DNA from: Desulfosediminicola ganghwensis
GTDB taxonomy: Bacteria; Desulfobacterota; Desulfobulbia; Desulfobulbales; Desulfocapsaceae
NCBI RefSeq assembly: GCF_005116675.2
Contig: NZ_CP050699.1
Coordinates: forward strand, 2,627,001-2,691,000
Length of the DNA stretch: 64,000 bases
Reading direction: 5' to 3'
Part shown: positions 1 to 64,000 of the stretch, one piece after another
Layout: each line of letters starts with the position of its first letter
Numbering within the stretch: position 1 is the first letter of the stretch
Position numbers and translations under genes: made by a program
Notes under the pieces: generated by a model
Database searches by the model: none
What the model was told of the DNA's origin: nothing
What the model saw: the letters and a program-made list of their open reading frames with translations, nothing else

Positions 1-228
1 TTCATCAAGCAGGGATTGTATGGTGGTGCGACTGTCGACTTTTTTGCCATGGGCAAGCTTGCGGGGGAGAAAGTTGCGAGAATCTTGAGCGGAGTGGAAG
101 CCGGTGTGCTGCCCATCGAAGATGCACCAAGAGTGGCGCTGGTCTTCAACCTTCAACGGGCTGAATCGCTTGGTTTGGAGATTCCTTCAGATATCCTGAT
201 GGCGGCGGACGAGGTATTCAGAAAGTGA
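1..228 (+). CDS. ABC-type substrate-binding protein, C-terminal part (truncated by window edge)
   Basis: The frame is open from base 1 and ends at a TGA at 226-228, so only the last 75 residues are visible. The tail resembles the C-terminal lobe of the TrpX/ABC_sub_bind family (PF04392), periplasmic binding proteins: a Gly-Gly-Ala patch, an FFAMGK segment, and a closing stretch describing a predicted strand and helix ending in ADEVFRK. The signal peptide and ligand-binding lobe lie outside the window. Its stop overlaps the GTG start of the downstream sensor kinase, so the two are probably translationally coupled. I infer that the binding protein presents a ligand to the kinase or belongs to the same import/sensing unit. 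The family call is fairly likely; the ligand is unknown. Confidence 0.6.
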   Translation, partial: FIKQGLYGGATVDFFAMGKLAGEKVARILSGVEAGVLPIEDAPRVALVFNLQRAESLGLEIPSDILMAADEVFRK

Positions 229-3194
229 TACGAGAATTGCAATCCTCTGGATTGGGCTCCAGAAAAGCGTCAACCCTGGTCACATGGACAATTATCGGTC
301 TGGTAATCGTCTCTATTGTCGCTGTCTACGGGATTCTGTATTTCAGTTTTGCAAAAAGTCTCACCAGTGAGTTCGAAGACCGGGTTGCTGCAGAGGCAGG
401 CAAGGCCGGGCTTGCTATCGATAATCGTCTCAACAGGGTCAAGACCCGTTTAAAAGCTCTGTCGCTTGATAATACCGTGCGCGTAACCCTGATGCTTGGA
501 GCCACCAGACAGCTGGATGAGTATCTGCGGGAAGTCTACTCATATGATAATGAACTGCATTTTGTTGTTCAGGACAATGACGGCAATACCTACAGGGCCT
601 TTGAGGAAAACTACTGTGCTGTACCCTTTAAAAAAGTTTTTACCAAACCTGCCGGCAGCTTCGGTATTGTAGATATTCTGGAAAAGGGCGAGGTGCTCAT
701 AAGCTATCATCTTCCGGTGATGCGACAGAGGAAAAAAATTGGTGCGGCGGCAGCGGTGTATCATCTGCAACGTGATATTTTTCTCAAAAATATCATCCAG
801 AATCTGAAGGACCAGCAGTTGGTCATGGTGAGAGACGGTGTGGTCTGGGATGCCCTGAATGGCAAGGTCACTGACTTTACAGTTCAGTCGATGCAGGGGG
901 CAGAGAACTTCATCGGGGCACATTATCTCGATGATGGTGACCATGTTGCGATGTCGATCAGCCATTTGCCGGGGCTGTTTTTCGTCTCCAGTCTTGATCA
1001 GCTGGAACAGGCCAAAGCAAAGGTCATCCTGAGTTTTTTGCTGACCGGGATAGCCCTGACGATAATTGCCCTCGTCGTCTCACGTTTACTGAGTTACATC
1101 CTGGTTCAGCCCATGCAGAAGCTCTCCTCGCTGGCGTTGAAGATCTCTGAAGGGAAGGGCGGGTTCTCAGAAGAGATCGGCCATACGGGTATCGTGGAAG
1201 TCGAGCAGTTGAAAGACTCTCTGAATCGGATGGTCAACTATCTCCAGCAGGCCAGGGAAAGTGAGCGTTATCAGACCCTTTTTGAGGGTGTAGCGGACAT
1301 GGTTTTTATCCACAACCTTCATGGGGAACTGGTTGAGTTAAACGGGGTGACGTTGAAAATGCTGGGTTACTCCCGCGAGACCCTGCTCAAGAAAAATTTC
1401 CGGGAACTGGTCCCCGAATCTGAGCGTGACGCCATTGATGAAACGTTCGGACAGATCCTTCCTCTTCAAAGTGAGTTGTTTTTTACCACCAGGCTGTTGG
1501 ATCAAAATAATTTGGCAATAGACGTGGAGTGTCATGCCAGGCGCATACAATATAACGGTCAGGATGTGGTGCTCAATGTGGTCAGGGATATTTCTGCCCG
1601 GGTCAGAGCGGTTAAGGCGCTGAACGAGTCGCAGCAGAGACTGCTGACTGTTATGGATAGTATTCATGCCACGATTTATGTCGCCGATCTCGATACCCAT
1701 GAAATTCTGTTCATGAACAGACAAATGAAGCAATCCTATGGTGAGAATTTAGAGGGCCGCAAATGCTACCAGGTCACCCGCCGCTTATCGGAGCCCTGTA
1801 AGCACTGTACCAGCAGTGCCCTGAGAAAAATGCACGATGATGGTAAACGGGAAATTATCTGGGAGGGGCAGAACCCGATAAGCAACATCTGGTATGTCAA
1901 TTATGACCGCATCGTCAACTGGATTGATGGACGTGAAGTGAAGATGCAGATTTCATTTAACATTACGCAAATGAAAGAGCTTGAAATCAAGCGTGCACAG
2001 GCTGAACAGCAACTGCGTCGCAGCCAGAAGATGGAGGCAATCGGTGCTGTTGCCGGTGGTGTGGCCCATGACCTGAATAATATTCTCACAGGCGTGGTGA
2101 GTTATCCTGATTTGCTACTGATGGATATGCCCGAAGACAGCCCCATGCGCAGCGTGGTAATGACTATTCGGGAGACAGGGCTGAAGGCTGCGGCAATTGT
2201 TCAGGACCTGCTGACACTCTCCAGGCGAAGTGTGGTACGAAATAAGGTTGTCAACATCAATGACATCATCAGGAATTATCTGAATAGCCCTGAACATCAA
2301 AATCTGCTTCAGGAGTTTTCAGAGGTCAGGATTGAACTTGATCTGAAGCCGGATTTGCTGAACATTCTGGGTTCTACAGTTCATCTTGCCAAAACGGTAA
2401 TGAACCTCATCTTTAACGCCGCGGAGGCGATTGAAGGGCCAGGGACAATCAGCATTTCCACTCACATGGAGACAATCAACGGTAGGAGCCTTTCGTCAAC
2501 AGTTGAGCCCGGCGAATATGTAGTGCTTGTTGTCTCGGATGATGGCTGCGGTATTGATAAGGATGACAAAGAACGAATATTTGAACCGTTTTTCAGCAAA
2601 AAAACGATGGGCAGAAGCGGAACCGGGCTCGGTATGGCAGTGGTGTGGGGGACTGTAGAGGATCATGAGGGCCATATCGACCTGACTTCCACTCCGGGCG
2701 ACGGTTCGACCTTTACCCTCTACTTTCCTGTGACCAGAAAAGAACTGTTACAGGAGCAGCTCCTTGTAGCGCGGGAAGAGTTTACCGGTAAAGGTGAAAC
2801 CATCCTGGTGGTGGACGACCTGCTGGAGCAGAGGGAGATCGTTTCCATGATGTTTTCCCAACTTGGCTATACTGTGAAAACCGCCGGCAGCGGAGAAGAG
2901 GCGATAGAATATCTGCAGACCAGCAAGGTTGATCTGGTAATGCTGGATATGATAATGGAAAATGGTTTGAATGGCTTGGAAACCTATCGTGAGATCCTTA
3001 AACTCCACCCGTTCCAGAAAGCGATAGTCGCCAGCGGTTACACAGAAACCGATCAGGTGAAAGAGGTCATTCGCCTGGGTGCTGGCTGTTATATCAGGAA
3101 ACCGTATCTTTTTGAGGAGATTGCCTCGGCGGTAAAAGCGGAACTGGCCAAGGAGTCGTCGGAACTGTTGTTGAGTTCAGGTGAGGTGAATTAG
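225..3194 (+). CDS. Hybrid sensor histidine kinase (sensor-HAMP-PAS-PAS-HK-receiver)
   Basis: A 989-residue membrane kinase. A first membrane segment (about residues 18-42) and a second (about 266-290) bracket a roughly 220-residue extracytoplasmic sensor region. A HAMP-like linker follows, then two PAS-like domains (from about 345 and 466); the second contains a cluster of cysteines (GRKC, then EPCKHC) that could bind metal or a redox group. The kinase core has the phospho-acceptor histidine at residue 615 in AHDLNN, an N-box NLIFNAAEAI, and ATP-lid glycine motifs DDGCGI and GTGLGM. A C-terminal receiver carries Asp908. The start is a GTG overlapping the stop of the upstream binding-protein gene (GTGA). 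No DNA-binding output domain is present, so output must pass through another protein. The stop is TAG. Confidence 0.9.
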   Translation: MIRELQSSGLGSRKASTLVTWTIIGLVIVSIVAVYGILYFSFAKSLTSEFEDRVAAEAGKAGLAIDNRLNRVKTRLKALSLDNTVRVTLMLGATRQLDEYLREVYSYDNELHFVVQDNDGNTYRAFEENYCAVPFKKVFTKPAGSFGIVDILEKGEVLISYHLPVMRQRKKIGAAAAVYHLQRDIFLKNIIQNLKDQQLVMVRDGVVWDALNGKVTDFTVQSMQGAENFIGAHYLDDGDHVAMSISHLPGLFFVSSLDQLEQAKAKVILSFLLTGIALTIIALVVSRLLSYILVQPMQKLSSLALKISEGKGGFSEEIGHTGIVEVEQLKDSLNRMVNYLQQARESERYQTLFEGVADMVFIHNLHGELVELNGVTLKMLGYSRETLLKKNFRELVPESERDAIDETFGQILPLQSELFFTTRLLDQNNLAIDVECHARRIQYNGQDVVLNVVRDISARVRAVKALNESQQRLLTVMDSIHATIYVADLDTHEILFMNRQMKQSYGENLEGRKCYQVTRRLSEPCKHCTSSALRKMHDDGKREIIWEGQNPISNIWYVNYDRIVNWIDGREVKMQISFNITQMKELEIKRAQAEQQLRRSQKMEAIGAVAGGVAHDLNNILTGVVSYPDLLLMDMPEDSPMRSVVMTIRETGLKAAAIVQDLLTLSRRSVVRNKVVNINDIIRNYLNSPEHQNLLQEFSEVRIELDLKPDLLNILGSTVHLAKTVMNLIFNAAEAIEGPGTISISTHMETINGRSLSSTVEPGEYVVLVVSDDGCGIDKDDKERIFEPFFSKKTMGRSGTGLGMAVVWGTVEDHEGHIDLTSTPGDGSTFTLYFPVTRKELLQEQLLVAREEFTGKGETILVVDDLLEQREIVSMMFSQLGYTVKTAGSGEEAIEYLQTSKVDLVMLDMIMENGLNGLETYREILKLHPFQKAIVASGYTETDQVKEVIRLGAGCYIRKPYLFEEIASAVKAELAKESSELLLSSGEVN

Positions 3195-3221
3195 CCCCGA
3201 ATATCTCATGAGAAACCCAGG
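3195..3221. repeat. Short palindromic element of the CTCATGAG repeat family
   Basis: The 27 bases after the kinase stop form an imperfect palindrome centred on CTCATGAG, with CCCCGAAT on the left and CCCAGG on the right. It looks like the two terminal repeats of the larger elements at 15139-15242, 51772-51912 and 55073-55292 joined without an interior. It lies between two convergent gene ends, where it could act as a bidirectional 3' hairpin. Confidence 0.4.
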
Positions 3222-3581
3222 TTAGCATTCACGGGTCTGGTAAAGAACCCAGATCGAATATGCTCCGAAGGCTGTGCCGAACGGGATATTGGTAAGGTTC
3301 AGGAGCGAAAATATCCACAACAGACTTCTTGCCCAACGCGTATTTATGGTAAAACCGCGCGCGACAAGGATATGCAGTACCCCGAAGAGTACCAGCGGGA
3401 TAAGCACCACCGCACCGGTGGGCGAAGCCGCAGTTGCAGATGCAAAACCAGAATTGCCTTGATTGAAGAAGGCGGTTGTTCCCATCACCAGAAAAGCGAC
3501 AGCACCGATCAGGTAAAGAACACCAAGAACTTTCAGGATAAAACAGACTATGCGTACATGCTTTCCGGCATTGGCCGCCAT
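3222..3581 (-). CDS. Small integral membrane protein of unknown function
   Basis: A 119-residue protein with three or four predicted hydrophobic segments (about residues 12-36, 55-75 and 83-110) and little else. The ATG at 3579-3581 is preceded on the minus strand by GGAG at normal spacing, which supports the start. The short loop between the first two segments is rich in Gly, Asn, Ala and Ser. I do not recognise the family. It converges with the upstream hybrid kinase and shares no obvious operon with the YeiH-type transporter, from which it is separated by about 160 bases. The hydrophobic pattern and ribosome site make it likely to be real, but no function can be assigned. Confidence 0.65.
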   Translation of the reverse strand: MAANAGKHVRIVCFILKVLGVLYLIGAVAFLVMGTTAFFNQGNSGFASATAASPTGAVVLIPLVLFGVLHILVARGFTINTRWARSLLWIFSLLNLTNIPFGTAFGAYSIWVLYQTREC

Positions 3582-3742
3582 CTGATCTCCATTGGCCGAA
3601 AATATTGGCGGGCCGATTCTGTTACGGCCTCCCTTAATTTGTACCTACTGCAATTCTATGTAAAAAAGTTTCTTTCTTGCAAACAATTCCTTCCGTATTG
3701 CGGTTCTCAGGGTTGTAACTCAATTTTTGTGGGATATTCTGC

Positions 3743-4786
3743 CTAAAGCCAGTTGGTGAAGAACATCGTTGCCAGGTAACCGAAGCCGAATAACCAGACA
3801 AAAAGGATAGCAGCCAGATAAATAGGGGCAGGACCGACTTTTTTGAGTTTGCTGAAGCTGGTCTCCATGCCCAGGGCACACATGGTCATGGTGAGCAGGA
3901 ATATATCCAGATTATTGATGAAATCAACCATTCTTACCGACAGCAGGTTGAGTGAGTTAAAGCCCACAACGGCGAGAAATATCACGGCGAACCAGGGAAT
4001 TGCAAAACCTGTACTGCCATCTTGAGCGTTGGCGTTTTTTCTGGTGAAAATCAGGCCAACGATAATCAACACCGGTGCCAACATGAGCACCCGGATCATC
4101 TTGGTAATGATAGCGTTACTGCCTGCCGTGGTCGAGATATCACTTCCAGCCGCTACTGCATGGGCTACCTCATGGATTGTGCCACCGACAAACATTCCGT
4201 AGGTCTTTTCGTCCATCCCCAGCAGCCCGCTTTTGTAGAGAAATGGCATCAGAAACATGGCTATGGTGCCGAAAACAACAACTGTAGCCACTGCAATACC
4301 ACTCTTATGGGATTTGGATTTCAATACCGGCTCAGCCGCAAGGATCGCTGCAGCCCCACAGATCGAACTGCCGATGGTGGTGAGAAAAGCGGTGTCCCTA
4401 TCCATCTTGAGCAGGCGAGTACCGGTGAAATAACCGAGCAGCAGCGTGGAAACAATCATGGTGCCTGAAAGGGCTATGCCTGGAAGACCTACGGCAAGGA
4501 TGTCCTGAAAAGTAAGGCGGAACCCATACAACACAATGGCAAAACGAAGGAGAGGTCTGGTGGAAAAGGTGATTCCTGGCAGCCAGGTGGTTGGCATATG
4601 TGAGCGCAGGGTATTCCCGTAGGCGGTCCCGAGCAGAATGCCGATGATCAGGGGACTGAGACCAAGGGTGATTATCAGTGAATGTTGTGAAATAAGGGTT
4701 GCTGACATGGCGAAAAGGGCCACAAACCACAACCCGTTCAACGTCTGTGCCGAAGGGAGTTGTGATGATCGTAGTGATAACTGCAT
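3743..4786 (-). CDS. yeiH: YeiH/UPF0324 family putative sulfate exporter
   Basis: A 347-residue polytopic membrane protein with about ten hydrophobic segments and the family's conserved GSSICGAAAI and GGTIHEVAHAVAAG segments. Members of this family (UPF0324, PF03601) are annotated as putative sulfate exporters, though biochemical proof is thin. Length matches the family. It is divergent from a LysR regulator gene (start 4917), the same arrangement as yeiE-yeiH in Escherichia coli, so the regulator probably controls it. In a sulfate reducer an anion or sulfur-oxyanion role would be sensible, but this is inference. The stop codon is TAG. Confidence 0.85.
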   Translation of the reverse strand: MQLSLRSSQLPSAQTLNGLWFVALFAMSATLISQHSLIITLGLSPLIIGILLGTAYGNTLRSHMPTTWLPGITFSTRPLLRFAIVLYGFRLTFQDILAVGLPGIALSGTMIVSTLLLGYFTGTRLLKMDRDTAFLTTIGSSICGAAAILAAEPVLKSKSHKSGIAVATVVVFGTIAMFLMPFLYKSGLLGMDEKTYGMFVGGTIHEVAHAVAAGSDISTTAGSNAIITKMIRVLMLAPVLIIVGLIFTRKNANAQDGSTGFAIPWFAVIFLAVVGFNSLNLLSVRMVDFINNLDIFLLTMTMCALGMETSFSKLKKVGPAPIYLAAILFVWLFGFGYLATMFFTNWL

Positions 4787-4853
4787 GATAGTACTCCATG
4801 GTTATTGAAATGTTGACCGCAATATAGAGGAGGAGTATGGTTCAGTCAAATTG

Positions 4854-4868
4854 ATAGTTTTTTGCTAT
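4854..4868. promoter_or_regulatory. Candidate LysR-type operator
   Basis: An ATAG-N7-CTAT dyad lies in the 130-base divergent region between the YeiH-type gene and the LysR gene. This fits the T-N11-A box bound by LysR proteins. It is the only clear dyad I see there. Assignment rests on position and motif only. Confidence 0.35.
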
Positions 4869-4916
4869 TGGCTAAAATGAATTTAATCAAGCCGATTCTC
4901 TTATAAGGTGGCATAT

Positions 4917-5834
4917 ATGGATATCACTCTCAGGCAGGCGGAATTGTTTCTGGCTCTGGTACGCACCGGTAAAATCCAGAGTGTGGCGCATGAATTCTAT
5001 CTGACACAATCGGCTGTTTCCACAGCCATCAAGCGATTTGAAGAGGCGGTAGGGGTTCCGCTTTTCGATAGGGCTCATAAGAAGATAACCGTGAACAGCA
5101 ATGGTCAGGTACTGGCAGAAGAGTTGACACCGGTGTTGAAGCGATTCCAAGATGTCACCTTGATGTTTAAAACCGATTGCATCTCGGGCAGACTCGAAAT
5201 CGGTGCCAGCCAGACAATGGCAGATTATCTCTTCCCCCAGATGCTGTATGATTTTCAGCTTCGTCACCCTAAGGCACTGATCTCAATTAAAACCGGTAAC
5301 TCCAGTGAGGTGGTTCACGAGGTGGAAGCTGGAATGGTGCCAGTCGGTTTTATTGAAGGAGAGGTGTTGAGCAGGACTTTAGATATCACCCGTATTGGTT
5401 CTGAAGAATTGGTGGTGGTTACTTCAGACAAAGAATTCGCAGGGGCAAAACAGTATACTATCGACGAACTGCTTGATTACCGCTGGGTTTTGCGTGAGAG
5501 CGGCTCAGGAACGAGAGAGGCCTTTTTACATCAGCTCAAGGAAAAGGGACAGCAGCTGAATCTCTTTATGGAACTGGATCAGATAGAATCGATCAAGAAC
5601 GTCTTACGCAACCCCGGCACCCTGAGTTGTCTCTCCCAGCATGCGGTAATGCGGGAAATGGCGCGTGGGGCGCTGTATCCTGTACAGGTCTCAGGGCAAC
5701 GTTTTATGCGGAATTTATACCGGGTGATGCATCCTCGACAGTCGGTAACGCTTTTGATGCAAGCAGTTTTCGAAGAGGTGGAGGCGGCAATTACAGGAAC
5801 CGGGCACATGTCGGTTGATAGTGAAAAATCATAA
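4917..5834 (+). CDS. LysR-family transcriptional regulator (YeiE-like)
   Basis: A 305-residue regulator. The N-terminal winged helix-turn-helix (about residues 1-60) contains the classical LysR signature, with QSAVSTAIKRFE as the recognition region and PLFDR after it. The C-terminal part is a periplasmic-binding-protein-like effector domain. I chose the ATG at 4917 because TAAGG lies about eight bases upstream; an in-frame GTG at 4908 overlaps that ribosome site. It is divergently paired with the YeiH-type transporter and most likely regulates it, by analogy with YeiE. A hairpin straddling the stop codon may terminate transcription. The effector is unknown. Confidence 0.85.
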   Translation: MDITLRQAELFLALVRTGKIQSVAHEFYLTQSAVSTAIKRFEEAVGVPLFDRAHKKITVNSNGQVLAEELTPVLKRFQDVTLMFKTDCISGRLEIGASQTMADYLFPQMLYDFQLRHPKALISIKTGNSSEVVHEVEAGMVPVGFIEGEVLSRTLDITRIGSEELVVVTSDKEFAGAKQYTIDELLDYRWVLRESGSGTREAFLHQLKEKGQQLNLFMELDQIESIKNVLRNPGTLSCLSQHAVMREMARGALYPVQVSGQRFMRNLYRVMHPRQSVTLLMQAVFEEVEAAITGTGHMSVDSEKS

Positions 5835-5861
5835 CACAATGTCACTAAGTGGTATTGTGTT
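5833..5861 (+). terminator. Hairpin at the 3' end of the LysR gene
   Basis: AACACAAT at 5833-5840 pairs with ATTGTGTT at 5854-5861, and the stem continues inward through GU pairs and CAC/GTG to a three-base loop. There is no clean T-tract, so termination is likely but unproven. Confidence 0.45.
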
Positions 5862-5974
5862 GATATTAAACGAAATATAATAGTTCGCTAACAGAAATAC
5901 GGTTCATTGCTGATGGTTGATAGAGGTTTTTGTTGAGACAAGTAAAACCACAAATCCATTCAGGAGAATAAACA

Positions 5975-7408
5975 ATGCAAGGAATCAAGAAAACCGTTGG
6001 CCTGTGTATGGTGGCTCTGTTCATTTCCGCACCGGCCATTGGCGCAGAGCAGCCCAAGTATGTCTTTTATATGATTGGTGATGGCCTCGGTGCTTCCCAA
6101 CGGCAGTTCAGCGAGTTTTTTGTTCGCGAGAAAGAGCAGGACAACAGTAAAGAGTTACTGATGAATACCTTTGAGGTGGCGGGTCTGAACAGTACCTATG
6201 CTGCCGATACCCTGATTACCGATTCTGCAGCTGCAGGCACCGCGCTCGCTTCCGGTGTCAAGACCAATAAAGGGGTTATCGGTAAGGATGCCAAAGGCAA
6301 TGATGTGAAAACCCTGGTTGAAGCTGCCGAGCTTGAGGGTATGGCAACCGGTATCATCACCACCACCCGCCTCACCCACGCTACTCCGGCTGCGTTCGCC
6401 GCACATAATATCTCCAGAAACAATGAGAACGAGATCGCCGAAGACTACCTGAAGAGTGGTGTGGACTTCCTGGCGGGAGGAGGTATCCGCCATTTCATTC
6501 CGAAAAGTATGAAGATCGAAAACGGTGATGCCATTGGCAAGACTATCAAGTCCAAGCGTAAAGATGAGAAAAATCTGGTAGCAGCCTTTCACCAGTCCGG
6601 CTATAGCACCTTCATCGGCATGGAAGGGGCCAAAGCATTCGGTGCGACTGATTTTACCAAGGAAGAAAAGGTGGTGGCGCTTTTCACGTACACCCACATG
6701 CCGTATGAGATTGAGCGAATAAACACGTACAGCGCGGTTCCATCACTGGCTGAGATGACTCAGGCCGGTATCGAGGTTCTGCAAAAGGATAACGATGGCT
6801 TTTTCATGATGGTTGAGGGCGGTCGTATTGACCACGCTGCCCATGCCAATGATCCCACCGGTGTTATCTACGATACCATTGCATTTGATGAAGCTATAAA
6901 GGTTGCCTATGATTTTTACCAGCAGCATCCGAAAGAGACCCTGATCGTCGTTGTTGGCGATCATGAGACCGGCGGCATGGGGCTTGGTATGGATTCAAAA
7001 GGATATAAGCTGGACATGAGCCAGTTGCTCGCCACCAGGATCAGCGTGGAGGATACTCTGGCCTATGGTAAAGGACAGTATAAAGGTGACAAGGCTGCAT
7101 ACCTCGCTTTTTTGAAAAATGAGTTTGGCCTCGACAACCTGAACGAGAGTGAGGCGGCCAGGCTTGAGCGGGCCATGACTGATGCCGATGCAGGGCAAAC
7201 CTCAGGCTATTACAAAGTGAATCCGGCGGCCCTTACTGCGGCGCACATCCTCTCCGAGCGCGCCAACATCAACTGGACCACCACTATCCATACCGCAACC
7301 ATGATTCCGATGTCTGCCACCGGTGTAGAGGCCCAGCGCTTTGCAGGCTTTAAGGATAACACTGAGATCGCCGATACCATGGCCGATTTGTTGAATTTCA
7401 CTCTGTAA
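5975..7408 (+). CDS. phoA: Alkaline phosphatase, PhoA type, periplasmic
   Basis: A 477-residue alkaline phosphatase that would hydrolyse phosphomonoesters in the periplasm. A signal peptide of about 24 residues ends at AIGA. The mature part begins with the metal-binding MIGDGLG (Asp36) and contains the nucleophile Ser84 in TDSAAAGTA. Further zinc/magnesium ligands are visible in RIDHAAH and GDHETGG. Length and motif order match the family. The ATG is preceded by an AGGAG ribosome site. A strong Rho-independent terminator follows at 7464-7492, so it is probably a single-gene unit. The PstSCAB genes elsewhere in the window point to the same phosphate-scavenging response, but I see no convincing Pho box directly upstream. 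Confidence 0.93.
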   Translation: MQGIKKTVGLCMVALFISAPAIGAEQPKYVFYMIGDGLGASQRQFSEFFVREKEQDNSKELLMNTFEVAGLNSTYAADTLITDSAAAGTALASGVKTNKGVIGKDAKGNDVKTLVEAAELEGMATGIITTTRLTHATPAAFAAHNISRNNENEIAEDYLKSGVDFLAGGGIRHFIPKSMKIENGDAIGKTIKSKRKDEKNLVAAFHQSGYSTFIGMEGAKAFGATDFTKEEKVVALFTYTHMPYEIERINTYSAVPSLAEMTQAGIEVLQKDNDGFFMMVEGGRIDHAAHANDPTGVIYDTIAFDEAIKVAYDFYQQHPKETLIVVVGDHETGGMGLGMDSKGYKLDMSQLLATRISVEDTLAYGKGQYKGDKAAYLAFLKNEFGLDNLNESEAARLERAMTDADAGQTSGYYKVNPAALTAAHILSERANINWTTTIHTATMIPMSATGVEAQRFAGFKDNTEIADTMADLLNFTL

Positions 7409-7463
7409 TGAGCCGTAGGCTGTTTTGATCACCCGGTTGTTCTGTTTGTATGCACTGGAAAAG

Positions 7464-7492
7464 GCCTGCTTCCAATCGGAGCGGGCTTTTTT
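7464..7492 (+). terminator. Rho-independent terminator of phoA
   Basis: GCCTGCT (7464-7470) pairs with AGCGGGC (7480-7486) around a nine-base loop and is followed directly by six T residues. It lies 55 bases after the phoA stop. Confidence 0.85.
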
Positions 7493-7515
7493 CGTTTTTC
7501 CTCTCTGGATGCAAT

Positions 7516-8706
7516 ATGTATAAAAAGCTTGGTTCACATCTGCTTCTGCTGGTTGTAATAGTATCTGTAATTGTTGCTTATTATTCATGGTCTGGTGTCT
7601 CTGTTCCAATGAATGCTGAGGTGGAGGAGGTGCGGGCAGAAGTTCTTCTTGTAGACAATTCGGAGGTTCGTTCTTCAGGTCTGTCCCACATCGGTTATCA
7701 GGAACTTGAGGTCACGCTGCTTGAAGGGAATTTCGCAGGAGAAAGTGTTTCAGCAACCAATAGTCTGGTAGGGCAGAGCGATATCGAGAACATATTTAAA
7801 CCAGGTGATGAGATTATCGTTGCTGTGATTTTGGAGGAGGGTGGCATTGCCCATGTCAAGGCAGTTGATCTCTACAGGCAGGATGCTCTTTTGCTGTTGT
7901 TTGGTATTTTTGTGTTGGCCCTCCTGTTGTATGCCGGAGTGGTCGGCATAAAGGCGCTGCTCTCCTTTATGTTCACTGTTCTCATCATCTGGGAAGTGCT
8001 GGTGCAGCGGATTCTGGCTGGTCACGACCCGCTTATGACGACAACTCTCACCCTGGTGCTTTTATCGGCGGTTATTATTTTTCTGGTAGCCGGGTTGAAC
8101 AGAAGAGGGGCCACTGCCTTTATCGGTACTATCTGCGGGCTCTGTGTCACCTTGTTGGTGACCTGGCTTTTCTGCAACAGGGTGGGGCTGTTTGGTATGA
8201 CCCAACCCTATGTGAACGCATTAGTTTTCAGCGGCTACTACCAGCTCGATATCAGAGAAATTTTCTATTCGGCGATTATTTTAGGAGCTTCCGGGGCGTG
8301 TATGGACATCGCTATGGATATTGCGGCTTCCATGGATGAGGTAAAGCTGAAAAAGCCTGAGATAACTGCCTGGGAACTGGTTCAATCAGGCTTCAATGTT
8401 GGTCGCCATGTAATCGGTACCATGGCAACCACCTTGTTGCTGGCGTACTCGGGTGGGTACCTGACTTTGCTGATGATTTTCCAGGTGAAAGAGCCAAGCA
8501 TCATGCGCATGCTGAATTTGAAGATCGTCGCAGCTGAGATTATGCGCACGCTGGTTGGTTCTATCGGTCTGGTGTTGGTCGCGCCAATCACGGCGTTGGT
8601 TGGGGGCCTGATTATTTCCGGATATTTTACCAAGAGGGTACGGCTTCTCTCTTCGGGTCGACAGGAGCATATTGCGTCGGAGTCCAGGGTGAACCACAAG
8701 ATCTAG
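7516..8706 (+). CDS. YibE/F-like multi-pass membrane protein
   Basis: A 396-residue protein with one N-terminal membrane anchor (about residues 5-25), an extracytoplasmic region of about 90 residues, then seven or so hydrophobic segments. The layout and the conserved GASGACMDIAMDIAASM segment match the YibE/F family (PF07907), a group with no established biochemical role. The ATG at 7516 was chosen because an upstream in-frame ATG at 7450 lies before the phoA terminator and would add residues encoded by that hairpin. The ribosome site is weak. It stands alone between phoA and the Moco riboswitch. The stop is TAG. Confidence 0.8.
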   Translation: MYKKLGSHLLLLVVIVSVIVAYYSWSGVSVPMNAEVEEVRAEVLLVDNSEVRSSGLSHIGYQELEVTLLEGNFAGESVSATNSLVGQSDIENIFKPGDEIIVAVILEEGGIAHVKAVDLYRQDALLLLFGIFVLALLLYAGVVGIKALLSFMFTVLIIWEVLVQRILAGHDPLMTTTLTLVLLSAVIIFLVAGLNRRGATAFIGTICGLCVTLLVTWLFCNRVGLFGMTQPYVNALVFSGYYQLDIREIFYSAIILGASGACMDIAMDIAASMDEVKLKKPEITAWELVQSGFNVGRHVIGTMATTLLLAYSGGYLTLLMIFQVKEPSIMRMLNLKIVAAEIMRTLVGSIGLVLVAPITALVGGLIISGYFTKRVRLLSSGRQEHIASESRVNHKI

Positions 8707-8815
8707 TCTTATAGGCAGCATGTTATATTTACAATTTGCTAACTGACTTGCGTTGATAACCTGGCTGTCAGATTAGGGGAGTATAACCTTTTCGTGAAAT
8801 TGTTCTGTACTGGCC

Positions 8816-8844
8816 TTGCAATGTCTTATCTTTTTATGTAAATG
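8816..8844 (+). promoter_or_regulatory. Possible promoter for the moaA leader
   Basis: TTGCAA (8816-8821) and TAAATG (8839-8844) are separated by 17 bases, upstream of the riboswitch. The -10 element is a weak match, so this is tentative. Confidence 0.3.
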
Positions 8845-8899
8845 TACTGCAGGTAAAGGCTATAGAGCGAGAGGCTCTGTAGAGCGCCTGAAATTACAT

Positions 8900-8998
8900 A
8901 TAACTCCGAGCTGAAAGGCCTAAATTTCCGTGCTTAAATGCGGAAGAACGGCCTGATGCCGATAGGGTTGCGTTGGAAACGATGTTGCCTTCCGAAAT
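8900..8998 (+). ncRNA. Moco (or tungsten cofactor) riboswitch upstream of moaA
   Basis: The leader just before moaA has the features I associate with the Moco RNA motif (RF01055): an ACTCCGAGC start, GAAAGGCC, a hairpin TTCCG/CGGAA, then GAAGAACGGCCTGATGCC, a GGTTGCGTTGGAAACG segment and TGCCTTCC near the end. AGGCC (8916-8920) can pair with GGCCT (8950-8954). The ribosome site of moaA (AAGGAG) starts six bases downstream, so cofactor binding could block translation. The class call is from memory of the consensus; a covariance-model search would settle it and separate Moco from Tuco types. Confidence 0.75.
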
Positions 8999-9014
8999 TT
9001 GAAAAGGAGTCTGC

Positions 9015-10034
9015 ATGAATGCACGAACCTGCCAAAGCTGTTCCACCGATATTTCGCCATTAATTGATTCATTCGGGCGTAAAGTTACCTATCTCCGTCT
9101 CTCAATCACCGATCGATGTAACCTGCGTTGCCGCTATTGCATGCCGGAAGACGGGGTTAATGTGCTTGACCATAAATCGATACTTTCCTACGAGGAGATG
9201 GAGCGTCTCTCGAGGATTTTCGTAAGTCTGGGGGTCAATAAAATCCGGATTACCGGCGGTGAACCTTTTGTTCGCAAAGGGTGTCTGGAGTTTATGGAGC
9301 GTCTCAAAGAGCAGAGCCCCGGCTTGAGTCTTCACCTGACCACCAACGGTGTTGCAGTCGGGCCGTATTTGCAGGGCTTGAAAGAGTTAGGCATAAAAGG
9401 CATTAACCTGAGCCTTGATACACTTGATGCCGAGCGCTTCAAAGAGATTACCCGCCGCGACAAGCTGGAAAAAGTGCTGGCTGTGTTTCACGAAATCCTC
9501 AGGCTTGAACTGCCCCTGAAAGTGAATGCCGTTGTTCAGGAAGATACCGGTGATGATGAGTTGCTCCGCATGGCGCAGTTGGTTAAGGATTATCCGGTGG
9601 CGATGCGTTTCATCGAGCTGATGCCTTTTTCCGGCGCTGAAGAACATCACGTTATCGAGATGTCCCAGACTCTTGAGTCGCGACTGTTCAAACTCTTCCC
9701 AGGGCTCACCGAGCTTTCCTCAAAACATGTTGAGACCGCCCGAAAATTCTCACTGCCCGGTTATGCCGGAACCCTGGGAATCATCGAGGGTGAATCCCGA
9801 AAATTCTGTGCCACCTGTAATAAACTTAGAGTGACCTCGAGCGGCATGATGAAAAACTGCCTCTACGACCAGGGAGCATTGAACCTGCGCGATCTGTTGC
9901 GGGCCACTCCCGATGACTCAGAAGTTGCCGGTGAAATTCGTAAAGCGGTGAGCAAAAAACTGAAGAACGGCATGGAGGCTGCCAAGCTCAACGGGAATAG
10001 CAGCGAAGATTCCATGGCCTCCATTGGTGGTTGA
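9015..10034 (+). CDS. moaA: GTP 3',8-cyclase MoaA
   Basis: A 339-residue radical-SAM enzyme that begins molybdopterin synthesis by cyclising GTP. The N-terminal cluster motif CNLRCRYC supplies Cys35, Cys39 and Cys42, followed by the RITGGEP SAM-binding segment. The C-terminal second cluster is visible as CATCNK plus a later Cys in MMKNC. The protein ends in Gly-Gly, a feature MoaA needs for catalysis. AAGGAG lies six bases before the ATG. It is preceded by a Moco-type riboswitch and followed by moeA after 67 bases, forming a two-gene cofactor unit. Confidence 0.95.
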   Translation: MNARTCQSCSTDISPLIDSFGRKVTYLRLSITDRCNLRCRYCMPEDGVNVLDHKSILSYEEMERLSRIFVSLGVNKIRITGGEPFVRKGCLEFMERLKEQSPGLSLHLTTNGVAVGPYLQGLKELGIKGINLSLDTLDAERFKEITRRDKLEKVLAVFHEILRLELPLKVNAVVQEDTGDDELLRMAQLVKDYPVAMRFIELMPFSGAEEHHVIEMSQTLESRLFKLFPGLTELSSKHVETARKFSLPGYAGTLGIIEGESRKFCATCNKLRVTSSGMMKNCLYDQGALNLRDLLRATPDDSEVAGEIRKAVSKKLKNGMEAAKLNGNSSEDSMASIGG

Positions 10035-10101
10035 GAATTTAACGCCATTCACCAAAAGCACGTAGTTACCGCGGACAAGCTTAACCTTTTGAGGATGATC
10101 T

Positions 10102-11310
10102 ATGATATCGGTACCTGAGGCTCTTTCACTGCTCCGTGAAAACCTTCCAGAACCCAAAGTGGTATATGTGCCAGTAGAGGAAGCACTGGGACGCAGGTTG
10201 GCAGAAGACATAACTTCCCCCGAACCATCTCCAAGGTATACCAGTTCTGCCATGGACGGCTATGCTGCGCGTTGGCAGGATGTTCAGAATGTAAGCGAGT
10301 TGAATCCCGCACGTCTTACGCTTGCTGGTGAAAGCCGGGCTGGTGTGCCCTATGAGGGTGTGGTAGCCATTGGCGAGGCTGTGCGAATCAGCACCGGTGC
10401 GATGCTGCCCGATGGCGCGGATACTGTTATCAGGGTCGAGGATACCAATGAACAGGGCGATGTCGTTCAGATTATGGCATGCAGAAAACAGGGGCAGGAC
10501 GTCCGCTATGCCGGTGAAGAGTTCGTTGCCGGGACAGTGATTATGGCCCATGGTCTGGTTGTTACCGCCAGGCAGGTTGCCCTGTTGTCGGCGGTTGGTG
10601 CTCATCAGGTGCCAGTATATGATACGCCCCGTGTCTCACTCTTTATCACCGGTACCGAACTTGCTCACCATGGGGATGGTGATATCAAACCCTATCAGGT
10701 TCGTGACTCGAACGCGCCGATGCTGAAATGCGCCGTGCGTGAAGCTGGTGGCACCCTGGTGAATTGCATGCACGTAGAAGATGACCTGGAAACCACTGTC
10801 GATTCGATGGCAGAAGCCCTGGAACATAAAAGTGATATTATTCTTTGTTCCGGTGGTGTTTCGGTGGGCAGGCATGATCATGTTAAAGAGGCGGCAGAAC
10901 GTGTGGGCTTTCAACAACTGTTCTGGAAAATACGGCAAAAGCCGGGAAAGCCTCTTTTTGTCGCTAAAAAAGGGCGGACCCTGTTGTTTGGCCTGCCGGG
11001 TAATCCGGTGTCGGCCTTTATGTGCTTCCAGAATTACGTGATTCCCAGTCTGGCCGCTTTGCAGGGTGTCGATTATCTGAAGAAATCTCTTTCAGCACGT
11101 GCCGAGGTGGCCATAGAAAACAGCGGCAGCCGTACCGATTTCATCCGGGTAACAATCCGGGATGAGCCCAATACTGTCCCCACCGTAAAACCTATCCCGC
11201 AGCAGGGCTCCCATATGCTGACCTCCATTGTCAAAGCCGATGGCTATATTGTGGTAGAGCCAAAAACAACCTTGCAACCGGATGACTTAATTGAAGTGTT
11301 CAGGTTCTGA
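10102..11310 (+). CDS. moeA: Molybdopterin molybdenumtransferase MoeA
   Basis: A 402-residue MoeA, which inserts molybdate (or tungstate in some paralogues) into adenylylated molybdopterin. The N-terminal domain has the typical SSAMDGYA segment near residue 49 and the RISTGAMLPDGADTVI segment. The central MoCF-like domain shows SGGVSVGRHD, then KPGKPLF and GLPGNPVSA, all standard MoeA signatures. A GAGG ribosome site precedes the ATG. It lies downstream of moaA on the same strand and probably shares its riboswitch-controlled transcript. Other moa/mob genes are not in this block, so they must lie elsewhere. Confidence 0.94.
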   Translation: MISVPEALSLLRENLPEPKVVYVPVEEALGRRLAEDITSPEPSPRYTSSAMDGYAARWQDVQNVSELNPARLTLAGESRAGVPYEGVVAIGEAVRISTGAMLPDGADTVIRVEDTNEQGDVVQIMACRKQGQDVRYAGEEFVAGTVIMAHGLVVTARQVALLSAVGAHQVPVYDTPRVSLFITGTELAHHGDGDIKPYQVRDSNAPMLKCAVREAGGTLVNCMHVEDDLETTVDSMAEALEHKSDIILCSGGVSVGRHDHVKEAAERVGFQQLFWKIRQKPGKPLFVAKKGRTLLFGLPGNPVSAFMCFQNYVIPSLAALQGVDYLKKSLSARAEVAIENSGSRTDFIRVTIRDEPNTVPTVKPIPQQGSHMLTSIVKADGYIVVEPKTTLQPDDLIEVFRF

Positions 11311-11342
11311 TATCTGATTGCTTGCCGCAAGGGTTGGCGCAT

Positions 11343-11519
11343 TCAGCCAGCTCTTGCAATGAGTAATTCCCTCCGTATTTTTCTTGCCCGCTGTATTAAC
11401 CTGTGCTCCTCGTCACAGCCGCGAAAATGCAACTCGGACGTGAGATCTTCAATAAGCTCCGTGATCTCTGCCAGGAATTCTGTATTTACGTTTTTCCCGT
11501 TGTTTACCGTTTCAGTCAT
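11343..11519 (-). CDS. Small hypothetical protein (58 residues)
   Basis: A 59-codon frame on the minus strand in the 377-base space between moeA and pepT. It starts at an ATG (11517-11519) and ends at TGA (11343-11345). The product is strongly charged and predicted to form two amphipathic helices, with EITELIEDLTSEL and a basic C-terminal RARKIRREL segment, which looks protein-like rather than random. The ribosome site is weak, so the start is uncertain. I do not recognise a family. The remaining part of this gap (11520-11687) carries only the pepT leader and an AAGGAG ribosome site. Confidence 0.4.
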   Translation of the reverse strand: MTETVNNGKNVNTEFLAEITELIEDLTSELHFRGCDEEHRLIQRARKIRRELLIARAG

Positions 11520-11687
11520 AGCGTAGTTTTTGTAGTCTTGAAGATAGGGTCAGAATTGAAACAGGGGCGTCAGTGATTCCTGATCGTTTCCGCTTTTTTA
11601 TCTGAATACGTTATACTGTCAATTTATTGAATATACCTTCTTTTCTTAAAACATAGTTTTTGAACCCTATGGTTCAAGGAGAAAAAT

Positions 11688-12950
11688 ATGCCAGAGGTTA
11701 CTCTTGATATTCCAGTCGCAGAGCTGGTTGACCGTTTTTGCCGCTATGTTGCCGTCGACACCCAGGCGGCGGTAGAGTCTGAGACCTATCCATCAACCTT
11801 CAAGCAGCTGGACCTCTGTCGCATACTGGTGGCGGAGTTGTATGAAATGGGGATAACAGACGCCAGAATGACTAAACCTGGCTACGTGATAGCTACCGTA
11901 CCAGCCAACAGTGTTAAGAAGGTGCCGACCATAGGCCTTATCGCCCATGTTGACACTTCACCCGATGTGAGTGGGAAGAACGTGAAGCCGGTTATCCATG
12001 AAAATTATTCCGGCGGGGACATTGTGTTGCCGGGTGATGCGACTCAGGTGATTAGGGCGGATGAAACACCGGAACTGGGAGCATGCATCGGAGATGACAT
12101 AATCACTTCAGACGGTACTACCTTATTGGGGGCAGATGATAAGGCGGGGGTGGCAGAGATCATGACAGCGATTCGTTACCTGGTCGATCATCCGGAGCTT
12201 GCTCATGGCCCGATCCGCATCGCCTTTACCGTGGATGAAGAGGTGGGCACCGGCACCAAGCATTTTGATGTGAAAAAGTTCGCTGCCGACTACGCCTACA
12301 CCATTGACGGTTCAACCGCGGGGGAGGTGGAGGATGAAACTTTTTCAGCAGATTCGGTGACGGTGACTTTTCAGGGTGTCAATATTCATCCCGGTTATGC
12401 CAAGGGCAAGATGCTCAACTCCACAACCGTTGCCGCGGAGTTTATCAGTTTCCTCCCAAGGGAGATGACTCCGGAGACAACTGAAGACCGTGAAGGCTTT
12501 ATGCATCTGCATAGTATGGAGGGAACGGTCAATACGACTGTGCTGAAATATCTGATTCGTGATTTTACCCTGGAAGGATTGTTGCGAAAAGAGACGCTGA
12601 TGCAGGAGACACTGCGGGCTCTGAAAGCAAAGTACCCTGCTCTTGACTATACGTTTGAGGTTGAGGAGAGTTACAGGAACATGAAATACGTGCTTGATCA
12701 GTACCCCAGGGTGACCGAATATTGCTGCGAAGCGATTCGCCGTTGCGGGCTCACTCCCAGGCAGGGGCTGATTCGTGGCGGCACGGATGGTGCGAGGCTT
12801 TCTGAAATGGGCTTGCCGACCCCGAATATTTTCACAGGCGGCCACAACTTTCACTCAAAGACCGAGTGGATTTCGGTACAGGATATGACCAGGGCGGTGG
12901 AGACTATTGTCCATCTGGCCATGATCTGGGAAGAAAAGTCGAATTCATGA
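11688..12950 (+). CDS. pepT: Peptidase T (tripeptide aminopeptidase), M20B family
   Basis: A 420-residue cytosolic zinc aminopeptidase that removes the N-terminal residue from tripeptides. Metal ligands and catalytic residues are visible in order: AHVDTSPD (His87, Asp89), GADDKAG, the TVDEEVGTG segment with the general-base glutamate, TIDGS, and a C-terminal GGHNFHSKTEW with the last histidine ligand. The dimerisation (lid) domain lies between about residues 215 and 330. Length matches the family. An AAGGAG ribosome site precedes the ATG. The stop codon is inside a long inverted repeat (12942-12993). It appears to be monocistronic. Confidence 0.93.
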   Translation: MPEVTLDIPVAELVDRFCRYVAVDTQAAVESETYPSTFKQLDLCRILVAELYEMGITDARMTKPGYVIATVPANSVKKVPTIGLIAHVDTSPDVSGKNVKPVIHENYSGGDIVLPGDATQVIRADETPELGACIGDDIITSDGTTLLGADDKAGVAEIMTAIRYLVDHPELAHGPIRIAFTVDEEVGTGTKHFDVKKFAADYAYTIDGSTAGEVEDETFSADSVTVTFQGVNIHPGYAKGKMLNSTTVAAEFISFLPREMTPETTEDREGFMHLHSMEGTVNTTVLKYLIRDFTLEGLLRKETLMQETLRALKAKYPALDYTFEVEESYRNMKYVLDQYPRVTEYCCEAIRRCGLTPRQGLIRGGTDGARLSEMGLPTPNIFTGGHNFHSKTEWISVQDMTRAVETIVHLAMIWEEKSNS

Positions 12951-12993
12951 GTTGATACGGCCAGCTATTCGGCGTCGTATCGACTCATGAATT
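12942..12993. repeat. Long inverted repeat overlapping the pepT stop
   Basis: An 18-base arm (12942-12959) pairs with 12976-12993 with a single GU, around a 16-base loop. There is no T-tract after it. The arm contains CATGAGT and resembles the terminal repeat of the CTCATGAG family found elsewhere in the window. It may stabilise or end the pepT transcript. Confidence 0.75.
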
Positions 12994-13020
12994 TCCCGGG
13001 CAGTGTCAACTGTACCTTAC

Positions 13021-13183
13021 AACTGAAGAAGATGGCGCTATATGGACTGTACCCCAAGGGCATTTCTTTCAGGGCACCTTCGGTGAGTATATTGTCGAAA
13101 AAAATGGGAGGATTGGGCTTATGGCAATGCCTGAGCATCAACTCATTTTTTTTTTATTACGACAATATACTGATGAGGAATTC
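13021..13183. repeat. Direct repeat unit A, with a translatable remnant
   Basis: This 163-base unit is repeated 250 bases further on as unit B. Read on the plus strand it gives an open frame with motifs EEDG, WTVPQGHFFQGT, GEYIVEK and LLRQYTDEE, running to a TAG at 13246-13248. It contains inverted sequences GAGTATATTGTCG (13085-13097) and CGACAATATAC (13160-13170), so the transcript could fold into a long hairpin. The right end is module 1 of the dispersed element family. I do not recognise a protein family. Confidence 0.7.
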
Positions 13184-13192
13184 GGGTCGCTT

Positions 13193-13239
13193 GGATTTCT
13201 CATCAGTTCAGGCAGTGTCAGGTTCGAAGTTTTTGGTAG
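13193..13239 (-). repeat. Module 2 of the dispersed element family
   Basis: On the minus strand this segment aligns without gaps to 55241-55287. Over the inner 41 bases I count only three differences, including shared CGAACCTGACAC and ACTGATGAGAAATCC. A shorter match occurs at 51883-51908. This is direct sequence identity, not a model. Confidence 0.8.
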
Positions 13240-13270
13240 TAAGCTATAGTCGTTTATGCTTACTGCCACA

Positions 13271-13430
13271 AACTGAAGAAGATGGCACTGTATGGACTGT
13301 ACCCCAAGGGCATTTCTTTCAGGGTACCCTCGGTGAGTATATTGTCGAAAAAATGGGAGAATTAGACTTAGGCAATGCCTGAGCATCAACTCCTTTTTCT
13401 TTATTACGACAATATACTCATGAGGAATTC
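13271..13430. repeat. Direct repeat unit B, degenerate copy of unit A
   Basis: The unit repeats unit A over about 160 bases with scattered substitutions and small deletions that break the frame; the reading frame stops after GELDLGNA. It keeps the inverted arms GAGTATATTGTCG and CGACAATATACTC and the GAGGAATTC end. It stops four bases before the stop codon of the adjacent ABC-F gene. Confidence 0.7.
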
Positions 13431-13433
13431 AAG

Positions 13434-15050
13434 CTAGTTGCGAAACTGCTCCTGTTGCTCCTGCACTCCAGCGTCCTTCAGGTATTCGTCATAGGGCAGC
13501 ATCTTATCGATGACGCCGCCTGGCAGAATCTCAATGATGCGGTCTGCAACAGTGGCCATCAGCGCATGGTCATGGGAGGAGAAGAGGATAATCTCCGGGA
13601 AGGCCTTCAGGCCGTTGTTGAGCGCTGTGATTGATTCAAGATCGAGATGGTTTGTGGGCTCATCCAGAATCAGGGCGTTGGCGTCGGAGAGCATCATCCT
13701 CGACAGCATGCAGCGTACTTTCTCGCCACCGGAGAGCACGCTGGTCTTTTTCATAGCCTCATCGCCGGAGAAGAGCATCTTGCCGAGAAAACCACGGGCA
13801 AAGCTCTCACCTTCCGTGACAGGGGTGTACTCGCTCAACCAGTCGACCAGAGTTTTATCGGACTGAAAAAAACTTCTGTTTTCCTTAGGGAAATAGGAAG
13901 TACTCATAGTGAGACCCCAGCGGAAACTGCCGCTGTCCGGTTCGAGTTCTCCTGCCAGTATCTGAAAGAGGGTAGTGATCGCGACGTTGTTGGTACCGAC
14001 AAAGCCGATCTTCTGGCCCTTATTGACCTCCATGGAAAAGTTGTCCAGCACCTTTACACCGTCGATGGTCTTGCTCAGGTCTTTTACTTCCAGAATAACA
14101 TCGCCACAGGTTCTGCCCGCTTTAAACAAAATATACGGGTATTTGCGGGATGAAGCCGGCAGGTCTTCCATTTCAAGCTTGTCGAGCAGCTTCTTTCTGG
14201 AAGTCGCTTGCCTGGCTTTTGAGGCGTTGGAGGAGAAGCGGGCGATGAACTCTTTCAAATCCTTGGCTTTGGCATCTGCTTTACGGCTTGCGTCCTGGCG
14301 CTGCTGCTGGAGCAGTTCACTGGCCTGGTACCAGAAATCGTAGTTACCAACGTAAACTCTGATCTGGCCGTAATCGATATCCGCCATATGGGTACAGACC
14401 TGATTGAGGAAATGACGATCATGGGAAACGATAATGACTGTGTTCTGAAATCTTTCCAGAAAACCTTCCAGCCAGACAATGGATTTGCGGTCGAGGTTGT
14501 TGGTAGGTTCGTCGAGCAGCAGGATGTCGGGGTTACCGAATAGAGCCTGGGCCAGCAGCACCCGTACCTTTTCACCAGCTTCCAGTTCTTTCATCTTTTT
14601 GTCGCGCAGATCTTCGTTGATACCAAGACCACTCAGCAGGGTTGCCGCCTCGGATTCAACTTCGTAGCCGTTCATCTCAGCGAACTCTGCTTCCAGTTCT
14701 CCGCTGCGGATACCGTCTGCCTCAGTAAATTCGGTCTTTGCGTAAAGAGCCTCTCGCTCAGCCATAACTTCGTGCAGGCGGGCGTGAGCCATAAGCACGG
14801 TTTCAGCCACTGTGGATTCGTCGTAAGCGAACTGATCCTGGGCGAGCATGGCAATACGCTGTTTGGCACCTACGAACACTTCACCGTGGTCCGGGTCCAT
14901 CTGGCCGGCCAGGATCTTTAAGAACGTTGATTTTCCGGCACCATTGGCACCGATGAGGCCGTAGCAGTTACCAGGGGTGAACTTGATATTGACGTCTTTG
15001 AAAATGACGCGTTTACCATAAGACAGGGCAATATTTGAAGCATGTATCAT
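13434..15050 (-). CDS. ABC-F family ATPase, YbiT-like
   Basis: A 538-residue cytosolic protein with two ABC domains joined by a charged linker and no membrane part, the hallmark of ABC-F translation factors that act at the ribosomal E site. Domain 1 has Walker A GANGAGKST and Walker B LLLDEPTNNLD. Domain 2 has signature LSGGEK and Walker B LILDEPTNHLD. Its Walker A reads GTNNVAITT, lacking the usual lysine, so the second site may bind or hydrolyse ATP poorly. The linker (about residues 240-310) is rich in Lys, Arg and Ala. I use the ATG at 15050 (MIHAS...), typical of the group; an ATG five codons upstream is possible. It is followed by another ABC-F gene on the same strand. Confidence 0.9.
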   Translation of the reverse strand: MIHASNIALSYGKRVIFKDVNIKFTPGNCYGLIGANGAGKSTFLKILAGQMDPDHGEVFVGAKQRIAMLAQDQFAYDESTVAETVLMAHARLHEVMAEREALYAKTEFTEADGIRSGELEAEFAEMNGYEVESEAATLLSGLGINEDLRDKKMKELEAGEKVRVLLAQALFGNPDILLLDEPTNNLDRKSIVWLEGFLERFQNTVIIVSHDRHFLNQVCTHMADIDYGQIRVYVGNYDFWYQASELLQQQRQDASRKADAKAKDLKEFIARFSSNASKARQATSRKKLLDKLEMEDLPASSRKYPYILFKAGRTCGDVILEVKDLSKTIDGVKVLDNFSMEVNKGQKIGFVGTNNVAITTLFQILAGELEPDSGSFRWGLTMSTSYFPKENRSFFQSDKTLVDWLSEYTPVTEGESFARGFLGKMLFSGDEAMKKTSVLSGGEKVRCMLSRMMLSDANALILDEPTNHLDLESITALNNGLKAFPEIILFSSHDHALMATVADRIIEILPGGVIDKMLPYDEYLKDAGVQEQQEQFRN

Positions 15051-15138
15051 TAGGTTTTCTCGCAAAAAAAGAGCAGTCGTGGCGGAGCACGATTGCTCAG
15101 GATAATGGTTTGTCGCAGGAAGAAAGAAATTTTTCTTT

Positions 15139-15242
15139 AACCTGGATTTCTCATGGGCATTTATTAGAAAGTTTTGCTGGTGTCATTTCTTTCAATGAAT
15201 GTCTGTTACTGACTGAAGAAGTGCTCATAAGAGATTCGGGTT
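15139..15242. repeat. Inverted-repeat-bounded element between the two ABC-F genes
   Basis: Left end AACCTGGATTTCTCATGGGC (15139-15158) is an imperfect inverted copy of right end GCTCATAAGAGATTCGGGTT (15223-15242). The interior shares CATTTCTTTCA and ACTGAAGAAG with repeat units A and B. The right end runs into the stop codon of the neighbouring ABC-F gene. Confidence 0.6.
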
Positions 15243-16860
15243 ATTCGTTGGTCTGGCGCAGATAATAATCATAGTCACCTTCATAAGCCCGCATTTCTCC
15301 GTGGTCAATCTCGAAAACGCGGTTCACCAGTGAGCGCAGGAAATGGCGGTCATGGCTGACCAGGATGACGGTACCTGCAAATTTCTGCAGTGCCTCCAGC
15401 AGAACTTCGCGGGAGAGAATGTCAAGGTGGTTGGTGGGCTCATCAAGTACCAGGAAGTTGAGTGGTCTTGCCAGCAGGCGGGCCAGGACAACCCTGCTTT
15501 TCTCACCGCCGGAGAGATTAGCGATACGTTTGTCCACATCGTCTCCCTGAAAAAGAAACGCTGCCAGCAGGTTACGGATAACTCCGATATTTTCCAGTGG
15601 CAGTACTTCCTGCACAGATTCAAATACGGTGTGGGTCGGATGGAGAACGTCCATGGAGTGCTGGCTGAAGTAGCCAGTGGTAACCCCGGCGCCCATAACC
15701 ACCTCGCCGGAAGTCGGTTCGGTCTGGCCGGTGATGACTTTCAACAGGGTTGACTTACCGGCACCGTTTACACCGACGAGAGCTATTTTCTCCAACCGGC
15801 GGACGGTACCCGAAAGCCCGCTGAAAACCGGTTTGATCTCATTGTTGACCGTGGTCCACTCTTTGGCGAGATCTCTGAGGTGCATCACATCGTCCCCGCT
15901 GCGGGGGGGGATGGGAAAGTCGAACTTCATCACCTTCTGTTCGGGAGGCAGTTCTATGCGTTCAATTTTTTCCAGCTTCTTGATGCGTGATTGCACCTGG
16001 GCAGCGTGTGAGACACGGGCGGCAAATCTGGCGATGAAATCTTCTTCTTTGGCCAGCATTTCCTGTTGGCGACGATAACTTGCCAGCAACTGTTCGCGGC
16101 GGATTTCCCGCTCACGCAGATAGAAATCATAGTCACCGCTATAGGTGGTGGCCTGGCCGTTGGCAATTTCGATGATACGGTTGACCACGCGGTTCATGAA
16201 ATCACGGTCATGGCAGGTCATCAGCAGGGCGCCTTTGTAATCAGTTGCCAGCCACTCTTCCAGCCAGAGGATCGATTCGATATCCAGATGGTTGGTAGGC
16301 TCATCAAGCAGCAGTACGTCCGGATTGATGGTAAGAATTTTCGCCAGGGCGATACGCATCTTCCAGCCACCACTGTAAGTCTCAACAGGCAGACTGAAAT
16401 CCTGTTCTCCAAAACCGAGCCCGGAGAGGACTGCTTTGGCACGGGAATCGAGATCGTAGCCGCCGCGGTGCTCAAACATCTCCGTGATTACCCCGTAGCG
16501 TTCCAGCAGATCCGCGAGTGCGTCGTCGTCCATGGGTTCGGCCATCTGCGCTTCCATTTCCCGCATCTGGCGGCCCATAGCAACCACTTCACCGGCACCG
16601 CTCATGACCTCTTCCAGTACGGTGCAGCCACTCATTTCGCCGACACTCTGCGAGAAGTAACCGATAACCGTTTTCTTTGAACAGGAAATATCGCCCTTAT
16701 CCGGTTCTTCTTCACCGGTAATGAGTCGAAATACTGAAGTCTTTCCTGCACCGTTCGGGCCGACGAGGCCGGTGCGGGTCTGGGGTAGAATCTGCAGGCT
16801 GGCATCTCGAAAGAGGATCTGCGAACCGAACTGTTTATAGATATTATTCAGGTGTACCAT
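15241..16860 (-). CDS. ABC-F family ATPase, Uup/YheS-like
   Basis: A 539-residue soluble protein with tandem ABC domains. Domain 1 shows GPNGAGKTS, signature YSGGWKMR and LLLDEPTNHLD; domain 2 shows GVNGAGKST, LSGGEKSR and LVLDEPTNHLD. Both sites look intact. The interdomain linker (about residues 230-310) contains the YLREREIRREQL stretch and many charged residues, as in ABC-F proteins that probe the ribosomal P-site region. It starts at ATG 16860 and is upstream of the second ABC-F gene, separated by 190 bases holding a repeat element. The spacer above it (16861-17626) is unusually rich in hairpins and might carry leader control, as some ABC-F genes have. No export role is expected because there is no membrane domain. 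Confidence 0.9.
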   Translation of the reverse strand: MVHLNNIYKQFGSQILFRDASLQILPQTRTGLVGPNGAGKTSVFRLITGEEEPDKGDISCSKKTVIGYFSQSVGEMSGCTVLEEVMSGAGEVVAMGRQMREMEAQMAEPMDDDALADLLERYGVITEMFEHRGGYDLDSRAKAVLSGLGFGEQDFSLPVETYSGGWKMRIALAKILTINPDVLLLDEPTNHLDIESILWLEEWLATDYKGALLMTCHDRDFMNRVVNRIIEIANGQATTYSGDYDFYLREREIRREQLLASYRRQQEMLAKEEDFIARFAARVSHAAQVQSRIKKLEKIERIELPPEQKVMKFDFPIPPRSGDDVMHLRDLAKEWTTVNNEIKPVFSGLSGTVRRLEKIALVGVNGAGKSTLLKVITGQTEPTSGEVVMGAGVTTGYFSQHSMDVLHPTHTVFESVQEVLPLENIGVIRNLLAAFLFQGDDVDKRIANLSGGEKSRVVLARLLARPLNFLVLDEPTNHLDILSREVLLEALQKFAGTVILVSHDRHFLRSLVNRVFEIDHGEMRAYEGDYDYYLRQTNE

Positions 16861-17626
16861 TGAGTGCTATCAAGCTGGGGTTAGTCGGCACATTTCATAA
16901 AAAATGGCAGCGAATCTCCTGGATTATCTCTTAACCAAAGGACCTGGCTGTCTCAGCTTATGGAATATGCGGATGGGCAAAAAATGCGACGGAAACTACC
17001 ACAGGAGGGCCATGGGTGCAAGGCTTATCTTGGAGGTTTATCTCTCGAATGCTCCGTTGAAATCGTGGCGGCAGGATGGGCCAGGAAAAGGTGTCGGACT
17101 GCAACAGGGAGAATACCCGTTAGCCCATTGGCAAGGCATGGGGCTCCCTGTTGGCAGGAGAGACCTTTTTAAGATTTGAATCTATTGGCTCTTTTGGACT
17201 ATCCGAACAGTATGGAGGCACAGACAGAGTGTGCCAGGCATGCAATGCTCAGAAACAAAAAGGTGAGATGAATAAAATGTTTCGGTTTCATGACAACCCT
17301 CCCCAAGGCGGCGACTCCGACCTCCTTTTCAGGTGGGTACCATGAAAGCCTGAAAACGACTTTTTATGCTACGCCAGGTCGGAATCTATGACGAACTGCT
17401 TTTCCACTTTTCTCATTTACTCTCTTAATTCCAGATGTTCCGGATATTGTGATTGTACCGCTATAGTTTGTTCTGTCAATACGTGATTTACAGCACATTA
17501 TTTATTCAGACTCTATGGTTATACACCATCAATCGCCATCCGGAAGCGGAGTTGAAACGGTAGCTGGTGGTGATACAAAATATGGTAGTATCACTGATCT
17601 GAAAAATTAGTTTCAATTACCGATGG
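16861..17626. other. Structured 766-base spacer between ABC-F gene and icmF
   Basis: Three strong folds are visible. CAACAGGGAG (17102-17111) pairs with CTCCCTGTTG (17144-17153) with an inner CCCAT/ATGGG stem. GGCACA/TGTGCC forms a hairpin at 17216-17234. GACTCCGACCT (17313-17323) pairs with AGGTCGGAATC (17376-17386) with one mismatch, enclosing a perfect TTTTCAGG (17326-17333) and CCTGAAAA (17349-17356). It matches no riboswitch class I recognise. The 17400-17626 part looks featureless apart from AT richness. Confidence 0.5.
17199..17291 (-). CDS. Putative small secreted or leader peptide (30 residues)
   Basis: A 30-codon frame on the minus strand, with a GGGGAGGG ribosome site six bases before its ATG (17289-17291) and a TAG stop. 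The product begins MKPKH, followed by a hydrophobic core TFLFLSIACLAHSVCAS, which is a textbook signal-peptide pattern but leaves almost no mature part. It lies in the structured spacer upstream of the ABC-F gene at 16860 and is read in the same direction. It could be a leader peptide, a tiny secreted peptide, or the start of a decayed gene, since the same frame continues after the stop for some distance. Evidence is composition and ribosome site only. Confidence 0.4.
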   Translation of the reverse strand: MKPKHFIHLTFLFLSIACLAHSVCASILFG

Positions 17627-20600
17627 TTATACCATTTTTCGATAGCTGCCACCGGCTTTCCTGAGGCATCGGGTGATTTCACCGAGTGTGGCGTGGCGCA
17701 CGGTGTGCAGTAATTCACTAAAAATATTGCCGCCGGACAGGGCTACGTGTTCCAGTCGCTGCAAATATTCACCGCTTTGGTCTTTATGCTCTTGTCTGAA
17801 GGCGCGGGTCCGACGAATCTGGCGTTCCCAATCGGCCTTGGTGGGGCGGATCAGTTCCGCCTGTTCCGGAACCGCCGCTTCATTTTTCACCGGCTGAATA
17901 TAGGTGTTGAAACCGATAATTTTCCGTGGTGGCGGCTCGTCTTCATTTGGTGGGTATTTCTCCCACTCATAACGGGCAGAGCTCTCGGCGATGGAATTGC
18001 GCTGGTAGCCCATCTCTGTGGCTGGGCCGACACCGCCGAGCTGGTCGATGCGCTCCAGTTCCTGCAGTACTTTTTCCTGTAATTGACTGGTTACAGCACG
18101 TAGGCTGTATGAGCCTGAGAGCAGGTTCTGGATCAAAAAGGCTTCTGCCTCTTCACTCAGATAGTTCGGGATAAGTGTTGCCTGCCGAACAAATTTTTCA
18201 CTGGGTGTGGTCATCGGCTCGTCGGCGGAATCGACATGCAGGGAGTTGGTGTTGTTCAACAGGCCCATGTAGGCATGGTAGGTTTGACGGATGGGGTTGA
18301 GGGTATCCCACTCCGCCGCCTGCAGGGCGCGGCCCGAGGTTTGCGTATGAAACTTGAATCTCTGGCTGCGGTCATCTGCCTGGTAACGGTCACGCATGGC
18401 GATAGCCCATATGCGCCTGCATACAGGGCCGTATGCCAGCCATTCGGCCTCATGGGAGACACGGAAGAAGAAACTGAGACTGGGGGCAAAGGCATCAACT
18501 GCCATACCGCGCTTGAGAAAGTATTCAACGTAAGTGAAACCATTTGCCAGGGTGAAGGCCAGTTCCTGGGCCGGTGTTGCCCCGGCTTCGCCGATATGAT
18601 ATCCGGAGATCGACATCGAATAATACGAGTTGATCTTCTTTTCTATGAAGTGGCTCTGGATATCGCCAAGCATTTTCAGGGAGAAGTCTGTCTGAAAGAT
18701 ACACTCGTTCTGAGCCTGAACCTCTTTTAAGATGTCAGCCTGAACGGTGCCCCGCAGATTCCGGCACGTTTGATTAAAGAAGGTGTCGCGTTCTTTTTCC
18801 GACATTGGAGCGCCTCGCTTTACCTCCTCACGTTCCTGTTCGAGTTCTCCCGCGGCAACAAAATACATGGCAAGAATTACAGGGGCTGGGCCGTTGATTG
18901 TGAGCGAGGTGGATATCTTTCTGATATCGAAGCCTTTTAAGATTAGTTTCATATCCTCATAGCTGTCGACGGAGACTCCACCTTCTCCTATTTTGCCCAT
19001 TGAACTGGGGTCGCTGTCACTGTCATCTCCATAGAGGGTGATACCGTCGAAAGCAATTGACAAACGGGGGGTGGCGACGCCCCGGTTAAGCAGGTGGAGC
19101 CTCTGGTTGGTCTCTTCTGGGCCGCGTAGACCTGCAAACTGGCGGGTTGTTTCGCCTGCTGTGGGCAGACGATAGGGATAGATGCCAGTACCGTAAGGGA
19201 AGGAACCGGGCAAACCTTCTTCGAGCAGAAAGCGAAGGCTTTCCACCAGGTCCTGCGGGTCCGGCAGGGCGACCATTGGCAAATTGAAATCATTAGCTGA
19301 ACTGGAAGCGCTGGTCATACCGAATTTATGCATTGCCGCAGCTGAGGTCTCTTGCCATTGTCCGGGCCAGTTTTCGAGTAGCTCCCGGCAAAAGGGGTCG
19401 AGATTGTCAGGATTGTGCGGGTCTTGACGCAGCAATGACAGCTGGTCCCGGGCCCATTGGTCATAGTCACGTACGGTCTTTACAACCTCGGCAAGGTAAT
19501 TTCGGCGTCCGTAGGGGACCAGCTCCATCTTTTTGGCATGCTCAAAGATGTTGACCGGGGCGAATTCCGGGGCCTGCCATCCCAGCCGCTCGCAGAGTGC
19601 AGCGAAAAAATGGTCCATCCCCTTATCCCGGTGCATTTTGGCCAACACCCCAAAGAGCTTTTTGCTACGATCAGCCGGGGGGAACATCATGCCGATTTCC
19701 TGGTAGGCAGCTTCTGAGCCCGCCAGGTCAATCTTGTTGAGTACAACCATATCCGCTTCCTGGAGCATCTGGTCCTTAGCAAGCTGCAGGGCGCTGCCAT
19801 ACTCTCTGGTTTTGACACAGATCGTGAGATCAGGAGCCAGAAGCTTAAGATCCAACCCCGCCTGGCCAACTCCCGGAGTCTCGATGATCACCAGGTCGTA
19901 GCCCTCCCGAATGCAGAGTTGCGCCATTTGAGGCAAGGCGCAATTCTGCGAAATATAACCATTGCCGGTGGAAAGAGAGCGCATGAATATATTGGGATCA
20001 TAGATGTAATTCATACGCACCCGATCGGCTAAAAATGCCGATGTTCCCTCTGCACTTACGGTGGTCGGGTCATTGGCAAGAATCGCAACCCGTTTTCCCG
20101 GCAGTTGATCTCTGAAGCGAAAAATCAGCTCGTCGATAAGAGTTGATTTCCCGGCTCCACCATCACCGGTAATGACTATTACTTTGGCGTTTGTGGGGGT
20201 GCTGATCTGGCGTCCGCCAGTATGTGCAGCACTCCTGCCGGAAAGATCGGCCAGGGAGATCGCAACCGGTAAAGGCGGGTTTGAAGGTGCATAGAATTCT
20301 TCGAGATTTCGGTCAATTGTCTGTACAATATCATCACTGACCTCAGTCAGTGATATTCCTTGTCTGTATATATTCGAGATACCCTCAGTTTTCAGGATGT
20401 GTGCTTCTTCTTCAGTGATTGTGGCGCCTCCCCCACCAAAGATACAGACCGGTCGGCAGCATCGCTTTTGGACTTCTATCGCGAGATGTTGGAAAAATTG
20501 CATATGACCGCCGTTATAAGAAGCAATTGCAATGCCGTGTACATCTTCCTGGACTGCCGCTGTGCAGATATCTTCGGCGGCCATGTTGAAACCAGTATAG

Positions 20601-20725
20601 ATAATCTCGACTTCCCGCGGGTGTTGTAAAAGGGCGCGGTTAATGGCAAGGATCGAGGCGTCGTGACCATCGTAATGGGCAACAGCGGTGAGAATTCTGA
20701 TCGGTGATTTAGGTTTTGGACACAT
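17627..20725 (-). CDS. icmF: Fused isobutyryl-CoA mutase-type enzyme (B12 domain-G protein-mutase)
   Basis: A protein of about 1032 residues joining three modules in IcmF order. The N-terminal B12-binding domain has DGHDAS with the cobalt-ligating His21. A MeaB-like chaperone GTPase follows, with Walker A GDGGAGKST and the NKID GTP-specificity motif. The C-terminal half is the acyl-CoA mutase barrel, with YPYRLPTAGETTRQFAG, a SIAFDGITLYGDD segment and INGPAP. IcmF enzymes interconvert isobutyryl-CoA and n-butyryl-CoA (some act on pivalyl- or isovaleryl-CoA) with adenosylcobalamin. I prefer ATG 20725 to an in-frame TTG at 20737. It lies downstream of a 2-oxo-acid dehydrogenase operon that could supply its substrate. 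Specificity cannot be read with certainty. Confidence 0.88.
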   Translation of the reverse strand: MCPKPKSPIRILTAVAHYDGHDASILAINRALLQHPREVEIIYTGFNMAAEDICTAAVQEDVHGIAIASYNGGHMQFFQHLAIEVQKRCCRPVCIFGGGGATITEEEAHILKTEGISNIYRQGISLTEVSDDIVQTIDRNLEEFYAPSNPPLPVAISLADLSGRSAAHTGGRQISTPTNAKVIVITGDGGAGKSTLIDELIFRFRDQLPGKRVAILANDPTTVSAEGTSAFLADRVRMNYIYDPNIFMRSLSTGNGYISQNCALPQMAQLCIREGYDLVIIETPGVGQAGLDLKLLAPDLTICVKTREYGSALQLAKDQMLQEADMVVLNKIDLAGSEAAYQEIGMMFPPADRSKKLFGVLAKMHRDKGMDHFFAALCERLGWQAPEFAPVNIFEHAKKMELVPYGRRNYLAEVVKTVRDYDQWARDQLSLLRQDPHNPDNLDPFCRELLENWPGQWQETSAAAMHKFGMTSASSSANDFNLPMVALPDPQDLVESLRFLLEEGLPGSFPYGTGIYPYRLPTAGETTRQFAGLRGPEETNQRLHLLNRGVATPRLSIAFDGITLYGDDSDSDPSSMGKIGEGGVSVDSYEDMKLILKGFDIRKISTSLTINGPAPVILAMYFVAAGELEQEREEVKRGAPMSEKERDTFFNQTCRNLRGTVQADILKEVQAQNECIFQTDFSLKMLGDIQSHFIEKKINSYYSMSISGYHIGEAGATPAQELAFTLANGFTYVEYFLKRGMAVDAFAPSLSFFFRVSHEAEWLAYGPVCRRIWAIAMRDRYQADDRSQRFKFHTQTSGRALQAAEWDTLNPIRQTYHAYMGLLNNTNSLHVDSADEPMTTPSEKFVRQATLIPNYLSEEAEAFLIQNLLSGSYSLRAVTSQLQEKVLQELERIDQLGGVGPATEMGYQRNSIAESSARYEWEKYPPNEDEPPPRKIIGFNTYIQPVKNEAAVPEQAELIRPTKADWERQIRRTRAFRQEHKDQSGEYLQRLEHVALSGGNIFSELLHTVRHATLGEITRCLRKAGGSYRKMV

Positions 20726-20817
20726 GGCAATTCTCAATTATTTTCATTGCTTTTCTAATAGTTAGGGGAGTATTCTCTCTTGGTGTCGCTTTCTTTAAAC
20801 TCGTTTCAGGAGGCGTT

Positions 20818-21294
20818 ATGGCCGATAAATCATTTCAGGATTATTATCCGGAATCCCTGCAGCATTGTTACGGTTGCGGTCCCAAAAACCCCAACGGGTT
20901 GCAGATACGAAGCTTTTGGGAAGGGGAGGAATCAGTGGCACGATTTTCCCCCCGTGAGTACCATCTCGCTTTTCCAGGTTATGTCTATGGCGGTCTCATT
21001 GCCTCACTGGTTGACTGTCACTGTATAGGTACCGCAGCAGCCGCTGCATACCGGCAAGAGGGAAGGGAACCTGGCACCCTGCCTGCCTTTAGGTATGTGA
21101 CCGGTTCACTGCAGGTAGACTACCTGGCCCCGACGCCTCTGGGAGGAGAGTTGATTATCAGGGCCAGGGTGGAAGAAATTCAAGGGAGAAAGACAATCGT
21201 CAGTGCCAAAGTTATAGCCGAAGGTCAGGTTACCGCCAAAGGCCGGGTCGTTGCAGTGCGTATGCCCGAACATCTTCAGCCTGATGATATGTAA
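20818..21294 (+). CDS. PaaI-family hotdog thioesterase
   Basis: A 158-residue hotdog-fold protein of the PaaI/4HBT type. The N-terminal HCYGCGPKNPNGLQIR segment is characteristic of one acyl-CoA thioesterase subgroup, and GYVYGGLIASLVDCH is the core helix region with the putative catalytic Asp. An AGGAGG ribosome site sits six bases before the ATG at 20818. It lies on the plus strand between two minus-strand genes, icmF and the Glu/Leu-type dehydrogenase, so it is not in their operon, yet an acyl-CoA thioesterase is functionally compatible with them. Substrate unknown. Confidence 0.85.
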   Translation: MADKSFQDYYPESLQHCYGCGPKNPNGLQIRSFWEGEESVARFSPREYHLAFPGYVYGGLIASLVDCHCIGTAAAAAYRQEGREPGTLPAFRYVTGSLQVDYLAPTPLGGELIIRARVEEIQGRKTIVSAKVIAEGQVTAKGRVVAVRMPEHLQPDDM

Positions 21295-21305
21295 TATTTG
21301 TATTA

Positions 21306-22418
21306 TCAGATAATAGACCAGCGTCTGGTGGCCATGATTTTCAAGAGCCTTTCCCTGGCGAACTCATCGGCTGCCATCCTCAGAGGAATAGAGCGCTCTT
21401 TTGAGCGCATCAGGATCTCTCTGGTATTTGACCTGAGGGTATGCTTGATCCTTTCCATGGCCTGTAACTCACCTGCACCCCGATATTCGGTGGCGGCGCA
21501 GATCACCCCGCCTGCGTTGACGATGAAATCAGGCAGGCAGAAGACACCTTTCTGGTGAAGATAGCGTTCGGCCTTTTCTGTACAGGGAATATTTGCCCCT
21601 TGCGCAACGATCCTGGTCTGCATGAGGCTGACGTTGTTGTCGTTGATCACATCCGGGCGTGCGGCGGGTATCCAGATATCGCAGGTTATTGCCAGCAACT
21701 CTTCGGGGTGTATAGATTCTGCCTGGGAATACTGCAGTACTCCTTTTCCCCTGTCTTTCAATGCACCAAGGGTTTTAATATCGATACCTTTAGGATTGGT
21801 TATCGCCCCTCCCGAATCGGAGACACCGACCATCACAGCACCTTTTTCTGCCAGAAACTGGGCAGCATGCCGCCCTACAGCGCCATATCCCTGAACCACA
21901 AATGTGGCGCCGTCAAGTTCCAGTCCGCAATGTTCGGCGGTGACATCAATCGCATGGAAAAGACCCCAGCCAGTGGCTCCAATCTGATCGAGCGGGATAC
22001 CGCCCAACTCAGCCGGTTTACCGACAACACGGGGTTCTTCATCGTGGATCCAGGCCATGCACTCTTCGTTTGTACCCATGTCCGGTGCCAGCACGTATTC
22101 TTTGATATCACGGAGACTGTTTGCCAGAGCACGCATTATCACTTCTTTCTTTGTTTTGTCCATCTTGGGGTCGCCATAGATCACAACCTTGCCACCACCG
22201 TGAGGTAGACCTGCCGAAATGTTTTTCAGGGTCATGGCTCTTGCCAGTCGGAAGCATTCTTCGACGCTCACATCCTCAGCCATGCGGATACCACCGATGG
22301 ATGGGCCCGCTGCCACATTGTCTACCACCAAAATCGCTTTCAACCCTGACTTGGGCTCATAGACATGGAGAATCTTGGCAGGTCCCAATTCATCTGCAAA
22401 TCGAATAAGTTCATCCAT
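21306..22418 (-). CDS. Glu/Leu/Phe/Val-type amino acid dehydrogenase
   Basis: A 370-residue NAD(P)-dependent dehydrogenase of the ELFV superfamily, catalysing reversible oxidative deamination of an amino acid to its 2-oxo acid. The Gly-rich GGGKVVIYGDP segment with the catalytic lysine and the following APDMGTNEECMAW segment are conserved, and the Rossmann motif appears as GYGAVGRHAA. At 370 residues it is nearer leucine/valine dehydrogenases than hexameric glutamate dehydrogenases, though glutamate-type members of similar size exist. GGAGGTG precedes the ATG. It is the last gene of a minus-strand run after E1, E2 and E3, which favours a branched-chain amino-acid role. Substrate assignment is inference. 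Confidence 0.82.
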   Translation of the reverse strand: MDELIRFADELGPAKILHVYEPKSGLKAILVVDNVAAGPSIGGIRMAEDVSVEECFRLARAMTLKNISAGLPHGGGKVVIYGDPKMDKTKKEVIMRALANSLRDIKEYVLAPDMGTNEECMAWIHDEEPRVVGKPAELGGIPLDQIGATGWGLFHAIDVTAEHCGLELDGATFVVQGYGAVGRHAAQFLAEKGAVMVGVSDSGGAITNPKGIDIKTLGALKDRGKGVLQYSQAESIHPEELLAITCDIWIPAARPDVINDNNVSLMQTRIVAQGANIPCTEKAERYLHQKGVFCLPDFIVNAGGVICAATEYRGAGELQAMERIKHTLRSNTREILMRSKERSIPLRMAADEFARERLLKIMATRRWSII

Positions 22419-22489
22419 ATAATCACCTCCGACAGACTCCTGGCCAGGGATAAGGATTATGATCCCTGATTGCTCATGAAAAATATTGG

Positions 22490-23911
22490 TTACGTGCGCT
22501 TCTTGGGCAACATGTGGGTCGGGCTGCCCTGGAAGATCTCCGCTGCTTCGCCCTCTGTTTCGCTTAGTGTAGGGTGTGGGTGCAGGCTCAAGGCCAAATC
22601 TTCGGCCAGTGCGCCCATTTCGATGGCCAGCACTCCCTCTGAGATGAGCCCCTCGGTGTCACGCCCGGTGATGCCGACACCTAAAATTCTGCCATCCTCA
22701 GGGTTGGCCAGAATTTTGGTTACGCCGTCGGTGGTGCCCATGGTGTGGGCCCGACCCGAGTATTTCCAGGGGAATTTTTCCACTGAAACGGTTATGTTTT
22801 CAGCTTTGGCCTGTTCTTCGGTGAGACCGCACCAGGCTATCTGCGGGTCGGTGTAGACCACGGCCGGGATGGCGCGGACATCGAAAGAAGAGTTGATGCC
22901 GGCGATGACTTCTGCCGCGATACGACCCTCCCGCGTTGCGGTATGGGCCAGCATCATGCCGCCGGCTACATCGCCGACCGCGAAGATATTTTTCTCGGCA
23001 GTGCGTTGCTGATCATCAACCTGGATATAGCCACGATCATCCACCACTACCGCAGTGTGCTCCAGACCCAGGTCCTGTGAGACAGGTTTTCTGCCAATGG
23101 CAACCAGCACCCGGTCAAATTGCCGTGCCTCTTCACCTTCGGGAGTGACGAAGCGAACCGCTACATGGTCGTCATGTTCTGTAAGCTCTGTTATTCTGGT
23201 TTTGAGGTGAATTTCGCCGAACAGCCTGGTGAGTTGCTTGTGGAGAGGGGCCACCAGGTCAGCATCCACCCCGGGAAGCAGGCGATCCTGCAATTCGGCC
23301 AGGCTGACCTGACTGCCCAGAGCCGCGTAGACGGTACCCAGCTCCAGACCGACATAGCCGCCGCCAATGATGAACAACTCCTCCGGAATATCGTTGAGGG
23401 CAAGAGCTCCTGCTGAGCTCATTATCCTGCTGCCTGGGGTTGTGCCTGGAAAGTCGATGGGAACTGAGCCGGTGGCGATTATGCAGTGGTTAAAACTGAT
23501 CCGGCTAACCTCAGCACCCTCTAATTTAATGGAATTGGCATTTTCAAAACGGGCGGTGCCGGTGACAAGCTGCACTCCGCGTTTGTCGCTGAGACCGATC
23601 AGACCGCTGACCATGTTTTCGATAACCTGATTCTTCCAGCCCCGCATGGCCGTAAGATCTATCTCCGGTTCAGCGAATCTGACTCCCATGGAGGCTGCGC
23701 GTCTGGCATCAAGAATGAGCTCTGCCAGAAATAAGAAGGTCTTGGAGGGAATGCAACCATGGTGCAGACACACTCCACCAGGTTCGGGCCTGGGATCGAT
23801 CATCGCCACATCGAGGCCGAGGTCTGCTGCGCGAAAGGCTGCACCGTAGCCGCCAGGGCCATTGCCGATGATCGCCACATCTACCTTCATCTCCATATCG
23901 CCCATTACCAT
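22490..23911 (-). CDS. lpdA: Dihydrolipoamide dehydrogenase (E3)
   Basis: A 473-residue flavoprotein that reoxidises dihydrolipoyl groups with NAD+. FAD binding is visible at GNGPGGYGAAFRA and the redox disulfide in GGVCLHHGCIPSK. The NAD motif is GGGYVGLELG, the second FAD motif is IFAVGDVAGG, and the C-terminal catalytic HPHPT supplies the active-site histidine. AGGAG lies about seven bases before ATG 23911. It sits ten bases after the E2 gene and belongs to the E1-E2-E3 operon. Confidence 0.92.
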   Translation of the reverse strand: MVMGDMEMKVDVAIIGNGPGGYGAAFRAADLGLDVAMIDPRPEPGGVCLHHGCIPSKTFLFLAELILDARRAASMGVRFAEPEIDLTAMRGWKNQVIENMVSGLIGLSDKRGVQLVTGTARFENANSIKLEGAEVSRISFNHCIIATGSVPIDFPGTTPGSRIMSSAGALALNDIPEELFIIGGGYVGLELGTVYAALGSQVSLAELQDRLLPGVDADLVAPLHKQLTRLFGEIHLKTRITELTEHDDHVAVRFVTPEGEEARQFDRVLVAIGRKPVSQDLGLEHTAVVVDDRGYIQVDDQQRTAEKNIFAVGDVAGGMMLAHTATREGRIAAEVIAGINSSFDVRAIPAVVYTDPQIAWCGLTEEQAKAENITVSVEKFPWKYSGRAHTMGTTDGVTKILANPEDGRILGVGITGRDTEGLISEGVLAIEMGALAEDLALSLHPHPTLSETEGEAAEIFQGSPTHMLPKKRT

Positions 23912-23920
23912 ATGCGGCTC

Positions 23921-25249
23921 CTATATCATCGAAATGAGAAGTTCGTCGGGATCTTCCAGAGCTTTTATGATTACCTGCATAAAGCGTATGGCGTCGGCTC
24001 CGTCTGCCACACGATGGTCAAAGCAGAGCACAATGGGCATTTGCAGGCGCGGTACGATCTGCATTTTACCGCCCTCGGTGATTACCGCTGGTTGCATCCT
24101 GCTCTGGCCAAGGCCGAGAATTGCAATTTCCGGATAGTTGATGATTGCCGAGAAATGGCTGCCGCCTATGGCCCCTGCGTTGGTAATGGTGAAGGAGCCG
24201 CCGATTAACTCCTCCCGGCCCGACTTTCGTTCACGTGCCCTGTTGATCGCTTCGTGCAGCTCAACAGATAACTCCTTGATGCTCTTTCGGTCGACATCGC
24301 GTATCACCGGTACCATCAGACCATGCTCCGTATCCACCGCCACACCGATATGAAAATATTTTTTGATGATGATCTCCTGTTTAGGCAGATCAAGGCTGGC
24401 GTTGAAGTGGGGATAGGCTTTCAGGGCTGTTGCAACGGCTTTTAAAGCGAAAACGGTCATGGTCAATCTGCCGCCGTTGGCCCGGATTATATCTTTATGA
24501 CGCTGTCGGAATTCTTCCAGGCGGGTAATGTCCACGATGTCCTGGCAATTGACATGGGGGATCTGTGACCAGGATGCGGACATGCGGATGGCGGTTGCGC
24601 GACGAATGGACCGGAACGGTTGGCGTTCAACCTCCCCGAATTGGCTGAAGTCCGGCAGTGGTTCAACGGGCAGAAATGAGGCGCAGTGCTCGGATGCTGT
24701 CTGGAGAACCATTTTATTCTGGTCCAAATTGACCGATCCACCGGATTGAGCAAAATTACGGACATCTTCTGCAGTGACAATACCATTGGGCCCGGTGGGG
24801 GATACCTGATGCAGATCGACCCCAAGCTCTCGGGCCAGCCTCCTGGTGGATGGGGCGGCCGGAACCGGTCGGTCGGGAGGGTGCTGCACTGTTGCCTGAC
24901 GTTCCCGGGCTTCAGCCCTGGTGTCAGCGGCAGGTTCGCGAGCCGGCTCAGCCCCCTGCACAGCTTCCTGTTCAACGCTTATCTTTGCTGGCTCTGCCTC
25001 GTCGGTTGCTGCTGATCCGTCAAAGGTGATGAGAATATCCCCGACTTTGGCGATTTCCCCCTGTGTGACATGAATTTCCGTTACCGTACCGGTGGTGGGA
25101 GAGGGGATTTCAACCGCGGCTTTATCTGTTTCAACTTCAAGGATGAGATCTCCTTCCGCAACCTTCTGACCCTCTGTTACGGCCACGGCAAGAATCTCCG
25201 CTTCATGAACTCCTTCGCCCAGATCAGGCAACCGAAATGATGAGGTCAT
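23921..25249 (-). CDS. Dihydrolipoamide acyltransferase (E2) of a 2-oxo-acid dehydrogenase
   Basis: A 442-residue E2 core enzyme. The lipoyl domain occupies about residues 1-78 with the lipoylated Lys43 in VETDKAAVE. A proline/alanine/glutamate-rich hinge follows, then the peripheral subunit-binding domain near STRRLARELGVDL (about 130-170), and the catalytic domain with the CoA-acyltransferase signature DHRVADG (His412, Asp416). I start at ATG 25249 (MTSSFRLPDLGEG); an upstream in-frame ATG at 25273 would add eight unusual residues. The acyl specificity (pyruvate versus branched chain) cannot be fixed from the sequence by eye. It is located between the E1 beta and E3 genes. Confidence 0.9.
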   Translation of the reverse strand: MTSSFRLPDLGEGVHEAEILAVAVTEGQKVAEGDLILEVETDKAAVEIPSPTTGTVTEIHVTQGEIAKVGDILITFDGSAATDEAEPAKISVEQEAVQGAEPAREPAADTRAEARERQATVQHPPDRPVPAAPSTRRLARELGVDLHQVSPTGPNGIVTAEDVRNFAQSGGSVNLDQNKMVLQTASEHCASFLPVEPLPDFSQFGEVERQPFRSIRRATAIRMSASWSQIPHVNCQDIVDITRLEEFRQRHKDIIRANGGRLTMTVFALKAVATALKAYPHFNASLDLPKQEIIIKKYFHIGVAVDTEHGLMVPVIRDVDRKSIKELSVELHEAINRARERKSGREELIGGSFTITNAGAIGGSHFSAIINYPEIAILGLGQSRMQPAVITEGGKMQIVPRLQMPIVLCFDHRVADGADAIRFMQVIIKALEDPDELLISMI

Positions 25250-25320
25250 ATGTGCTCCAGACTTTGCCCGCATTTCCCATGGGCAGCTTTGGTAGAATTC
25301 GGCCCAAAGGGAACTGCAGG

Positions 25321-26298
25321 TTAGTTGTTCAATGTGGCCCGAGCAGCCGCAAGGATTCGCTGTACATCGGGCATATATGCTTTTTCGCGACTGAAGTAGG
25401 GGATGATGATGTCGTAACCGGTAACACGTACAAGCGGTGCTTCGAGGTAATAAAATGCTCCTTCCATCAAACGGCTGATGATCTCGGCGCCAGCCCCGAA
25501 ACTTTGGGGGGCTTCATGCACGATTACCCCATGGCCGGTCTTTTTGATCGACTCGATCATAACAGAGTCATCAAGCGGCGAAATTGTCAGCAGATCGATA
25601 ACCTCCGCGCTGATGCCAAGTTTCTCTAGTTCCTTGGCGGCCTCCATTGCAGGCGGAATCATTGCCCCGTAGGCGATCATGGTCAGGTCATCGCCTTCCC
25701 TGATACACTGCGAACGCCCGATTTCCATGGATTCTTCTTGCTCGGGAACTTCCTCGCGAAAAGCACGGTAAAGGGCTTTGGGCTCATAAAAAATGACAGG
25801 GTCCGGATCACGGATTGCCGCAACCAGCAAGGCCCTGGCATTGCGGGGACCGGATGGGATCACCATCTTCAGGCCCGGGGTATGCGCCCAGTAGGCTTCG
25901 CGGCTTTCTGAGTGGTGCTCCAGGGCCCGTACGCCGCCGCCATACGGTGCACGCATGACCATTGGTACGTTGAGTCTGCCCTGGCTGCGCCAGCGCATTC
26001 TGGCGGCATGATTTTCGATCTGATGAAAGTTCTGGTAGGCAAAGCCGGAAAACTGTATTTCACAGACGGGTTTCAGGCCGTAGACTGCCATACCGATCGC
26101 CATTCCGGCTATGGCTGCTTCGGCCAGCGGGGTGTCTATCACTCTTTCGGGACCAAAATCATCAATGAGCGTGTCCGTCACCCGGAAGACACCGCCATCG
26201 GGGCCGACATCCTGGCCCAGGATGAGTACGCTGTCGTCTTTGGCCATTTCCTGCCTCAGCGCCAGGTTGAGGGCCTGTACCATCGTCATTTTAGCCAT
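25321..26298 (-). CDS. 2-oxo-acid dehydrogenase E1 beta subunit
   Basis: A 325-residue transketolase-like E1 beta. It shows the standard opening, with GQDVG, FRVTDTLIDDFG and IDTPLAEAAIAGMAIGMA, and the C-terminal domain with IVHEAPQSFG. It pairs with E1 alpha to decarboxylate a 2-oxo acid using thiamine diphosphate. The start at ATG 26298 overlaps the stop of the E1 alpha gene by eight bases (ATGGCTAA), indicating coupled translation. This start choice agrees better with the overlap than the ATG three codons upstream. Confidence 0.9.
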   Translation of the reverse strand: MAKMTMVQALNLALRQEMAKDDSVLILGQDVGPDGGVFRVTDTLIDDFGPERVIDTPLAEAAIAGMAIGMAVYGLKPVCEIQFSGFAYQNFHQIENHAARMRWRSQGRLNVPMVMRAPYGGGVRALEHHSESREAYWAHTPGLKMVIPSGPRNARALLVAAIRDPDPVIFYEPKALYRAFREEVPEQEESMEIGRSQCIREGDDLTMIAYGAMIPPAMEAAKELEKLGISAEVIDLLTISPLDDSVMIESIKKTGHGVIVHEAPQSFGAGAEIISRLMEGAFYYLEAPLVRVTGYDIIIPYFSREKAYMPDVQRILAAARATLNN

Positions 26299-27412
26299 TA
26301 TGTTCACCTTCTCGCCTGTTCCCGGTTTTAAGAGAGTTCAGGTATCGTAACACTTCCTCTTTTTGTCTGGTTATGTGTGGAGGCAGTTTTTCGAAGAGGT
26401 GGTCGAACATGTCGAGTGGGTCGGGGGGGGCAGCCATCTGTTGTTCAGCTTTATGGATCGCCGTCTGTATCCGGTCCAGCACCAGCGATTCGATTTCCTC
26501 GCAGTTGGTGTCGTTGAGTATGTTTTTCTGTTGCAGATATTTTTCAAAGCGGCTTAGCGGGCATTTCAATTTCCATTTCTCCACTTCCTCGTCCGAACGG
26601 TAGCGGCTGGGATCATCTGCGGTAGTGTGCATCATCACTCGGTAGGTGACGCATTCGATCAGGGTGGGCCCCCCGCCATTGCGCGCCCGTTGAACCGCTT
26701 CCTGCGTTGCGACATAGACGGCGAGAATATCGTTGCCATCAACCTGTATACCTGGCATTCCGTAGGCCAGTGCCTTCTGGGCAATGGTTTCGGAGCGGGT
26801 CTGTTGCTTGAGTGGAATAGAGATGGCCCACTGGTTGTTCTGGCAGATAAACACCACCGGTACCTGATACACGGCAGCACAGTTCAGGCCTTCGTGGAAG
26901 TCACCCTCAGAGGTGGCGCCATCCCCGAAATAGGTCATGACGATCTCACCATTCTTTCTGTACTTTGCCCCGTAGCCAATGCCCGTCGCATGGAGAATTT
27001 GTGAACCGACCGGCACAGACATGGGCATATCCTTCTGCTGTTCCGGGATAATGGTGCCTTCGTTAAAGCCGTTATAATAAAGCAAAACGCTCTCCAGTGA
27101 CCTGCCGCGCCAGATTTCCGCCGCAGTTTCCCGGAAGGCAGGAACCAGCCAATCGCTCTCCTTGAGATGTATGATCGAACCCATCTGGGCAGCTTCCTGT
27201 CCCTTAATGGGGGGGAATGTGCCAATTCTTCCCTGTCGTTGCAGATCGAGCATCCTCTCATCAAAACGTCGACCAAGCAGCATGGCCCTGTAAAGTTCCA
27301 GCAGGGTGTCTTGTGAAATTTCAGGCTCAAGATCGGTATCGACTTCTCCATGCTCATTGAGTACTGAAAGATGTTCTATTGTTTCGGTAAGGGTTATTGC
27401 TGTGCGTGGCAT
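26291..27412 (-). CDS. 2-oxo-acid dehydrogenase E1 alpha subunit
   Basis: A 373-residue thiamine-diphosphate-dependent E1 alpha. The ThDP motif starts at GDGATSEGDFHEGLN and ends at the NNQWAIS segment. The phosphorylation-loop region reads MMHTTADDPSRYRS, which is common to pyruvate and branched-chain E1 alpha proteins. I chose ATG 27412 (MPRTAIT); a longer frame begins at 27490 but has no homologous look. It is first in the operon E1 alpha, E1 beta, E2, E3, amino acid dehydrogenase. Context (amino acid dehydrogenase and IcmF-type mutase) suggests branched-chain 2-oxo acids, but a pyruvate or acetoin enzyme cannot be excluded. Confidence 0.88.
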   Translation of the reverse strand: MPRTAITLTETIEHLSVLNEHGEVDTDLEPEISQDTLLELYRAMLLGRRFDERMLDLQRQGRIGTFPPIKGQEAAQMGSIIHLKESDWLVPAFRETAAEIWRGRSLESVLLYYNGFNEGTIIPEQQKDMPMSVPVGSQILHATGIGYGAKYRKNGEIVMTYFGDGATSEGDFHEGLNCAAVYQVPVVFICQNNQWAISIPLKQQTRSETIAQKALAYGMPGIQVDGNDILAVYVATQEAVQRARNGGGPTLIECVTYRVMMHTTADDPSRYRSDEEVEKWKLKCPLSRFEKYLQQKNILNDTNCEEIESLVLDRIQTAIHKAEQQMAAPPDPLDMFDHLFEKLPPHITRQKEEVLRYLNSLKTGNRREGEHNG

Positions 27413-28186
27413 GGCAGCTCCGGAATCAGGAGGTTGTTTTTTATATAATCGGACGGGTAAACAGATGGTCCGGGGAGTCTGAAAAATCACCCTAAGTGTC
27501 TGTATATTAAACGATCCTAACTGAAGTATACCTAAGGTTAGAAGAATAGCAAATTGGCCTGCAGAAAAGGCCGGATATGGTGTGGCCGGCTCTCAGAAGT
27601 GCGCTTGTAACTTTTTTAGATTGGGAATTTATAAATGTTTTATGGCTAATTGGGAATAATTACTGTGATTTTAGGTGCTACCATAAAAAGCCATGTAAAA
27701 ATTCATTGAAAAATCCTCAGATGATGGTATCACATCTCTGGGGGGGAAATTGAGCGGATTTGCTTAACGTATTAGATTTATTGGAAAAATGCTTTAGATC
27801 AGGGGCGCATTTGCTCCGGTGTCGGAGCTGTCGCGTTATAGGGAACACTTAGGGGAAATCAGGCTTGGAACTGGTGGATGCAACCTGGGCGAATGGAACA
27901 GGGTGTTTCCGCGCGTTTTCAGCTTTCAGGTATGATTTCTACTATAAACCCAAGTGTACGATTCTTACCTGGCAGCAGGCAGGAATGTGAGTAGGCAGGA
28001 TAAGATCAACCATTTTAAAACTACACTGAAACACATGCAAATTACCCCCCACCCAGTCAGCACTGTTTCTTTTGGCATTGCGATGTACTCCAGCAGGTTC
28101 CTGCCGGAAAAGGCTTCTGTGCTTTGCAGAAATATTGCAGGATTTATTGTAGCTTCCGATGAAAATGGATCCTCGGGAGATGTTGC
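27413..28186. other. Divergent spacer between the E1 operon and a hybrid kinase gene
   Basis: A 774-base AT-rich region that must hold the promoters for both directions. Visible dyads are CCTAAC (27513-27518) with GTTAG around a central GTATAC, a candidate operator close to the E1 alpha start, and CAGATG/CATCTCTG near 27718-27741. CCAGCAGG/CCTGCCGG lies at about 28091-28108. No convincing gene is present; frames there look random. Confidence 0.4.
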
Positions 28187-30088
28187 ATGACTGCAGTTCA
28201 AATTTTACTGGTGGATGCTGAAGCCCGTTTTATTGAGATGCTGCAGCCTATCCTGGAGCACCATGGCTACGCCTGTGAAAAGGCAGTTACCGGTGCAGAG
28301 GCAATTCACCTGCTAAAATCCAGATCATTCGACCTGGCGTTGCTCGATATAGATCTGCCGGATATTTCAGGCTGTGAGGTGGCTAAATATATTGCTGACA
28401 CCTGCCCACAGACAATTGCGATCATGCTCACCGGCGGTGGCACTGTTCAGGAAGCGGTACAGGCCATGAAGCTTGGCGCTTATGACTTCCTGCATAAACC
28501 ATTGAACCATGAACTTCTCTTGCAGACCCTGGAAAAGGCGGTTGAGCATAATCGCCTGAAGACCGAACTCCAAAACAGTGAATACCGTTTCAGGGTACTG
28601 GCCGAAGGTGCCTGGGAAGGGATCGTCATCCATAAAGAAGGGAAAATCGTTGAGGCAAACAGACCGTTTCACCAGATGTTCGGTTTTGATACCGAAGAGT
28701 CGCTCAAGGGGGTTGACGTTGCACGCTTGCTGCAGCCTGAGTTTGGAGGAAAGCTCCCCACCTGCCCGGACGAAAGGGCAGAAGGAGTGTGTGCGGTCAC
28801 GATGTGCAGACCTGATGGCAGGGAACTGCCGGTGGAGGCGAAAGCACTGGAAATCGTTTACCAGGAGCAGCCAATGCAGGTCTGGGTGCTGCGGGACATG
28901 ACCCGGCGGTTGCAGGTCGAGCAGGAAAAACTTGAGTTGCAGAGTAAACTTGCAGCGGCTGAAAAACTTAACGCCCTTGGTCTCATGGCCGGTTCCGTCG
29001 CCCATGATCTGAACAATATCCTGACAGGAGTGGTGAGTTATCCTGATTTGCTGCTGCGGCAGATGGATAACAGCAATCCGTTTTATTCTCAGATAGAGAA
29101 GATCCGCGAAGCGGGGAAGAGAGCAGCCGCAGTGGTATCCGATCTTATGACCATAACCCGTGGCCGCAATCAGCCGAAAAGCATCCAGAATCCCAATGCA
29201 CTCATAAAGAACTACCTCGAGTCACTGGAACACACGGAGCGACTCACCCATTTTCCAGGTGCGGAGGTGAAGACCAGCTTGCATCCGGAGGTGGCGAATC
29301 TGTGCTGCTCTCCACAACACCTCCATAAGCTGTTGCTTAACCTGATCGGCAATGCTCTTGAGGCTATTGGCCCGGAAGGTACTGTAAAAGTGAGTACCGA
29401 TAATTGCTCAGTCAAACATCCCCTGCACAATTCGCCGGGGTCTGTGGGAAGCTCATTTGTTAAATTGACGGTTGCCGATGATGGACCTGGAATAAGTGAC
29501 GAAGACCTCGTACAGATATTTGATCCTTTCTACTCGACCAAGTTCATGGGCAAAAGCGGTACAGGTCTCGGTTTGTCTGTGGTGTGGAATATCGTACAGG
29601 ATCATGGTGGCTGGATCGAGGTGCATAACACACATCCCGGCGCGAGGTTTGATGTTTACCTGCCGGCTTCGGCAGAGAGTGTACGCGAGGTCTCGGTTAT
29701 TGGCGGCTCGGTGAAATCGAGAAGAGGAGAGCGGATTCTGGTCGTTGATGATCAAGTCGAGCAGAACGAGATCTTTGAAGCTGCCCTGGGGAAACTTGGT
29801 TATACCACTCACTCGCTTACCAGTGGTGAAGCCGCTATAAAGTTTTTGCGGGAGAACAGGGTTGACCTGTTGATGATCGATATACTTATGGGGAAGGGCC
29901 TCAATGGGCGCGAGACCCTGGAGGTTATCCTCAAGGAGTGGCCGGAACAGAAAGTCATTGTAGTGAGTGGTTATGCCCGACAGGAGGAGTTTCTGAAATG
30001 CAGGGAACTTGGGGTTAACGTCTTTCTCGAAAAACCAGTAACCCTGGCGGATATGGACAGTGCAGTGAGCACCGTGTTGAACTCATAG
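28187..30088 (+). CDS. Receiver-PAS-histidine kinase-receiver hybrid protein, cytosolic
   Basis: A 633-residue protein with no membrane segment. An N-terminal receiver has Asp54 in ALLDIDLPD and a conserved Lys near 104. A PAS domain spans about 127-240, then the kinase core with His273 in AHDLNN, an ATP-binding domain with GPGI and GTGLGLSV, and a second receiver with Asp565. The segment AHDLNNILTGVVSYPDLL is identical to that of the hybrid kinase at 225-3194, and the C-terminal receivers share a GLNG after the aspartate, so the two are paralogues over the kinase-receiver half. GGGAG precedes the ATG. Neighbours give no clue to the signal. Confidence 0.9.
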   Translation: MTAVQILLVDAEARFIEMLQPILEHHGYACEKAVTGAEAIHLLKSRSFDLALLDIDLPDISGCEVAKYIADTCPQTIAIMLTGGGTVQEAVQAMKLGAYDFLHKPLNHELLLQTLEKAVEHNRLKTELQNSEYRFRVLAEGAWEGIVIHKEGKIVEANRPFHQMFGFDTEESLKGVDVARLLQPEFGGKLPTCPDERAEGVCAVTMCRPDGRELPVEAKALEIVYQEQPMQVWVLRDMTRRLQVEQEKLELQSKLAAAEKLNALGLMAGSVAHDLNNILTGVVSYPDLLLRQMDNSNPFYSQIEKIREAGKRAAAVVSDLMTITRGRNQPKSIQNPNALIKNYLESLEHTERLTHFPGAEVKTSLHPEVANLCCSPQHLHKLLLNLIGNALEAIGPEGTVKVSTDNCSVKHPLHNSPGSVGSSFVKLTVADDGPGISDEDLVQIFDPFYSTKFMGKSGTGLGLSVVWNIVQDHGGWIEVHNTHPGARFDVYLPASAESVREVSVIGGSVKSRRGERILVVDDQVEQNEIFEAALGKLGYTTHSLTSGEAAIKFLRENRVDLLMIDILMGKGLNGRETLEVILKEWPEQKVIVVSGYARQEEFLKCRELGVNVFLEKPVTLADMDSAVSTVLNS

Positions 30089-30529
30089 CCTCCGGAGTAC
30101 GCTCACAAGGTTTCTTGCTGCAACTTCTTTTTCCGACTCCCCATAATCTTCAGCCTGAAAAGGTGAGCAGAGAGGAGAAAGGCGTGGGAGGCAACTGACG
30201 CCATCCTTGATTTATTGAGCATATCGGGTTGTTGGTACGAGCTTTTTAGCTCTCAACTGAGTTTTAGTGGGAGGCAGATTCTTTCTTCTTAAGTTTCCTT
30301 GAACATGAATGAAAATGGAAACGTCTTGACCTGGATGGTGGTAGCCTCGTATAAATGAGAACTGCCCTGCACGAGACAGAGTGGGATACGGCGTTTGGGC
30401 TATTGGGCTATGGGAGAGATGGAACAATAAAAGATCTTTTGAAACTTTTAGCTGCAGCAGCCTGATCTTAAGTAAGGGAGAAGTATGCTGCCATAAAGAG
30501 AGTTTCAGCCATGTAATCGGGAGAATGTT
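30089..30529. other. Intergenic region, nothing assigned
   Basis: A 441-base space between the kinase and the EamA gene. It is AT-rich with short frames only. GAGCTTTTTAGCTC at 30239-30252 is a small palindrome. I see no RNA gene, terminator with T-tract, or credible ORF. Confidence 0.5.
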
Positions 30530-31393
30530 ATGGTTTATCTGGTTGGCATCACCTGTCTGTGGGCGTTTTCATTCAGTCTTATCGGTGTTTACCTGGCAGG
30601 CCAGGTTGACTCATACTTTGCGGTGTTGACCCGTGTATTTCTGGCTGCCCTGGTTTTCCTGCCTATGCTGCGCAGAATCCCCGTACATCTTGCAACGAAA
30701 TTTATGGCCCTTGGTGCAGTGCAGCTCGGGCTCATGTACATATTTTACTACAAGTCCTTCTTGCTGTTATCTGTTCCTGAAGTACTTGTTTTCACCATTC
30801 TCACACCGGTGTATGTCACCCTTATCTACGATCTCATGCAAGGGCGGTTCAGCTACCGCTATCTGGTCAGCGCTGTGATGGCCGTGATCGGCGCTGCGAT
30901 TATTCGCTACAACGCGGTTGGTTCCGAGGTCTTGCTGGGTTTTCTGGTTGTACAGGGGGCAAATCTCTGTTTTGCGCTAGGCCAGGTCGGCTATAAGGTG
31001 GTTTTGGAGAGAAACAAGCTTGATCTGCCCCAGCGAGCCGTGTTCGGATATTTCTATCTCGGGGCTTTGATTGTGGCAGGTTGTTCCTGGATGATTTTCG
31101 GCAACCCGGGAAAATTGCCTGTCACAACAACGCAGTGGGGAATACTGGTTTACCTCGGAATCGTTGCCTCTGGACTCGGCTATTTTCTCTGGAACAAGGG
31201 CGCCACCATGGTGGATGCAGGAGTACTGGCGATAATGAACAATGCGCTGGTACCGGCAGGCCTCATGGTTAATCTGCTGATCTGGAACCGGGAGGCGGAT
31301 CTGTTGCGGTTGAGTCTTGGTGGTGGAGTGCTGCTACTTTCCCTGTTTTTCCACAAGTATTGGGCAAACCGAAATATCTCACGTGCTTTTTAA
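30530..31393 (+). CDS. EamA/DMT-family transporter
   Basis: A 287-residue inner-membrane protein with about ten hydrophobic helices arranged as two EamA repeats, the pattern of drug/metabolite exporters. The first repeat opens with LVGITCLWAFSFSLIGVYLAG and the second carries the typical GLGYFLWNKG near its end. GGGAG precedes the ATG. It is transcribed alone between a hybrid kinase and cstA, so its substrate cannot be inferred. Confidence 0.85.
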   Translation: MVYLVGITCLWAFSFSLIGVYLAGQVDSYFAVLTRVFLAALVFLPMLRRIPVHLATKFMALGAVQLGLMYIFYYKSFLLLSVPEVLVFTILTPVYVTLIYDLMQGRFSYRYLVSAVMAVIGAAIIRYNAVGSEVLLGFLVVQGANLCFALGQVGYKVVLERNKLDLPQRAVFGYFYLGALIVAGCSWMIFGNPGKLPVTTTQWGILVYLGIVASGLGYFLWNKGATMVDAGVLAIMNNALVPAGLMVNLLIWNREADLLRLSLGGGVLLLSLFFHKYWANRNISRAF

Positions 31394-31515
31394 TATTGCA
31401 GGTAAAGCTGGTACGTTCTCATGAACTATTCGAGTGAAAGGAAGACAGCCAGAAATTGCCCGACCTGCTGAAATGCCCCTGTCAACCGGCACCTTTGACC
31501 GGTTCACCGTCTTAA

Positions 31516-31555
31516 AACAGCCCGTCCTGGAATATTCTCACCGGGACGGGCTGTT
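31516..31555. terminator. Strong hairpin between the EamA and cstA genes
   Basis: AACAGCCCGTCCTGG (31516-31530) pairs with CCGGGACGGGCTGTT (31541-31555) around a ten-base loop. The flanking T-tract is weak, better on the minus strand (TTTTAAG). It probably ends the EamA transcript. The rest of the 311-base gap shows nothing else. Confidence 0.6.
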
Positions 31556-31704
31556 ACGCCATTAAAAATAAAAAATCAATAGACGCCACATAAGGTCATC
31601 CTTATGATAGGATTTAGGTGGGGAACTGTTACACTGCCCTCTGCAGATCTGATACGTATTGCCTCCTTAATCCTCTTGCTAAACGCCTTACCTGAGTTGA
31701 GGTT

Positions 31705-33132
31705 ATGATAATATTTTTTGCGAGCGTTGCCGCGCTTATAATTGGCTATCTGGTTTACGGGGCGGTTATTGACAGGATTTTTGGTGCGGATCCAAACAGA
31801 AAAACCCCGGCAGAAACGATGCAGGATGGGGTCGATTATCTCGAGCTTCCGCCCTGGAAGATCTTTCTTATTCAACTCTTGAACATAGCTGGTTTAGGCC
31901 CGATTTTCGGCCCAATTCTGGGGGCGTTGTATGGGCCTGTGGCGTTGGTCTGGATTGTGCTGGGAGCAATCTTCGCCGGTGCTGTACACGATTACTTTTC
32001 CGGCATGCTCTCGGTTCGTTATAACGGACAAAGTGTGCCGGATGTAGTGGGGCAAAATCTCGGAATGCTTTTCAAGCAGTTCATGCGTGGTTTCTCTGTG
32101 ATTCTCCTGATTTTGGTTGGGGTGGTATTTTTTCTCGCGCCTGCGGAATTGTTACAGAATCTGACCGGCATTGACGTGAAGATTTTGGTCGGTATCATCC
32201 TGGCATATTATTTTATGGCGACAATTCTTCCCATCGACAAGATAATTGGCAGAGTGTACCCCATTTTCGGCGCCATACTGATCTTTATGGCGGTTGGTCT
32301 TATGACTATGCTGATAGCCAAAGGATATGATTTTTATCCGCAGAGAACGCTGGTAAACGTCAATCCGCAAAATCTGCCACTCTGGCCGCTGATGTTCATA
32401 ACGATTGCCTGTGGGGCGGTGAGTGGATTTCATGCCACCCAGTCACCTCTCATGGCCCGTTGCCTGCCGAATGAAAAATATGGCCGTAGCGTCTTCTACG
32501 GTTCGATGATTGCCGAGGGAGTTATCGCTCTGATCTGGTGTACACTGGCCATTTCATTTTTTCATACCCCGGAAATGTTGAACAAGGTTCTCGGAGAAGG
32601 TGGTCCGGGGCTGGTGGTCAATCAGGTTTCCACAACTCTGCTTGGTCCATTTGGCGGGGTATTGGCCATTATCGGTGTTGTGCTGTTGCCTATCACCTCA
32701 GGAGATACTGCTTTTCGCAGTGCCCGGCTGATATTAGCCGATACGTTCAAACTCTCCCAGGTTGAACCGGTCAAACGCCTGTTGATAGCGGTACCGCTTT
32801 TTGCTGTGGGTTTTCTTATTTCGTTGTCAGAGTATGGACTTATCTGGCGCTATTTCGGCTGGGCCAACCAGACTTTGGCAACAGTGGTTCTCTGGGCGGC
32901 CGCCATGTATCTCCTGAAGCACGGTAAACTGCATTGGGTGGCAAGTCTTCCGGCAACGTTCATGACGGTTGTTGTCGTCACTTTTCTTGCAAACTCCGGG
33001 ATAGGATTTGGCTTGCCCATGAACGTCTCTACTTCAATAGGTCTGGGAGTGGCGTTCGTGATTGTTGTGGCCTTTTTCAATAAAGCGAGGACGCTTCGTA
33101 TCCAGGGAAAGGAGTTTGGCGAACCGCAATAA
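31705..33132 (+). CDS. cstA: Carbon starvation protein A family (short CstA-type permease)
   Basis: A 475-residue polytopic membrane protein of the CstA family, implicated in peptide or pyruvate uptake in enteric bacteria. The conserved N-terminal ETMQDGVDY segment and the GPIFGPILGALYGP segment are diagnostic, as are GAVHDYFSGMLS and the SGFHATQSPL motif. It is shorter than the roughly 700-residue E. coli CstA, matching the compact subgroup found in many anaerobes. Start ATG 31705. The neighbours are an EamA permease and a secreted protein, so no operon context is available. Confidence 0.88.
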   Translation: MIIFFASVAALIIGYLVYGAVIDRIFGADPNRKTPAETMQDGVDYLELPPWKIFLIQLLNIAGLGPIFGPILGALYGPVALVWIVLGAIFAGAVHDYFSGMLSVRYNGQSVPDVVGQNLGMLFKQFMRGFSVILLILVGVVFFLAPAELLQNLTGIDVKILVGIILAYYFMATILPIDKIIGRVYPIFGAILIFMAVGLMTMLIAKGYDFYPQRTLVNVNPQNLPLWPLMFITIACGAVSGFHATQSPLMARCLPNEKYGRSVFYGSMIAEGVIALIWCTLAISFFHTPEMLNKVLGEGGPGLVVNQVSTTLLGPFGGVLAIIGVVLLPITSGDTAFRSARLILADTFKLSQVEPVKRLLIAVPLFAVGFLISLSEYGLIWRYFGWANQTLATVVLWAAAMYLLKHGKLHWVASLPATFMTVVVVTFLANSGIGFGLPMNVSTSIGLGVAFVIVVAFFNKARTLRIQGKEFGEPQ

Positions 33133-33205
33133 AATTCAGTTTTGATCACGACAGGCGCCTGCTCCTTGCTCCGTGTGTATCTACAGACCGTAAAGGGTGG
33201 CTGGG

Positions 33206-33637
33206 ATGAAGAAAGGTCGTACATTTTTTCTTTTGCTGTGGCTTACATTTTGTCTGCCTATGTCTGGATTCGCTAATGATTACGCCGGGCAGTGGCTGGG
33301 AACTATTAGAGAGTCGATCAACATGTGCGAAGGTTTGGGGAAGGCGGAACCAGGCGATTATAAGCTGACAATAATCCAGCAAGGGCCCGATATAACCATC
33401 ATGGATAATGTTCAACAGAAGCCCTATACCGGGGTGATCCGGCCGGAGCAGCCGCTTGAAGCGTTTGTTCAGGGAACGTATGTGGAACACGGGGGCTATA
33501 TAAGCGAGCTTGTTACTATCCAGTTTACCGATGAGGGCAGGGGGGAAGGTGAGTCTGTCTGGCGGTGGTCGGATGGGTACCATGGTTGCGGTGGACGATT
33601 TTCATTTGTTCTGACCAGGATAAGACCATATAAGTAA
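33206..33637 (+). CDS. Secreted protein of unknown function
   Basis: A 143-residue protein with an N-terminal signal peptide ending near SGFA (about residue 22). The mature part is likely beta-rich and contains cysteines at NMCEG and HGCGG. I use ATG 33206 because AAAGGG sits eight bases upstream; an in-frame GTG lies three codons earlier. I do not recognise the family. It follows cstA by about 70 bases on the same strand and may be cotranscribed, but nothing links the functions. Confidence 0.65.
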   Translation: MKKGRTFFLLLWLTFCLPMSGFANDYAGQWLGTIRESINMCEGLGKAEPGDYKLTIIQQGPDITIMDNVQQKPYTGVIRPEQPLEAFVQGTYVEHGGYISELVTIQFTDEGRGEGESVWRWSDGYHGCGGRFSFVLTRIRPYK

Positions 33638-34086
33638 ATGATTTTCTGTGAAAAAAGTGATTGTGAAGGGGGCTCCGGGCGTTGAATGGTGCACCAGTTG
33701 TAACTGGGGCAAGGAAAAATAATTTGTCCCGATATTTTATTTGATGAGTGAAGAACTTGTTCTGGCGGCAAATTTAACGAAAAACTCATAATTGGAGACT
33801 GGCTACGATGCACGTGTTGGTAACTATCCCTTCTGGTGAGGAAAAGTGTCTTAATGAAATTGTAACAAATGTAACGATATGACGCTTGTAGTGGAGTGGT
33901 ATGTGGGTTAGTTAATGCCTTGAGATAGTTATAAAAAATATGATTTCAAGCTGTCGTGATCGGGTGCGTCAGCGCTGTTGTTTGCGGAAGCCGGGGTTAC
34001 TTGTTTTTTTACTAACGAACGTATATTCATCTCGTCGACAGAGTGATCTATCTCGAACACATTCGTAAACAAGGAGAACAGCTATA
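33638..34086 (+). promoter_or_regulatory. Upstream region of pst genes with a possible Pho-box-like repeat
   Basis: The 449-base space before pstS contains a direct repeat TGTAACAAATGTAAC at 33861-33875. It recalls PhoB sites in composition, but the 9-base spacing differs from the 11-base period of the classical Pho box. No gene is visible. Regulation by phosphate is expected from the operon, so the site is a candidate only. Confidence 0.35.
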
Positions 34087-35112
34087 ATGAAGAAAATATT
34101 GTTGTGCGCAATTGCAACTTTTTGCCTGCTTAGCGTGTCCACAGTTCAATCAGCACTTGCCAATACCCGCCTCGTAGGTTCAGGGGCCAGTTTCCCCGCG
34201 CCTTTGTACTCAATCTGGTTTCAGCAGTTCAGCAGAGCGAATTCCGATATTCAGGTGAACTATCAGTCCAAAGGCTCTGGTGCAGGTATCCGTGATTTCC
34301 AGAACGGTGTTGTCGATTTTGCGGCAAGTGACGCCGCTATGTCAGAAGAAGAGATTGCTGCGGTTGAAGGCGGTGTACAGCTTCTGCCCATGACTGCAGG
34401 TGAGGTTGTGCTTGCTTACAACCTGCAGGGTGTTGCGGAACTCAAGCTTCCCCGTGAAGTGTATCCTGCGATTTTCCTTGGCCAGATAAAAAAGTGGAAC
34501 GACCCTAAGATCGCTGAAGCAAACCCGGGAGTTACTCTGCCGGATCTTGACATCACCGTGGTAACACGCGCTGACAGCTCTGGTACTACGTACGTTTTTA
34601 CCAAGCATCTGAGCACCATTAACGAAGAATTCAGCAATGGGCCGGGTACTGGTAAAGCAATAAATTGGCCAAATGATGTTAAATTGGTCCGTTCACCGAA
34701 AAATGACGGTGTTACTGCGACCATTAAGCAGACCCCGGGTGCCATCGGGTACATTGAGATGGGGTTTGCACGTATGGCCCGGCTCGCCATGGCGGTGCTT
34801 CAGAACAAAGAGGGTGAGTATGTGAAGGCTGGTAAAGAGGGTGGTATGAAAGCCCTGGCCAGTGTTGAAATCCCGGAAGACATGATCGTATGGGCTTCCG
34901 ATCCTGCCGGCAAGGACTCGTATCCAATAGTTACCTACACCTGGATGGTTTTCCACAAGAAATACGATGATCCGAAAAAAGCAGATGCTCTTCGCAGGAT
35001 GGTAGAATACTGCCTCGACGAAGGCCAGAAAGTATCTGACAGAGCAGGCTATATCGAGTTGCCGGCAAACGTAGTTGAGCGTGTCCGCGAAGCTTCTAAA
35101 AATATCCAGTAA
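34087..35112 (+). CDS. pstS: Phosphate ABC transporter, periplasmic binding protein PstS
   Basis: A 341-residue phosphate-binding protein. The signal peptide runs to about residue 25 (ALA). The mature N-terminus has the typical GSGASFPAPLYSIWF segment and a SKGSGAGI phosphate-binding loop; further ligand residues lie in DFAASDAAM and ADSSGTTYVF. Length fits the family. AAGGAG precedes the ATG. It is the first gene of pstS-pstC-pstA-pstB. Confidence 0.95.
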   Translation: MKKILLCAIATFCLLSVSTVQSALANTRLVGSGASFPAPLYSIWFQQFSRANSDIQVNYQSKGSGAGIRDFQNGVVDFAASDAAMSEEEIAAVEGGVQLLPMTAGEVVLAYNLQGVAELKLPREVYPAIFLGQIKKWNDPKIAEANPGVTLPDLDITVVTRADSSGTTYVFTKHLSTINEEFSNGPGTGKAINWPNDVKLVRSPKNDGVTATIKQTPGAIGYIEMGFARMARLAMAVLQNKEGEYVKAGKEGGMKALASVEIPEDMIVWASDPAGKDSYPIVTYTWMVFHKKYDDPKKADALRRMVEYCLDEGQKVSDRAGYIELPANVVERVREASKNIQ

Positions 35113-35181
35113 ATATTTTCCTGGATACTTGTCAGTGTACCACCTGAGGCGGGCAAACCCGCCTCGTGGAGTTTAAGAGAA

Positions 35182-36153
35182 ATGCCCCACCACACAGACC
35201 CGAATACCGCTGAAGCGGGCTCTTTGTCGCGACCACCGTCAAAGGGAGACATATTATTTGATACATCATTTCGATGGATGACCCTGGCATTTACCTGGGC
35301 AACCATTTTTTTGCTTGGATACATCGTCTTTAAAATCGGTGGACAGGCATTGCCGGCGATCAGCCAATATGGCTTTAAATTTCTCACCACTACCACCTGG
35401 GATGTGAATGCCGGCCAATTCGGCATTCTGCCGGAAATATGGGGAACTCTCTACAGTTCGTTTCTTGCCCTTATTTTCGGTGGATTCTTCGGGGTGAGCA
35501 TTGCAATTTTTGTCACCCAGGATTTTTTGCCGAAAAGCGTGGAACTGGTCCTGAAAAACCTGATTGAGTTACTTGCAGCGATTCCGAGTGTTGTTTACGG
35601 CCTATGGGGCATTTATGTCCTGATTCCAATTGCCAGGCCTGTGGCAGAAGTTCTGCACAGCACATTCGGCTGGGTTCCGTTTTTCTCAACCAGCTTGAGT
35701 GGACCGGGCATGTTCCCGGCGGCGATAGTACTTTCCATCATGATTTTACCGACTGTTGCCGCCATATCGCAGGATGCGCTCAGGTCGGTCCCGCTCAAGA
35801 CCAAAGAAGCAGCTTTCGGTATGGGGACCACGCGCTGGGAGGCAATACTGCGCGTGATGTTGCCCACCGCCTCCGGCGGTATCTTCGGTGCCCTGGTGCT
35901 TGGCTTCGGTCGCGCACTTGGGGAGACCATGGCGCTGGCTATGCTGGTTGGTAACTCAAACCAGATCAGCCTCTCTGTATTTGCACCTGCCAACACTCTA
36001 GCTGCATTGCTGGCCTTGAACTTTCCCGAAGCCGGACCGCACGAGGCCGCGGTTCTCATGTATGCCGCCTGCGTGCTGCTGCTGATTACCCTGCTGGTGA
36101 ATATTGCCGGTGCGGCCCTGATCTCTTTCATGGGGCCGGGAGGTAGGAAATGA
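35182..36153 (+). CDS. pstC: Phosphate ABC transporter permease PstC
   Basis: A 323-residue inner-membrane permease with six helices. The cytoplasmic coupling segment (EAA loop) is present as ALRSVPLKTKEAAFGMGTTRWEA-type sequence near residues 203-225, and VYGLWGIYVLIP is a PstC hallmark. The stop overlaps the start of pstA (ATGA), so translation is coupled. Confidence 0.94.
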   Translation: MPHHTDPNTAEAGSLSRPPSKGDILFDTSFRWMTLAFTWATIFLLGYIVFKIGGQALPAISQYGFKFLTTTTWDVNAGQFGILPEIWGTLYSSFLALIFGGFFGVSIAIFVTQDFLPKSVELVLKNLIELLAAIPSVVYGLWGIYVLIPIARPVAEVLHSTFGWVPFFSTSLSGPGMFPAAIVLSIMILPTVAAISQDALRSVPLKTKEAAFGMGTTRWEAILRVMLPTASGGIFGALVLGFGRALGETMALAMLVGNSNQISLSVFAPANTLAALLALNFPEAGPHEAAVLMYAACVLLLITLLVNIAGAALISFMGPGGRK

Positions 36154-37031
36154 GTGACATGAAAAAGCAGGACATCTTACCCAACCTTGAACGTCAGCCC
36201 TTTGAACCGCGTGCTCTGAAGTCCATCGTGCTCAGTACCATTACCGTAATTTGTGCGCTGATAGCGATTGTGCCGCTGTTCTCGGTACTGGTGATGCTGC
36301 TTTACAAGGGCGGCAAGAGGCTGAATTTAGAGGTGTTCTACTCGTTGCCACCAACGGCTTTTGATCTGGGCGGCGGTTTTGGCAATGCCATCCTGGGCAC
36401 CCTGTTTATGGTTGGTGTCGGTGCTCTGATCAGCATGCCGTTCGGTGTTCTGGCGGCAATATTCCTGGCTGAACTGGGTTCGCACAGCACGGTCGCCAAG
36501 GTGGCGAGATTCTGCGCCAAGACCATGACCGGTCTGCCATCGATCCTGGCCGGTGTTTTTGCCTATGCGGCCGTTGTTCTCGTCATGGGTTCATACTCTG
36601 CCTGGGCTGGTGGTATTGCGCTGTCACTGCTGATGATTCCAGTCGTGATGCTGACTACTGAAGAGGCGATCAAGATGGTGCCGAATCCGATGAGAGAGGC
36701 AGCATTCGGCATGGGATGTACCCAGGCTCAATCGATGACCAAGGTTATTTTGCCGGTGGCCCTGCCAAGTATTATTACTGGTGTGGTACTTGCCGTGGCA
36801 CGAGCTGCAGGTGAAACCGCACCGCTGCTTTTCACAGCGCTTTTCAGTGATTACTGGCTACGGGCCAATGAGCCGACAGCGTCCCTCGCGGTACTCATTT
36901 ACAATTACTCGGGTATGCCGTTCGAAAATCAGATCGAGCTTGCCTGGGCAGCATCGCTGGTGTTGGTGCTGCTTGTTTTTGTATTGAATATGATCAGCCG
37001 TGCCATTGGCCGGCGTACAAGAATTAAATAG
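36150..37031 (+). CDS. pstA: Phosphate ABC transporter permease PstA
   Basis: A 293-residue permease, the partner of PstC. Six hydrophobic helices, the FGVLAAIFLAE segment, the GLPSILAGVF segment and the EAA-type coupling loop MREAAFGMGCTQ are visible. A four-base overlap with pstC and a 35-base gap to pstB support one transcript. Confidence 0.94.
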   Translation: MSDMKKQDILPNLERQPFEPRALKSIVLSTITVICALIAIVPLFSVLVMLLYKGGKRLNLEVFYSLPPTAFDLGGGFGNAILGTLFMVGVGALISMPFGVLAAIFLAELGSHSTVAKVARFCAKTMTGLPSILAGVFAYAAVVLVMGSYSAWAGGIALSLLMIPVVMLTTEEAIKMVPNPMREAAFGMGCTQAQSMTKVILPVALPSIITGVVLAVARAAGETAPLLFTALFSDYWLRANEPTASLAVLIYNYSGMPFENQIELAWAASLVLVLLVFVLNMISRAIGRRTRIK

Positions 37032-37066
37032 AGAATTCAATCCGCAGAAAAAGAAATCGTTGAATT

Positions 37067-37888
37067 ATGAATCAAAAACAGACCACAAATACTGGTGATG
37101 CTCCAGAGCTTTCAGGCAACATAGTGCTCGATTGCCAGGCTGAAAAAATATTTTACGGTGATTTTCTTGCTGTGCGCAACAGCCACGTACCGATTCGCAA
37201 AAATCAGGTGACGGGTTTTATCGGCCCGTCAGGTTGTGGCAAGAGCACGGTGCTCAAGAGTATCAACCGCATGAACGACCTTATTCCGGGCTTCCAGTTC
37301 CACGGCAAGGTGCAGTTTCACGGCGTGAATATCTACGACAAAAAGGTTGATCCGGTTTCTGTTCGCAGGAATATCGGTATGGTATTCCAGCAGCCGAACC
37401 CGTTTGCCATGTCCATTTATGAAAATGTAGCTTTTGGTCTGCGTCTTAGCAGATTCAAAGGAGATATGGATGAGCAGGTGGCAAAAGCTCTCAAGGGTGC
37501 TGCGTTGTGGGATGAGGTGAAAAATAAACTCAAAAGCAATGGCCTTGCCTTATCCGGTGGCCAGCAGCAGCGTCTCTGCATTGCCCGGGCAATTGCCACC
37601 GAACCGCAGGTTCTGCTCATGGATGAGCCATGCTCCGCACTTGATCCGATTGCCACCAGACAGATCGAGGAGTTGATGCATGATTTGAAAAAGCGTTTTA
37701 CGGTTGCTATCGTGACCCACAACATGCAGCAGGCCCAGCGTGTTGCCGATCAAACAGCCTTTTTCGCGGTGGATATTTCCCATGGAGGCCGAACCGGTTA
37801 CCTGGTGGAGATGCGGCCCACCATGGAGCTGTTTGAAGATCCGAAAGAAGAGTTAACCAAAGAGTACCTCCACGGTGAATTCTCCTAA
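37067..37888 (+). CDS. pstB: Phosphate ABC transporter ATPase PstB
   Basis: A 273-residue ATPase that powers phosphate uptake. Walker A is GPSGCGKST, the signature is LSGGQQQR, Walker B is [12 protein letters not shown], and the switch histidine is in [18 protein letters not shown] is typical of PstB. The N-terminal 20 residues are slightly extended. No phoU gene follows, which is unusual because phoU is often last in pst operons. The next gene encodes a Fic-motif protein. Confidence 0.95.
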
Positions 37889-38005
37889 TGGTAGGGAGGA
37901 CGATGATATGAGATTGCAATTGCAATTGTTTTGTGCAAATTTCACCACCATTCTATTGGTCGTGTTTCATATCGAAAAAAGTGGTGCGGAACTCAGTGAA
38001 TAACG

Positions 38006-38680
38006 ATGCCAAAAGATAAGTTTCGACTTAATCTCGAAGAGATAGAATGGTCTCTGCGAAACGTTCAGGAAAATTTTGCCAAAATTAATGATACTCTTCT
38101 GATGCGCCGTGAGGTGCTGGAGGATGTTATCCTTGAGAACATGCTGGCCGGGTACATATATCTGGATAAGCACCTGACAAAAGGTTCGAGTTTGCTGAAC
38201 AAACACGAATTGAATCATCTGCTGGAACTCAATCACATTGTTCTCTGTGGTCCGGATCCCAAACAGAGAAAGGATTTCGGACATCATATCAAAGTAACCA
38301 CCGAGCGTTTTTATAATCAGGATAAATGCAGTATCGGGCTTATCAAAAAATGGGCAAAAAAGCATAAGGATGACTCCCCCTGGATTCAGGCGGCGGGAGT
38401 CTATGTAATGCTTATCAGTCAGCCACAGCTCTTCCTTGAAGGGAATCATAGGACGGGGGCATTACTTATGAGTCACATCCTGGTTCGAAACGGTCTTCCA
38501 CCTTTTGTGCTGACGGTTGACAATGCAAAACCCTATTTCGACCCATCGACACTGGCCAAGCAGACGAACAAAGATTTTCTGGGCGTCTACTATAAGCTGC
38601 CTAAAGTTAAACGAAACTTTTGCACTTTTCTGGAAGCTCAGGCGAATTTCGATTTTTTAAACACTAAAATAAAGAAATAA
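38006..38680 (+). CDS. Protein with a degenerate Fic-type motif
   Basis: A 224-residue, mainly helical soluble protein. Residues 141-151 read QLFLEGNHRTG and are followed by ALLMSHILVRNGLPPF, which aligns well with the Fic consensus HPFxxGNGRTGR and the helix after it. Three usual residues differ: catalytic His is Gln141, the second Gly is His148 and the final Arg is Ala. Fic proteins usually transfer AMP or other nucleotide parts to proteins; this one may be inactive, bind nucleotide only, or use another chemistry. The family call is from motif similarity alone. It lies 117 bases after pstB on the same strand; the ribosome site is weak. Confidence 0.55.
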   Translation: MPKDKFRLNLEEIEWSLRNVQENFAKINDTLLMRREVLEDVILENMLAGYIYLDKHLTKGSSLLNKHELNHLLELNHIVLCGPDPKQRKDFGHHIKVTTERFYNQDKCSIGLIKKWAKKHKDDSPWIQAAGVYVMLISQPQLFLEGNHRTGALLMSHILVRNGLPPFVLTVDNAKPYFDPSTLAKQTNKDFLGVYYKLPKVKRNFCTFLEAQANFDFLNTKIKK

Positions 38681-38841
38681 AAACGTTAAGTGCCGCTCAT
38701 GGGCCGGTAAGAATACTGTTTCAGTTTTTTTTGTATTTCCTGGCGTGACCTGGTTCTCTTCATCTTAGGATATGCGTCGTGGTATAATTGAGTGATAGGC
38801 ATGACTGCTATCATGGTTTGAACTCAAACGGGAGGTGGATT

Positions 38842-39108
38842 ATGGCTGTATCATCTGATTTTGAAAAACTATTTGAGCGTCTAAAAACAGAAAGAGACAA
38901 CTTGAAACTCAAACTTCACCTCGGCTCTATGGAGGTGCGTGAGGAGTTTGATGAGGCAGAAAAGAAGTGGCAGCAGCTGAAAAGCAAGGCAGCAAATGTC
39001 ACAGACGAGGCAGCGGAGACCTCGGAAGAATATCTCGATAAGGCCAAAGTTGTCGGTAATGAATTAAAAGAGGCTTATAAGAGGATCAGCGAGCGCCTGT
39101 CAAAATAA
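38842..39108 (+). CDS. Small coiled-coil protein, unknown function
   Basis: An 88-residue, highly charged and almost entirely helical protein with heptad-like spacing, rich in Glu, Lys and Ala (VREEFDEAEKKWQQLKSKA). GGGAGG lies just before ATG 38842. It looks like many short, soluble helical proteins of unknown function in proteobacteria. It has no close partner gene. An in-frame ATG 54 bases upstream is ignored because it lacks a ribosome site. Confidence 0.7.
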   Translation: MAVSSDFEKLFERLKTERDNLKLKLHLGSMEVREEFDEAEKKWQQLKSKAANVTDEAAETSEEYLDKAKVVGNELKEAYKRISERLSK

Positions 39109-39316
39109 ATGTTCGATGTATAAAATAGCCCAACGCTCAAAGCGGGTTGTGTCAGGGCTGCAACGAGAGCAGGGTGCAGGAGATATCGGTTGCCTCATTT
39201 CGGGTTTTCCTATCCTGAAGTGGGGCATAATTTTTCAGGGTAAGAAATGGTTGTGGTGCGTTGTGCGTTCTGCGCTGTAGCACCTTTTCGCGCGGCATGC
39301 CCTCCAACACATAGGT

Positions 39317-39766
39317 TTACCTGTAATAATCCACCCAGCTAAAGAATATGCTATCCGCGTCGCTGAATGCTTTTCTTGCCAGGCAGACATCAAAATACTT
39401 CCCGTTCTGGTCAATGCCGCTCCTGATTTCCAACTCGTCTATCTGAAAAATCCTGTCTGCAGCCGTAAATGTGAAGTCTTCGAGGTTGTTGAGGCGGAGG
39501 TGGATGATTGTTTTGGCGGGCCAGCTCCCGTAAGCTTTAGTGATTGAAGCTCTGCCGATTCCGGATTTGGAGAAAACTTCAAAAATAACATCGGAGGCGG
39601 TACTTTTCATTTCAATCTGCGCTGGCAGAGAATGAAGAGAACGTGTCTCAAACTGAATGTCCTGTACTTGAGAAGTGCAAGCACCAATTGTAAATAGTAG
39701 TGCAAGTGCGCAACCGATGAAGGTGCGTTGAAGAAAGCGAAGCGGGCCAGTATCTGGATTGGTCAT
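39317..39766 (-). CDS. Putative lipoprotein
   Basis: A 149-residue protein. A basic N-terminus and hydrophobic core lead to a lipobox-like FTIGAC, so Cys30 is probably lipidated. The mature part is likely beta-rich. No family is recognised. It is divergent from the upstream coiled-coil gene and lies downstream of the interrupted frame at 39974-41044 on the same strand. Confidence 0.6.
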   Translation of the reverse strand: MTNPDTGPLRFLQRTFIGCALALLFTIGACTSQVQDIQFETRSLHSLPAQIEMKSTASDVIFEVFSKSGIGRASITKAYGSWPAKTIIHLRLNNLEDFTFTAADRIFQIDELEIRSGIDQNGKYFDVCLARKAFSDADSIFFSWVDYYR

Positions 39767-39973
39767 GAGTATCTTTCAGCTATCAGCGTATCAAAGTGAC
39801 GAAAAGTTGAGTTTGAGCCTTGCCTGATCATCAGTTCAGGTGGGGAATGAACTCTTTGAATATAAAGAACCGGTGAGGGTTGGGCAATTGTAATCAGCAT
39901 TGAAACTCAGACGGGAGAAATCAGGGAGGCTGCATGAAAAGATATTATCATAACCTCCCTGAATTAATTTCAA

Positions 39974-41044
39974 CTAAAGGCGATCACACAGAACGGGATT
40001 CTCCCTGTAAAAGCCATCTACCGAAGCCTTGCTCCAGTTGCCGCCGCCGGTGTGGATAGGGGAGACGGTGATTTTCAGTACGTGGCAAACACCTTCAGCA
40101 TTTTGTACTCCTGCTGTGAAAATTGCTTCCTGCTTCTGGGGTTCACCGGTAAGTGAATGGTTCTCCTGATTCCACGATCTACTTGTCTGGTATGGTGCGG
40201 GCTTGATGTTATTCAGGTATTCATGTTTTTCCGCTAAATGCTGCTTTTCGGCAGTTGTTTCCAGCTTGTCATATGCCAGCAGGATAGCGTCCAGGGCTTA
40301 CAGTACACCGGGCGCGTCATGAAATTCCTGCCTCCATTCATCTGAAATCGGCTTCATTTCGCTGGAGTTGCGAAGCTCATGCCATTATGCCATTGAGCGA
40401 GGTGAGCCTCAGAGAGATAGAACTGCCTACGAAACCGTTCCAGATCTCGCCACTTTCATGGTTTCCTGGCGTGCTGTTTCGCTCTTTTCAAGGTTATTCA
40501 CCGCCTCTCCCATGAGCGTGTCAAGTATCACTAGATAGTGACTCAGATCGTAATAGGCAATGTTTTGTTCGAGGTTGATGACAGCATTGTTCAATCTCTT
40601 GGCAGCCCGGTTTACGTTGACGTCATAGCTGTATTTCTTGATCTCGGTGTAGAGATCGACCAGGATTTTTTGCACGTTGTTCAGGCGGTAACCGTGCCTT
40701 TTCTCAATGGGTGTCACATCTTCAAAAACCAACACCGGGATGAGTTCTCCCTCCATTTTTTCGCTGAGTGTCTGGGGCATTGAGGTGAGTTGGGAAGTGT
40801 GAGGGATAATGTCAATTGCCAGTTGTCTGTTCATCGCGTTTTGCAATTTTCTGGCGCAGCGGTTGATCTGGCCTCATGGCTGCGTGTACCTTGATTGACC
40901 AAGCTGTTTGTCGAATTGCTGGTAAAAGCGGGTGAGAGATTCCTTAGTTTTGTTCTCATGTTTGCCCGCGACGGTAAACGATGCTGAACTTAGCAGTATA
41001 GCACTTGAAAAAGCCAAAAATCTTCAAAGAGATGTGGTTTTCAT
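39974..41044 (-). pseudogene. 357-codon secreted-protein frame with six in-frame stops
   Basis: On the minus strand, one frame from ATG 41044 to TAG 39974 reads as a single protein if six stop codons are ignored: codons 7 (TGA), 57 (TGA), 206 (TAG), 212 (TGA), 220 (TAA) and 249 (TAA). The start looks like a signal peptide (MKTTSL-stop-RFLAFSSAILLSS). The largest uninterrupted block (40427-40873) is about 149 codons and strongly protein-like, with an amphipathic helical part. No indel is needed to join the blocks. Each stop could come from a C-to-T change in Arg, Gln or Trp codons. The family is unknown. Pseudogene is the simplest reading. Confidence 0.6.
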
Positions 41045-41381
41045 TAGGGATGATTTCTGAACTGGTACTATTGAGAGAGGGGGGGCATATGAGTTACCAT
41101 CGTATCTCCATCTGCCTGGGATGATGTACTGTAGAAGTTATAATATAGCTAAATTAATCAAATTTTTTATGTGATTTTATGGCACGCTTGAAATAGCAGG
41201 GGAATGGGAACTTGTAAATATAAAGCAGGCTGTGCAGGTCAAATATCTTAATATTTCGTTGTGAATTCGTTTTGTTAGGTCTGATATGGCTACTTTGGCC
41301 AGGGACTGTCAGGATGGTCGGTAGGAGTGACGCAGCGAAAGATGAAGAGAGTTTAATTGAGCAGGGACAGCATAAAAAGCA
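41045..41381. other. Intergenic region, nothing assigned
   Basis: A 337-base AT-rich stretch upstream of the interrupted frame and downstream of the DGC gene. I see no gene, no RNA and only short repeats such as AATATCTTAATATT near 41245. Confidence 0.45.
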
Positions 41382-41789
41382 CTAACAGCAACAACCAGGA
41401 ATCATGGGAATTGTCATGGTGACTAAAGTGGCCTCTGCCACGATACCATCCTTTGCCAGGATAAGCGCTTCGGCAAAGTTTTCCTGTAGATCGTTATCAT
41501 CGATTCCCAGATCTGAGAGGACCAGATGGAAATCAGTCTGGAGACCGGTCTGTTCAGCGTACCTTGCTCCACATCTACGTTCGCAGCCATCTACAATTAT
41601 GGTTGGTGGCATTTCAGGACCGTTTGCCTCTGTCTTTTGGCAGAGCGCAATGTGCTCAGTGTTGAGCCAGCGTCCCTCTTTTTCGAGAACCAATTCCTGG
41701 GTTGCAGCAACGGTAAGCCTGCCTGCGTTCGATGGACCACGGCAAGGTAAGATGTAGAGTATTTCTTTCTTCGGGTACGTTTTATCCAT
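41382..41789 (-). CDS. DGC-domain putative zinc-binding protein
   Basis: A 135-residue protein resembling the DGC domain family (PF08859), named for a conserved Asp-Gly-Cys. An N-terminal LPCRGPSNAGRLT segment is followed by IIVDGCERRCG, giving several cysteines for metal binding. The tail is unusual, with PGCCC at the C-terminus, which adds a Cys cluster. The role of the family is not established; metal handling is suspected. Two unrelated small genes lie upstream on the same strand. Confidence 0.7.
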   Translation of the reverse strand: MDKTYPKKEILYILPCRGPSNAGRLTVAATQELVLEKEGRWLNTEHIALCQKTEANGPEMPPTIIVDGCERRCGARYAEQTGLQTDFHLVLSDLGIDDNDLQENFAEALILAKDGIVAEATLVTMTIPMIPGCCC

Positions 41790-41863
41790 GGTAAAAATGG
41801 TTTTTCGATTTCACATCAGGCTTTTGGCATCGTTGGTGCTGGTAGTAGAGAATTCCGGGCATT

Positions 41864-42370
41864 TTATTTTTCCAGACCATGCGTTCTTCGGACTCTCTCT
41901 ATTCGGCGACATATGGTGTTGCTGTTGTCAAATTGATACTGTTCTACTTCAACCTCAAGACCATCTCCGGGGTTGAACACATTCTGCAGGGCATAGAGGC
42001 GGCCGTTTCCCTCAAATGCAATGTGACAGCCCGTAGAAATCCGGACGGTCTTAATACCGGAAACTGATGGGATGTAGCGGTTGAGAATATCCCTGGGAAG
42101 CAATTTGATTTCTGTTAATTCATCCCGGTGCTGTGTAAGGATATCAATTCTGGCCTGGGTTGCAATCAGGGCATTTTCCCTGTTGATTGGATGGATCGGC
42201 AATAGGGAAAAGAGTGGTACCATGACGAAATCGGATTGGGTACGCTTTCTGTGTATATCGAGCACTACTTTGGCGAGGAGCGCGTCCCGTGCATCCATAT
42301 CCTGGAGTTCTCCCTTCTTCCCCCAGAGGTAACCTATGATTTTTTTGCACTGCTCAACTAATCCGCTCAT
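41864..42370 (-). CDS. Hypothetical protein, soluble
   Basis: A 168-residue protein with no signal peptide or membrane segment. An N-terminal helical region is followed by a likely beta-rich C-terminal part with STGCHIAFEGNGRLYALQN. I do not recognise the family. It overlaps the 3' end of the membrane-protein gene at 42354-42746 by 17 bases, so the two are probably coupled. Confidence 0.6.
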   Translation of the reverse strand: MSGLVEQCKKIIGYLWGKKGELQDMDARDALLAKVVLDIHRKRTQSDFVMVPLFSLLPIHPINRENALIATQARIDILTQHRDELTEIKLLPRDILNRYIPSVSGIKTVRISTGCHIAFEGNGRLYALQNVFNPGDGLEVEVEQYQFDNSNTICRRIERVRRTHGLEK

Positions 42371-42746
42371 CTTTTCTGTAAGTTGAAGGTGGTTGAGAAG
42401 CGGTGACCATCTGATAGATTTCCAGTAGAAGGATTATGATATATAACGCAGAAAGTACGAGAACCAGAAGGCCGAAAATAATAGGGTAGAGATGAGGTTC
42501 AAATAATAACTGACATAGATAACTGATGAAAATAGTCAATCCCGCTAGCTCAATAAGAGTGAAAAAATAATAACCGGACGGTGTGGATACAGATTGTTCT
42601 TTTGCGTATACCAGAATGAATGGAATAGCAAAAAACAGTAGAGGTATTGTGGTGGCACTGTCCGTATCGTTGCTGCTTTTGCCCAACGGTACAAGAATAA
42701 AGGCGATAAATAATGCTGCCACAACAACCTTGATTGATTTCAGCAT
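42354..42746 (-). CDS. Small membrane protein of unknown function
   Basis: A 130-residue protein with four predicted hydrophobic segments (about residues 5-22, 33-48, 60-82 and 88-112). Its stop overlaps the start of the soluble gene downstream, an arrangement that suggests the pair acts together. No family is recognised. Confidence 0.6.
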   Translation of the reverse strand: MLKSIKVVVAALFIAFILVPLGKSSNDTDSATTIPLLFFAIPFILVYAKEQSVSTPSGYYFFTLIELAGLTIFISYLCQLLFEPHLYPIIFGLLVLVLSALYIIILLLEIYQMVTASQPPSTYRKDERIS

Positions 42747-43015
42747 AGTATCTCTAACCCCCCCAGGTCATAGGCTGAACCATCTGAAATTGCAACGGTG
42801 CAACACGCTATGCAAGCTGCATAGAGTAATAATTGGTTGTGTAAAAAACCAATGAAGTCAATTGATTAACATTATTTTAGTTGTTGGTGCAAGTGTTGCT
42901 TGCCACGATTTAAAATTACGACTCGACCATTTTCACAGATCTGCGTACTCGTTTGCCGGAACAATCATTTTTTACTATAATCGGGTAAATCCAGGAGGAA
43001 GGTAATGGTGAAGAA

Positions 43016-43642
43016 TTACATTGAAGTCATTTTTTTTAAAAAAGTCTGCAGAAACGGTTTACGCAGATGCAATACGTCTTCTCTGGTGTCTGCATCAATT
43101 GTTATAAACTGATCTTCCACAGGCACCGCAAGGGCTTTATCTGTATATCTTCGCAGCAGGCCACGCATGCCATCTTGACCATCATAGTTGAGAATCTCGG
43201 GTATGAGCTTCGCTGAGATAAGTGGAGGATGTCCTCTCCTGCCGAGGAACTGTGGGTAGTAGATGAGACGGGAGGCATCATTATCTCTGGCATGTAGCAG
43301 CTTTTTAAGAGTTGCTGGATGAACCAGAGGAATATCGACCGGCAACAAAAAAAATGCGCCACAATCTTTAGGCTCTTTGACTCCGCACTGGATTGAAGAG
43401 AACATGCCATCCTGAAAATTATCATTATAAACAGGGCGAGAGGAGGTTTGGGCAATAATAGGCGTAAGCTCCTGGCTCCGATTACCGACCACGGTAACGC
43501 TGGGGATATCCAGATTTTCAAATAGAGTGATGGCATGTTCGATCAACCGTTTGTCTCCCACCCGTAGAAGGGGTTTGAATCCCTTCATTCGGGTAGAAAG
43601 ACCTGCGGCAAGAATAAGTGCTCCGGATTTATGGTTTGTCAT
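43016..43642 (-). CDS. MobA/MocA-like nucleotidyltransferase
   Basis: A 208-residue NTP-transferase of the molybdopterin type. The N-terminal LAAGLSTRMKGFKPLL contains the nucleotide-binding loop and the conserved lysine, and LLPVDIPLVH carries the metal-binding Asp. The RRGHPPL segment is typical of MocA (CTP:molybdenum cofactor cytidylyltransferase). It lies 26 bases downstream of a molybdenum hydroxylase large subunit, an enzyme class that usually needs the cytidylated cofactor, so MocA is the likeliest role. Guanylyl (MobA) specificity cannot be excluded. Confidence 0.8.
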   Translation of the reverse strand: MTNHKSGALILAAGLSTRMKGFKPLLRVGDKRLIEHAITLFENLDIPSVTVVGNRSQELTPIIAQTSSRPVYNDNFQDGMFSSIQCGVKEPKDCGAFFLLPVDIPLVHPATLKKLLHARDNDASRLIYYPQFLGRRGHPPLISAKLIPEILNYDGQDGMRGLLRRYTDKALAVPVEDQFITIDADTREDVLHLRKPFLQTFLKKMTSM

Positions 43643-43667
43643 AGGTCCTATTGCCTTGGAAATACTG

Positions 43668-45815
43668 TTACGTTTTTTTGAGTAAGTCGGTTTTAAATGT
43701 TAGATCCCGGAGCATTACGCCTGTAGCTTTGAAGACTGCATTGGCAACGGCCGGAGCCAGGGGAGGTACGGGCAGTTCACCGGTGCCGCCGACGGGGTGA
43801 ACACGTTGGACAATATGCACCTCAATCTCCGGTACCTCAGCCATGGTCAGGATCGGATAGTCATCATAGTTGGAGGTAATTACGCCTCCACCTGAAAATT
43901 CGACCTCTTCATGGAAAGCTGCGCTGAGGGCCATGATTGCTCCGCCTTTCATCTGAGCTTTGATAGCATTGGGAAATACTGCAAGCCCACAGTCGATAAC
44001 CGCAACCAGCTTGTGTACCGTGATCCCGCCACTGTCCTCATCAACAGAGACCTCCGCCATACAGCCTGAAGATGAGCCAAAACATTCTGCGATGGCGACA
44101 CCCCGACTCCTGCCGACTGGCACAGTGTCAGCCCAGCCGGATTTGTCAGCAAGAAGCTGTAGCACGCGGTAAGGTCTTGAATCTTTTTCCATCAGGCTGA
44201 GACGAAACTCCACCGGATCTTTGTTTGCCTTGGCGGCAAGTTCATCCATCATTGTCTCGACACTGAAGGTGGTGTAGGAGTAGCCAACCGAGCGCCAGAA
44301 ACCGACCGGGATGAGCAGGTCAGTCATGACATATTCCACATGCCGGTTTGGCAATTTGTAGACCATGTCTGGAATCCCCTGTACAGCGGTTGAGTCAACG
44401 CCGTTTTTTACAGACTGGGGTGCGAAGCGGCTCATTAATGACGGTGCGACAACTTTCTGGATCCAGGCGATGGACATTCCCTCTTTATCCAGACCGGCTT
44501 TGATCGTGGTGGCTGCGCCTGGGCGAAAATAGTCATTGGTGAAATCATCTTCTCTTGTCCACATCACTTTGACAGGGTGACCGACTATTTTGGAGAGGGT
44601 AACACTATCTTCAACCGGATCTGGTTCGCTGCGTAGTCCGAAACCGTCACCTGCTGGAGTTGTCATAATTTCAACTTTGTTATCCGGGAGCCCGGTGATT
44701 TTTGCTGCCATCATCTGGGCCATAGTCTGCCCCTGGGTGGGAACCCATACCCGGCAGCGGTCCTTTTCCACATGGGCGGTACAGTTGATAGGCTCAAGAG
44801 CTGCGTGGGCAAGGTATGGAAAAGTGTAATCTCCGTCGACAGTGACGTCGGCCTCAGTCATTGCTTTGGCGGCATCCCCTGTTTCTTCGGCCACTGCGCC
44901 TTGTTTGGTAAGGCCCTCTTGAAGGCTCCTTTTGATGGTCCCGGAATCAAGATCGGGCATTGTGCCTGGTGTCCATTGAATATTCAACTTTTCACGGCTC
45001 AGCATGGCAGCCCAGGTATTTTCGGCGCAGACTCCGACTCTGTTTGCGAATCGCACCACCTTGATTACTCCGGTCACCGAGTTGGCCACCTCCTCGTCAT
45101 AAGATTCCGGTTCTGCGCCAAATCGTGGGGGGCGAGAAACACAGGCGATACACATATCCGGTTGAAACTGGTAGATCCCGAATTTCGTTTTGCCAGCGAC
45201 TTTATCAGGGATATCAAATCGCTCTTTATCGGAGCCGATGAGACGGTAGTCTTCAGGGGCCTTCAGGGCAGGTTTTTCAGGGAAGGGAAGTGTTTGAGCA
45301 GCATCAATCAGCTGCCCATAGCTGATGGTGTGCCCGTCAGGGTGAATAACTGTACTTTCCCTGGTGGAAAGTTTTGCCGGAGCTATATCCCACTTCTTTG
45401 CGGCAGCTTCAAGCAACATCTGTCTGGCACCAGCCCCTGCCTTTCTAAACATATCCCAGCGATGACGAATACCGGTGCTGCCACCGGTTACCTGCATGCC
45501 CCAGTACGGATCTTTGAAGTCTTCTCCGGCAAGTGCCATTTTGGGCTGGACCTTTTGCCAGTCAGCATCAAGCTCTTCTGCTATTATCAAGGATATACCG
45601 GTATGAGTGCCTTGGCCGAGGTTGGTCTGGCCTATCCAGACCGTGACTGTATCGTCGGTGGCGATTTCAACGAAGGCGTGGGGTGTGAAATGCGATATTT
45701 CCCTGGCCATGGCTGGGCTGACCCGGAGCAGCAGACAGTCTCCGGGAAGAGCCGAGGCTGCAATTACCAGACTGCTTTTCTTTAAAAATGCACGTCGAGT
45801 GAGTTTGCTGGTCAT
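43668..45815 (-). CDS. Molybdenum hydroxylase large subunit, isoquinoline 1-oxidoreductase IorB type
   Basis: A 715-residue member of the xanthine oxidase/aldehyde oxidase family, IorB branch. It starts with a twin-arginine signal (TRRAFLKKSS), so the folded enzyme is probably exported. Cofactor-contact segments include GQTNLGQGTHTG, GDGFGLRSEPDP and PVGGTGELPVPP near the end. Family members hydroxylate N-heterocycles or oxidise aldehydes, taking oxygen from water; the physiological substrate cannot be read. It is two bases downstream of its iron-sulfur subunit gene, which carries an amber codon, and upstream of a MocA-like gene. Confidence 0.85.
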   Translation of the reverse strand: MTSKLTRRAFLKKSSLVIAASALPGDCLLLRVSPAMAREISHFTPHAFVEIATDDTVTVWIGQTNLGQGTHTGISLIIAEELDADWQKVQPKMALAGEDFKDPYWGMQVTGGSTGIRHRWDMFRKAGAGARQMLLEAAAKKWDIAPAKLSTRESTVIHPDGHTISYGQLIDAAQTLPFPEKPALKAPEDYRLIGSDKERFDIPDKVAGKTKFGIYQFQPDMCIACVSRPPRFGAEPESYDEEVANSVTGVIKVVRFANRVGVCAENTWAAMLSREKLNIQWTPGTMPDLDSGTIKRSLQEGLTKQGAVAEETGDAAKAMTEADVTVDGDYTFPYLAHAALEPINCTAHVEKDRCRVWVPTQGQTMAQMMAAKITGLPDNKVEIMTTPAGDGFGLRSEPDPVEDSVTLSKIVGHPVKVMWTREDDFTNDYFRPGAATTIKAGLDKEGMSIAWIQKVVAPSLMSRFAPQSVKNGVDSTAVQGIPDMVYKLPNRHVEYVMTDLLIPVGFWRSVGYSYTTFSVETMMDELAAKANKDPVEFRLSLMEKDSRPYRVLQLLADKSGWADTVPVGRSRGVAIAECFGSSSGCMAEVSVDEDSGGITVHKLVAVIDCGLAVFPNAIKAQMKGGAIMALSAAFHEEVEFSGGGVITSNYDDYPILTMAEVPEIEVHIVQRVHPVGGTGELPVPPLAPAVANAVFKATGVMLRDLTFKTDLLKKT

Positions 45816-45817
45816 AA

Positions 45818-46279
45818 TCAGCCTCCTTGTTTTTTGCTCAAGTCAGCTGCCATATGAATGGCTTCTTTTATCCTCGGATGAGACCCACACCGGCAGTAGA
45901 CATCATCCATCTGTTCATTGATCTGCTGGTCAGTGGGGCTGGGCTGCCGGGAGAGAAAATCGACAGTCTGCAGCATGATACCAGGCTGACAGTAACCGCA
46001 TTGCGGCACCTGCTTTTCCAGCCAGGCGAGTTTGACAGGGTGCTCATCCGCGAGTCCCTCGATTGTGATAATCTCACTGTCTTTTGCGTCTTCCAGGGTG
46101 ATTGAGCAGGACCGTATGGCTTCACCATCTAAAAGCACGGTACAAACTCCACAGAGAGCTATCCCACAGGTATATTTCACGCTGGTGATACCAAGAGTGT
46201 CGCGGAACACCTATAGAAGCGGGGTTTTCGGGTCTGCTTCTACTTGCTGGAGCGTACCATTGACCTGTAACGAAATCAT
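45818..46279 (-). pseudogene. Molybdenum hydroxylase 2Fe-2S subunit (IorA type) with in-frame TAG
   Basis: The minus-strand frame from ATG 46279 encodes a 153-residue 2Fe-2S subunit if one TAG (46211-46213, codon 23) is read through. Before it: MISLQVNG...TPLL. After it: VFRDTLG. The family has a Trp there (LLWVLRD), so TGG changed to TAG is the simplest history. The rest is intact: ferredoxin-type cysteines CGIALCGVC and a later Cys, then the second cluster QCGYC and CRCG. A TTGGAG ribosome site precedes the ATG. Without readthrough, only a fragment from the GTG after the stop could be made, and that would lack the first strand of the ferredoxin fold. Sequencing error or very recent mutation is possible. 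Confidence 0.7.
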
Positions 46280-47002
46280 GATTTCTCCAAATTGTGTGAG
46301 CTTGAGTAGCTTAAAAGAGAATAGTGGCAGGTTGAAATGAAAGAGTAAGAGAGCGTAGTTCTCTAATCGTTATCGTATACCCGGCATCTCCATGTCAAAT
46401 GAGTTTTGCAAGAAGTGGTTCCGCCTTTAGGACCACCACGTGCTGCTTTTAAGTTTGCAGCCCTTCGTTCCGGTGCTCTTCCCCCTCTCCTCACCGGGAG
46501 CGGATTCAGCCGGTTTCCCTTTGTCGAAAGTAGTATGGGCTCATCAGGTGTTGCATCTGATAAGCTTTTATGTGGCTTCACGCCGTTGAGCCTCTTTTCG
46601 CTGATAATGTAGCATTGAAGGTGGTTTTGAGCAGTTCACATAGGCCAAGGATGCTCAATAGGCGATTTCAATCTGTGTCACGTTAAAGACAGGTCAAGGC
46701 AGATTATGAAATTTTCCAGATGATATCGAATACTCTGCGATGTCTGGAAAGGGGTTTTGGATTCCTGGTGCGGAATTATCGGTGCCGCAAAGAGGATGCA
46801 TGGCTGGAGAGCCTATAAACACAAAGGTAACACTGCATTTGAAAGTCTGTTGTTTCTTGTTGATCTTATACTTGTCTGCTACCATTGAGCTAAGCTCACC
46901 GCAAATGTACTCCTATAACTTTCAACTGATTTCCTGCACTGCCTGATCGCAGATATTGGCAGTGTTTCATACCGTTTCAGACCAGTCTTGCAGGAGGAAA
47001 TA
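46280..47002. other. Intergenic region between the iorA-type gene and the fdh operon
   Basis: A 723-base divergent region. Its middle (about 46400-46610) has a different composition from the rest and gives open frames on both strands rich in Pro, Arg and Gly, which look like fortuitous frames or a remnant rather than a gene. AGGAGG at 46991-46996 is the ribosome site of the next gene. I see no riboswitch. Confidence 0.4.
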
Positions 47003-47212
47003 ATGAACGAAGTCAAAAAGGAACGGCGGTCATTTCTGAAACATGCTCTGGCGGGAACCGTTGCTGCTACTGCTCTGGCCGCAACGGGTGGAAAGTCTAA
47101 AGCACAAAACTATCCGGGTGAAGGAGGTGCAGAAGGCCCCGGCAAGCATCCGGAAATACTTTACAGGGAGACTGAAGAGTTCAGGGAATATTACAAAAAA
47201 CTCTATTCCTGA
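47003..47212 (+). CDS. Formate dehydrogenase-region TAT-signal protein
   Basis: A 69-residue protein with a twin-arginine motif ERRSFLKHA and hydrophobic segment, then a short tail ending in REYYKKLYS. It matches the small 'formate dehydrogenase region TAT target' proteins (TIGR02811-like) found just before fdhA in epsilon- and deltaproteobacteria. They may help in export or maturation, but the function is unproven. AGGAGG is seven bases before the ATG. It is followed after 57 bases by the catalytic subunit gene. Confidence 0.8.
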   Translation: MNEVKKERRSFLKHALAGTVAATALAATGGKSKAQNYPGEGGAEGPGKHPEILYRETEEFREYYKKLYS

Positions 47213-47269
47213 TTGTTTACTTTAAAGTCCATTTGTTGACAGAAATTATCAGCCAGGGAGACATTGACA

Positions 47270-50086
47270 ATGGTTAGAAAATTGACCAGGAAAGTCGCTC
47301 GGGCAGACAGCTCTTCCGTCAGCCCAGGCAGCCCAGGAAAACGTGTAACGCTGAACCCGAAACTGGCCAGACGCTCGTTTCTGAAATTGTCAGCTGCAAC
47401 TGCGGCACTGAGTGGTGCCGCTCTCACCAGCAAGTTGATCCGGCCGGCCTCTGCCGAATCTGCCGCTAACTCCCCATACGAGGGCTCGAAGAAAGTACGG
47501 ACAATCTGCAGTTATTGTGCTGTAGGCTGTGGTGTTACCGCCGAAGTACATAACGGTGTATGGGTCCGTCAGGAGATTGCCCGGGATCACCCCATTTCCA
47601 GGGGGGCTCACTGTTGTAAGGGGGCAGGGGCTATCGAGATGGTCAACGGCGACAAGAGGCTGAAGAATCCTATGAAAAGGGTGAACGGTAAGTGGAAAAC
47701 CCTTTCATGGGATGAAGCTCTTGATGAGATCAGCAGCAAGCTCCTCGATATTCGTGAGAAAGACGGTCCTGATGCCTTACATTTTAACGGATCGGCCAAG
47801 GTTTCCAACGAGATGGCGTATCTGCAGAGAAAATTTGCCGCTTTCTGGGGTTCTAATAACATTGACCACCAGGCTCGAATATGACACTCCACAACGGTGG
47901 CAGGTGTCGCCAATACCTGGGGTTATGGAGCAATGACCAACAGCCTGAACGACATGCGGCATGCGAAATGTCTCTTGTTTGTTGGTTCAAATGCCGCTGA
48001 AGCTCATCCCATTGCAATGCAGCATATTCTGTATGCCAAAGAAAGAAATAATGCCCCTGTTATCGTGGTTGATCCACGCCGCACCAAGCTGGCAGCCAAG
48101 GCTACCGACTATCTCCGCATTCGTCCGGGTACCGATACAGCCCTGATAATGGGGTTGGTCAATGTTATTATCGCTAATGGCTGGGAGGACAAGGAATTTA
48201 TACGCACCAGAGTCGCAGGCTACGAGGAGATGAAGGAGGTCGCAGCGCATTATACTCCGGAGGTGGTGGAGGATATTACAGGTGTTCCGGCAGAAGAAGT
48301 AACACGGGTGGCGCGGCTCCTTGCCCGCAACAGGCCGGGTAGTCTGACCTGGTGTCTGGGTGGGACTCAGCACTCGATCGGATCATCCATGACCCGTTCA
48401 TTTTCTATACTGCAGTTGATACTGGGTAACATGGGTAAATCTGGCGGTGGTACGAACATTTTCCGTGGCCATGACAATGTGCAGGGCGCAACGGATATGT
48501 GTGTGCTCCCGGATAATCTGCCGGCGTATTACGGTCTCAGTGATACTTCATGGCAGCACTGGTGCAGGGTGTGGGATGTCGATTATGATTACATCGTTTC
48601 TAAATTCCCCGCCAAAGAGTGGATGAACAAAAGGGGGTTCACACTCTCAAGGTGGTATGACGGTGTTTTAGCCGATGGGGACAAGATTCATCAGGACACT
48701 CCCATAAAGGCACTTTTGCAGTGGGGGTGCGGCTCAAACTCAAACTCACAATATGCCAGGGTCAAGAAGGCATATGATACCCTGGAACTCCTGGTCATCG
48801 TTGACCTCTTTCCCACCATGGGGGCGGTGCTTGGTGAAAAGGATAACGTCTATCTGCTGCCGGCTGCCTCCCAGTATGAGACCAGCGGCAGTGTAACCTC
48901 GACCTCCCGGCAGCTCCAGTGGCGCAATAAAGTGGTCGATCCTGTCCATAACTGTCGCGATGATTATACGATCATGGCTGGTCTGGTGGAGCGCCTCGGT
49001 TTTGCAGATGAATTTTACAAAAACATCAAAGAGATTCCGGAAGATGTCACCAGAGAGCTGAACAAGGGGGCCCTGACCATTGGTTATAACGGCCAGACTC
49101 CGGAACGGCTGAAAAAACACTCTGAGAATTGGCATAGCTTCGATATCGATACCCTGGAGGCCATTGGCGGTCCCTGTGACGGGGAATACTATGGCCTGCC
49201 GTGGCCCTGCTGGACCGAGGAGCATCCCGGTACACCTATTCTCTATGATATCAGTAAACCCGTAGCACGAGGCGGGTTACCATTTAGAAATCGTTTCGGC
49301 CTGGAGAAGACGTATGATTCAAGCGGCCGAACCGAAAATCAGCTTGCCGCGGCCGGCGTCTTTAACCCGGGTTGTGAAGTGAGAGGCGGCTATCCTGAGT
49401 TCTCAGAAGTGGTAGCGGGCACCAACTGGAAGACTGATATTTCCCAGAAGACCATCAAGGAAGCGATCAGGAGGGGCATGGCGCCATTCGGCAATGCCCG
49501 CGCCCGCTGTGTGGTCTGGGATTTCCCGGATCAGGTACCTATCCATCGTGAGCCGCTGCATTCGCCACGACCTGACCTGATCAAAAAGTATCCAACCTAT
49601 GAGGATAAGCCAAATCATTTCAGGATAGATACCCGCTATGCCAGTGAGCAGAAACCTGAGATTGTCGAGAAATTTCCATATGTGTTGACCACGGGGCGTG
49701 TGGTTGAGCATATGGGGGCAGGTGCAGAGAGCCGCTCGAACAAATATCTCTCGGAACTGCAGCCGGAAATGTATGCTGAAATCCATCCACGGCTGGCCGG
49801 TAATCTCGGCATACGCGATGGCAAGATGATGTGGATCGAGTCATATGAAGGCAGCAGGATCAAGGTAAAAGCCCTGTATACCGAGCGGGTCGACGAAAAT
49901 ACCATCTTTATGCCGTTTCACTTTGGTGGCCTCTTTATGGGTGAGTCGCTGCTGGATAAATATCCGGAAGGGAATGAACCAATTATCATTGGTGAACCGG
50001 CGAATCTGGTTGTTGGCTATGGGTACGACATCATAACCCAGATTCAGTCCACAAAGGATGGGCTTTGTAATGTTACCAAAGCATAG
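47270..50086 (+). CDS. fdhA: Formate dehydrogenase catalytic subunit, selenocysteine-containing
   Basis: A 938-residue molybdenum/tungsten bis-pterin enzyme oxidising formate to CO2 in the periplasm. The N-terminus carries a TAT signal (ARRSFLKLS). A 4Fe-4S motif follows, CSYCAVGC and a later Cys in HCCKG. TGA at 47882-47884 (codon 205) is read as selenocysteine: the flanking residues QARI-U-HSTTVAGVANTWG are the classic FdhG active site. A SECIS hairpin with an AGGU loop sits where it does in E. coli fdn/fdh. The pterin domains continue to a normal C-terminus. I use ATG 47270 with GGGAG nine bases upstream; an in-frame TTG at 47264 is too close to that site. It is cotranscribed with the beta and gamma subunits. 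Confidence 0.93.
47896..47911 (+). promoter_or_regulatory. SECIS hairpin of fdhA
   Basis: GGTGGC (47896-47901) pairs with GTCGCC (47906-47911) leaving loop AGGT. The loop starts 18 bases after the UGA, the same offset as the E. coli formate dehydrogenase SECIS, and contains the GGU needed by SelB. Confidence 0.85.
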
Positions 50087-50122
50087 GTGCAGCTGGCCTG
50101 GGTAAACATTGGAGGAAGAACA

Positions 50123-50710
50123 ATGGCAACAATGAAGTTCTTATGTGACGTCGATCGCTGTATAGATTGCGGCGGCTGTGTTGTGGCCTGCAAGGAAGGG
50201 CACCATATTCCGGTTGGCATCAACAGGCGCCGGGTAATTACCCTGGATTCGGGGAAACCTGGTGAGAAATCAATTTCGGTCTCCTGCATGCATTGAGCTG
50301 ATGCGCCTTGCATCGCTGTGTGTCCGGTGGACGCCATCTACGAACGTGAAGACGGAATTGTACTGGTAAGCAAACCAACGTGCATTGGTTGCGGATACTG
50401 CTTCATGGCCTGTCCTTTTGGTGCCCCGCAGTTTCCTGAAGGTGCAGTGTTCGGTGCCCGGGGAGCTATGGACAAGTGCACCTTTTGTGCCGGCGGGCCT
50501 GAAGAGACCTTCAGCAAGAAAGAAGAAAAACTCTACGGGCAGAACCGCATTGCCGAAGGTAAGCCGCCACTCTGCTCTGCCATGTGCGCGACCATGGCCC
50601 TGTTGGCAGGAGACGCTGATATCGTTGCGGATGTGTATCGGGAACGTGTCTTCAAACGCGGTTCCGGTGCAAATGCCTGGGGCTGGGACAGGGCCTATAA
50701 AAGAAAATAA
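50123..50710 (+). CDS. fdhB: Formate dehydrogenase iron-sulfur subunit with an in-frame UGA (putative selenocysteine)
   Basis: A 195-residue ferredoxin-like subunit with four 4Fe-4S sites that passes electrons from the catalytic subunit to cytochrome b. Cluster motifs in order: CIDCGGCVVAC, CMH-U-ADAPCIAVCP, CIGCGYCFMACP, and CTFC with a later CSAMC. Codon 58 is TGA (50294-50296) exactly where the family has Cys (CMHCxDAPC). The frame is otherwise intact and no shift is needed. A candidate SECIS lies at 50320-50334. GGAGG precedes ATG 50123. It follows fdhA by 36 bases. If UGA is not recoded, the protein would stop at 57 residues and the complex could not work, so recoding, sequencing error and inactivation remain alternatives. 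Confidence 0.8.
50320..50334 (+). promoter_or_regulatory. Candidate SECIS hairpin of fdhB
   Basis: GTGTCC (50320-50325) pairs with GGACGC (50329-50334) with one GU, leaving loop GGT. The loop begins 30 bases after the UGA, inside the range accepted for bacterial SECIS elements. A second hairpin, GATGC/GCATC (50300-50304 with 50310-50314), lies closer to the UGA and could compete. Confidence 0.5.
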
Positions 50711-50817
50711 TTGAGAACAGCAGAACGTAATACTTTGTAACCTGGCGTGGAAAGATATTTGGTGCCGGGCTCTGGATGTGAGATGGAACCCGGCTGAATG
50801 AATGGAGGGAGTCTCTT

Positions 50818-51693
50818 ATGCGACGCGCCATTTCAATATCGACCCTGGTCGTGGGTGTTCTAATGATCAGTTTTGTCCTGGGAACGAAAATTTCCGGCGC
50901 TAATCCCCTGGCGGTTCTGTTTCCAGGCTCATCAGCAGATTATTTCAGGGAACTGATGAAATATATTGCCGGGGACTGGCAGCAGTACGGGGCCTTGTTT
51001 ACCAATGTCATACTCGATATTCTGCGCTATGTGTTTTTTGCGGTAATCACCTTGGTTCCCCTGGCGTTTCTGGGGCACTACCTGCTGGTTGGGCCGATGG
51101 AATTTCCCCATGAGCCGAAAGTGCTGATCTTTCCTCCCCTGTGCCGTAAGATTCATATGGTGGCTGCGGTTACTTTCAGTATTCTGACTATTACCGGTTT
51201 GCTCATAATTTTCGGAAGCTTTCTGGGAGGAGGCTTCTTTATTCGCATTTGCCGTTATTTTCATATTGGGGCGGCGATTATTTTCACAGTTACTGCCCCA
51301 ATGATGTTTGCTGTCTGGATAAAGGATATGATGCCGGCACTGCATGACCTGAAATGGGTAATTATCATGGGTGGGTACCTGAGCAAGGACAAGAAACCGG
51401 TCCCGGCAGGGAAGTTCAATGCAGGCCAGAAGATGTGGTTCTGGGGTTCCACTGTCGGTGGCGTGGTAATGGCGTATACCGGGTATATAATCTGGTCATT
51501 CGGGGCAAGCCTTGATACGGTTCGCATCTACACGCTTATTCACAACGTTCTCGGCGCGTTCTTGATATCTGTTTTTCTAACTCATCTTTACATGACGATT
51601 TTTGCCATCAAGGGGGCTGTGCATTCAATTACTACAGGTTACAGATCCAAGGCCGAGCTCGATTTATTGCATAGCTTGTATAAGTATGAATAG
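50818..51693 (+). CDS. fdhC: Formate dehydrogenase cytochrome b subunit
   Basis: A 291-residue inner-membrane protein of the FdnI/cytochrome b556 family. A signal-like N-terminal helix precedes a periplasmic stretch of about 55 residues, then four helices with histidines placed to bind heme b: KIHM, RYFHIGAA and IHNVLGAF/THLYM. It takes electrons from the iron-sulfur subunit and passes them to quinone. GGAGGG precedes the ATG. It ends the fdh operon. Confidence 0.88.
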   Translation: MRRAISISTLVVGVLMISFVLGTKISGANPLAVLFPGSSADYFRELMKYIAGDWQQYGALFTNVILDILRYVFFAVITLVPLAFLGHYLLVGPMEFPHEPKVLIFPPLCRKIHMVAAVTFSILTITGLLIIFGSFLGGGFFIRICRYFHIGAAIIFTVTAPMMFAVWIKDMMPALHDLKWVIIMGGYLSKDKKPVPAGKFNAGQKMWFWGSTVGGVVMAYTGYIIWSFGASLDTVRIYTLIHNVLGAFLISVFLTHLYMTIFAIKGAVHSITTGYRSKAELDLLHSLYKYE

Positions 51694-51771
51694 TACGGTT
51701 ACGATTGCAATCCTCCTCTGATTCACTGCCTGTCCAGTTTACAGGCAGTGTGCTCATTTAAGCTTCCCATA

Positions 51772-51912
51772 GCGCGAATTTCGCATGAGTATTTTGTCGA
51801 AATGGAGAAAAAGCATCTGATTTTAGGACATTATTGTAATGTTGACCTTGGACTTTTTCGAGCAGAATGCTCATCGAAGATTACGCCGCCTGAACTGCTG
51901 AGAAAGCCGGGT
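51772..51912. repeat. Dispersed inverted-repeat element (module 1 and module 2)
   Basis: Left end 51772-51799 resembles the reverse complement of 13160-13186 (shared GCATGAGTATTTTGTCG-type core), and 51883-51908 matches module 2 (CCGCCTGAACTGCTGAGAAA). The termini CGAATTTCGCATGAG and CTGCTGAGAAAGCCGGG are imperfect inverted repeats. The element sits about 80 bases after the fdh operon. Confidence 0.6.
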
Positions 51913-51988
51913 TGGCATAAAGGCGATCTTTCGTAGTTAGTGTAGAGGTAATGCTGTTTTCTGTAGGCGCTGGCTGGGAGGTGACGAA

Positions 51989-52948
51989 ATGAACCCACTG
52001 AACAGGTTGCTACAAGGTTTCCAGAAAAAACGAGAAGAACGGGAGAGTCTCGAAACAACCATTGAAGAGATCGTCGACATTGCTGATCCATCTATACGGA
52101 GGGCTGGCCATTATCAACGGCTGTTACGGCAACCGGTGCAGGAAGCGTCCTCATACTGTGCAGAGATAATAGGGAAAATACCGGGCCCTGTCAGATTGAG
52201 TAAGCAAAGCTATAGCAGTGAACCCGAGATTCGTGCTCTTTTTGCCAAGGCTGAAGATGTGGAGGTGCTGCTTAAAAACAGCCCCGATGTAGAGGTTCTC
52301 AGAAGAAGCGGTTTCCGGGGGGATGCAATAGGACTGCTCACCATGGATAAAGAGGAAAAAACGGTGTTTGGCCATGAAAAGCATGGTGAGCTAATTCAGC
52401 GGGACGTGGTTCAGCATACTGTAAATTTTTCAGGTCATAGAATCGTTTCACCATCACCGGACCTCGACCAGGCTCGGGCGGGAATGGTGCATCGCGGTCT
52501 TGAAGTGCTGGCAACTGTCGCCATGGAAAACATAACCAACCTTCGCGCAGAAATATCTGACCTCAGACAGAAACGGGACTATCTGGCTGGCTTCATCCAG
52601 ATCCTGAATGGGAGAAGCAACCTGCACTCCCGATTCGCAACTCCCGACCCTGAAATGTTGGAGGAGCTTGAAAAGGCAAAAACATCCAAGGCAAAAGTTG
52701 AGGCTGAGTTAGAAAAACGACTTGAGGATTTAAGTTACCCGAAAGATGCATTAAGGCATCTGAGTGATGTGATGCTGAAACCTTCTTCCTCACTTACTAT
52801 GGGGAGTATCACGTTACGTTTAAATTGGATGAATGTCCGGGTTGATGAAAAAAGCGAGGAAGGGAGCAATGCAATCACATTGGCAGAAATCAGCTTGGCA
52901 GAGAGACTGCACCGTTATGGGATTTTTGTTGTTTTACACGTGGAATAG
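51989..52948 (+). CDS. Hypothetical protein with a coiled-coil region
   Basis: A 319-residue soluble protein. The N-terminal 35 residues are charged and helical (FQKKREERESLETTIEE). A central coiled coil spans about residues 178-250 (ENITNLRAEISDLRQKRDYL...). No signal peptide or membrane segment is visible. I do not recognise the family. GGGAGG precedes the ATG. It is followed after 108 bases by a DUF808 membrane protein; a functional link is possible but unproven. Confidence 0.65.
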   Translation: MNPLNRLLQGFQKKREERESLETTIEEIVDIADPSIRRAGHYQRLLRQPVQEASSYCAEIIGKIPGPVRLSKQSYSSEPEIRALFAKAEDVEVLLKNSPDVEVLRRSGFRGDAIGLLTMDKEEKTVFGHEKHGELIQRDVVQHTVNFSGHRIVSPSPDLDQARAGMVHRGLEVLATVAMENITNLRAEISDLRQKRDYLAGFIQILNGRSNLHSRFATPDPEMLEELEKAKTSKAKVEAELEKRLEDLSYPKDALRHLSDVMLKPSSSLTMGSITLRLNWMNVRVDEKSEEGSNAITLAEISLAERLHRYGIFVVLHVE

Positions 52949-53056
52949 TGGCAAGCTGAGTATGAAAATGATATAAAATCAATACCTTGTGATGCAGTTT
53001 GGGCATAGTCTGAAAACTGTTGAGCAGTTGGCTTAAAATTACGCAATGAGACTGGA

Positions 53057-53953
53057 ATGACAGGTGGAATTTTTGCAATACTGGATGATATAGCGCTGCT
53101 GCTCGATGATGCGGCGGTGATGAGCAAAGTAGCTGCCAAAAAAACGGCAGGGATACTTGGCGATGATCTCGCGGTAAATGCTGAAAAAGCAACGGGGTTT
53201 AAAGCGTCACGGGAGTTGCCGGTGATCTGGGCCATTACCCGTGGCTCAATTATTAACAAACTGGTGATCTTGCCGCTGGCGTTTTTACTCAGTGCATATG
53301 CCTCCTGGCTTATTGTTCCTATCCTGCTTTTAGGTGGCATTTATCTGAGCTACGAAGGTATGGAAAAGGTTTATCATTACATTTTTCATAGGCAAGATGA
53401 AAGTCACAAGCCAGCCGCGGAACAGGTTGAAGACAAGGCGAAATTACTGGAAATTGAAAAAGCAAAAATCAGTTCGGCGGTTCGAACTGACTTCATTCTC
53501 TCCATCGAGATCATCATGATCGCTCTGGGGACGGTGATGGACCAGTCGATTGTACTTCAGATATTCGTGGTGAGTTTTATCGCCTTACTGGCAACAGTTG
53601 GCGTGTATGGGATTGTTGCTTTGCTGGTTCGGATGGATGATGTTGGTTTTTACCTCATCAAACGTGCCGCTGCCATGAAGGGAATGTTGAAAAAAATGAT
53701 ATCCTCAACAGGGTCACTGCTCGTTGTTTCACTGCCACGCATTATTCGTGCACTCGCTGTGATAGGCACAGTGGCGATGCTGTTGGTGGGGGGCGGCATG
53801 TTCACCCACAATGTAGAGTTGATACATCATTACCTGCAGGCTGTGCCGGGATTTTTCGCAAATCTGGTCATTGGTGTCCTGGTTGGCAGTGTGGCACTTG
53901 TGATACAGCTGGGAGTAGGGAAAATCCGTAAAAGGGTTAGGAAAACCAACTGA
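53057..53953 (+). CDS. DUF808 (YedI-like) membrane protein
   Basis: A 298-residue inner-membrane protein. The family opening is clear: FAILDDIALLLDDAAVMSK, then AAKKTAGILGDDLAVNAE and GFKASRELPVIWAI. About six hydrophobic segments follow, with a long charged loop near residue 120 that carries HRQDESHKP. Family function is unknown. The ATG at 53057 has weak Shine-Dalgarno complementarity. It probably forms a pair with the coiled-coil gene upstream. Confidence 0.88.
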   Translation: MTGGIFAILDDIALLLDDAAVMSKVAAKKTAGILGDDLAVNAEKATGFKASRELPVIWAITRGSIINKLVILPLAFLLSAYASWLIVPILLLGGIYLSYEGMEKVYHYIFHRQDESHKPAAEQVEDKAKLLEIEKAKISSAVRTDFILSIEIIMIALGTVMDQSIVLQIFVVSFIALLATVGVYGIVALLVRMDDVGFYLIKRAAAMKGMLKKMISSTGSLLVVSLPRIIRALAVIGTVAMLLVGGGMFTHNVELIHHYLQAVPGFFANLVIGVLVGSVALVIQLGVGKIRKRVRKTN

Positions 53954-54169
53954 TATGCGCTCAATGGCACTCTCTTTTCTCATCAATAATCCCCAATATT
54001 ATAAGCTGATATTCAGCTTTGTGAAAGGTGGCCGCGATGACCAATAATTGGTTGAAATGGATCTGTTAATTGGGTAGCTTTGGTGGATGGTCCTTCATCG
54101 TTGATGAAGAGAACGATTTCGTCAAATTCATCTCAAATTAAAAGGCATTGCAACCTTTATGGAGGTTTC

Positions 54170-54925
54170 GTGGAACCGGTTAATGTCATTTGTATGAAAT
54201 GGGGGGACAAGTTCGGAGTAGAGTATGTCAATAACCTCTACAATATGGTGAAACGAAATATTACCCTGCCTTTCCGTTTTATCTGCTTTACAGAGATGTC
54301 GGATGGAATAGTCGATGGCGTGGAAGTACTGCCGCTGCCGGACTTCAAAGAACCACCAGCCGAATATCAGAAAAAATGTCAGTGTTGGCGAAAGCTGGCT
54401 CTGTTTGGTAAGGAATATCAGGATATCAAAGGCAAGATCTTGATGCTTGACCTTGATGTGGTCATAATTGACAACATTGACAGCTTTTTCAGCTACTCAG
54501 ATAGACTTGCCATGCCGGAGAACTGGTCCCAGCCGGGGCGAAATATAGGGCAGGGTTCGGTAATCTGCTATGAAATGGGACAATACCCGGAGTTGCTTGC
54601 ACAGTGGGTCAGCAATCAGGCGGACGTTTATCAAAACTATGAAACTGAGCAGGTTTATCTCACTCAAGCCTTAGGCGCAGGGAATTTTGACTGGTTCCCG
54701 GAAGAATGGTGTCGAAGTTTTAAAGATCACTGTATGCCCGGAGGCATCCTGAACAGTTTTGTTACGCCCACACACATTCCAGACGGCGCCAAGATCATTG
54801 TTTTTCACGGTAATCCCAATCCGCCTGAGGCCATAGCCGGTGAATGGGGAATACCCGTTCCCTGGTACAAGAAATGGTATAAGACCGTCAAGCCCACTGC
54901 CTGGCTATCAGACTATTGGTGTTGA
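54170..54925 (+). CDS. Glycosyltransferase-like protein with a DLD motif
   Basis: A 251-residue soluble protein. The Rossmann-like start (VNVICMKWG) and the MLDLDVVI segment with a DxD-type motif near residue 107 suggest a GT-A fold glycosyltransferase of the GT8/DUF-type group, which uses a nucleotide sugar and a metal ion. A later VFHGNPNPPEA segment could supply the second metal ligand. I chose GTG 54170 because TATGGAGG sits just upstream; an in-frame start at 54080 lacks a ribosome site. Acceptor and sugar unknown. Confidence 0.7.
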   Translation: MEPVNVICMKWGDKFGVEYVNNLYNMVKRNITLPFRFICFTEMSDGIVDGVEVLPLPDFKEPPAEYQKKCQCWRKLALFGKEYQDIKGKILMLDLDVVIIDNIDSFFSYSDRLAMPENWSQPGRNIGQGSVICYEMGQYPELLAQWVSNQADVYQNYETEQVYLTQALGAGNFDWFPEEWCRSFKDHCMPGGILNSFVTPTHIPDGAKIIVFHGNPNPPEAIAGEWGIPVPWYKKWYKTVKPTAWLSDYWC

Positions 54926-55033
54926 AGAAGCTTTTATTCGAGTTCATAATATCCCCCTTTGGGAGGATTCTTTTCTAACAGACGGGTGCGCTTCTTGCCG
55001 TCCTGCATGTGTCCTGTGAAGCTTAATTATATA

Positions 55034-55070
55034 AAGCCGCCCTGAAGGAATGACTGCTCAGGGGCGGCTT
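55034..55070 (+). terminator. Hairpin after the glycosyltransferase-like gene
   Basis: AAGCCGCCCTGA (55034-55045) pairs with TCAGGGGCGGCTT (55058-55070) with one bulged base. The T-tract is poor. Confidence 0.55.
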
Positions 55071-55072
55071 AG

Positions 55073-55292
55073 CCCGATTTTTCACGAACATTTTGTCAAA
55101 AAACTATTCAAACTAAGCAATTGAAAGGCCGAAAAAAATATTTCGTCGGTAGTTTTTTTGGCAAAATGTTCGCCGGAGGTAAGTCCATGCGGTACCAGCT
55201 TCTTCATTGTTTTGGCAATAATTAGAGTTAACTGGAGTTTCCTGCCAAAACTACGAACCTGACACCGCCTGTACTGATGAGAAATCCGGGTT
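55073..55292. repeat. Large dispersed inverted-repeat element with an internal hairpin
   Basis: Left end CCCGATTTTTCACGAACATT (55073-55092) and right end ACTGATGAGAAATCCGGGTT (55273-55292) match the termini of the other family members. Within it, 55085-55106 and 55150-55172 are near-perfect inverted repeats that would make a hairpin of more than 20 pairs. Module 2 at 55247-55287 matches 13193-13233 with three differences. The element lies between two convergent genes. Confidence 0.75.
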
Positions 55293-55330
55293 CGTTGTCC
55301 CCTGGTAATGCCGAGAAAGTAATTGTCGCC

Positions 55331-55660
55331 TTACTGGGCTGTATTGTCTTCTGCAGCGGGTGCAGGGACATCCTCGACCATTTCACATTGCCATCCCCAA
55401 CTCTCCTGCTTTTGGGCAAACTCTGCTGCCTTGCCTTCACAGTAGCCCTCGGTATTCTGTGCCCGCCACAAACCCTGGAGAGATTCATCCTCTTTCTGGT
55501 ACGTCACTTCGCAGGGAACATTGCTTCCCTGAATATCATATACCACCGTGATGAGGCGTTCTTTACCATCTTTGGTGCAGACATATGTCATTGCACTTGC
55601 TGTGGTAACAAAAAAAATCATACAAACTGAGCCCAAGAGCAAAACGAGTGTTTTTTTCAT
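55331..55660 (-). CDS. Small secreted cysteine-containing protein
   Basis: A 109-residue protein with a clean signal peptide (KKTLVLLLGSVCMIFFVTTASA). The mature part has four cysteines in the pattern YVC...VPCEV...EGYCEGKAA...WGWQC, likely forming two disulfides, and an acidic proline-rich tail. I recall similar small proteins annotated as hypothetical in gammaproteobacteria. GGAAGGG precedes the ATG at 55660; a longer frame to 55738 has no ribosome site. Function unknown. Confidence 0.7.
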   Translation of the reverse strand: MKKTLVLLLGSVCMIFFVTTASAMTYVCTKDGKERLITVVYDIQGSNVPCEVTYQKEDESLQGLWRAQNTEGYCEGKAAEFAQKQESWGWQCEMVEDVPAPAAEDNTAQ

Positions 55661-56065
55661 AACGTGTCCCTTCCATAAATTGTTGTTGAGTGTTGTCCTC
55701 GAACTTGCGGTGAAATAAAAAAAGTTCAGATTTGCCATAGTGTAGCCGAGAAAAGGGTAAAAATACTAGTAAAATTAATGTATTTGTCCGTTTTTATTCA
55801 ATTTTGTCACAGTGTTGAATCGTCATCTTGAGGCAATGACTTAACTTGATAGGTCTGTTGCGAAAAGTGGAGCAAGGAAAACGTATCGTCACTCAGTGGG
55901 TGACACGTTTCCTGAACTAAGCAGCTCATGGAAGAGTATAACAAATTGTAAGAGTAACATTGAGACTGCTCTATATGTGTGGTAGGATGTCAAATTGTCA
56001 GTGAATAAAGTGAAAATCAACGAAGGCCGCCACCCAAACTCTACAGGTTGCAGATCACTTAATGA
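55661..56065. other. Intergenic region with a hairpin
   Basis: A 405-base AT-rich space. GGAAAACGTATCGTCAC (55876-55892) is largely complementary to the segment ending GTGACACGTTTCC (55900-55912), forming a hairpin. No gene found; a 147-residue antisense frame here is dismissed because it covers the FrhB-type remnant. Confidence 0.45.
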
Positions 56066-56917
56066 ACAATAACTGCCAGGTTTCCACCGAATCACCCTCT
56101 CTATATAGCTTTTACAGAAAAGGATCTTTGTACCCGTTGTGGAACCTGTGTTGGTGTATGTCCCAATGGTGCTTTGAGCCTCGATAAGGACAACTATCCT
56201 GAAATCGATCTCGACAATTGCGTACAATGTGGACTTTGTGCCAAGGTTTGTGCGGGCGGCAGTGTAAATTTTGCAGAACTGTCTGAGATAACCTTTGGCC
56301 ATAAAGAAGCAACTATAGATTTTGACAGCCATTTTCTGCAGTCGACTATTGGTTATGCGACCGATGAAAAACTCAGGACCGGTGGAGCCAGTGGCGGCGT
56401 AGTATCCGCCCTCTTGTGGAACATGCAGAAAGAGGGAACGATTGATGGTTGTATCGTTACCAGGATGAGTCGCGAAAATCCATGCCGCGGGGAATTATAT
56501 ATCGCGAAAGGTTACGATGAGATACGGCAGAGCCAGCAGTCAAAATATGTTGTAACCCCGGTTAATTCATTGTTGGCAAAATTACGCAATTTAACGGGTC
56601 GCTATGCTATTGTCGCCTTGCCCTGTCAGGTGCATGGCCTCCGGCTGCTTTAGCGTGAAGTTCCGGCCTTGTTTAAAAAAAATAATGTAATTATTGGGCT
56701 ACATTGCGCTACCACCCTGGAACCCAGTTGCGACAGAAAGGCTCCTCAAACTGTCTCTGCGGAAAAAATAAAGGAAAGGATAGATTCCTTGCTTATGAAG
56801 CTGGGGAAAAAGAAAGTAGTTCGTTTACCTTTATGGAAATTCCTGTCTTCTGATTTTAGGGTGCCCTTGATCCGTATCAGACAGTCTTTAAAACGGCGAC
56901 GCTTCAAGCTTTTGTAA
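56066..56917 (+). pseudogene. Remnant of an FrhB-type coenzyme F420 hydrogenase/dehydrogenase beta family gene
   Basis: The frame opens after a TGA at 56063 but has no usable start codon before the domain begins. It encodes two ferredoxin motifs, CTRCGTCVGVCP and CVQCGLCAKVC, then the FrhB N- and C-domain segments RTGGASGGVVSALLW and ALPCQVHGLRLL. A TAG (56651-56653) interrupts it; the frame continues in phase with REVPALF and GLHCATTLEPS. The last 60 codons no longer look like the family, suggesting a deletion or rearrangement. FrhB-type proteins move electrons between ferredoxin and flavin-bound partners and are frequently in polysaccharide or hydrogenase loci. Loss of both ends makes it a decayed gene. 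Confidence 0.75.
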
Positions 56918-57226
56918 GCCGGGTGTGAAGGGAAGCTGCCGGGTGCTATCGGGTATGAAGGATTGGTGACTTTTCTGATTCTGTTGATAGTGGTGCATAA
57001 GAGACGTACTTGTCTAATATTCGGTAATAGCATGGAAATGGATCAGTTTTCGCTACGCCAAATGCAGGGAGGCAGGGAGACTGGGATACGGTTGTAGTTT
57101 TTATGGCTCACGATTCTTTTTGAGCCCGGGTATATCACGCTCTCAAATCAGTTCGATCGCTTGTCATATCATTTTAAATACTGCTGGAGAGTTATTGTAA
57201 AACATCTCAAGAACCGGGGGGATTAA
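56918..57226. other. Intergenic region, nothing assigned
   Basis: A 309-base stretch between the FrhB-type remnant and the outer-membrane protein gene. I see no gene, hairpin with T-tract or RNA motif; it presumably contains the promoter of the barrel gene. Confidence 0.4.
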
Positions 57227-58222
57227 ATGATTAAAGAATGGTCAGAAAGACGTGTGCTGCTCGCAATCTACATGCTGGTGCCAGTAATCACTGTAATGGC
57301 CCTGGAGCGGGTGGTATTCGCGAATGATAATGATGAAAACAGTGCACCTGTTTTTTTGCCTGAAGTCAGCATTGGTTTGGGGTATCGAAACGACCAACTT
57401 TCTTTTACCATAGCTGGTTTTGAGGGCACTCCAAACGTTCTGTCAGAGCTGGAGTGGGATTCTGTGGAGAGCATGGTTCTGACCGGTGATGTGCGTTGGT
57501 GTACTGAAACCCAAATATATTTCCGTGCACATGCTTCAATTGGCACAATTTATTCCGGTGACAGTCGCGATTCGGATTACGAGGGCGATAACAGGACAAT
57601 GGAATATTCACGTTCCTATGCAGATACAGACGACGGTTCAGTTTTTGATGGGAGTTTCGGGTTGGGCTATAGCTTTGATGTAGCTCTTCAGGAACCAGGG
57701 ACGTATTGGCGCTTCATCCCGGTGATTGGCTACGCATTCCACACCCAGGAGTTTGAAATGACCAATGGCTATCAGGAGCTATACATTGATGAGGATGGAA
57801 TCAGTTGGCCCCCAGGACCGTTTGACGGGCTGGACAGCAGTTACGACAGTGACTGGAGCGGGCCCTGGATCGGAATAGAGCTGGAATGGAGACCAGCTGT
57901 AAAGCACAGTCTTATAGTCGGGTTTGAATATAGCTGGCTTGATTATGAGGCTGACGCGACCTGGAACCTGAGAGAAGATTTGATGCAGCCGACAAGCTTC
58001 GAGCATGATGCGGATGGCAGCGGTGTCAGTCTCAATGCTGAATATCGATATGACGTTACCATGAACTGGTATCTGGGACTTCAATTCTATTACTACAACA
58101 TGAGTACTGATTCGGGGACAAAAACAACCTATGCGGCCGATGGCACAATTTACAAAAGCAAATTCAACGGGGCGGATTGGGAGTCTTACTCTGCTTTAGT
58201 TAAGATGGGATACTATTTTTAG
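57227..58222 (+). CDS. Outer-membrane beta-barrel protein, omptin-like fold family
   Basis: A 331-residue protein with an N-terminal hydrophobic signal (about residues 9-32), alternating beta strands rich in Tyr, Trp and Asp, and a C-terminal Phe (MGYYF), the mark of an outer-membrane barrel. The opening VSIGLGYRNDQLSFTIAG and NVLSELEWDSV segments resemble omptin-type and Pom-type porins (PF17251-like). The omptin catalytic residues cannot be aligned by eye, so a protease role is not claimed. Its stop lies 83 bases before the tRNA terminator on the other strand. Confidence 0.65.
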   Translation: MIKEWSERRVLLAIYMLVPVITVMALERVVFANDNDENSAPVFLPEVSIGLGYRNDQLSFTIAGFEGTPNVLSELEWDSVESMVLTGDVRWCTETQIYFRAHASIGTIYSGDSRDSDYEGDNRTMEYSRSYADTDDGSVFDGSFGLGYSFDVALQEPGTYWRFIPVIGYAFHTQEFEMTNGYQELYIDEDGISWPPGPFDGLDSSYDSDWSGPWIGIELEWRPAVKHSLIVGFEYSWLDYEADATWNLREDLMQPTSFEHDADGSGVSLNAEYRYDVTMNWYLGLQFYYYNMSTDSGTKTTYAADGTIYKSKFNGADWESYSALVKMGYYF

Positions 58223-58304
58223 TTCCGGGTGAATAAGATTGTAGATTGCAGGGTAGAGAAACATCTATCGTTTCCGTTGCATCGGCTGCTGAATTTATTT
58301 TAAA

Positions 58305-58337
58305 CAAAAAAGGCTTACGAATAGATCGTAAGCCTTT
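58305..58337 (-). terminator. Rho-independent terminator of the tRNA gene
   Basis: On the minus strand AAAGGCTTACG pairs with CGTAAGCCTTT around a seven-base loop and is followed by a T-run. It lies nine bases after the tRNA. Confidence 0.85.
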
Positions 58338-58345
58338 GGCAATTC

Positions 58346-58420
<75 letters not shown>

Positions 58421-58434
58421 AAGAAAGTTGAAGA

Positions 58435-58463
58435 AGTATAAAGTTCTTGTTTGGGGTTGTCAA
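58435..58463 (-). promoter_or_regulatory. Sigma70-type promoter of the tRNA-Gly gene
   Basis: On the minus strand TTGACA (58463-58458) and TATACT (58440-58435) are separated by 17 bases, 15 bases before the mature tRNA. Near-perfect consensus. Confidence 0.8.
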
Positions 58464-58720
58464 CTAAGACGTTGTGGTAGTTTTTGTATGAAATTCGGCA
58501 GGGTCGGCAATTACCAGGTAAAGTGGATCAGAACGACGTATTTCGTTTGCTAATGCTGAGGCTGATCTTGTATTTGAACTGCAGGAAATATCAAAACCGG
58601 GTGAATCTTAGGTCTCTAAGCTAAGAACTGGTTTCTTCTGGAATAACAGGAAGGCTGCTCTGAAAGACGGGAAACAGTAAGTTACTTCGAGGTATATCAA
58701 ATCACTACAGTGTCAAAGGA

Positions 58721-58741
58721 GTTGGCTGTTCTGCAGCCAAC
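58721..58741 (-). terminator. Hairpin after the cold-shock gene
   Basis: GTTGGCTG (58721-58728) pairs with CAGCCAAC (58734-58741) around a five-base loop; on the minus strand it lies 13 bases after the cspA-type stop. T-tract is short. Confidence 0.6.
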
Positions 58742-58754
58742 CCCCTCTGGCAGT

Positions 58755-58958
58755 TTATTTGATCTTAACTACATTCTGGGCTGAAGGGCCTTTAGGGCCT
58801 TCAGTGACCTCAAAACTCACGCGCTCGCCTTCTGCGAGTGATTTGAAGCCGGTAGTCTGAATTGCGGAGTGATGAACAAAGACATCCTTTCCACCATCCT
58901 GCTCGATAAATCCAAATCCCTTGGCATCATTAAACCACTTAACTGTTCCTTCAACCAT
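58755..58958 (-). CDS. Cold-shock domain protein (CspA family)
   Basis: A 67-residue OB-fold nucleic-acid chaperone. The RNP1-like KGFGFIEQ and RNP2-like VFVHHSAI motifs are intact, and length fits single-domain Csp proteins. AGGAG precedes ATG 58958; a longer frame to 59006 has no ribosome site and includes leader sequence. The leader holds several stable hairpins, as is usual for cold-shock mRNAs. The RRM-type RNA-binding gene upstream on the same strand may be coregulated. Confidence 0.92.
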
Positions 58959-59057
58959 TGTGACAACTCCTGTGTTAGTGTGGGGCGAAACTGCCCCGTT
59001 TTCCAAACTCGATATTCTCTTTTCCAGGATATCGAGTCATAACCCGCTTCACGGGTT
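58959..59057 (-). promoter_or_regulatory. Structured 5' leader of the cold-shock gene
   Basis: Three hairpins lie between the cold-shock start and the upstream gene: GGGGC/GCCCC (58982-58997), ACTCGATAT (59007-59015) with ATATCGAGT (59029-59037), and AACCCG/CGGGTT (59041-59057). This fits temperature-responsive leader folding, but no covariation has been checked. Confidence 0.45.
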
Positions 59058-59115
59058 AATTCTGCACTGATATTTCTGCTATTTATTCAAAAAGCAGTAC
59101 CGTATGATAACGGCT

Positions 59116-59379
59116 TTATCTGCGTTTCTTTCCTTTTTTCTGAGGTTTGGCTTCACGGCAAACGAGTTGACGGTGCTTATACTCGTGTCTGTTGAGATCT
59201 TCCATGGCTTTATGTCCCTCGCTTCGAGACCCCATTTCAATAAAGGCAAAGCCTTTTGATCGTCCGCTGAAGTGGTCAGTCACAAGGTTTGCGTTGACGA
59301 CTTCTCCGTATTGGGTAAATAGAGCTAATACCTCGCTCTCGCTGATATCATAGGGCAGGTTGCCTATAAAGAGCTTCAC
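59116..59379 (-). CDS. RRM-type RNA-binding protein
   Basis: An 87-residue protein consisting of one RNA recognition motif. RNP2 is LFIGNL at the N-terminus and RNP1 is KGFAFIEM near residue 42, followed by a basic tail (KPQKKGKKRR). Such small RRM proteins occur in cyanobacteria and many Desulfobacterota, often near cold-shock genes. AGGAGATCC-type ribosome sequence precedes the ATG. It lies upstream of the cold-shock gene on the same strand with about 160 bases between. Confidence 0.9.
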   Translation of the reverse strand: MKLFIGNLPYDISESEVLALFTQYGEVVNANLVTDHFSGRSKGFAFIEMGSRSEGHKAMEDLNRHEYKHRQLVCREAKPQKKGKKRR

Positions 59380-59817
59380 TCAGGATCTCCTGTTTGCTGT
59401 GACCAGCGGCGAAATGTTGTCGGCAACAAAATGCGATAGGGCCGCAAGTAAGGTGTCGAGAACCACGAAGCGTGATCTTGATTTATAGAATGAGGGTGTC
59501 AGAATCCAGGCCATACCGGTAAGCTGATAGTCCCCATGAGAAAGCTATTGCTGCTGCCACTGGTGAAATTTTCAGGTGTCCATGAATGTGTCGGGCAGTA
59601 TCGGGTGGGAGGGATTAAACCCGCGATTTTCGGCCTGGAAGAAACACGATTTCGACGCTGTATAATTTCAGCAGAATACATTAAGAAATATAGATGTCTC
59701 CTTAGATATTGTCAACGGATAAGTCATGTTAGGTGTTTGGGGTTGCTGCATGAGTGCCACAGGTTGCAGGGAGTAATAACGCAAATGTTGTGAGTAGTTT
59801 CGCTGTCAACCAACCAT
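59380..59817. other. Intergenic region upstream of the thi promoter
   Basis: A 438-base stretch between the RRM gene and the thi promoter. Frames of 60-85 codons on both strands (for example from 59536) have no ribosome site or family resemblance. A GGGTTTAATCCC-like T-arm mimic near 59620 has no cloverleaf around it. Confidence 0.45.
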
Positions 59818-59846
59818 TTGACATTCCATTTATGATATTCTATAAA
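59818..59846 (+). promoter_or_regulatory. Sigma70-type promoter of the thi operon
   Basis: TTGACA (59818-59823) and TATAAA (59841-59846) with a 17-base spacer, upstream of the TPP riboswitch; the start of transcription would fall just before it. Confidence 0.8.
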
Positions 59847-59861
59847 TGTTCAATATAATTT

Positions 59862-59936
59862 GCAAGGGGTGGCTGATAAGCCTGAGATGATACCCTTTGA
59901 ACCTGATCTGGTTAACGCCAGCGTAGGGATGCACGG
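59862..59936 (+). ncRNA. TPP riboswitch (THI element)
   Basis: The consensus is unmistakable: AAGGGGTGGC, CTGAGATGATACCCTT, GAACCTGATCTGGTTAACGC and CAGCGTAGGGA in the correct order. It lies 180 bases upstream of thiM and should repress the operon when thiamine diphosphate is abundant. Confidence 0.96.
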
Positions 59937-60118
59937 ATGATTGTTGTATTCATATCAGATTCTTCATCGGTTTTCGGCTGAGCAATCCCGCTCAGACATC
60001 TCTTTTTCTGTTGCCTCCTGTTTTCATTTTACGTGCCTGTAAACACCAGATTGTCATGGGCGTTTGCTGTGCAGATATTGCCAGCTCCAACGGCAATAAT
60101 TTACCGAGGAGGGAACCA

Positions 60119-60931
60119 ATGTCCCGGACCAGCACTCCAGCTGAACGTGCAGCAGAAAACTTGCAGAAAGTTCGAGCTAATAATCCGCTTATTCATAATA
60201 TCACCAATTTTGTGGTGATGAATTCAACAGCCAATGTGCTTCTGGCGGCAGGGGCGTCGCCTGTCATGGCCCATGCCGAAAATGAGGTTGAGGAGATGGC
60301 CGGCTTTGCCGGAGCGTTAGTACTCAATATTGGCACCCTGACTGATGCCTGGGTCGATTCAATGGTGAAGGCCGGCAGGAAAGCGTCCGAATTGGGCACT
60401 CCAATAGTGCTTGATCCGGTTGGCTCGGGTGCAACTGCACTTCGTACTGCTGCCGCCAAACGAATTATTGCTGATACGCAGGTAACCGTGATCCGCGGTA
60501 ACGCTTCAGAGGTACTGTCATTGCGTGATGCAGATTCTAAAACACGAGGTGTCGATGCGCTTCATTCCGTGGAAGATGCGGCAGGCGTTGCAGGGATTCT
60601 TGCCGGGGAGCTTGGAGTTACCCTGGCAGTTACCGGACCGGTGGATCTTGTTACCGATGGCATGCGGGTGCTTCGCGTTGAAAACGGGCATAAGCTGATG
60701 CCTTATGTAACGGGCACCGGCTGTGCGGCAACAACCATAGTTGGTGCTTTCAATGCGGTAGACGATGATCCGGTCATGGCTACCGCCACAGCTTTGGCCT
60801 ATTTCGGTCTGGCTGGAGAAATGGCAGGTGAAATATCCAAAGGACCGGGAAGCTTCATGGTCAACCTTCTTGACAGTCTCTACACAATTACGCCGGAAGA
60901 TCTCCGCACAGGCTGTCGTATTTGTCCATGA
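60119..60931 (+). CDS. thiM: Hydroxyethylthiazole kinase ThiM
   Basis: A 270-residue ribokinase-fold enzyme that phosphorylates the thiazole alcohol for salvage. NPLIHNITNFVVMN and LDPVGSGA are hallmark segments; GTGCAAT near residue 206 holds the catalytic Cys/Gly region. GAGGGA precedes ATG 60119. It is first after the TPP riboswitch. Confidence 0.94.
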   Translation: MSRTSTPAERAAENLQKVRANNPLIHNITNFVVMNSTANVLLAAGASPVMAHAENEVEEMAGFAGALVLNIGTLTDAWVDSMVKAGRKASELGTPIVLDPVGSGATALRTAAAKRIIADTQVTVIRGNASEVLSLRDADSKTRGVDALHSVEDAAGVAGILAGELGVTLAVTGPVDLVTDGMRVLRVENGHKLMPYVTGTGCAATTIVGAFNAVDDDPVMATATALAYFGLAGEMAGEISKGPGSFMVNLLDSLYTITPEDLRTGCRICP

Positions 60932-60971
60932 ACAAATTCGAGTCTTGCAGCATTGGGAAAGGAAGCACTTT

Positions 60972-61610
60972 ATGAAGCTGAACTATTCAGTCTACCTGGT
61001 TACAGACCGGGAGATGGCCGGAGAGTGTAATCTGGCAGATATCGTGGTTGCTGCAGTCAGCGGTGGAGTAAGTTGCGTGCAGATAAGGGAGAAGAATCTG
61101 CCCACACGCCGATTTGTGGAGGAGGCAAGGGGGCTGGTCGAACATCTCAGGCCGCTTGGAATCCCGCTCATTGTCAACGACCGCGTGGATGTCGCACTTG
61201 CATGCGATGCAGACGGTGTGCATCTCGGCCAGAATGACATGCATATAAAGGATGCCCGTTCTTTGCTGGGAGGCCAGAAGATAATAGGTATATCGGCGGA
61301 ATCCCTGGCTGACGCCAGGCGGGCAGAGCTGGAAGGTGCTGATTATATCGGCATCAGCCCGGTCTTTGCCACAGCCACTAAAGCAGATATTGCCAAGCCT
61401 CTTGGTCTGGGAGGGGTTCGAATAATCCGTGACAACGTACAACTGCCTCTGGTGGGCATTGGTGGGATCTCTGCTGCCAATGCAGCCGATGTCATTCAGC
61501 ACGGCGCAGATGGTGTGGCGGTGGTTTCGGCGATCATTGCTGCTGAAAGTCCGGAGGCTTCGGCCCGTGAGCTATTACAGCAGGTGACTTCAGCAAAAAG
61601 GATCGTTTAA
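60972..61610 (+). CDS. thiE: Thiamine phosphate synthase ThiE
   Basis: A 212-residue TIM-barrel enzyme joining HMP-diphosphate with thiazole phosphate. The family pattern VQIREKNLPTR, VNDRVDVAL-ADGVHLGQ-type and ISPVFATATK are visible, followed by GIGGIS. AAAGGAAG precedes the ATG. It lies 40 bases after thiM, and its ATG was chosen over an upstream in-frame start that would overlap thiM. Confidence 0.94.
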   Translation: MKLNYSVYLVTDREMAGECNLADIVVAAVSGGVSCVQIREKNLPTRRFVEEARGLVEHLRPLGIPLIVNDRVDVALACDADGVHLGQNDMHIKDARSLLGGQKIIGISAESLADARRAELEGADYIGISPVFATATKADIAKPLGLGGVRIIRDNVQLPLVGIGGISAANAADVIQHGADGVAVVSAIIAAESPEASARELLQQVTSAKRIV

Positions 61611-61612
61611 GT

Positions 61613-62368
61613 ATGCAAGAGTTTCATTTGCAAAGTTGTACCACTCCGCCTGCTATTCATTTTGACTCGATTTCCCTGTCGTTTGATGGAGAGTTATTGT
61701 TCAGCGATTTCAGTGCCACAATTGGGGCCGGTAGTTGTACCTGCCTGCTCGGTCCTAGCGGTTGCGGCAAGTCGACATTGTTGAAAATTGTATCAGGTAA
61801 TCCAGACCTCAGTTACAGCGGGCGGGTTCACTTTAATGGCGTCGAAAATCCGGGGATCAGTTGGATGGCGCAGAGTGATTTGTTGCTCCCATGGCTGTCG
61901 GTGCAGGATAATGTGCTTCTTGGAGCCAGGTTGCGCTCTGAAATAACCCCGGAGTTGCATGAAATGGCGGGACACCTTCTGGATGAAGCGGGTCTTGCCG
62001 ATCAGGGTGAGAAACTACCCGCCGAACTGTCTGGTGGTATGCGACAACGTGTGGCGTTGCTCAGAACCCTGTTGGAAGACAGGCCGGTAATCTTGATGGA
62101 CGAGCCATTTTCGGCTCTTGATGCCCAGACCCGTTTGAAGCTACAGAATCTTGCTGCCAGACTCACCAGGGGGAAAACCGTATTGATGGTCACCCATGAT
62201 CCAATGGAGGCTATGCGTCTTGGTGACAAAGTGATGGTTTTGCGCGGACGGCCTGCAGGGCTTGTCGCCTCTATTGAAATGGATGGAGCAACACCGAGAA
62301 ATCCTGAGGACGGTCAGGTTCAGCAGGGGTATGTGAAGTTGTTGAAGTTGCTTATGGAGGAGATATGA
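61613..62368 (+). CDS. thiZ: Thiamine-precursor ABC transporter ATPase
   Basis: A 251-residue ATPase with Walker [10 protein letters not shown], signature LSGGMRQR and Walker B LMDEPFSALD. It is the nitrate/taurine/pyrimidine-type class that pairs with periplasmic riboswitch-controlled thiamine precursor carriers (ThiXYZ). It starts two bases after thiE and its stop overlaps the permease start (ATGA). The substrate is probably hydroxymethylpyrimidine or a related precursor, inferred from operon context. Confidence 0.88.
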   Translation: MQEFHLQSCTTPPAIHFDSISLSFDGELLFSDFSATIGAGSCTCLLGPSGCGKSTLLKIVSGNPDLSYSGRVHFNGVENPGISWMAQSDLLLPWLSVQDNVLLGARLRSEITPELHEMAGHLLDEAGLADQGEKLPAELSGGMRQRVALLRTLLEDRPVILMDEPFSALDAQTRLKLQNLAARLTRGKTVLMVTHDPMEAMRLGDKVMVLRGRPAGLVASIEMDGATPRNPEDGQVQQGYVKLLKLLMEEI

Positions 62369-63114
62369 GAATCCTGCGCCCGGTTATTCTTGCTGCAGGA
62401 CTTTTGCTCCTCTGGCAATTGGTGGTGGTGCTCAGCGGAGTGCCGAAGTTCATCCTGCCCGGGCCGATTCCTGTTGCCAGGGCGGTCGTAACGCACTGGT
62501 CAAGTCTGCAGGGCCATTTGCTCACAACTTTCAGCGAAATAGTGCTGGGGCTGATTATCGGAACCGTCCTTGGCAGCATATGTGCACTCACCATGTTTCT
62601 GCAGCCCCTGGTAAAACGCTGGCTTTTACCTGTACTCGTGGTGAGCCAGGCTATTCCGGTCTTTGCCCTGGCACCTCTTCTGGTGCTCTGGCTTGGTTAT
62701 GGTATGGCGTCTAAAGTCGCCATGGCTGTTCTGATTATTTTCTTTCCGGTCACATCGTCGTTGTATTATGGGATGCAGCGTACGAACCGGGAGCTTCTTG
62801 AATTGGCGCGTATTATGGGAGCCCGGCCGCTCGCTGTACTGCGCTGGATTGTGATTCCTTCAGCTTTACCGGCCTTTGGTTCAGGCTTAAGGGTTGCGAC
62901 CGCTGTTGCCCCGATAGGTGCGGTGGTTGGTGAGTGGGTCGGTTCAAGTTCAGGGCTGGGGTACTATATGTTGCATGCCAATGCCAGAATGCAGGTCGAT
63001 GTGATGTTTGCCGCACTGCTGATTCTCGCTTTGGTGTCACTCGGTCTCTATTTCATTGTGGACAAGTTTGTTGTGTATATTCTTTTTTGGGAGAAAACAG
63101 ATGGAAGTGTTTAA
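62365..63114 (+). CDS. thiX: Thiamine-precursor ABC transporter permease
   Basis: A 249-residue permease with six helices and the EAA-type loop ELARIMGARPLAVLRW near residue 140. It overlaps both the ATPase gene (four bases) and the binding-protein gene (14 bases), so the three are tightly coupled. Confidence 0.88.
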   Translation: MRILRPVILAAGLLLLWQLVVVLSGVPKFILPGPIPVARAVVTHWSSLQGHLLTTFSEIVLGLIIGTVLGSICALTMFLQPLVKRWLLPVLVVSQAIPVFALAPLLVLWLGYGMASKVAMAVLIIFFPVTSSLYYGMQRTNRELLELARIMGARPLAVLRWIVIPSALPAFGSGLRVATAVAPIGAVVGEWVGSSSGLGYYMLHANARMQVDVMFAALLILALVSLGLYFIVDKFVVYILFWEKTDGSV

Positions 63115-64000
63115 AAAAATACGTAATACCCTGGCGGCATTGACTGTTGCCGCAATCATTTTCCCGGCTCAGGCTATGGCCGCCGAGAAGGTGACGGTGC
63201 TGTTGGACTGGTTTGTTAACCCTGATCACGCCCCGCTCTATGTGGCACTTGAGAAGGGGTACTTTGCGGAAAAAGGTCTTGAAGTCGAGCTTATCGCGCC
63301 AGCGAACCCTAACGACCCTGCCAAGCTGGTTGCAGCCGGTAAAGCAGATATTGCCGTATCATACCAGCATCAACACCATATGCAGGTCGAACAGGGATTG
63401 CCGCTGGTCCGTATTGCAACTTTAGTGGCGACTCCGCTGAACTCACTGGTCGTCCTGGAGGATGGGCCGATCAAAACCATCGCGGATTTAAAGGGCAAGA
63501 CCATCGGCTATTCCGTTGGCGGGTTCGAAACCGTGCTGCTGAAAGTAATGCTGGAAAAAGAGGGATTGACGCTTGATGACGTAAAGCTGATCAACGTCAA
63601 TTTTTCCCTTTCTCCTTCCTTGTTCACCGGTCAGGCCGATGCGGTTATCGGTGCTTTTCGAAACTTTGAATTGAACCAGATGGATATTGAAAAGCGTCCT
63701 GGCAGACCATTTTTCGTTGAGGAGAACGGTATTCCGGCCTACGACGAGTTGATTCTTGTGGCGAATAAAAACAGTCTTGCCGAGCCAAAGTTGAGAAAAT
63801 TTGTCGATGCAGTGGAGATGGGGGTACAGTACCTGGTCAATCATCCTGATGAGAGCTGGCAGCTTTTCATCAAAGGGGACCGCAAAGATCTCAATGATGA
63901 ACTAAACCGCCGGGCCTGGGTAGATACTCTTCCTCGTTTTGCTCTCCGTCCCGGAGCACTTGATAGTAAGCGTTACCGGGTGTTTGGTGAATTTTTAAAG
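63101..64000 (+). CDS. thiY: Thiamine-precursor ABC transporter binding protein (truncated by window edge)
   Basis: The first 300 codons of a periplasmic binding protein of the NMT1/THI5-like group (PF09084). A signal peptide ends near QAMAA, followed by VTVLLDWFVNPDHAPLYVA, a strong hallmark of HMP/thiamine-precursor binding proteins. A GADAVIG-type segment (QADAVIGAFRN) follows. The stop codon lies beyond base 64000. It overlaps the permease gene and uses ATG 63101 after GGGAG. Confidence 0.9.
   Translation, partial: MEVFKKIRNTLAALTVAAIIFPAQAMAAEKVTVLLDWFVNPDHAPLYVALEKGYFAEKGLEVELIAPANPNDPAKLVAAGKADIAVSYQHQHHMQVEQGLPLVRIATLVATPLNSLVVLEDGPIKTIADLKGKTIGYSVGGFETVLLKVMLEKEGLTLDDVKLINVNFSLSPSLFTGQADAVIGAFRNFELNQMDIEKRPGRPFFVEENGIPAYDELILVANKNSLAEPKLRKFVDAVEMGVQYLVNHPDESWQLFIKGDRKDLNDELNRRAWVDTLPRFALRPGALDSKRYRVFGEFLK

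Follow-up and report, generated by a model that had tools for sequence, protein, structure and literature searches.

Is the TGA inside fdhB, the gene for the iron-sulfur subunit of a formate dehydrogenase in Desulfosediminicola ganghwensis (a sulfate reducer living in mud), a codon for selenocysteine (Sec), or is it the trace of a recent inactivation or of a wrong base in the assembly? The gene lies in a stretch of 64,000 nucleotides, hereafter the window, taken from a genome of 5,653,142 bases in a single contig. We lean, with modest confidence, towards a decoding of this UGA58, at least partly, as Sec, and favour this over a nonsense codon and over an error. We do so because tRNA-Sec and SelB are present and an unusually strong stem stands at the right place; our doubts come from the lack of a second UGA case, from a spare Cys copy of the gene and from the omission of the family from a 2026 inventory of selenoproteins.

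The reading frame runs from ATG to TAA with the TGA as its sole internal stop, and translation bears out what the initial annotation had claimed, i.e. that codon 58 falls on the second Cys of a cluster motif and that the frame is intact on both sides. The surroundings read ...SISVSCMH*ADAPCIAVCPVDAIY..., or C55-x2-U58-x4-C63-x3-C67-P, the TGA taking the place of the second Cys in C-x2-C-x4-C-x3-CP. With a Cys put at residue 58, the product scores 313.9 bits against NCBIfam NF038355 ("formate dehydrogenase FDH3 subunit beta", cut-off 240); it lies above the cut-off of this family but departs from it in that residue 58 is encoded by UGA and not by Cys. It differs in the same way from the closest solved chain, 9vap_B (E 5e-86), which has Cys at the aligned position. 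The FDH3 beta fold contains four four-Cys cluster motifs; they can be recognised by eye in FdhB, UGA58 standing for one of the Cys, and their assignment to individual clusters is presumed here from general knowledge. Judging from the conserved motif and from this knowledge, residue 58 is probably a cluster ligand.

Table 1. Coordinates of the fdh operon and of its UGA-associated elements, numbered from the first base of the window
Feature	Coordinates	Strand	Remarks
Small protein, operon gene 1	47003..47212	+	69 aa; Tat-like N-terminus
fdhA, formate dehydrogenase catalytic subunit	47270..50086	+	938 aa through one UGA; PF00384, PF01568, PF04879
fdhA UGA, codon 205	47882..47884	+	classical Sec position
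fdhA SECIS-type hairpin, GGUGGC-AGGU-GUCGCC	47896..47911	+	AGGU loop 17 nt past UGA
fdhB, FDH3-type beta (iron-sulfur) subunit	50123..50710	+	195 aa with UGA58 read; NF038355 match
In-frame TGA, fdhB codon 58	50294..50296	+	second Cys of second cluster motif
First hairpin, immediately past UGA58	50296..50317	+	large share of total folding energy
Candidate SECIS hairpin, GUGUCC-GGU-GGACGC	50318..50335	+	loop 50326-50328; bare stem 50320-50334
fdhC, cytochrome b subunit	50818..51693	+	intact; PF01292

The operon in which fdhB lies (Table 1) begins with a gene for a small protein containing RRSFLKHALAG, which we take to be a Tat-like motif; it has matches at six of the eight FDH3 loci compared (37-42% identity), and a Pfam search with the gene, a slightly longer start being used, gave no match. 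The fdhA product aligns over almost its full length at all eight of these loci, and scores 516 bits against TIGR01591, under the cut-off of 666. That this catalytic subunit uses UGA, as had been claimed, is confirmed at residue 205, followed by one broadly similar to the fdhB hairpin (bare stem -7.1 kcal/mol, or -13.7 with flanking pairs included), and a single stop codon occurs at the corresponding place in seven of the eight loci. The eighth, from UBA2775 (L039), has an FdhA that aligns over nearly its whole length with no stop codon, so that its catalytic subunit is without a Sec codon.

The genome carries a second FDH3 operon (L118), again with a UGA in fdhA, whose fdhB is of the Cys type (positions 5207317-5207901 of the contig); the two FdhB proteins are 84% identical. 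In the tree, the L118 copy clusters with copies from other genomes of the genus (98/84), whereas that of the window clusters with a copy from another genus of the family (L022; 98/89). By this placement, beside L022 and apart from the copies of the genus, the operon of the window is an extra copy. Its proteins depart from conserved columns more often than most: 15 departures for FdhA (median 2; rank 3 of 57), three for FdhB (rank 4 of 69) and two for FdhC (rank 4 of 52). This excess may reflect either relaxed selection or specialisation.

We collected 72 distinct full-length FdhB sequences, including that of the window, with identities of at least 74%; the codon for residue 58 is TGT in 42 of them, TGC in 29 and TGA in that of the window alone, so that Cys is found in 71 of the 71 others and UGA in none. 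Nine further relatives, mostly more distant, all have Cys as well. A first set of loci yielded 121 alignments that span the residue, with duplicates and distant paralogues among them; the codon is TGT in 62, TGC in 58 and TGA in one. A search at the level of the class found FdhB matches (1e-60) in 66 of 257 genomes. Besides that of the window, two matches bear a TGA (G032 and G192), and both read Cys at residue 58; the internal stops of distant matches in G018, G024, G032, G191 and G192 were likewise dismissed, lying off residue 58, where these sequences have Cys. The DNA pattern CxHUxxxPC, scanned for in 395 genomes of the phylum, has 131 occurrences, spread over 102 genomes (19 for the reversed control pattern); none of the 48 other places that were looked at in context, out of 130, lies within a ferredoxin-like frame (30 of these had stored loci and 18 were picked by eye). 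Among the relatives examined, UGA58 is thus shared with no other species. The initial annotation would have counted such a result, joined to a lack of full-length FdhB, against its own proposal, and this half of its reservation has proved apt. The ratio dN/dS was uninformative, synonymous sites being saturated in the pairs that involve fdhB of the window.

One relative has a stop of its own: in the FdhB gene of G021 (L029/L073), codon 48 is TAG, where at least 97% of the others have Glu, and the rest of the frame is open.

The hairpin with a GGU loop described in the initial annotation is there, where it was said to be: pairing begins 24 nt past the T of the TGA, and the distance from UGA to loop is 29 nt. 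The bSECIS model, as given in the available text of a 2026 review (PMC13188914), asks for a loop of 3-9 nt with a G in position 1 or 2, a stem of 4-16 bp, a spacing of 16-37 nt from the UGA and an energy of -7.5 kcal/mol or lower. The fdhB hairpin conforms to it in its loop (both size and G), in its stem of 6 bp and in its spacing; in energy, the bare stem falls short (-6.4), whereas the value that includes flanking pairs passes the line (-8.9). The hairpin that directly follows the UGA is nearer to it than the model permits.

How unusual the structure is depends on how it is measured, and we used three measures, namely the bare stem, the hairpin with pairs in its 18-nt flanks, and the total fold of 48 nt. 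For the bare stem, -6.4 is reached by 0.8% of synonymous nulls built from orthologue codons and by 1.1% of those built from the codon usage of the genome; it is reached in four of the 71 Cys orthologues, and among 1500 Cys codons sampled from the genome 3.9% attain it (2.3% attain -7.5). Ten UGA sites of the Sec type in this genome, whose genes we named by eye, served as a comparison; they belong to Prx, two rhodaneses, two HdrA, FrhD, three FdhA and a CTP-synthase-related protein. Nine of these sites came from a coding-score scan and the tenth (FdhA2) from L118; nine of the ten reach -6.4 and five reach -7.5. The looser measure, with flanking pairs, is far more permissive: 28% and 21% of the synonymous nulls equal or exceed the -8.9 of fdhB, and the -7.5 line is passed by 45% of nulls, by 25% of the 1500 Cys codons and 23% of a set of 150, and by nine of the ten Sec-type sites. 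In short, the bare stem of fdhB is unusually strong, and by the looser measure there is nothing special about it.

Folded as a whole, the 48 nt from the UGA reach -17.0, where the nulls average about -11 (P 0.007-0.01); among 23 overlapping segments along fdhB no other has so low a P, and P is 0.02 or less at this place in three of the 71 Cys orthologues. This signal weakens with length (P 0.07 at 13 codons and 0.128 at 20), and most of it is contributed by the first hairpin. Moreover, the lowest P at the ten Sec-type sites is 0.025; since none of them scores as low as fdhB, the measure is atypical of Sec sites. The P of about 0.01 for the bare stem belongs to one measure out of three and is uncorrected for that choice; with the same proviso, the hairpin evidence as a whole gives moderate support to a SECIS element.

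The initial annotation had argued from fdhA that the Sec machinery must exist, and rightly: the genome contains a tRNA-Sec (75.4 bits, cut-off 47) and SelB (384.7 bits, cut-off 242). It had also appealed to proteins of the HdrA type, in which, it said, Sec is known as a cluster ligand. This precedent finds indirect support, in that HdrA-like and FrhD-like genes with UGA (named by eye) occur in this genome, and that the 2026 review, in its available text, lists HdrA with a CxxU motif (PMC13188914). FdhB would resemble, in having Sec within an iron-sulfur protein, the HdrA (CxxU), FrhD/MvhD (CxxU), NF005503 (an Fe-S cluster domain protein, UxxC) and HgcB (the mercury methylation ferredoxin) that appear there (PMC13188914). 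According to the part of the deep-Sep paper available to us, strain IMCC35004 of D. ganghwensis has 40 known and five new selenoprotein genes (PMC12013277). We tried to use scans of coding scores for interrupted genes as a count of our own and gave this up; the scans are too unspecific, and one missed both fdhA and fdhB, another fdhB.

The Sec claim for fdhB is not new: it has been known since 2025 as an independent published prediction. In its Table 3, the deep-Sep paper predicts the FDH3 beta subunit of D. ganghwensis IMCC35004 as a selenoprotein, and gives "No" for conservation of the UGA in other species (PMC12013277). Strain and family are the same as here, and so is the situation reported in that entry, with Cys homologues in existence and no TGA homologue elsewhere (PMC12013277). 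The gene must be fdhB of the window, since of the two FDH3 beta genes that we found in this genome it alone has a TGA. The published prediction, as far as its available text goes, comes with a bSECISearch structure and lacks the calibrations presented above (PMC12013277). We did not accept the deep-Sep score itself as strong support for Sec; the negatives of the method, as its available text describes them, are stretches past normal stop codons (PMC12013277), which exclude nonsense codons inside intact genes, and the method may therefore give a positive call for a nonsense codon in an otherwise intact gene. Of the nine deep-Sep families, the 2026 inventory, in the portion available, includes eight (its reference 65) and the FDH3 beta subunit is absent (PMC13188914); the main text of this review contains none of the words FDH3, HybA and ganghwensis, and we saw no reason there for the omission (PMC13188914). 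Neither do the available texts of PMC9312934 and PMC8318568 name FdhB. Looking for later publications brought up the deep-Sep paper and this review alone, and we found no experiment on Sec in FdhB of D. ganghwensis in the literature searched. To call fdhB a candidate second selenoprotein of its operon, as the initial annotation did, was thus reasonable and has a counterpart in print; it is not established, with UGA58 seen in no relative and a mutation as a serious rival.

That mutation would be a recent change of TGC or TGT to TGA which inactivated fdhB in a dispensable second operon, with a stop after 57 residues and the other copy functioning. We consider this quite possible, if less probable than decoding. 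The intact Cys copy elsewhere in the genome would make the loss bearable, the operon of the window has the excess of departures described above, an FrhB-like pseudogene with a TAG lies 6 kb downstream of fdhB, and G021, one of the 71 relatives, has its own stop in the same gene. Furthermore, the match between UGA and Cys, taken alone, is weak evidence when the gene has as many as 17 Cys codons: of the 69 single-step changes that create a stop in fdhB, 26 give TGA, and 17 of these 26 start from Cys. In long ORFs (851 kb sample), changes from Cys to TGA account for 4% of all nonsense routes. Clean nonsense codons do exist in this genome: four domain families, with 324 copies listed, contain one, a TAA in a response regulator (PF00005 0/96, with 150 of 188 candidates scored; PF00072 1/101; PF02518 0/72; PF00528 0/55); a similar search with Fer4_7 (no stop in 103 copies, from 150 scored candidates out of 269) was uninformative and was set aside. 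A rough estimate takes one stop per about 42,000 positions in these domains, supposes 1.6 million coding codons in the genome, and multiplies by the 4% of Cys-to-TGA routes and by the frequency of chance hairpins, from 4% with the bare stem up to 25% with the loose model; it comes to 0.06 to 0.4 chance look-alikes per genome and is uncertain by a factor of more than ten. Three points speak against a mutation: the operon is otherwise intact, which would require a young lesion; the stem at the SECIS distance is stronger than in 67 of the 71 Cys orthologues; and the number of selenoproteins in the genome is unusually high.

The other explanations weigh much less. A sequencing or assembly error hiding a TGC or TGT is very unlikely; it is true that a single base is at issue and that the species is represented by one strain in the data used here, but the IMCC35004 genome, from the available text of its description, is a hybrid of Illumina MiSeq and Nanopore data assembled with Unicycler (PMC8497536), which makes a plain error less likely, and mismapping from a paralogue whose protein is merely 84% identical would be improbable as well. 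Of the three outcomes left by the initial annotation (a selenolate ligand, an error or a mutation), the mutation therefore keeps its weight and the error loses much of it. Least probable of all is that the gene works as separate halves, a stub of 57 aa and a part of 130 aa, or that the UGA is read as another amino acid. An ORF of 130 codons does open with GTG at 50318, yet we saw by eye no sequence resembling a ribosome-binding site upstream of it, and a split between two ligands of a single cluster would be odd.

Under the favoured decoding as Sec, SelB and tRNA-Sec would insert Sec at UGA58 with the aid of the GGU-loop hairpin, read-through would yield a full-length FDH3 beta subunit, and one of the [4Fe-4S] clusters along the electron wire would have a selenolate in place of a thiolate ligand. 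The Cys-to-Sec change would then be specific to this species and would have arisen in the extra copy of an operon, in a lineage whose selenoprotein set is among the largest known. The fuller proposal of a nascent, species-specific selenoprotein, in which a Sec ligand of a [4Fe-4S] cluster accompanies a Sec-containing catalytic subunit in an extra operon copy with a strong stem, seems to us close to an even bet; insertion of Sec and any functional benefit of it are conjectured from the genome.

Either answer would be instructive. If Sec is inserted, selenium would be found at a pure electron-transfer cluster, and the Cys copy that the cell also carries, 84% identical, would provide a natural control for the effect of a selenolate on cluster potential. 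If the codon is a nonsense mutation, a lone match of UGA with Cys in a Cys-rich protein of the ferredoxin type would have to be regarded as weak evidence, since most one-step routes to TGA in such genes begin at Cys, and this bears on the automatic calling of selenoproteins.

Some observations were made in passing. The pseudogene downstream of fdhB, of the FrhB/FdhB type (coenzyme F420 hydrogenase beta), extends over about 56102-56915 of the window, with its in-frame TAG at 56651-56653; PF04422 matches before the TAG and PF04432 across it, and the family match stops about 29 codons past it. Elsewhere in the genome, a response regulator domain (L312, at G000:C1:3327294) contains an in-frame TAA followed by an open frame of 596 codons. 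An Rfam scan of the window gave no match at the fdh operon, and found, above the Rfam gathering scores, a Mo cofactor riboswitch at 8892-9025 and a TPP riboswitch at 59855-59946.
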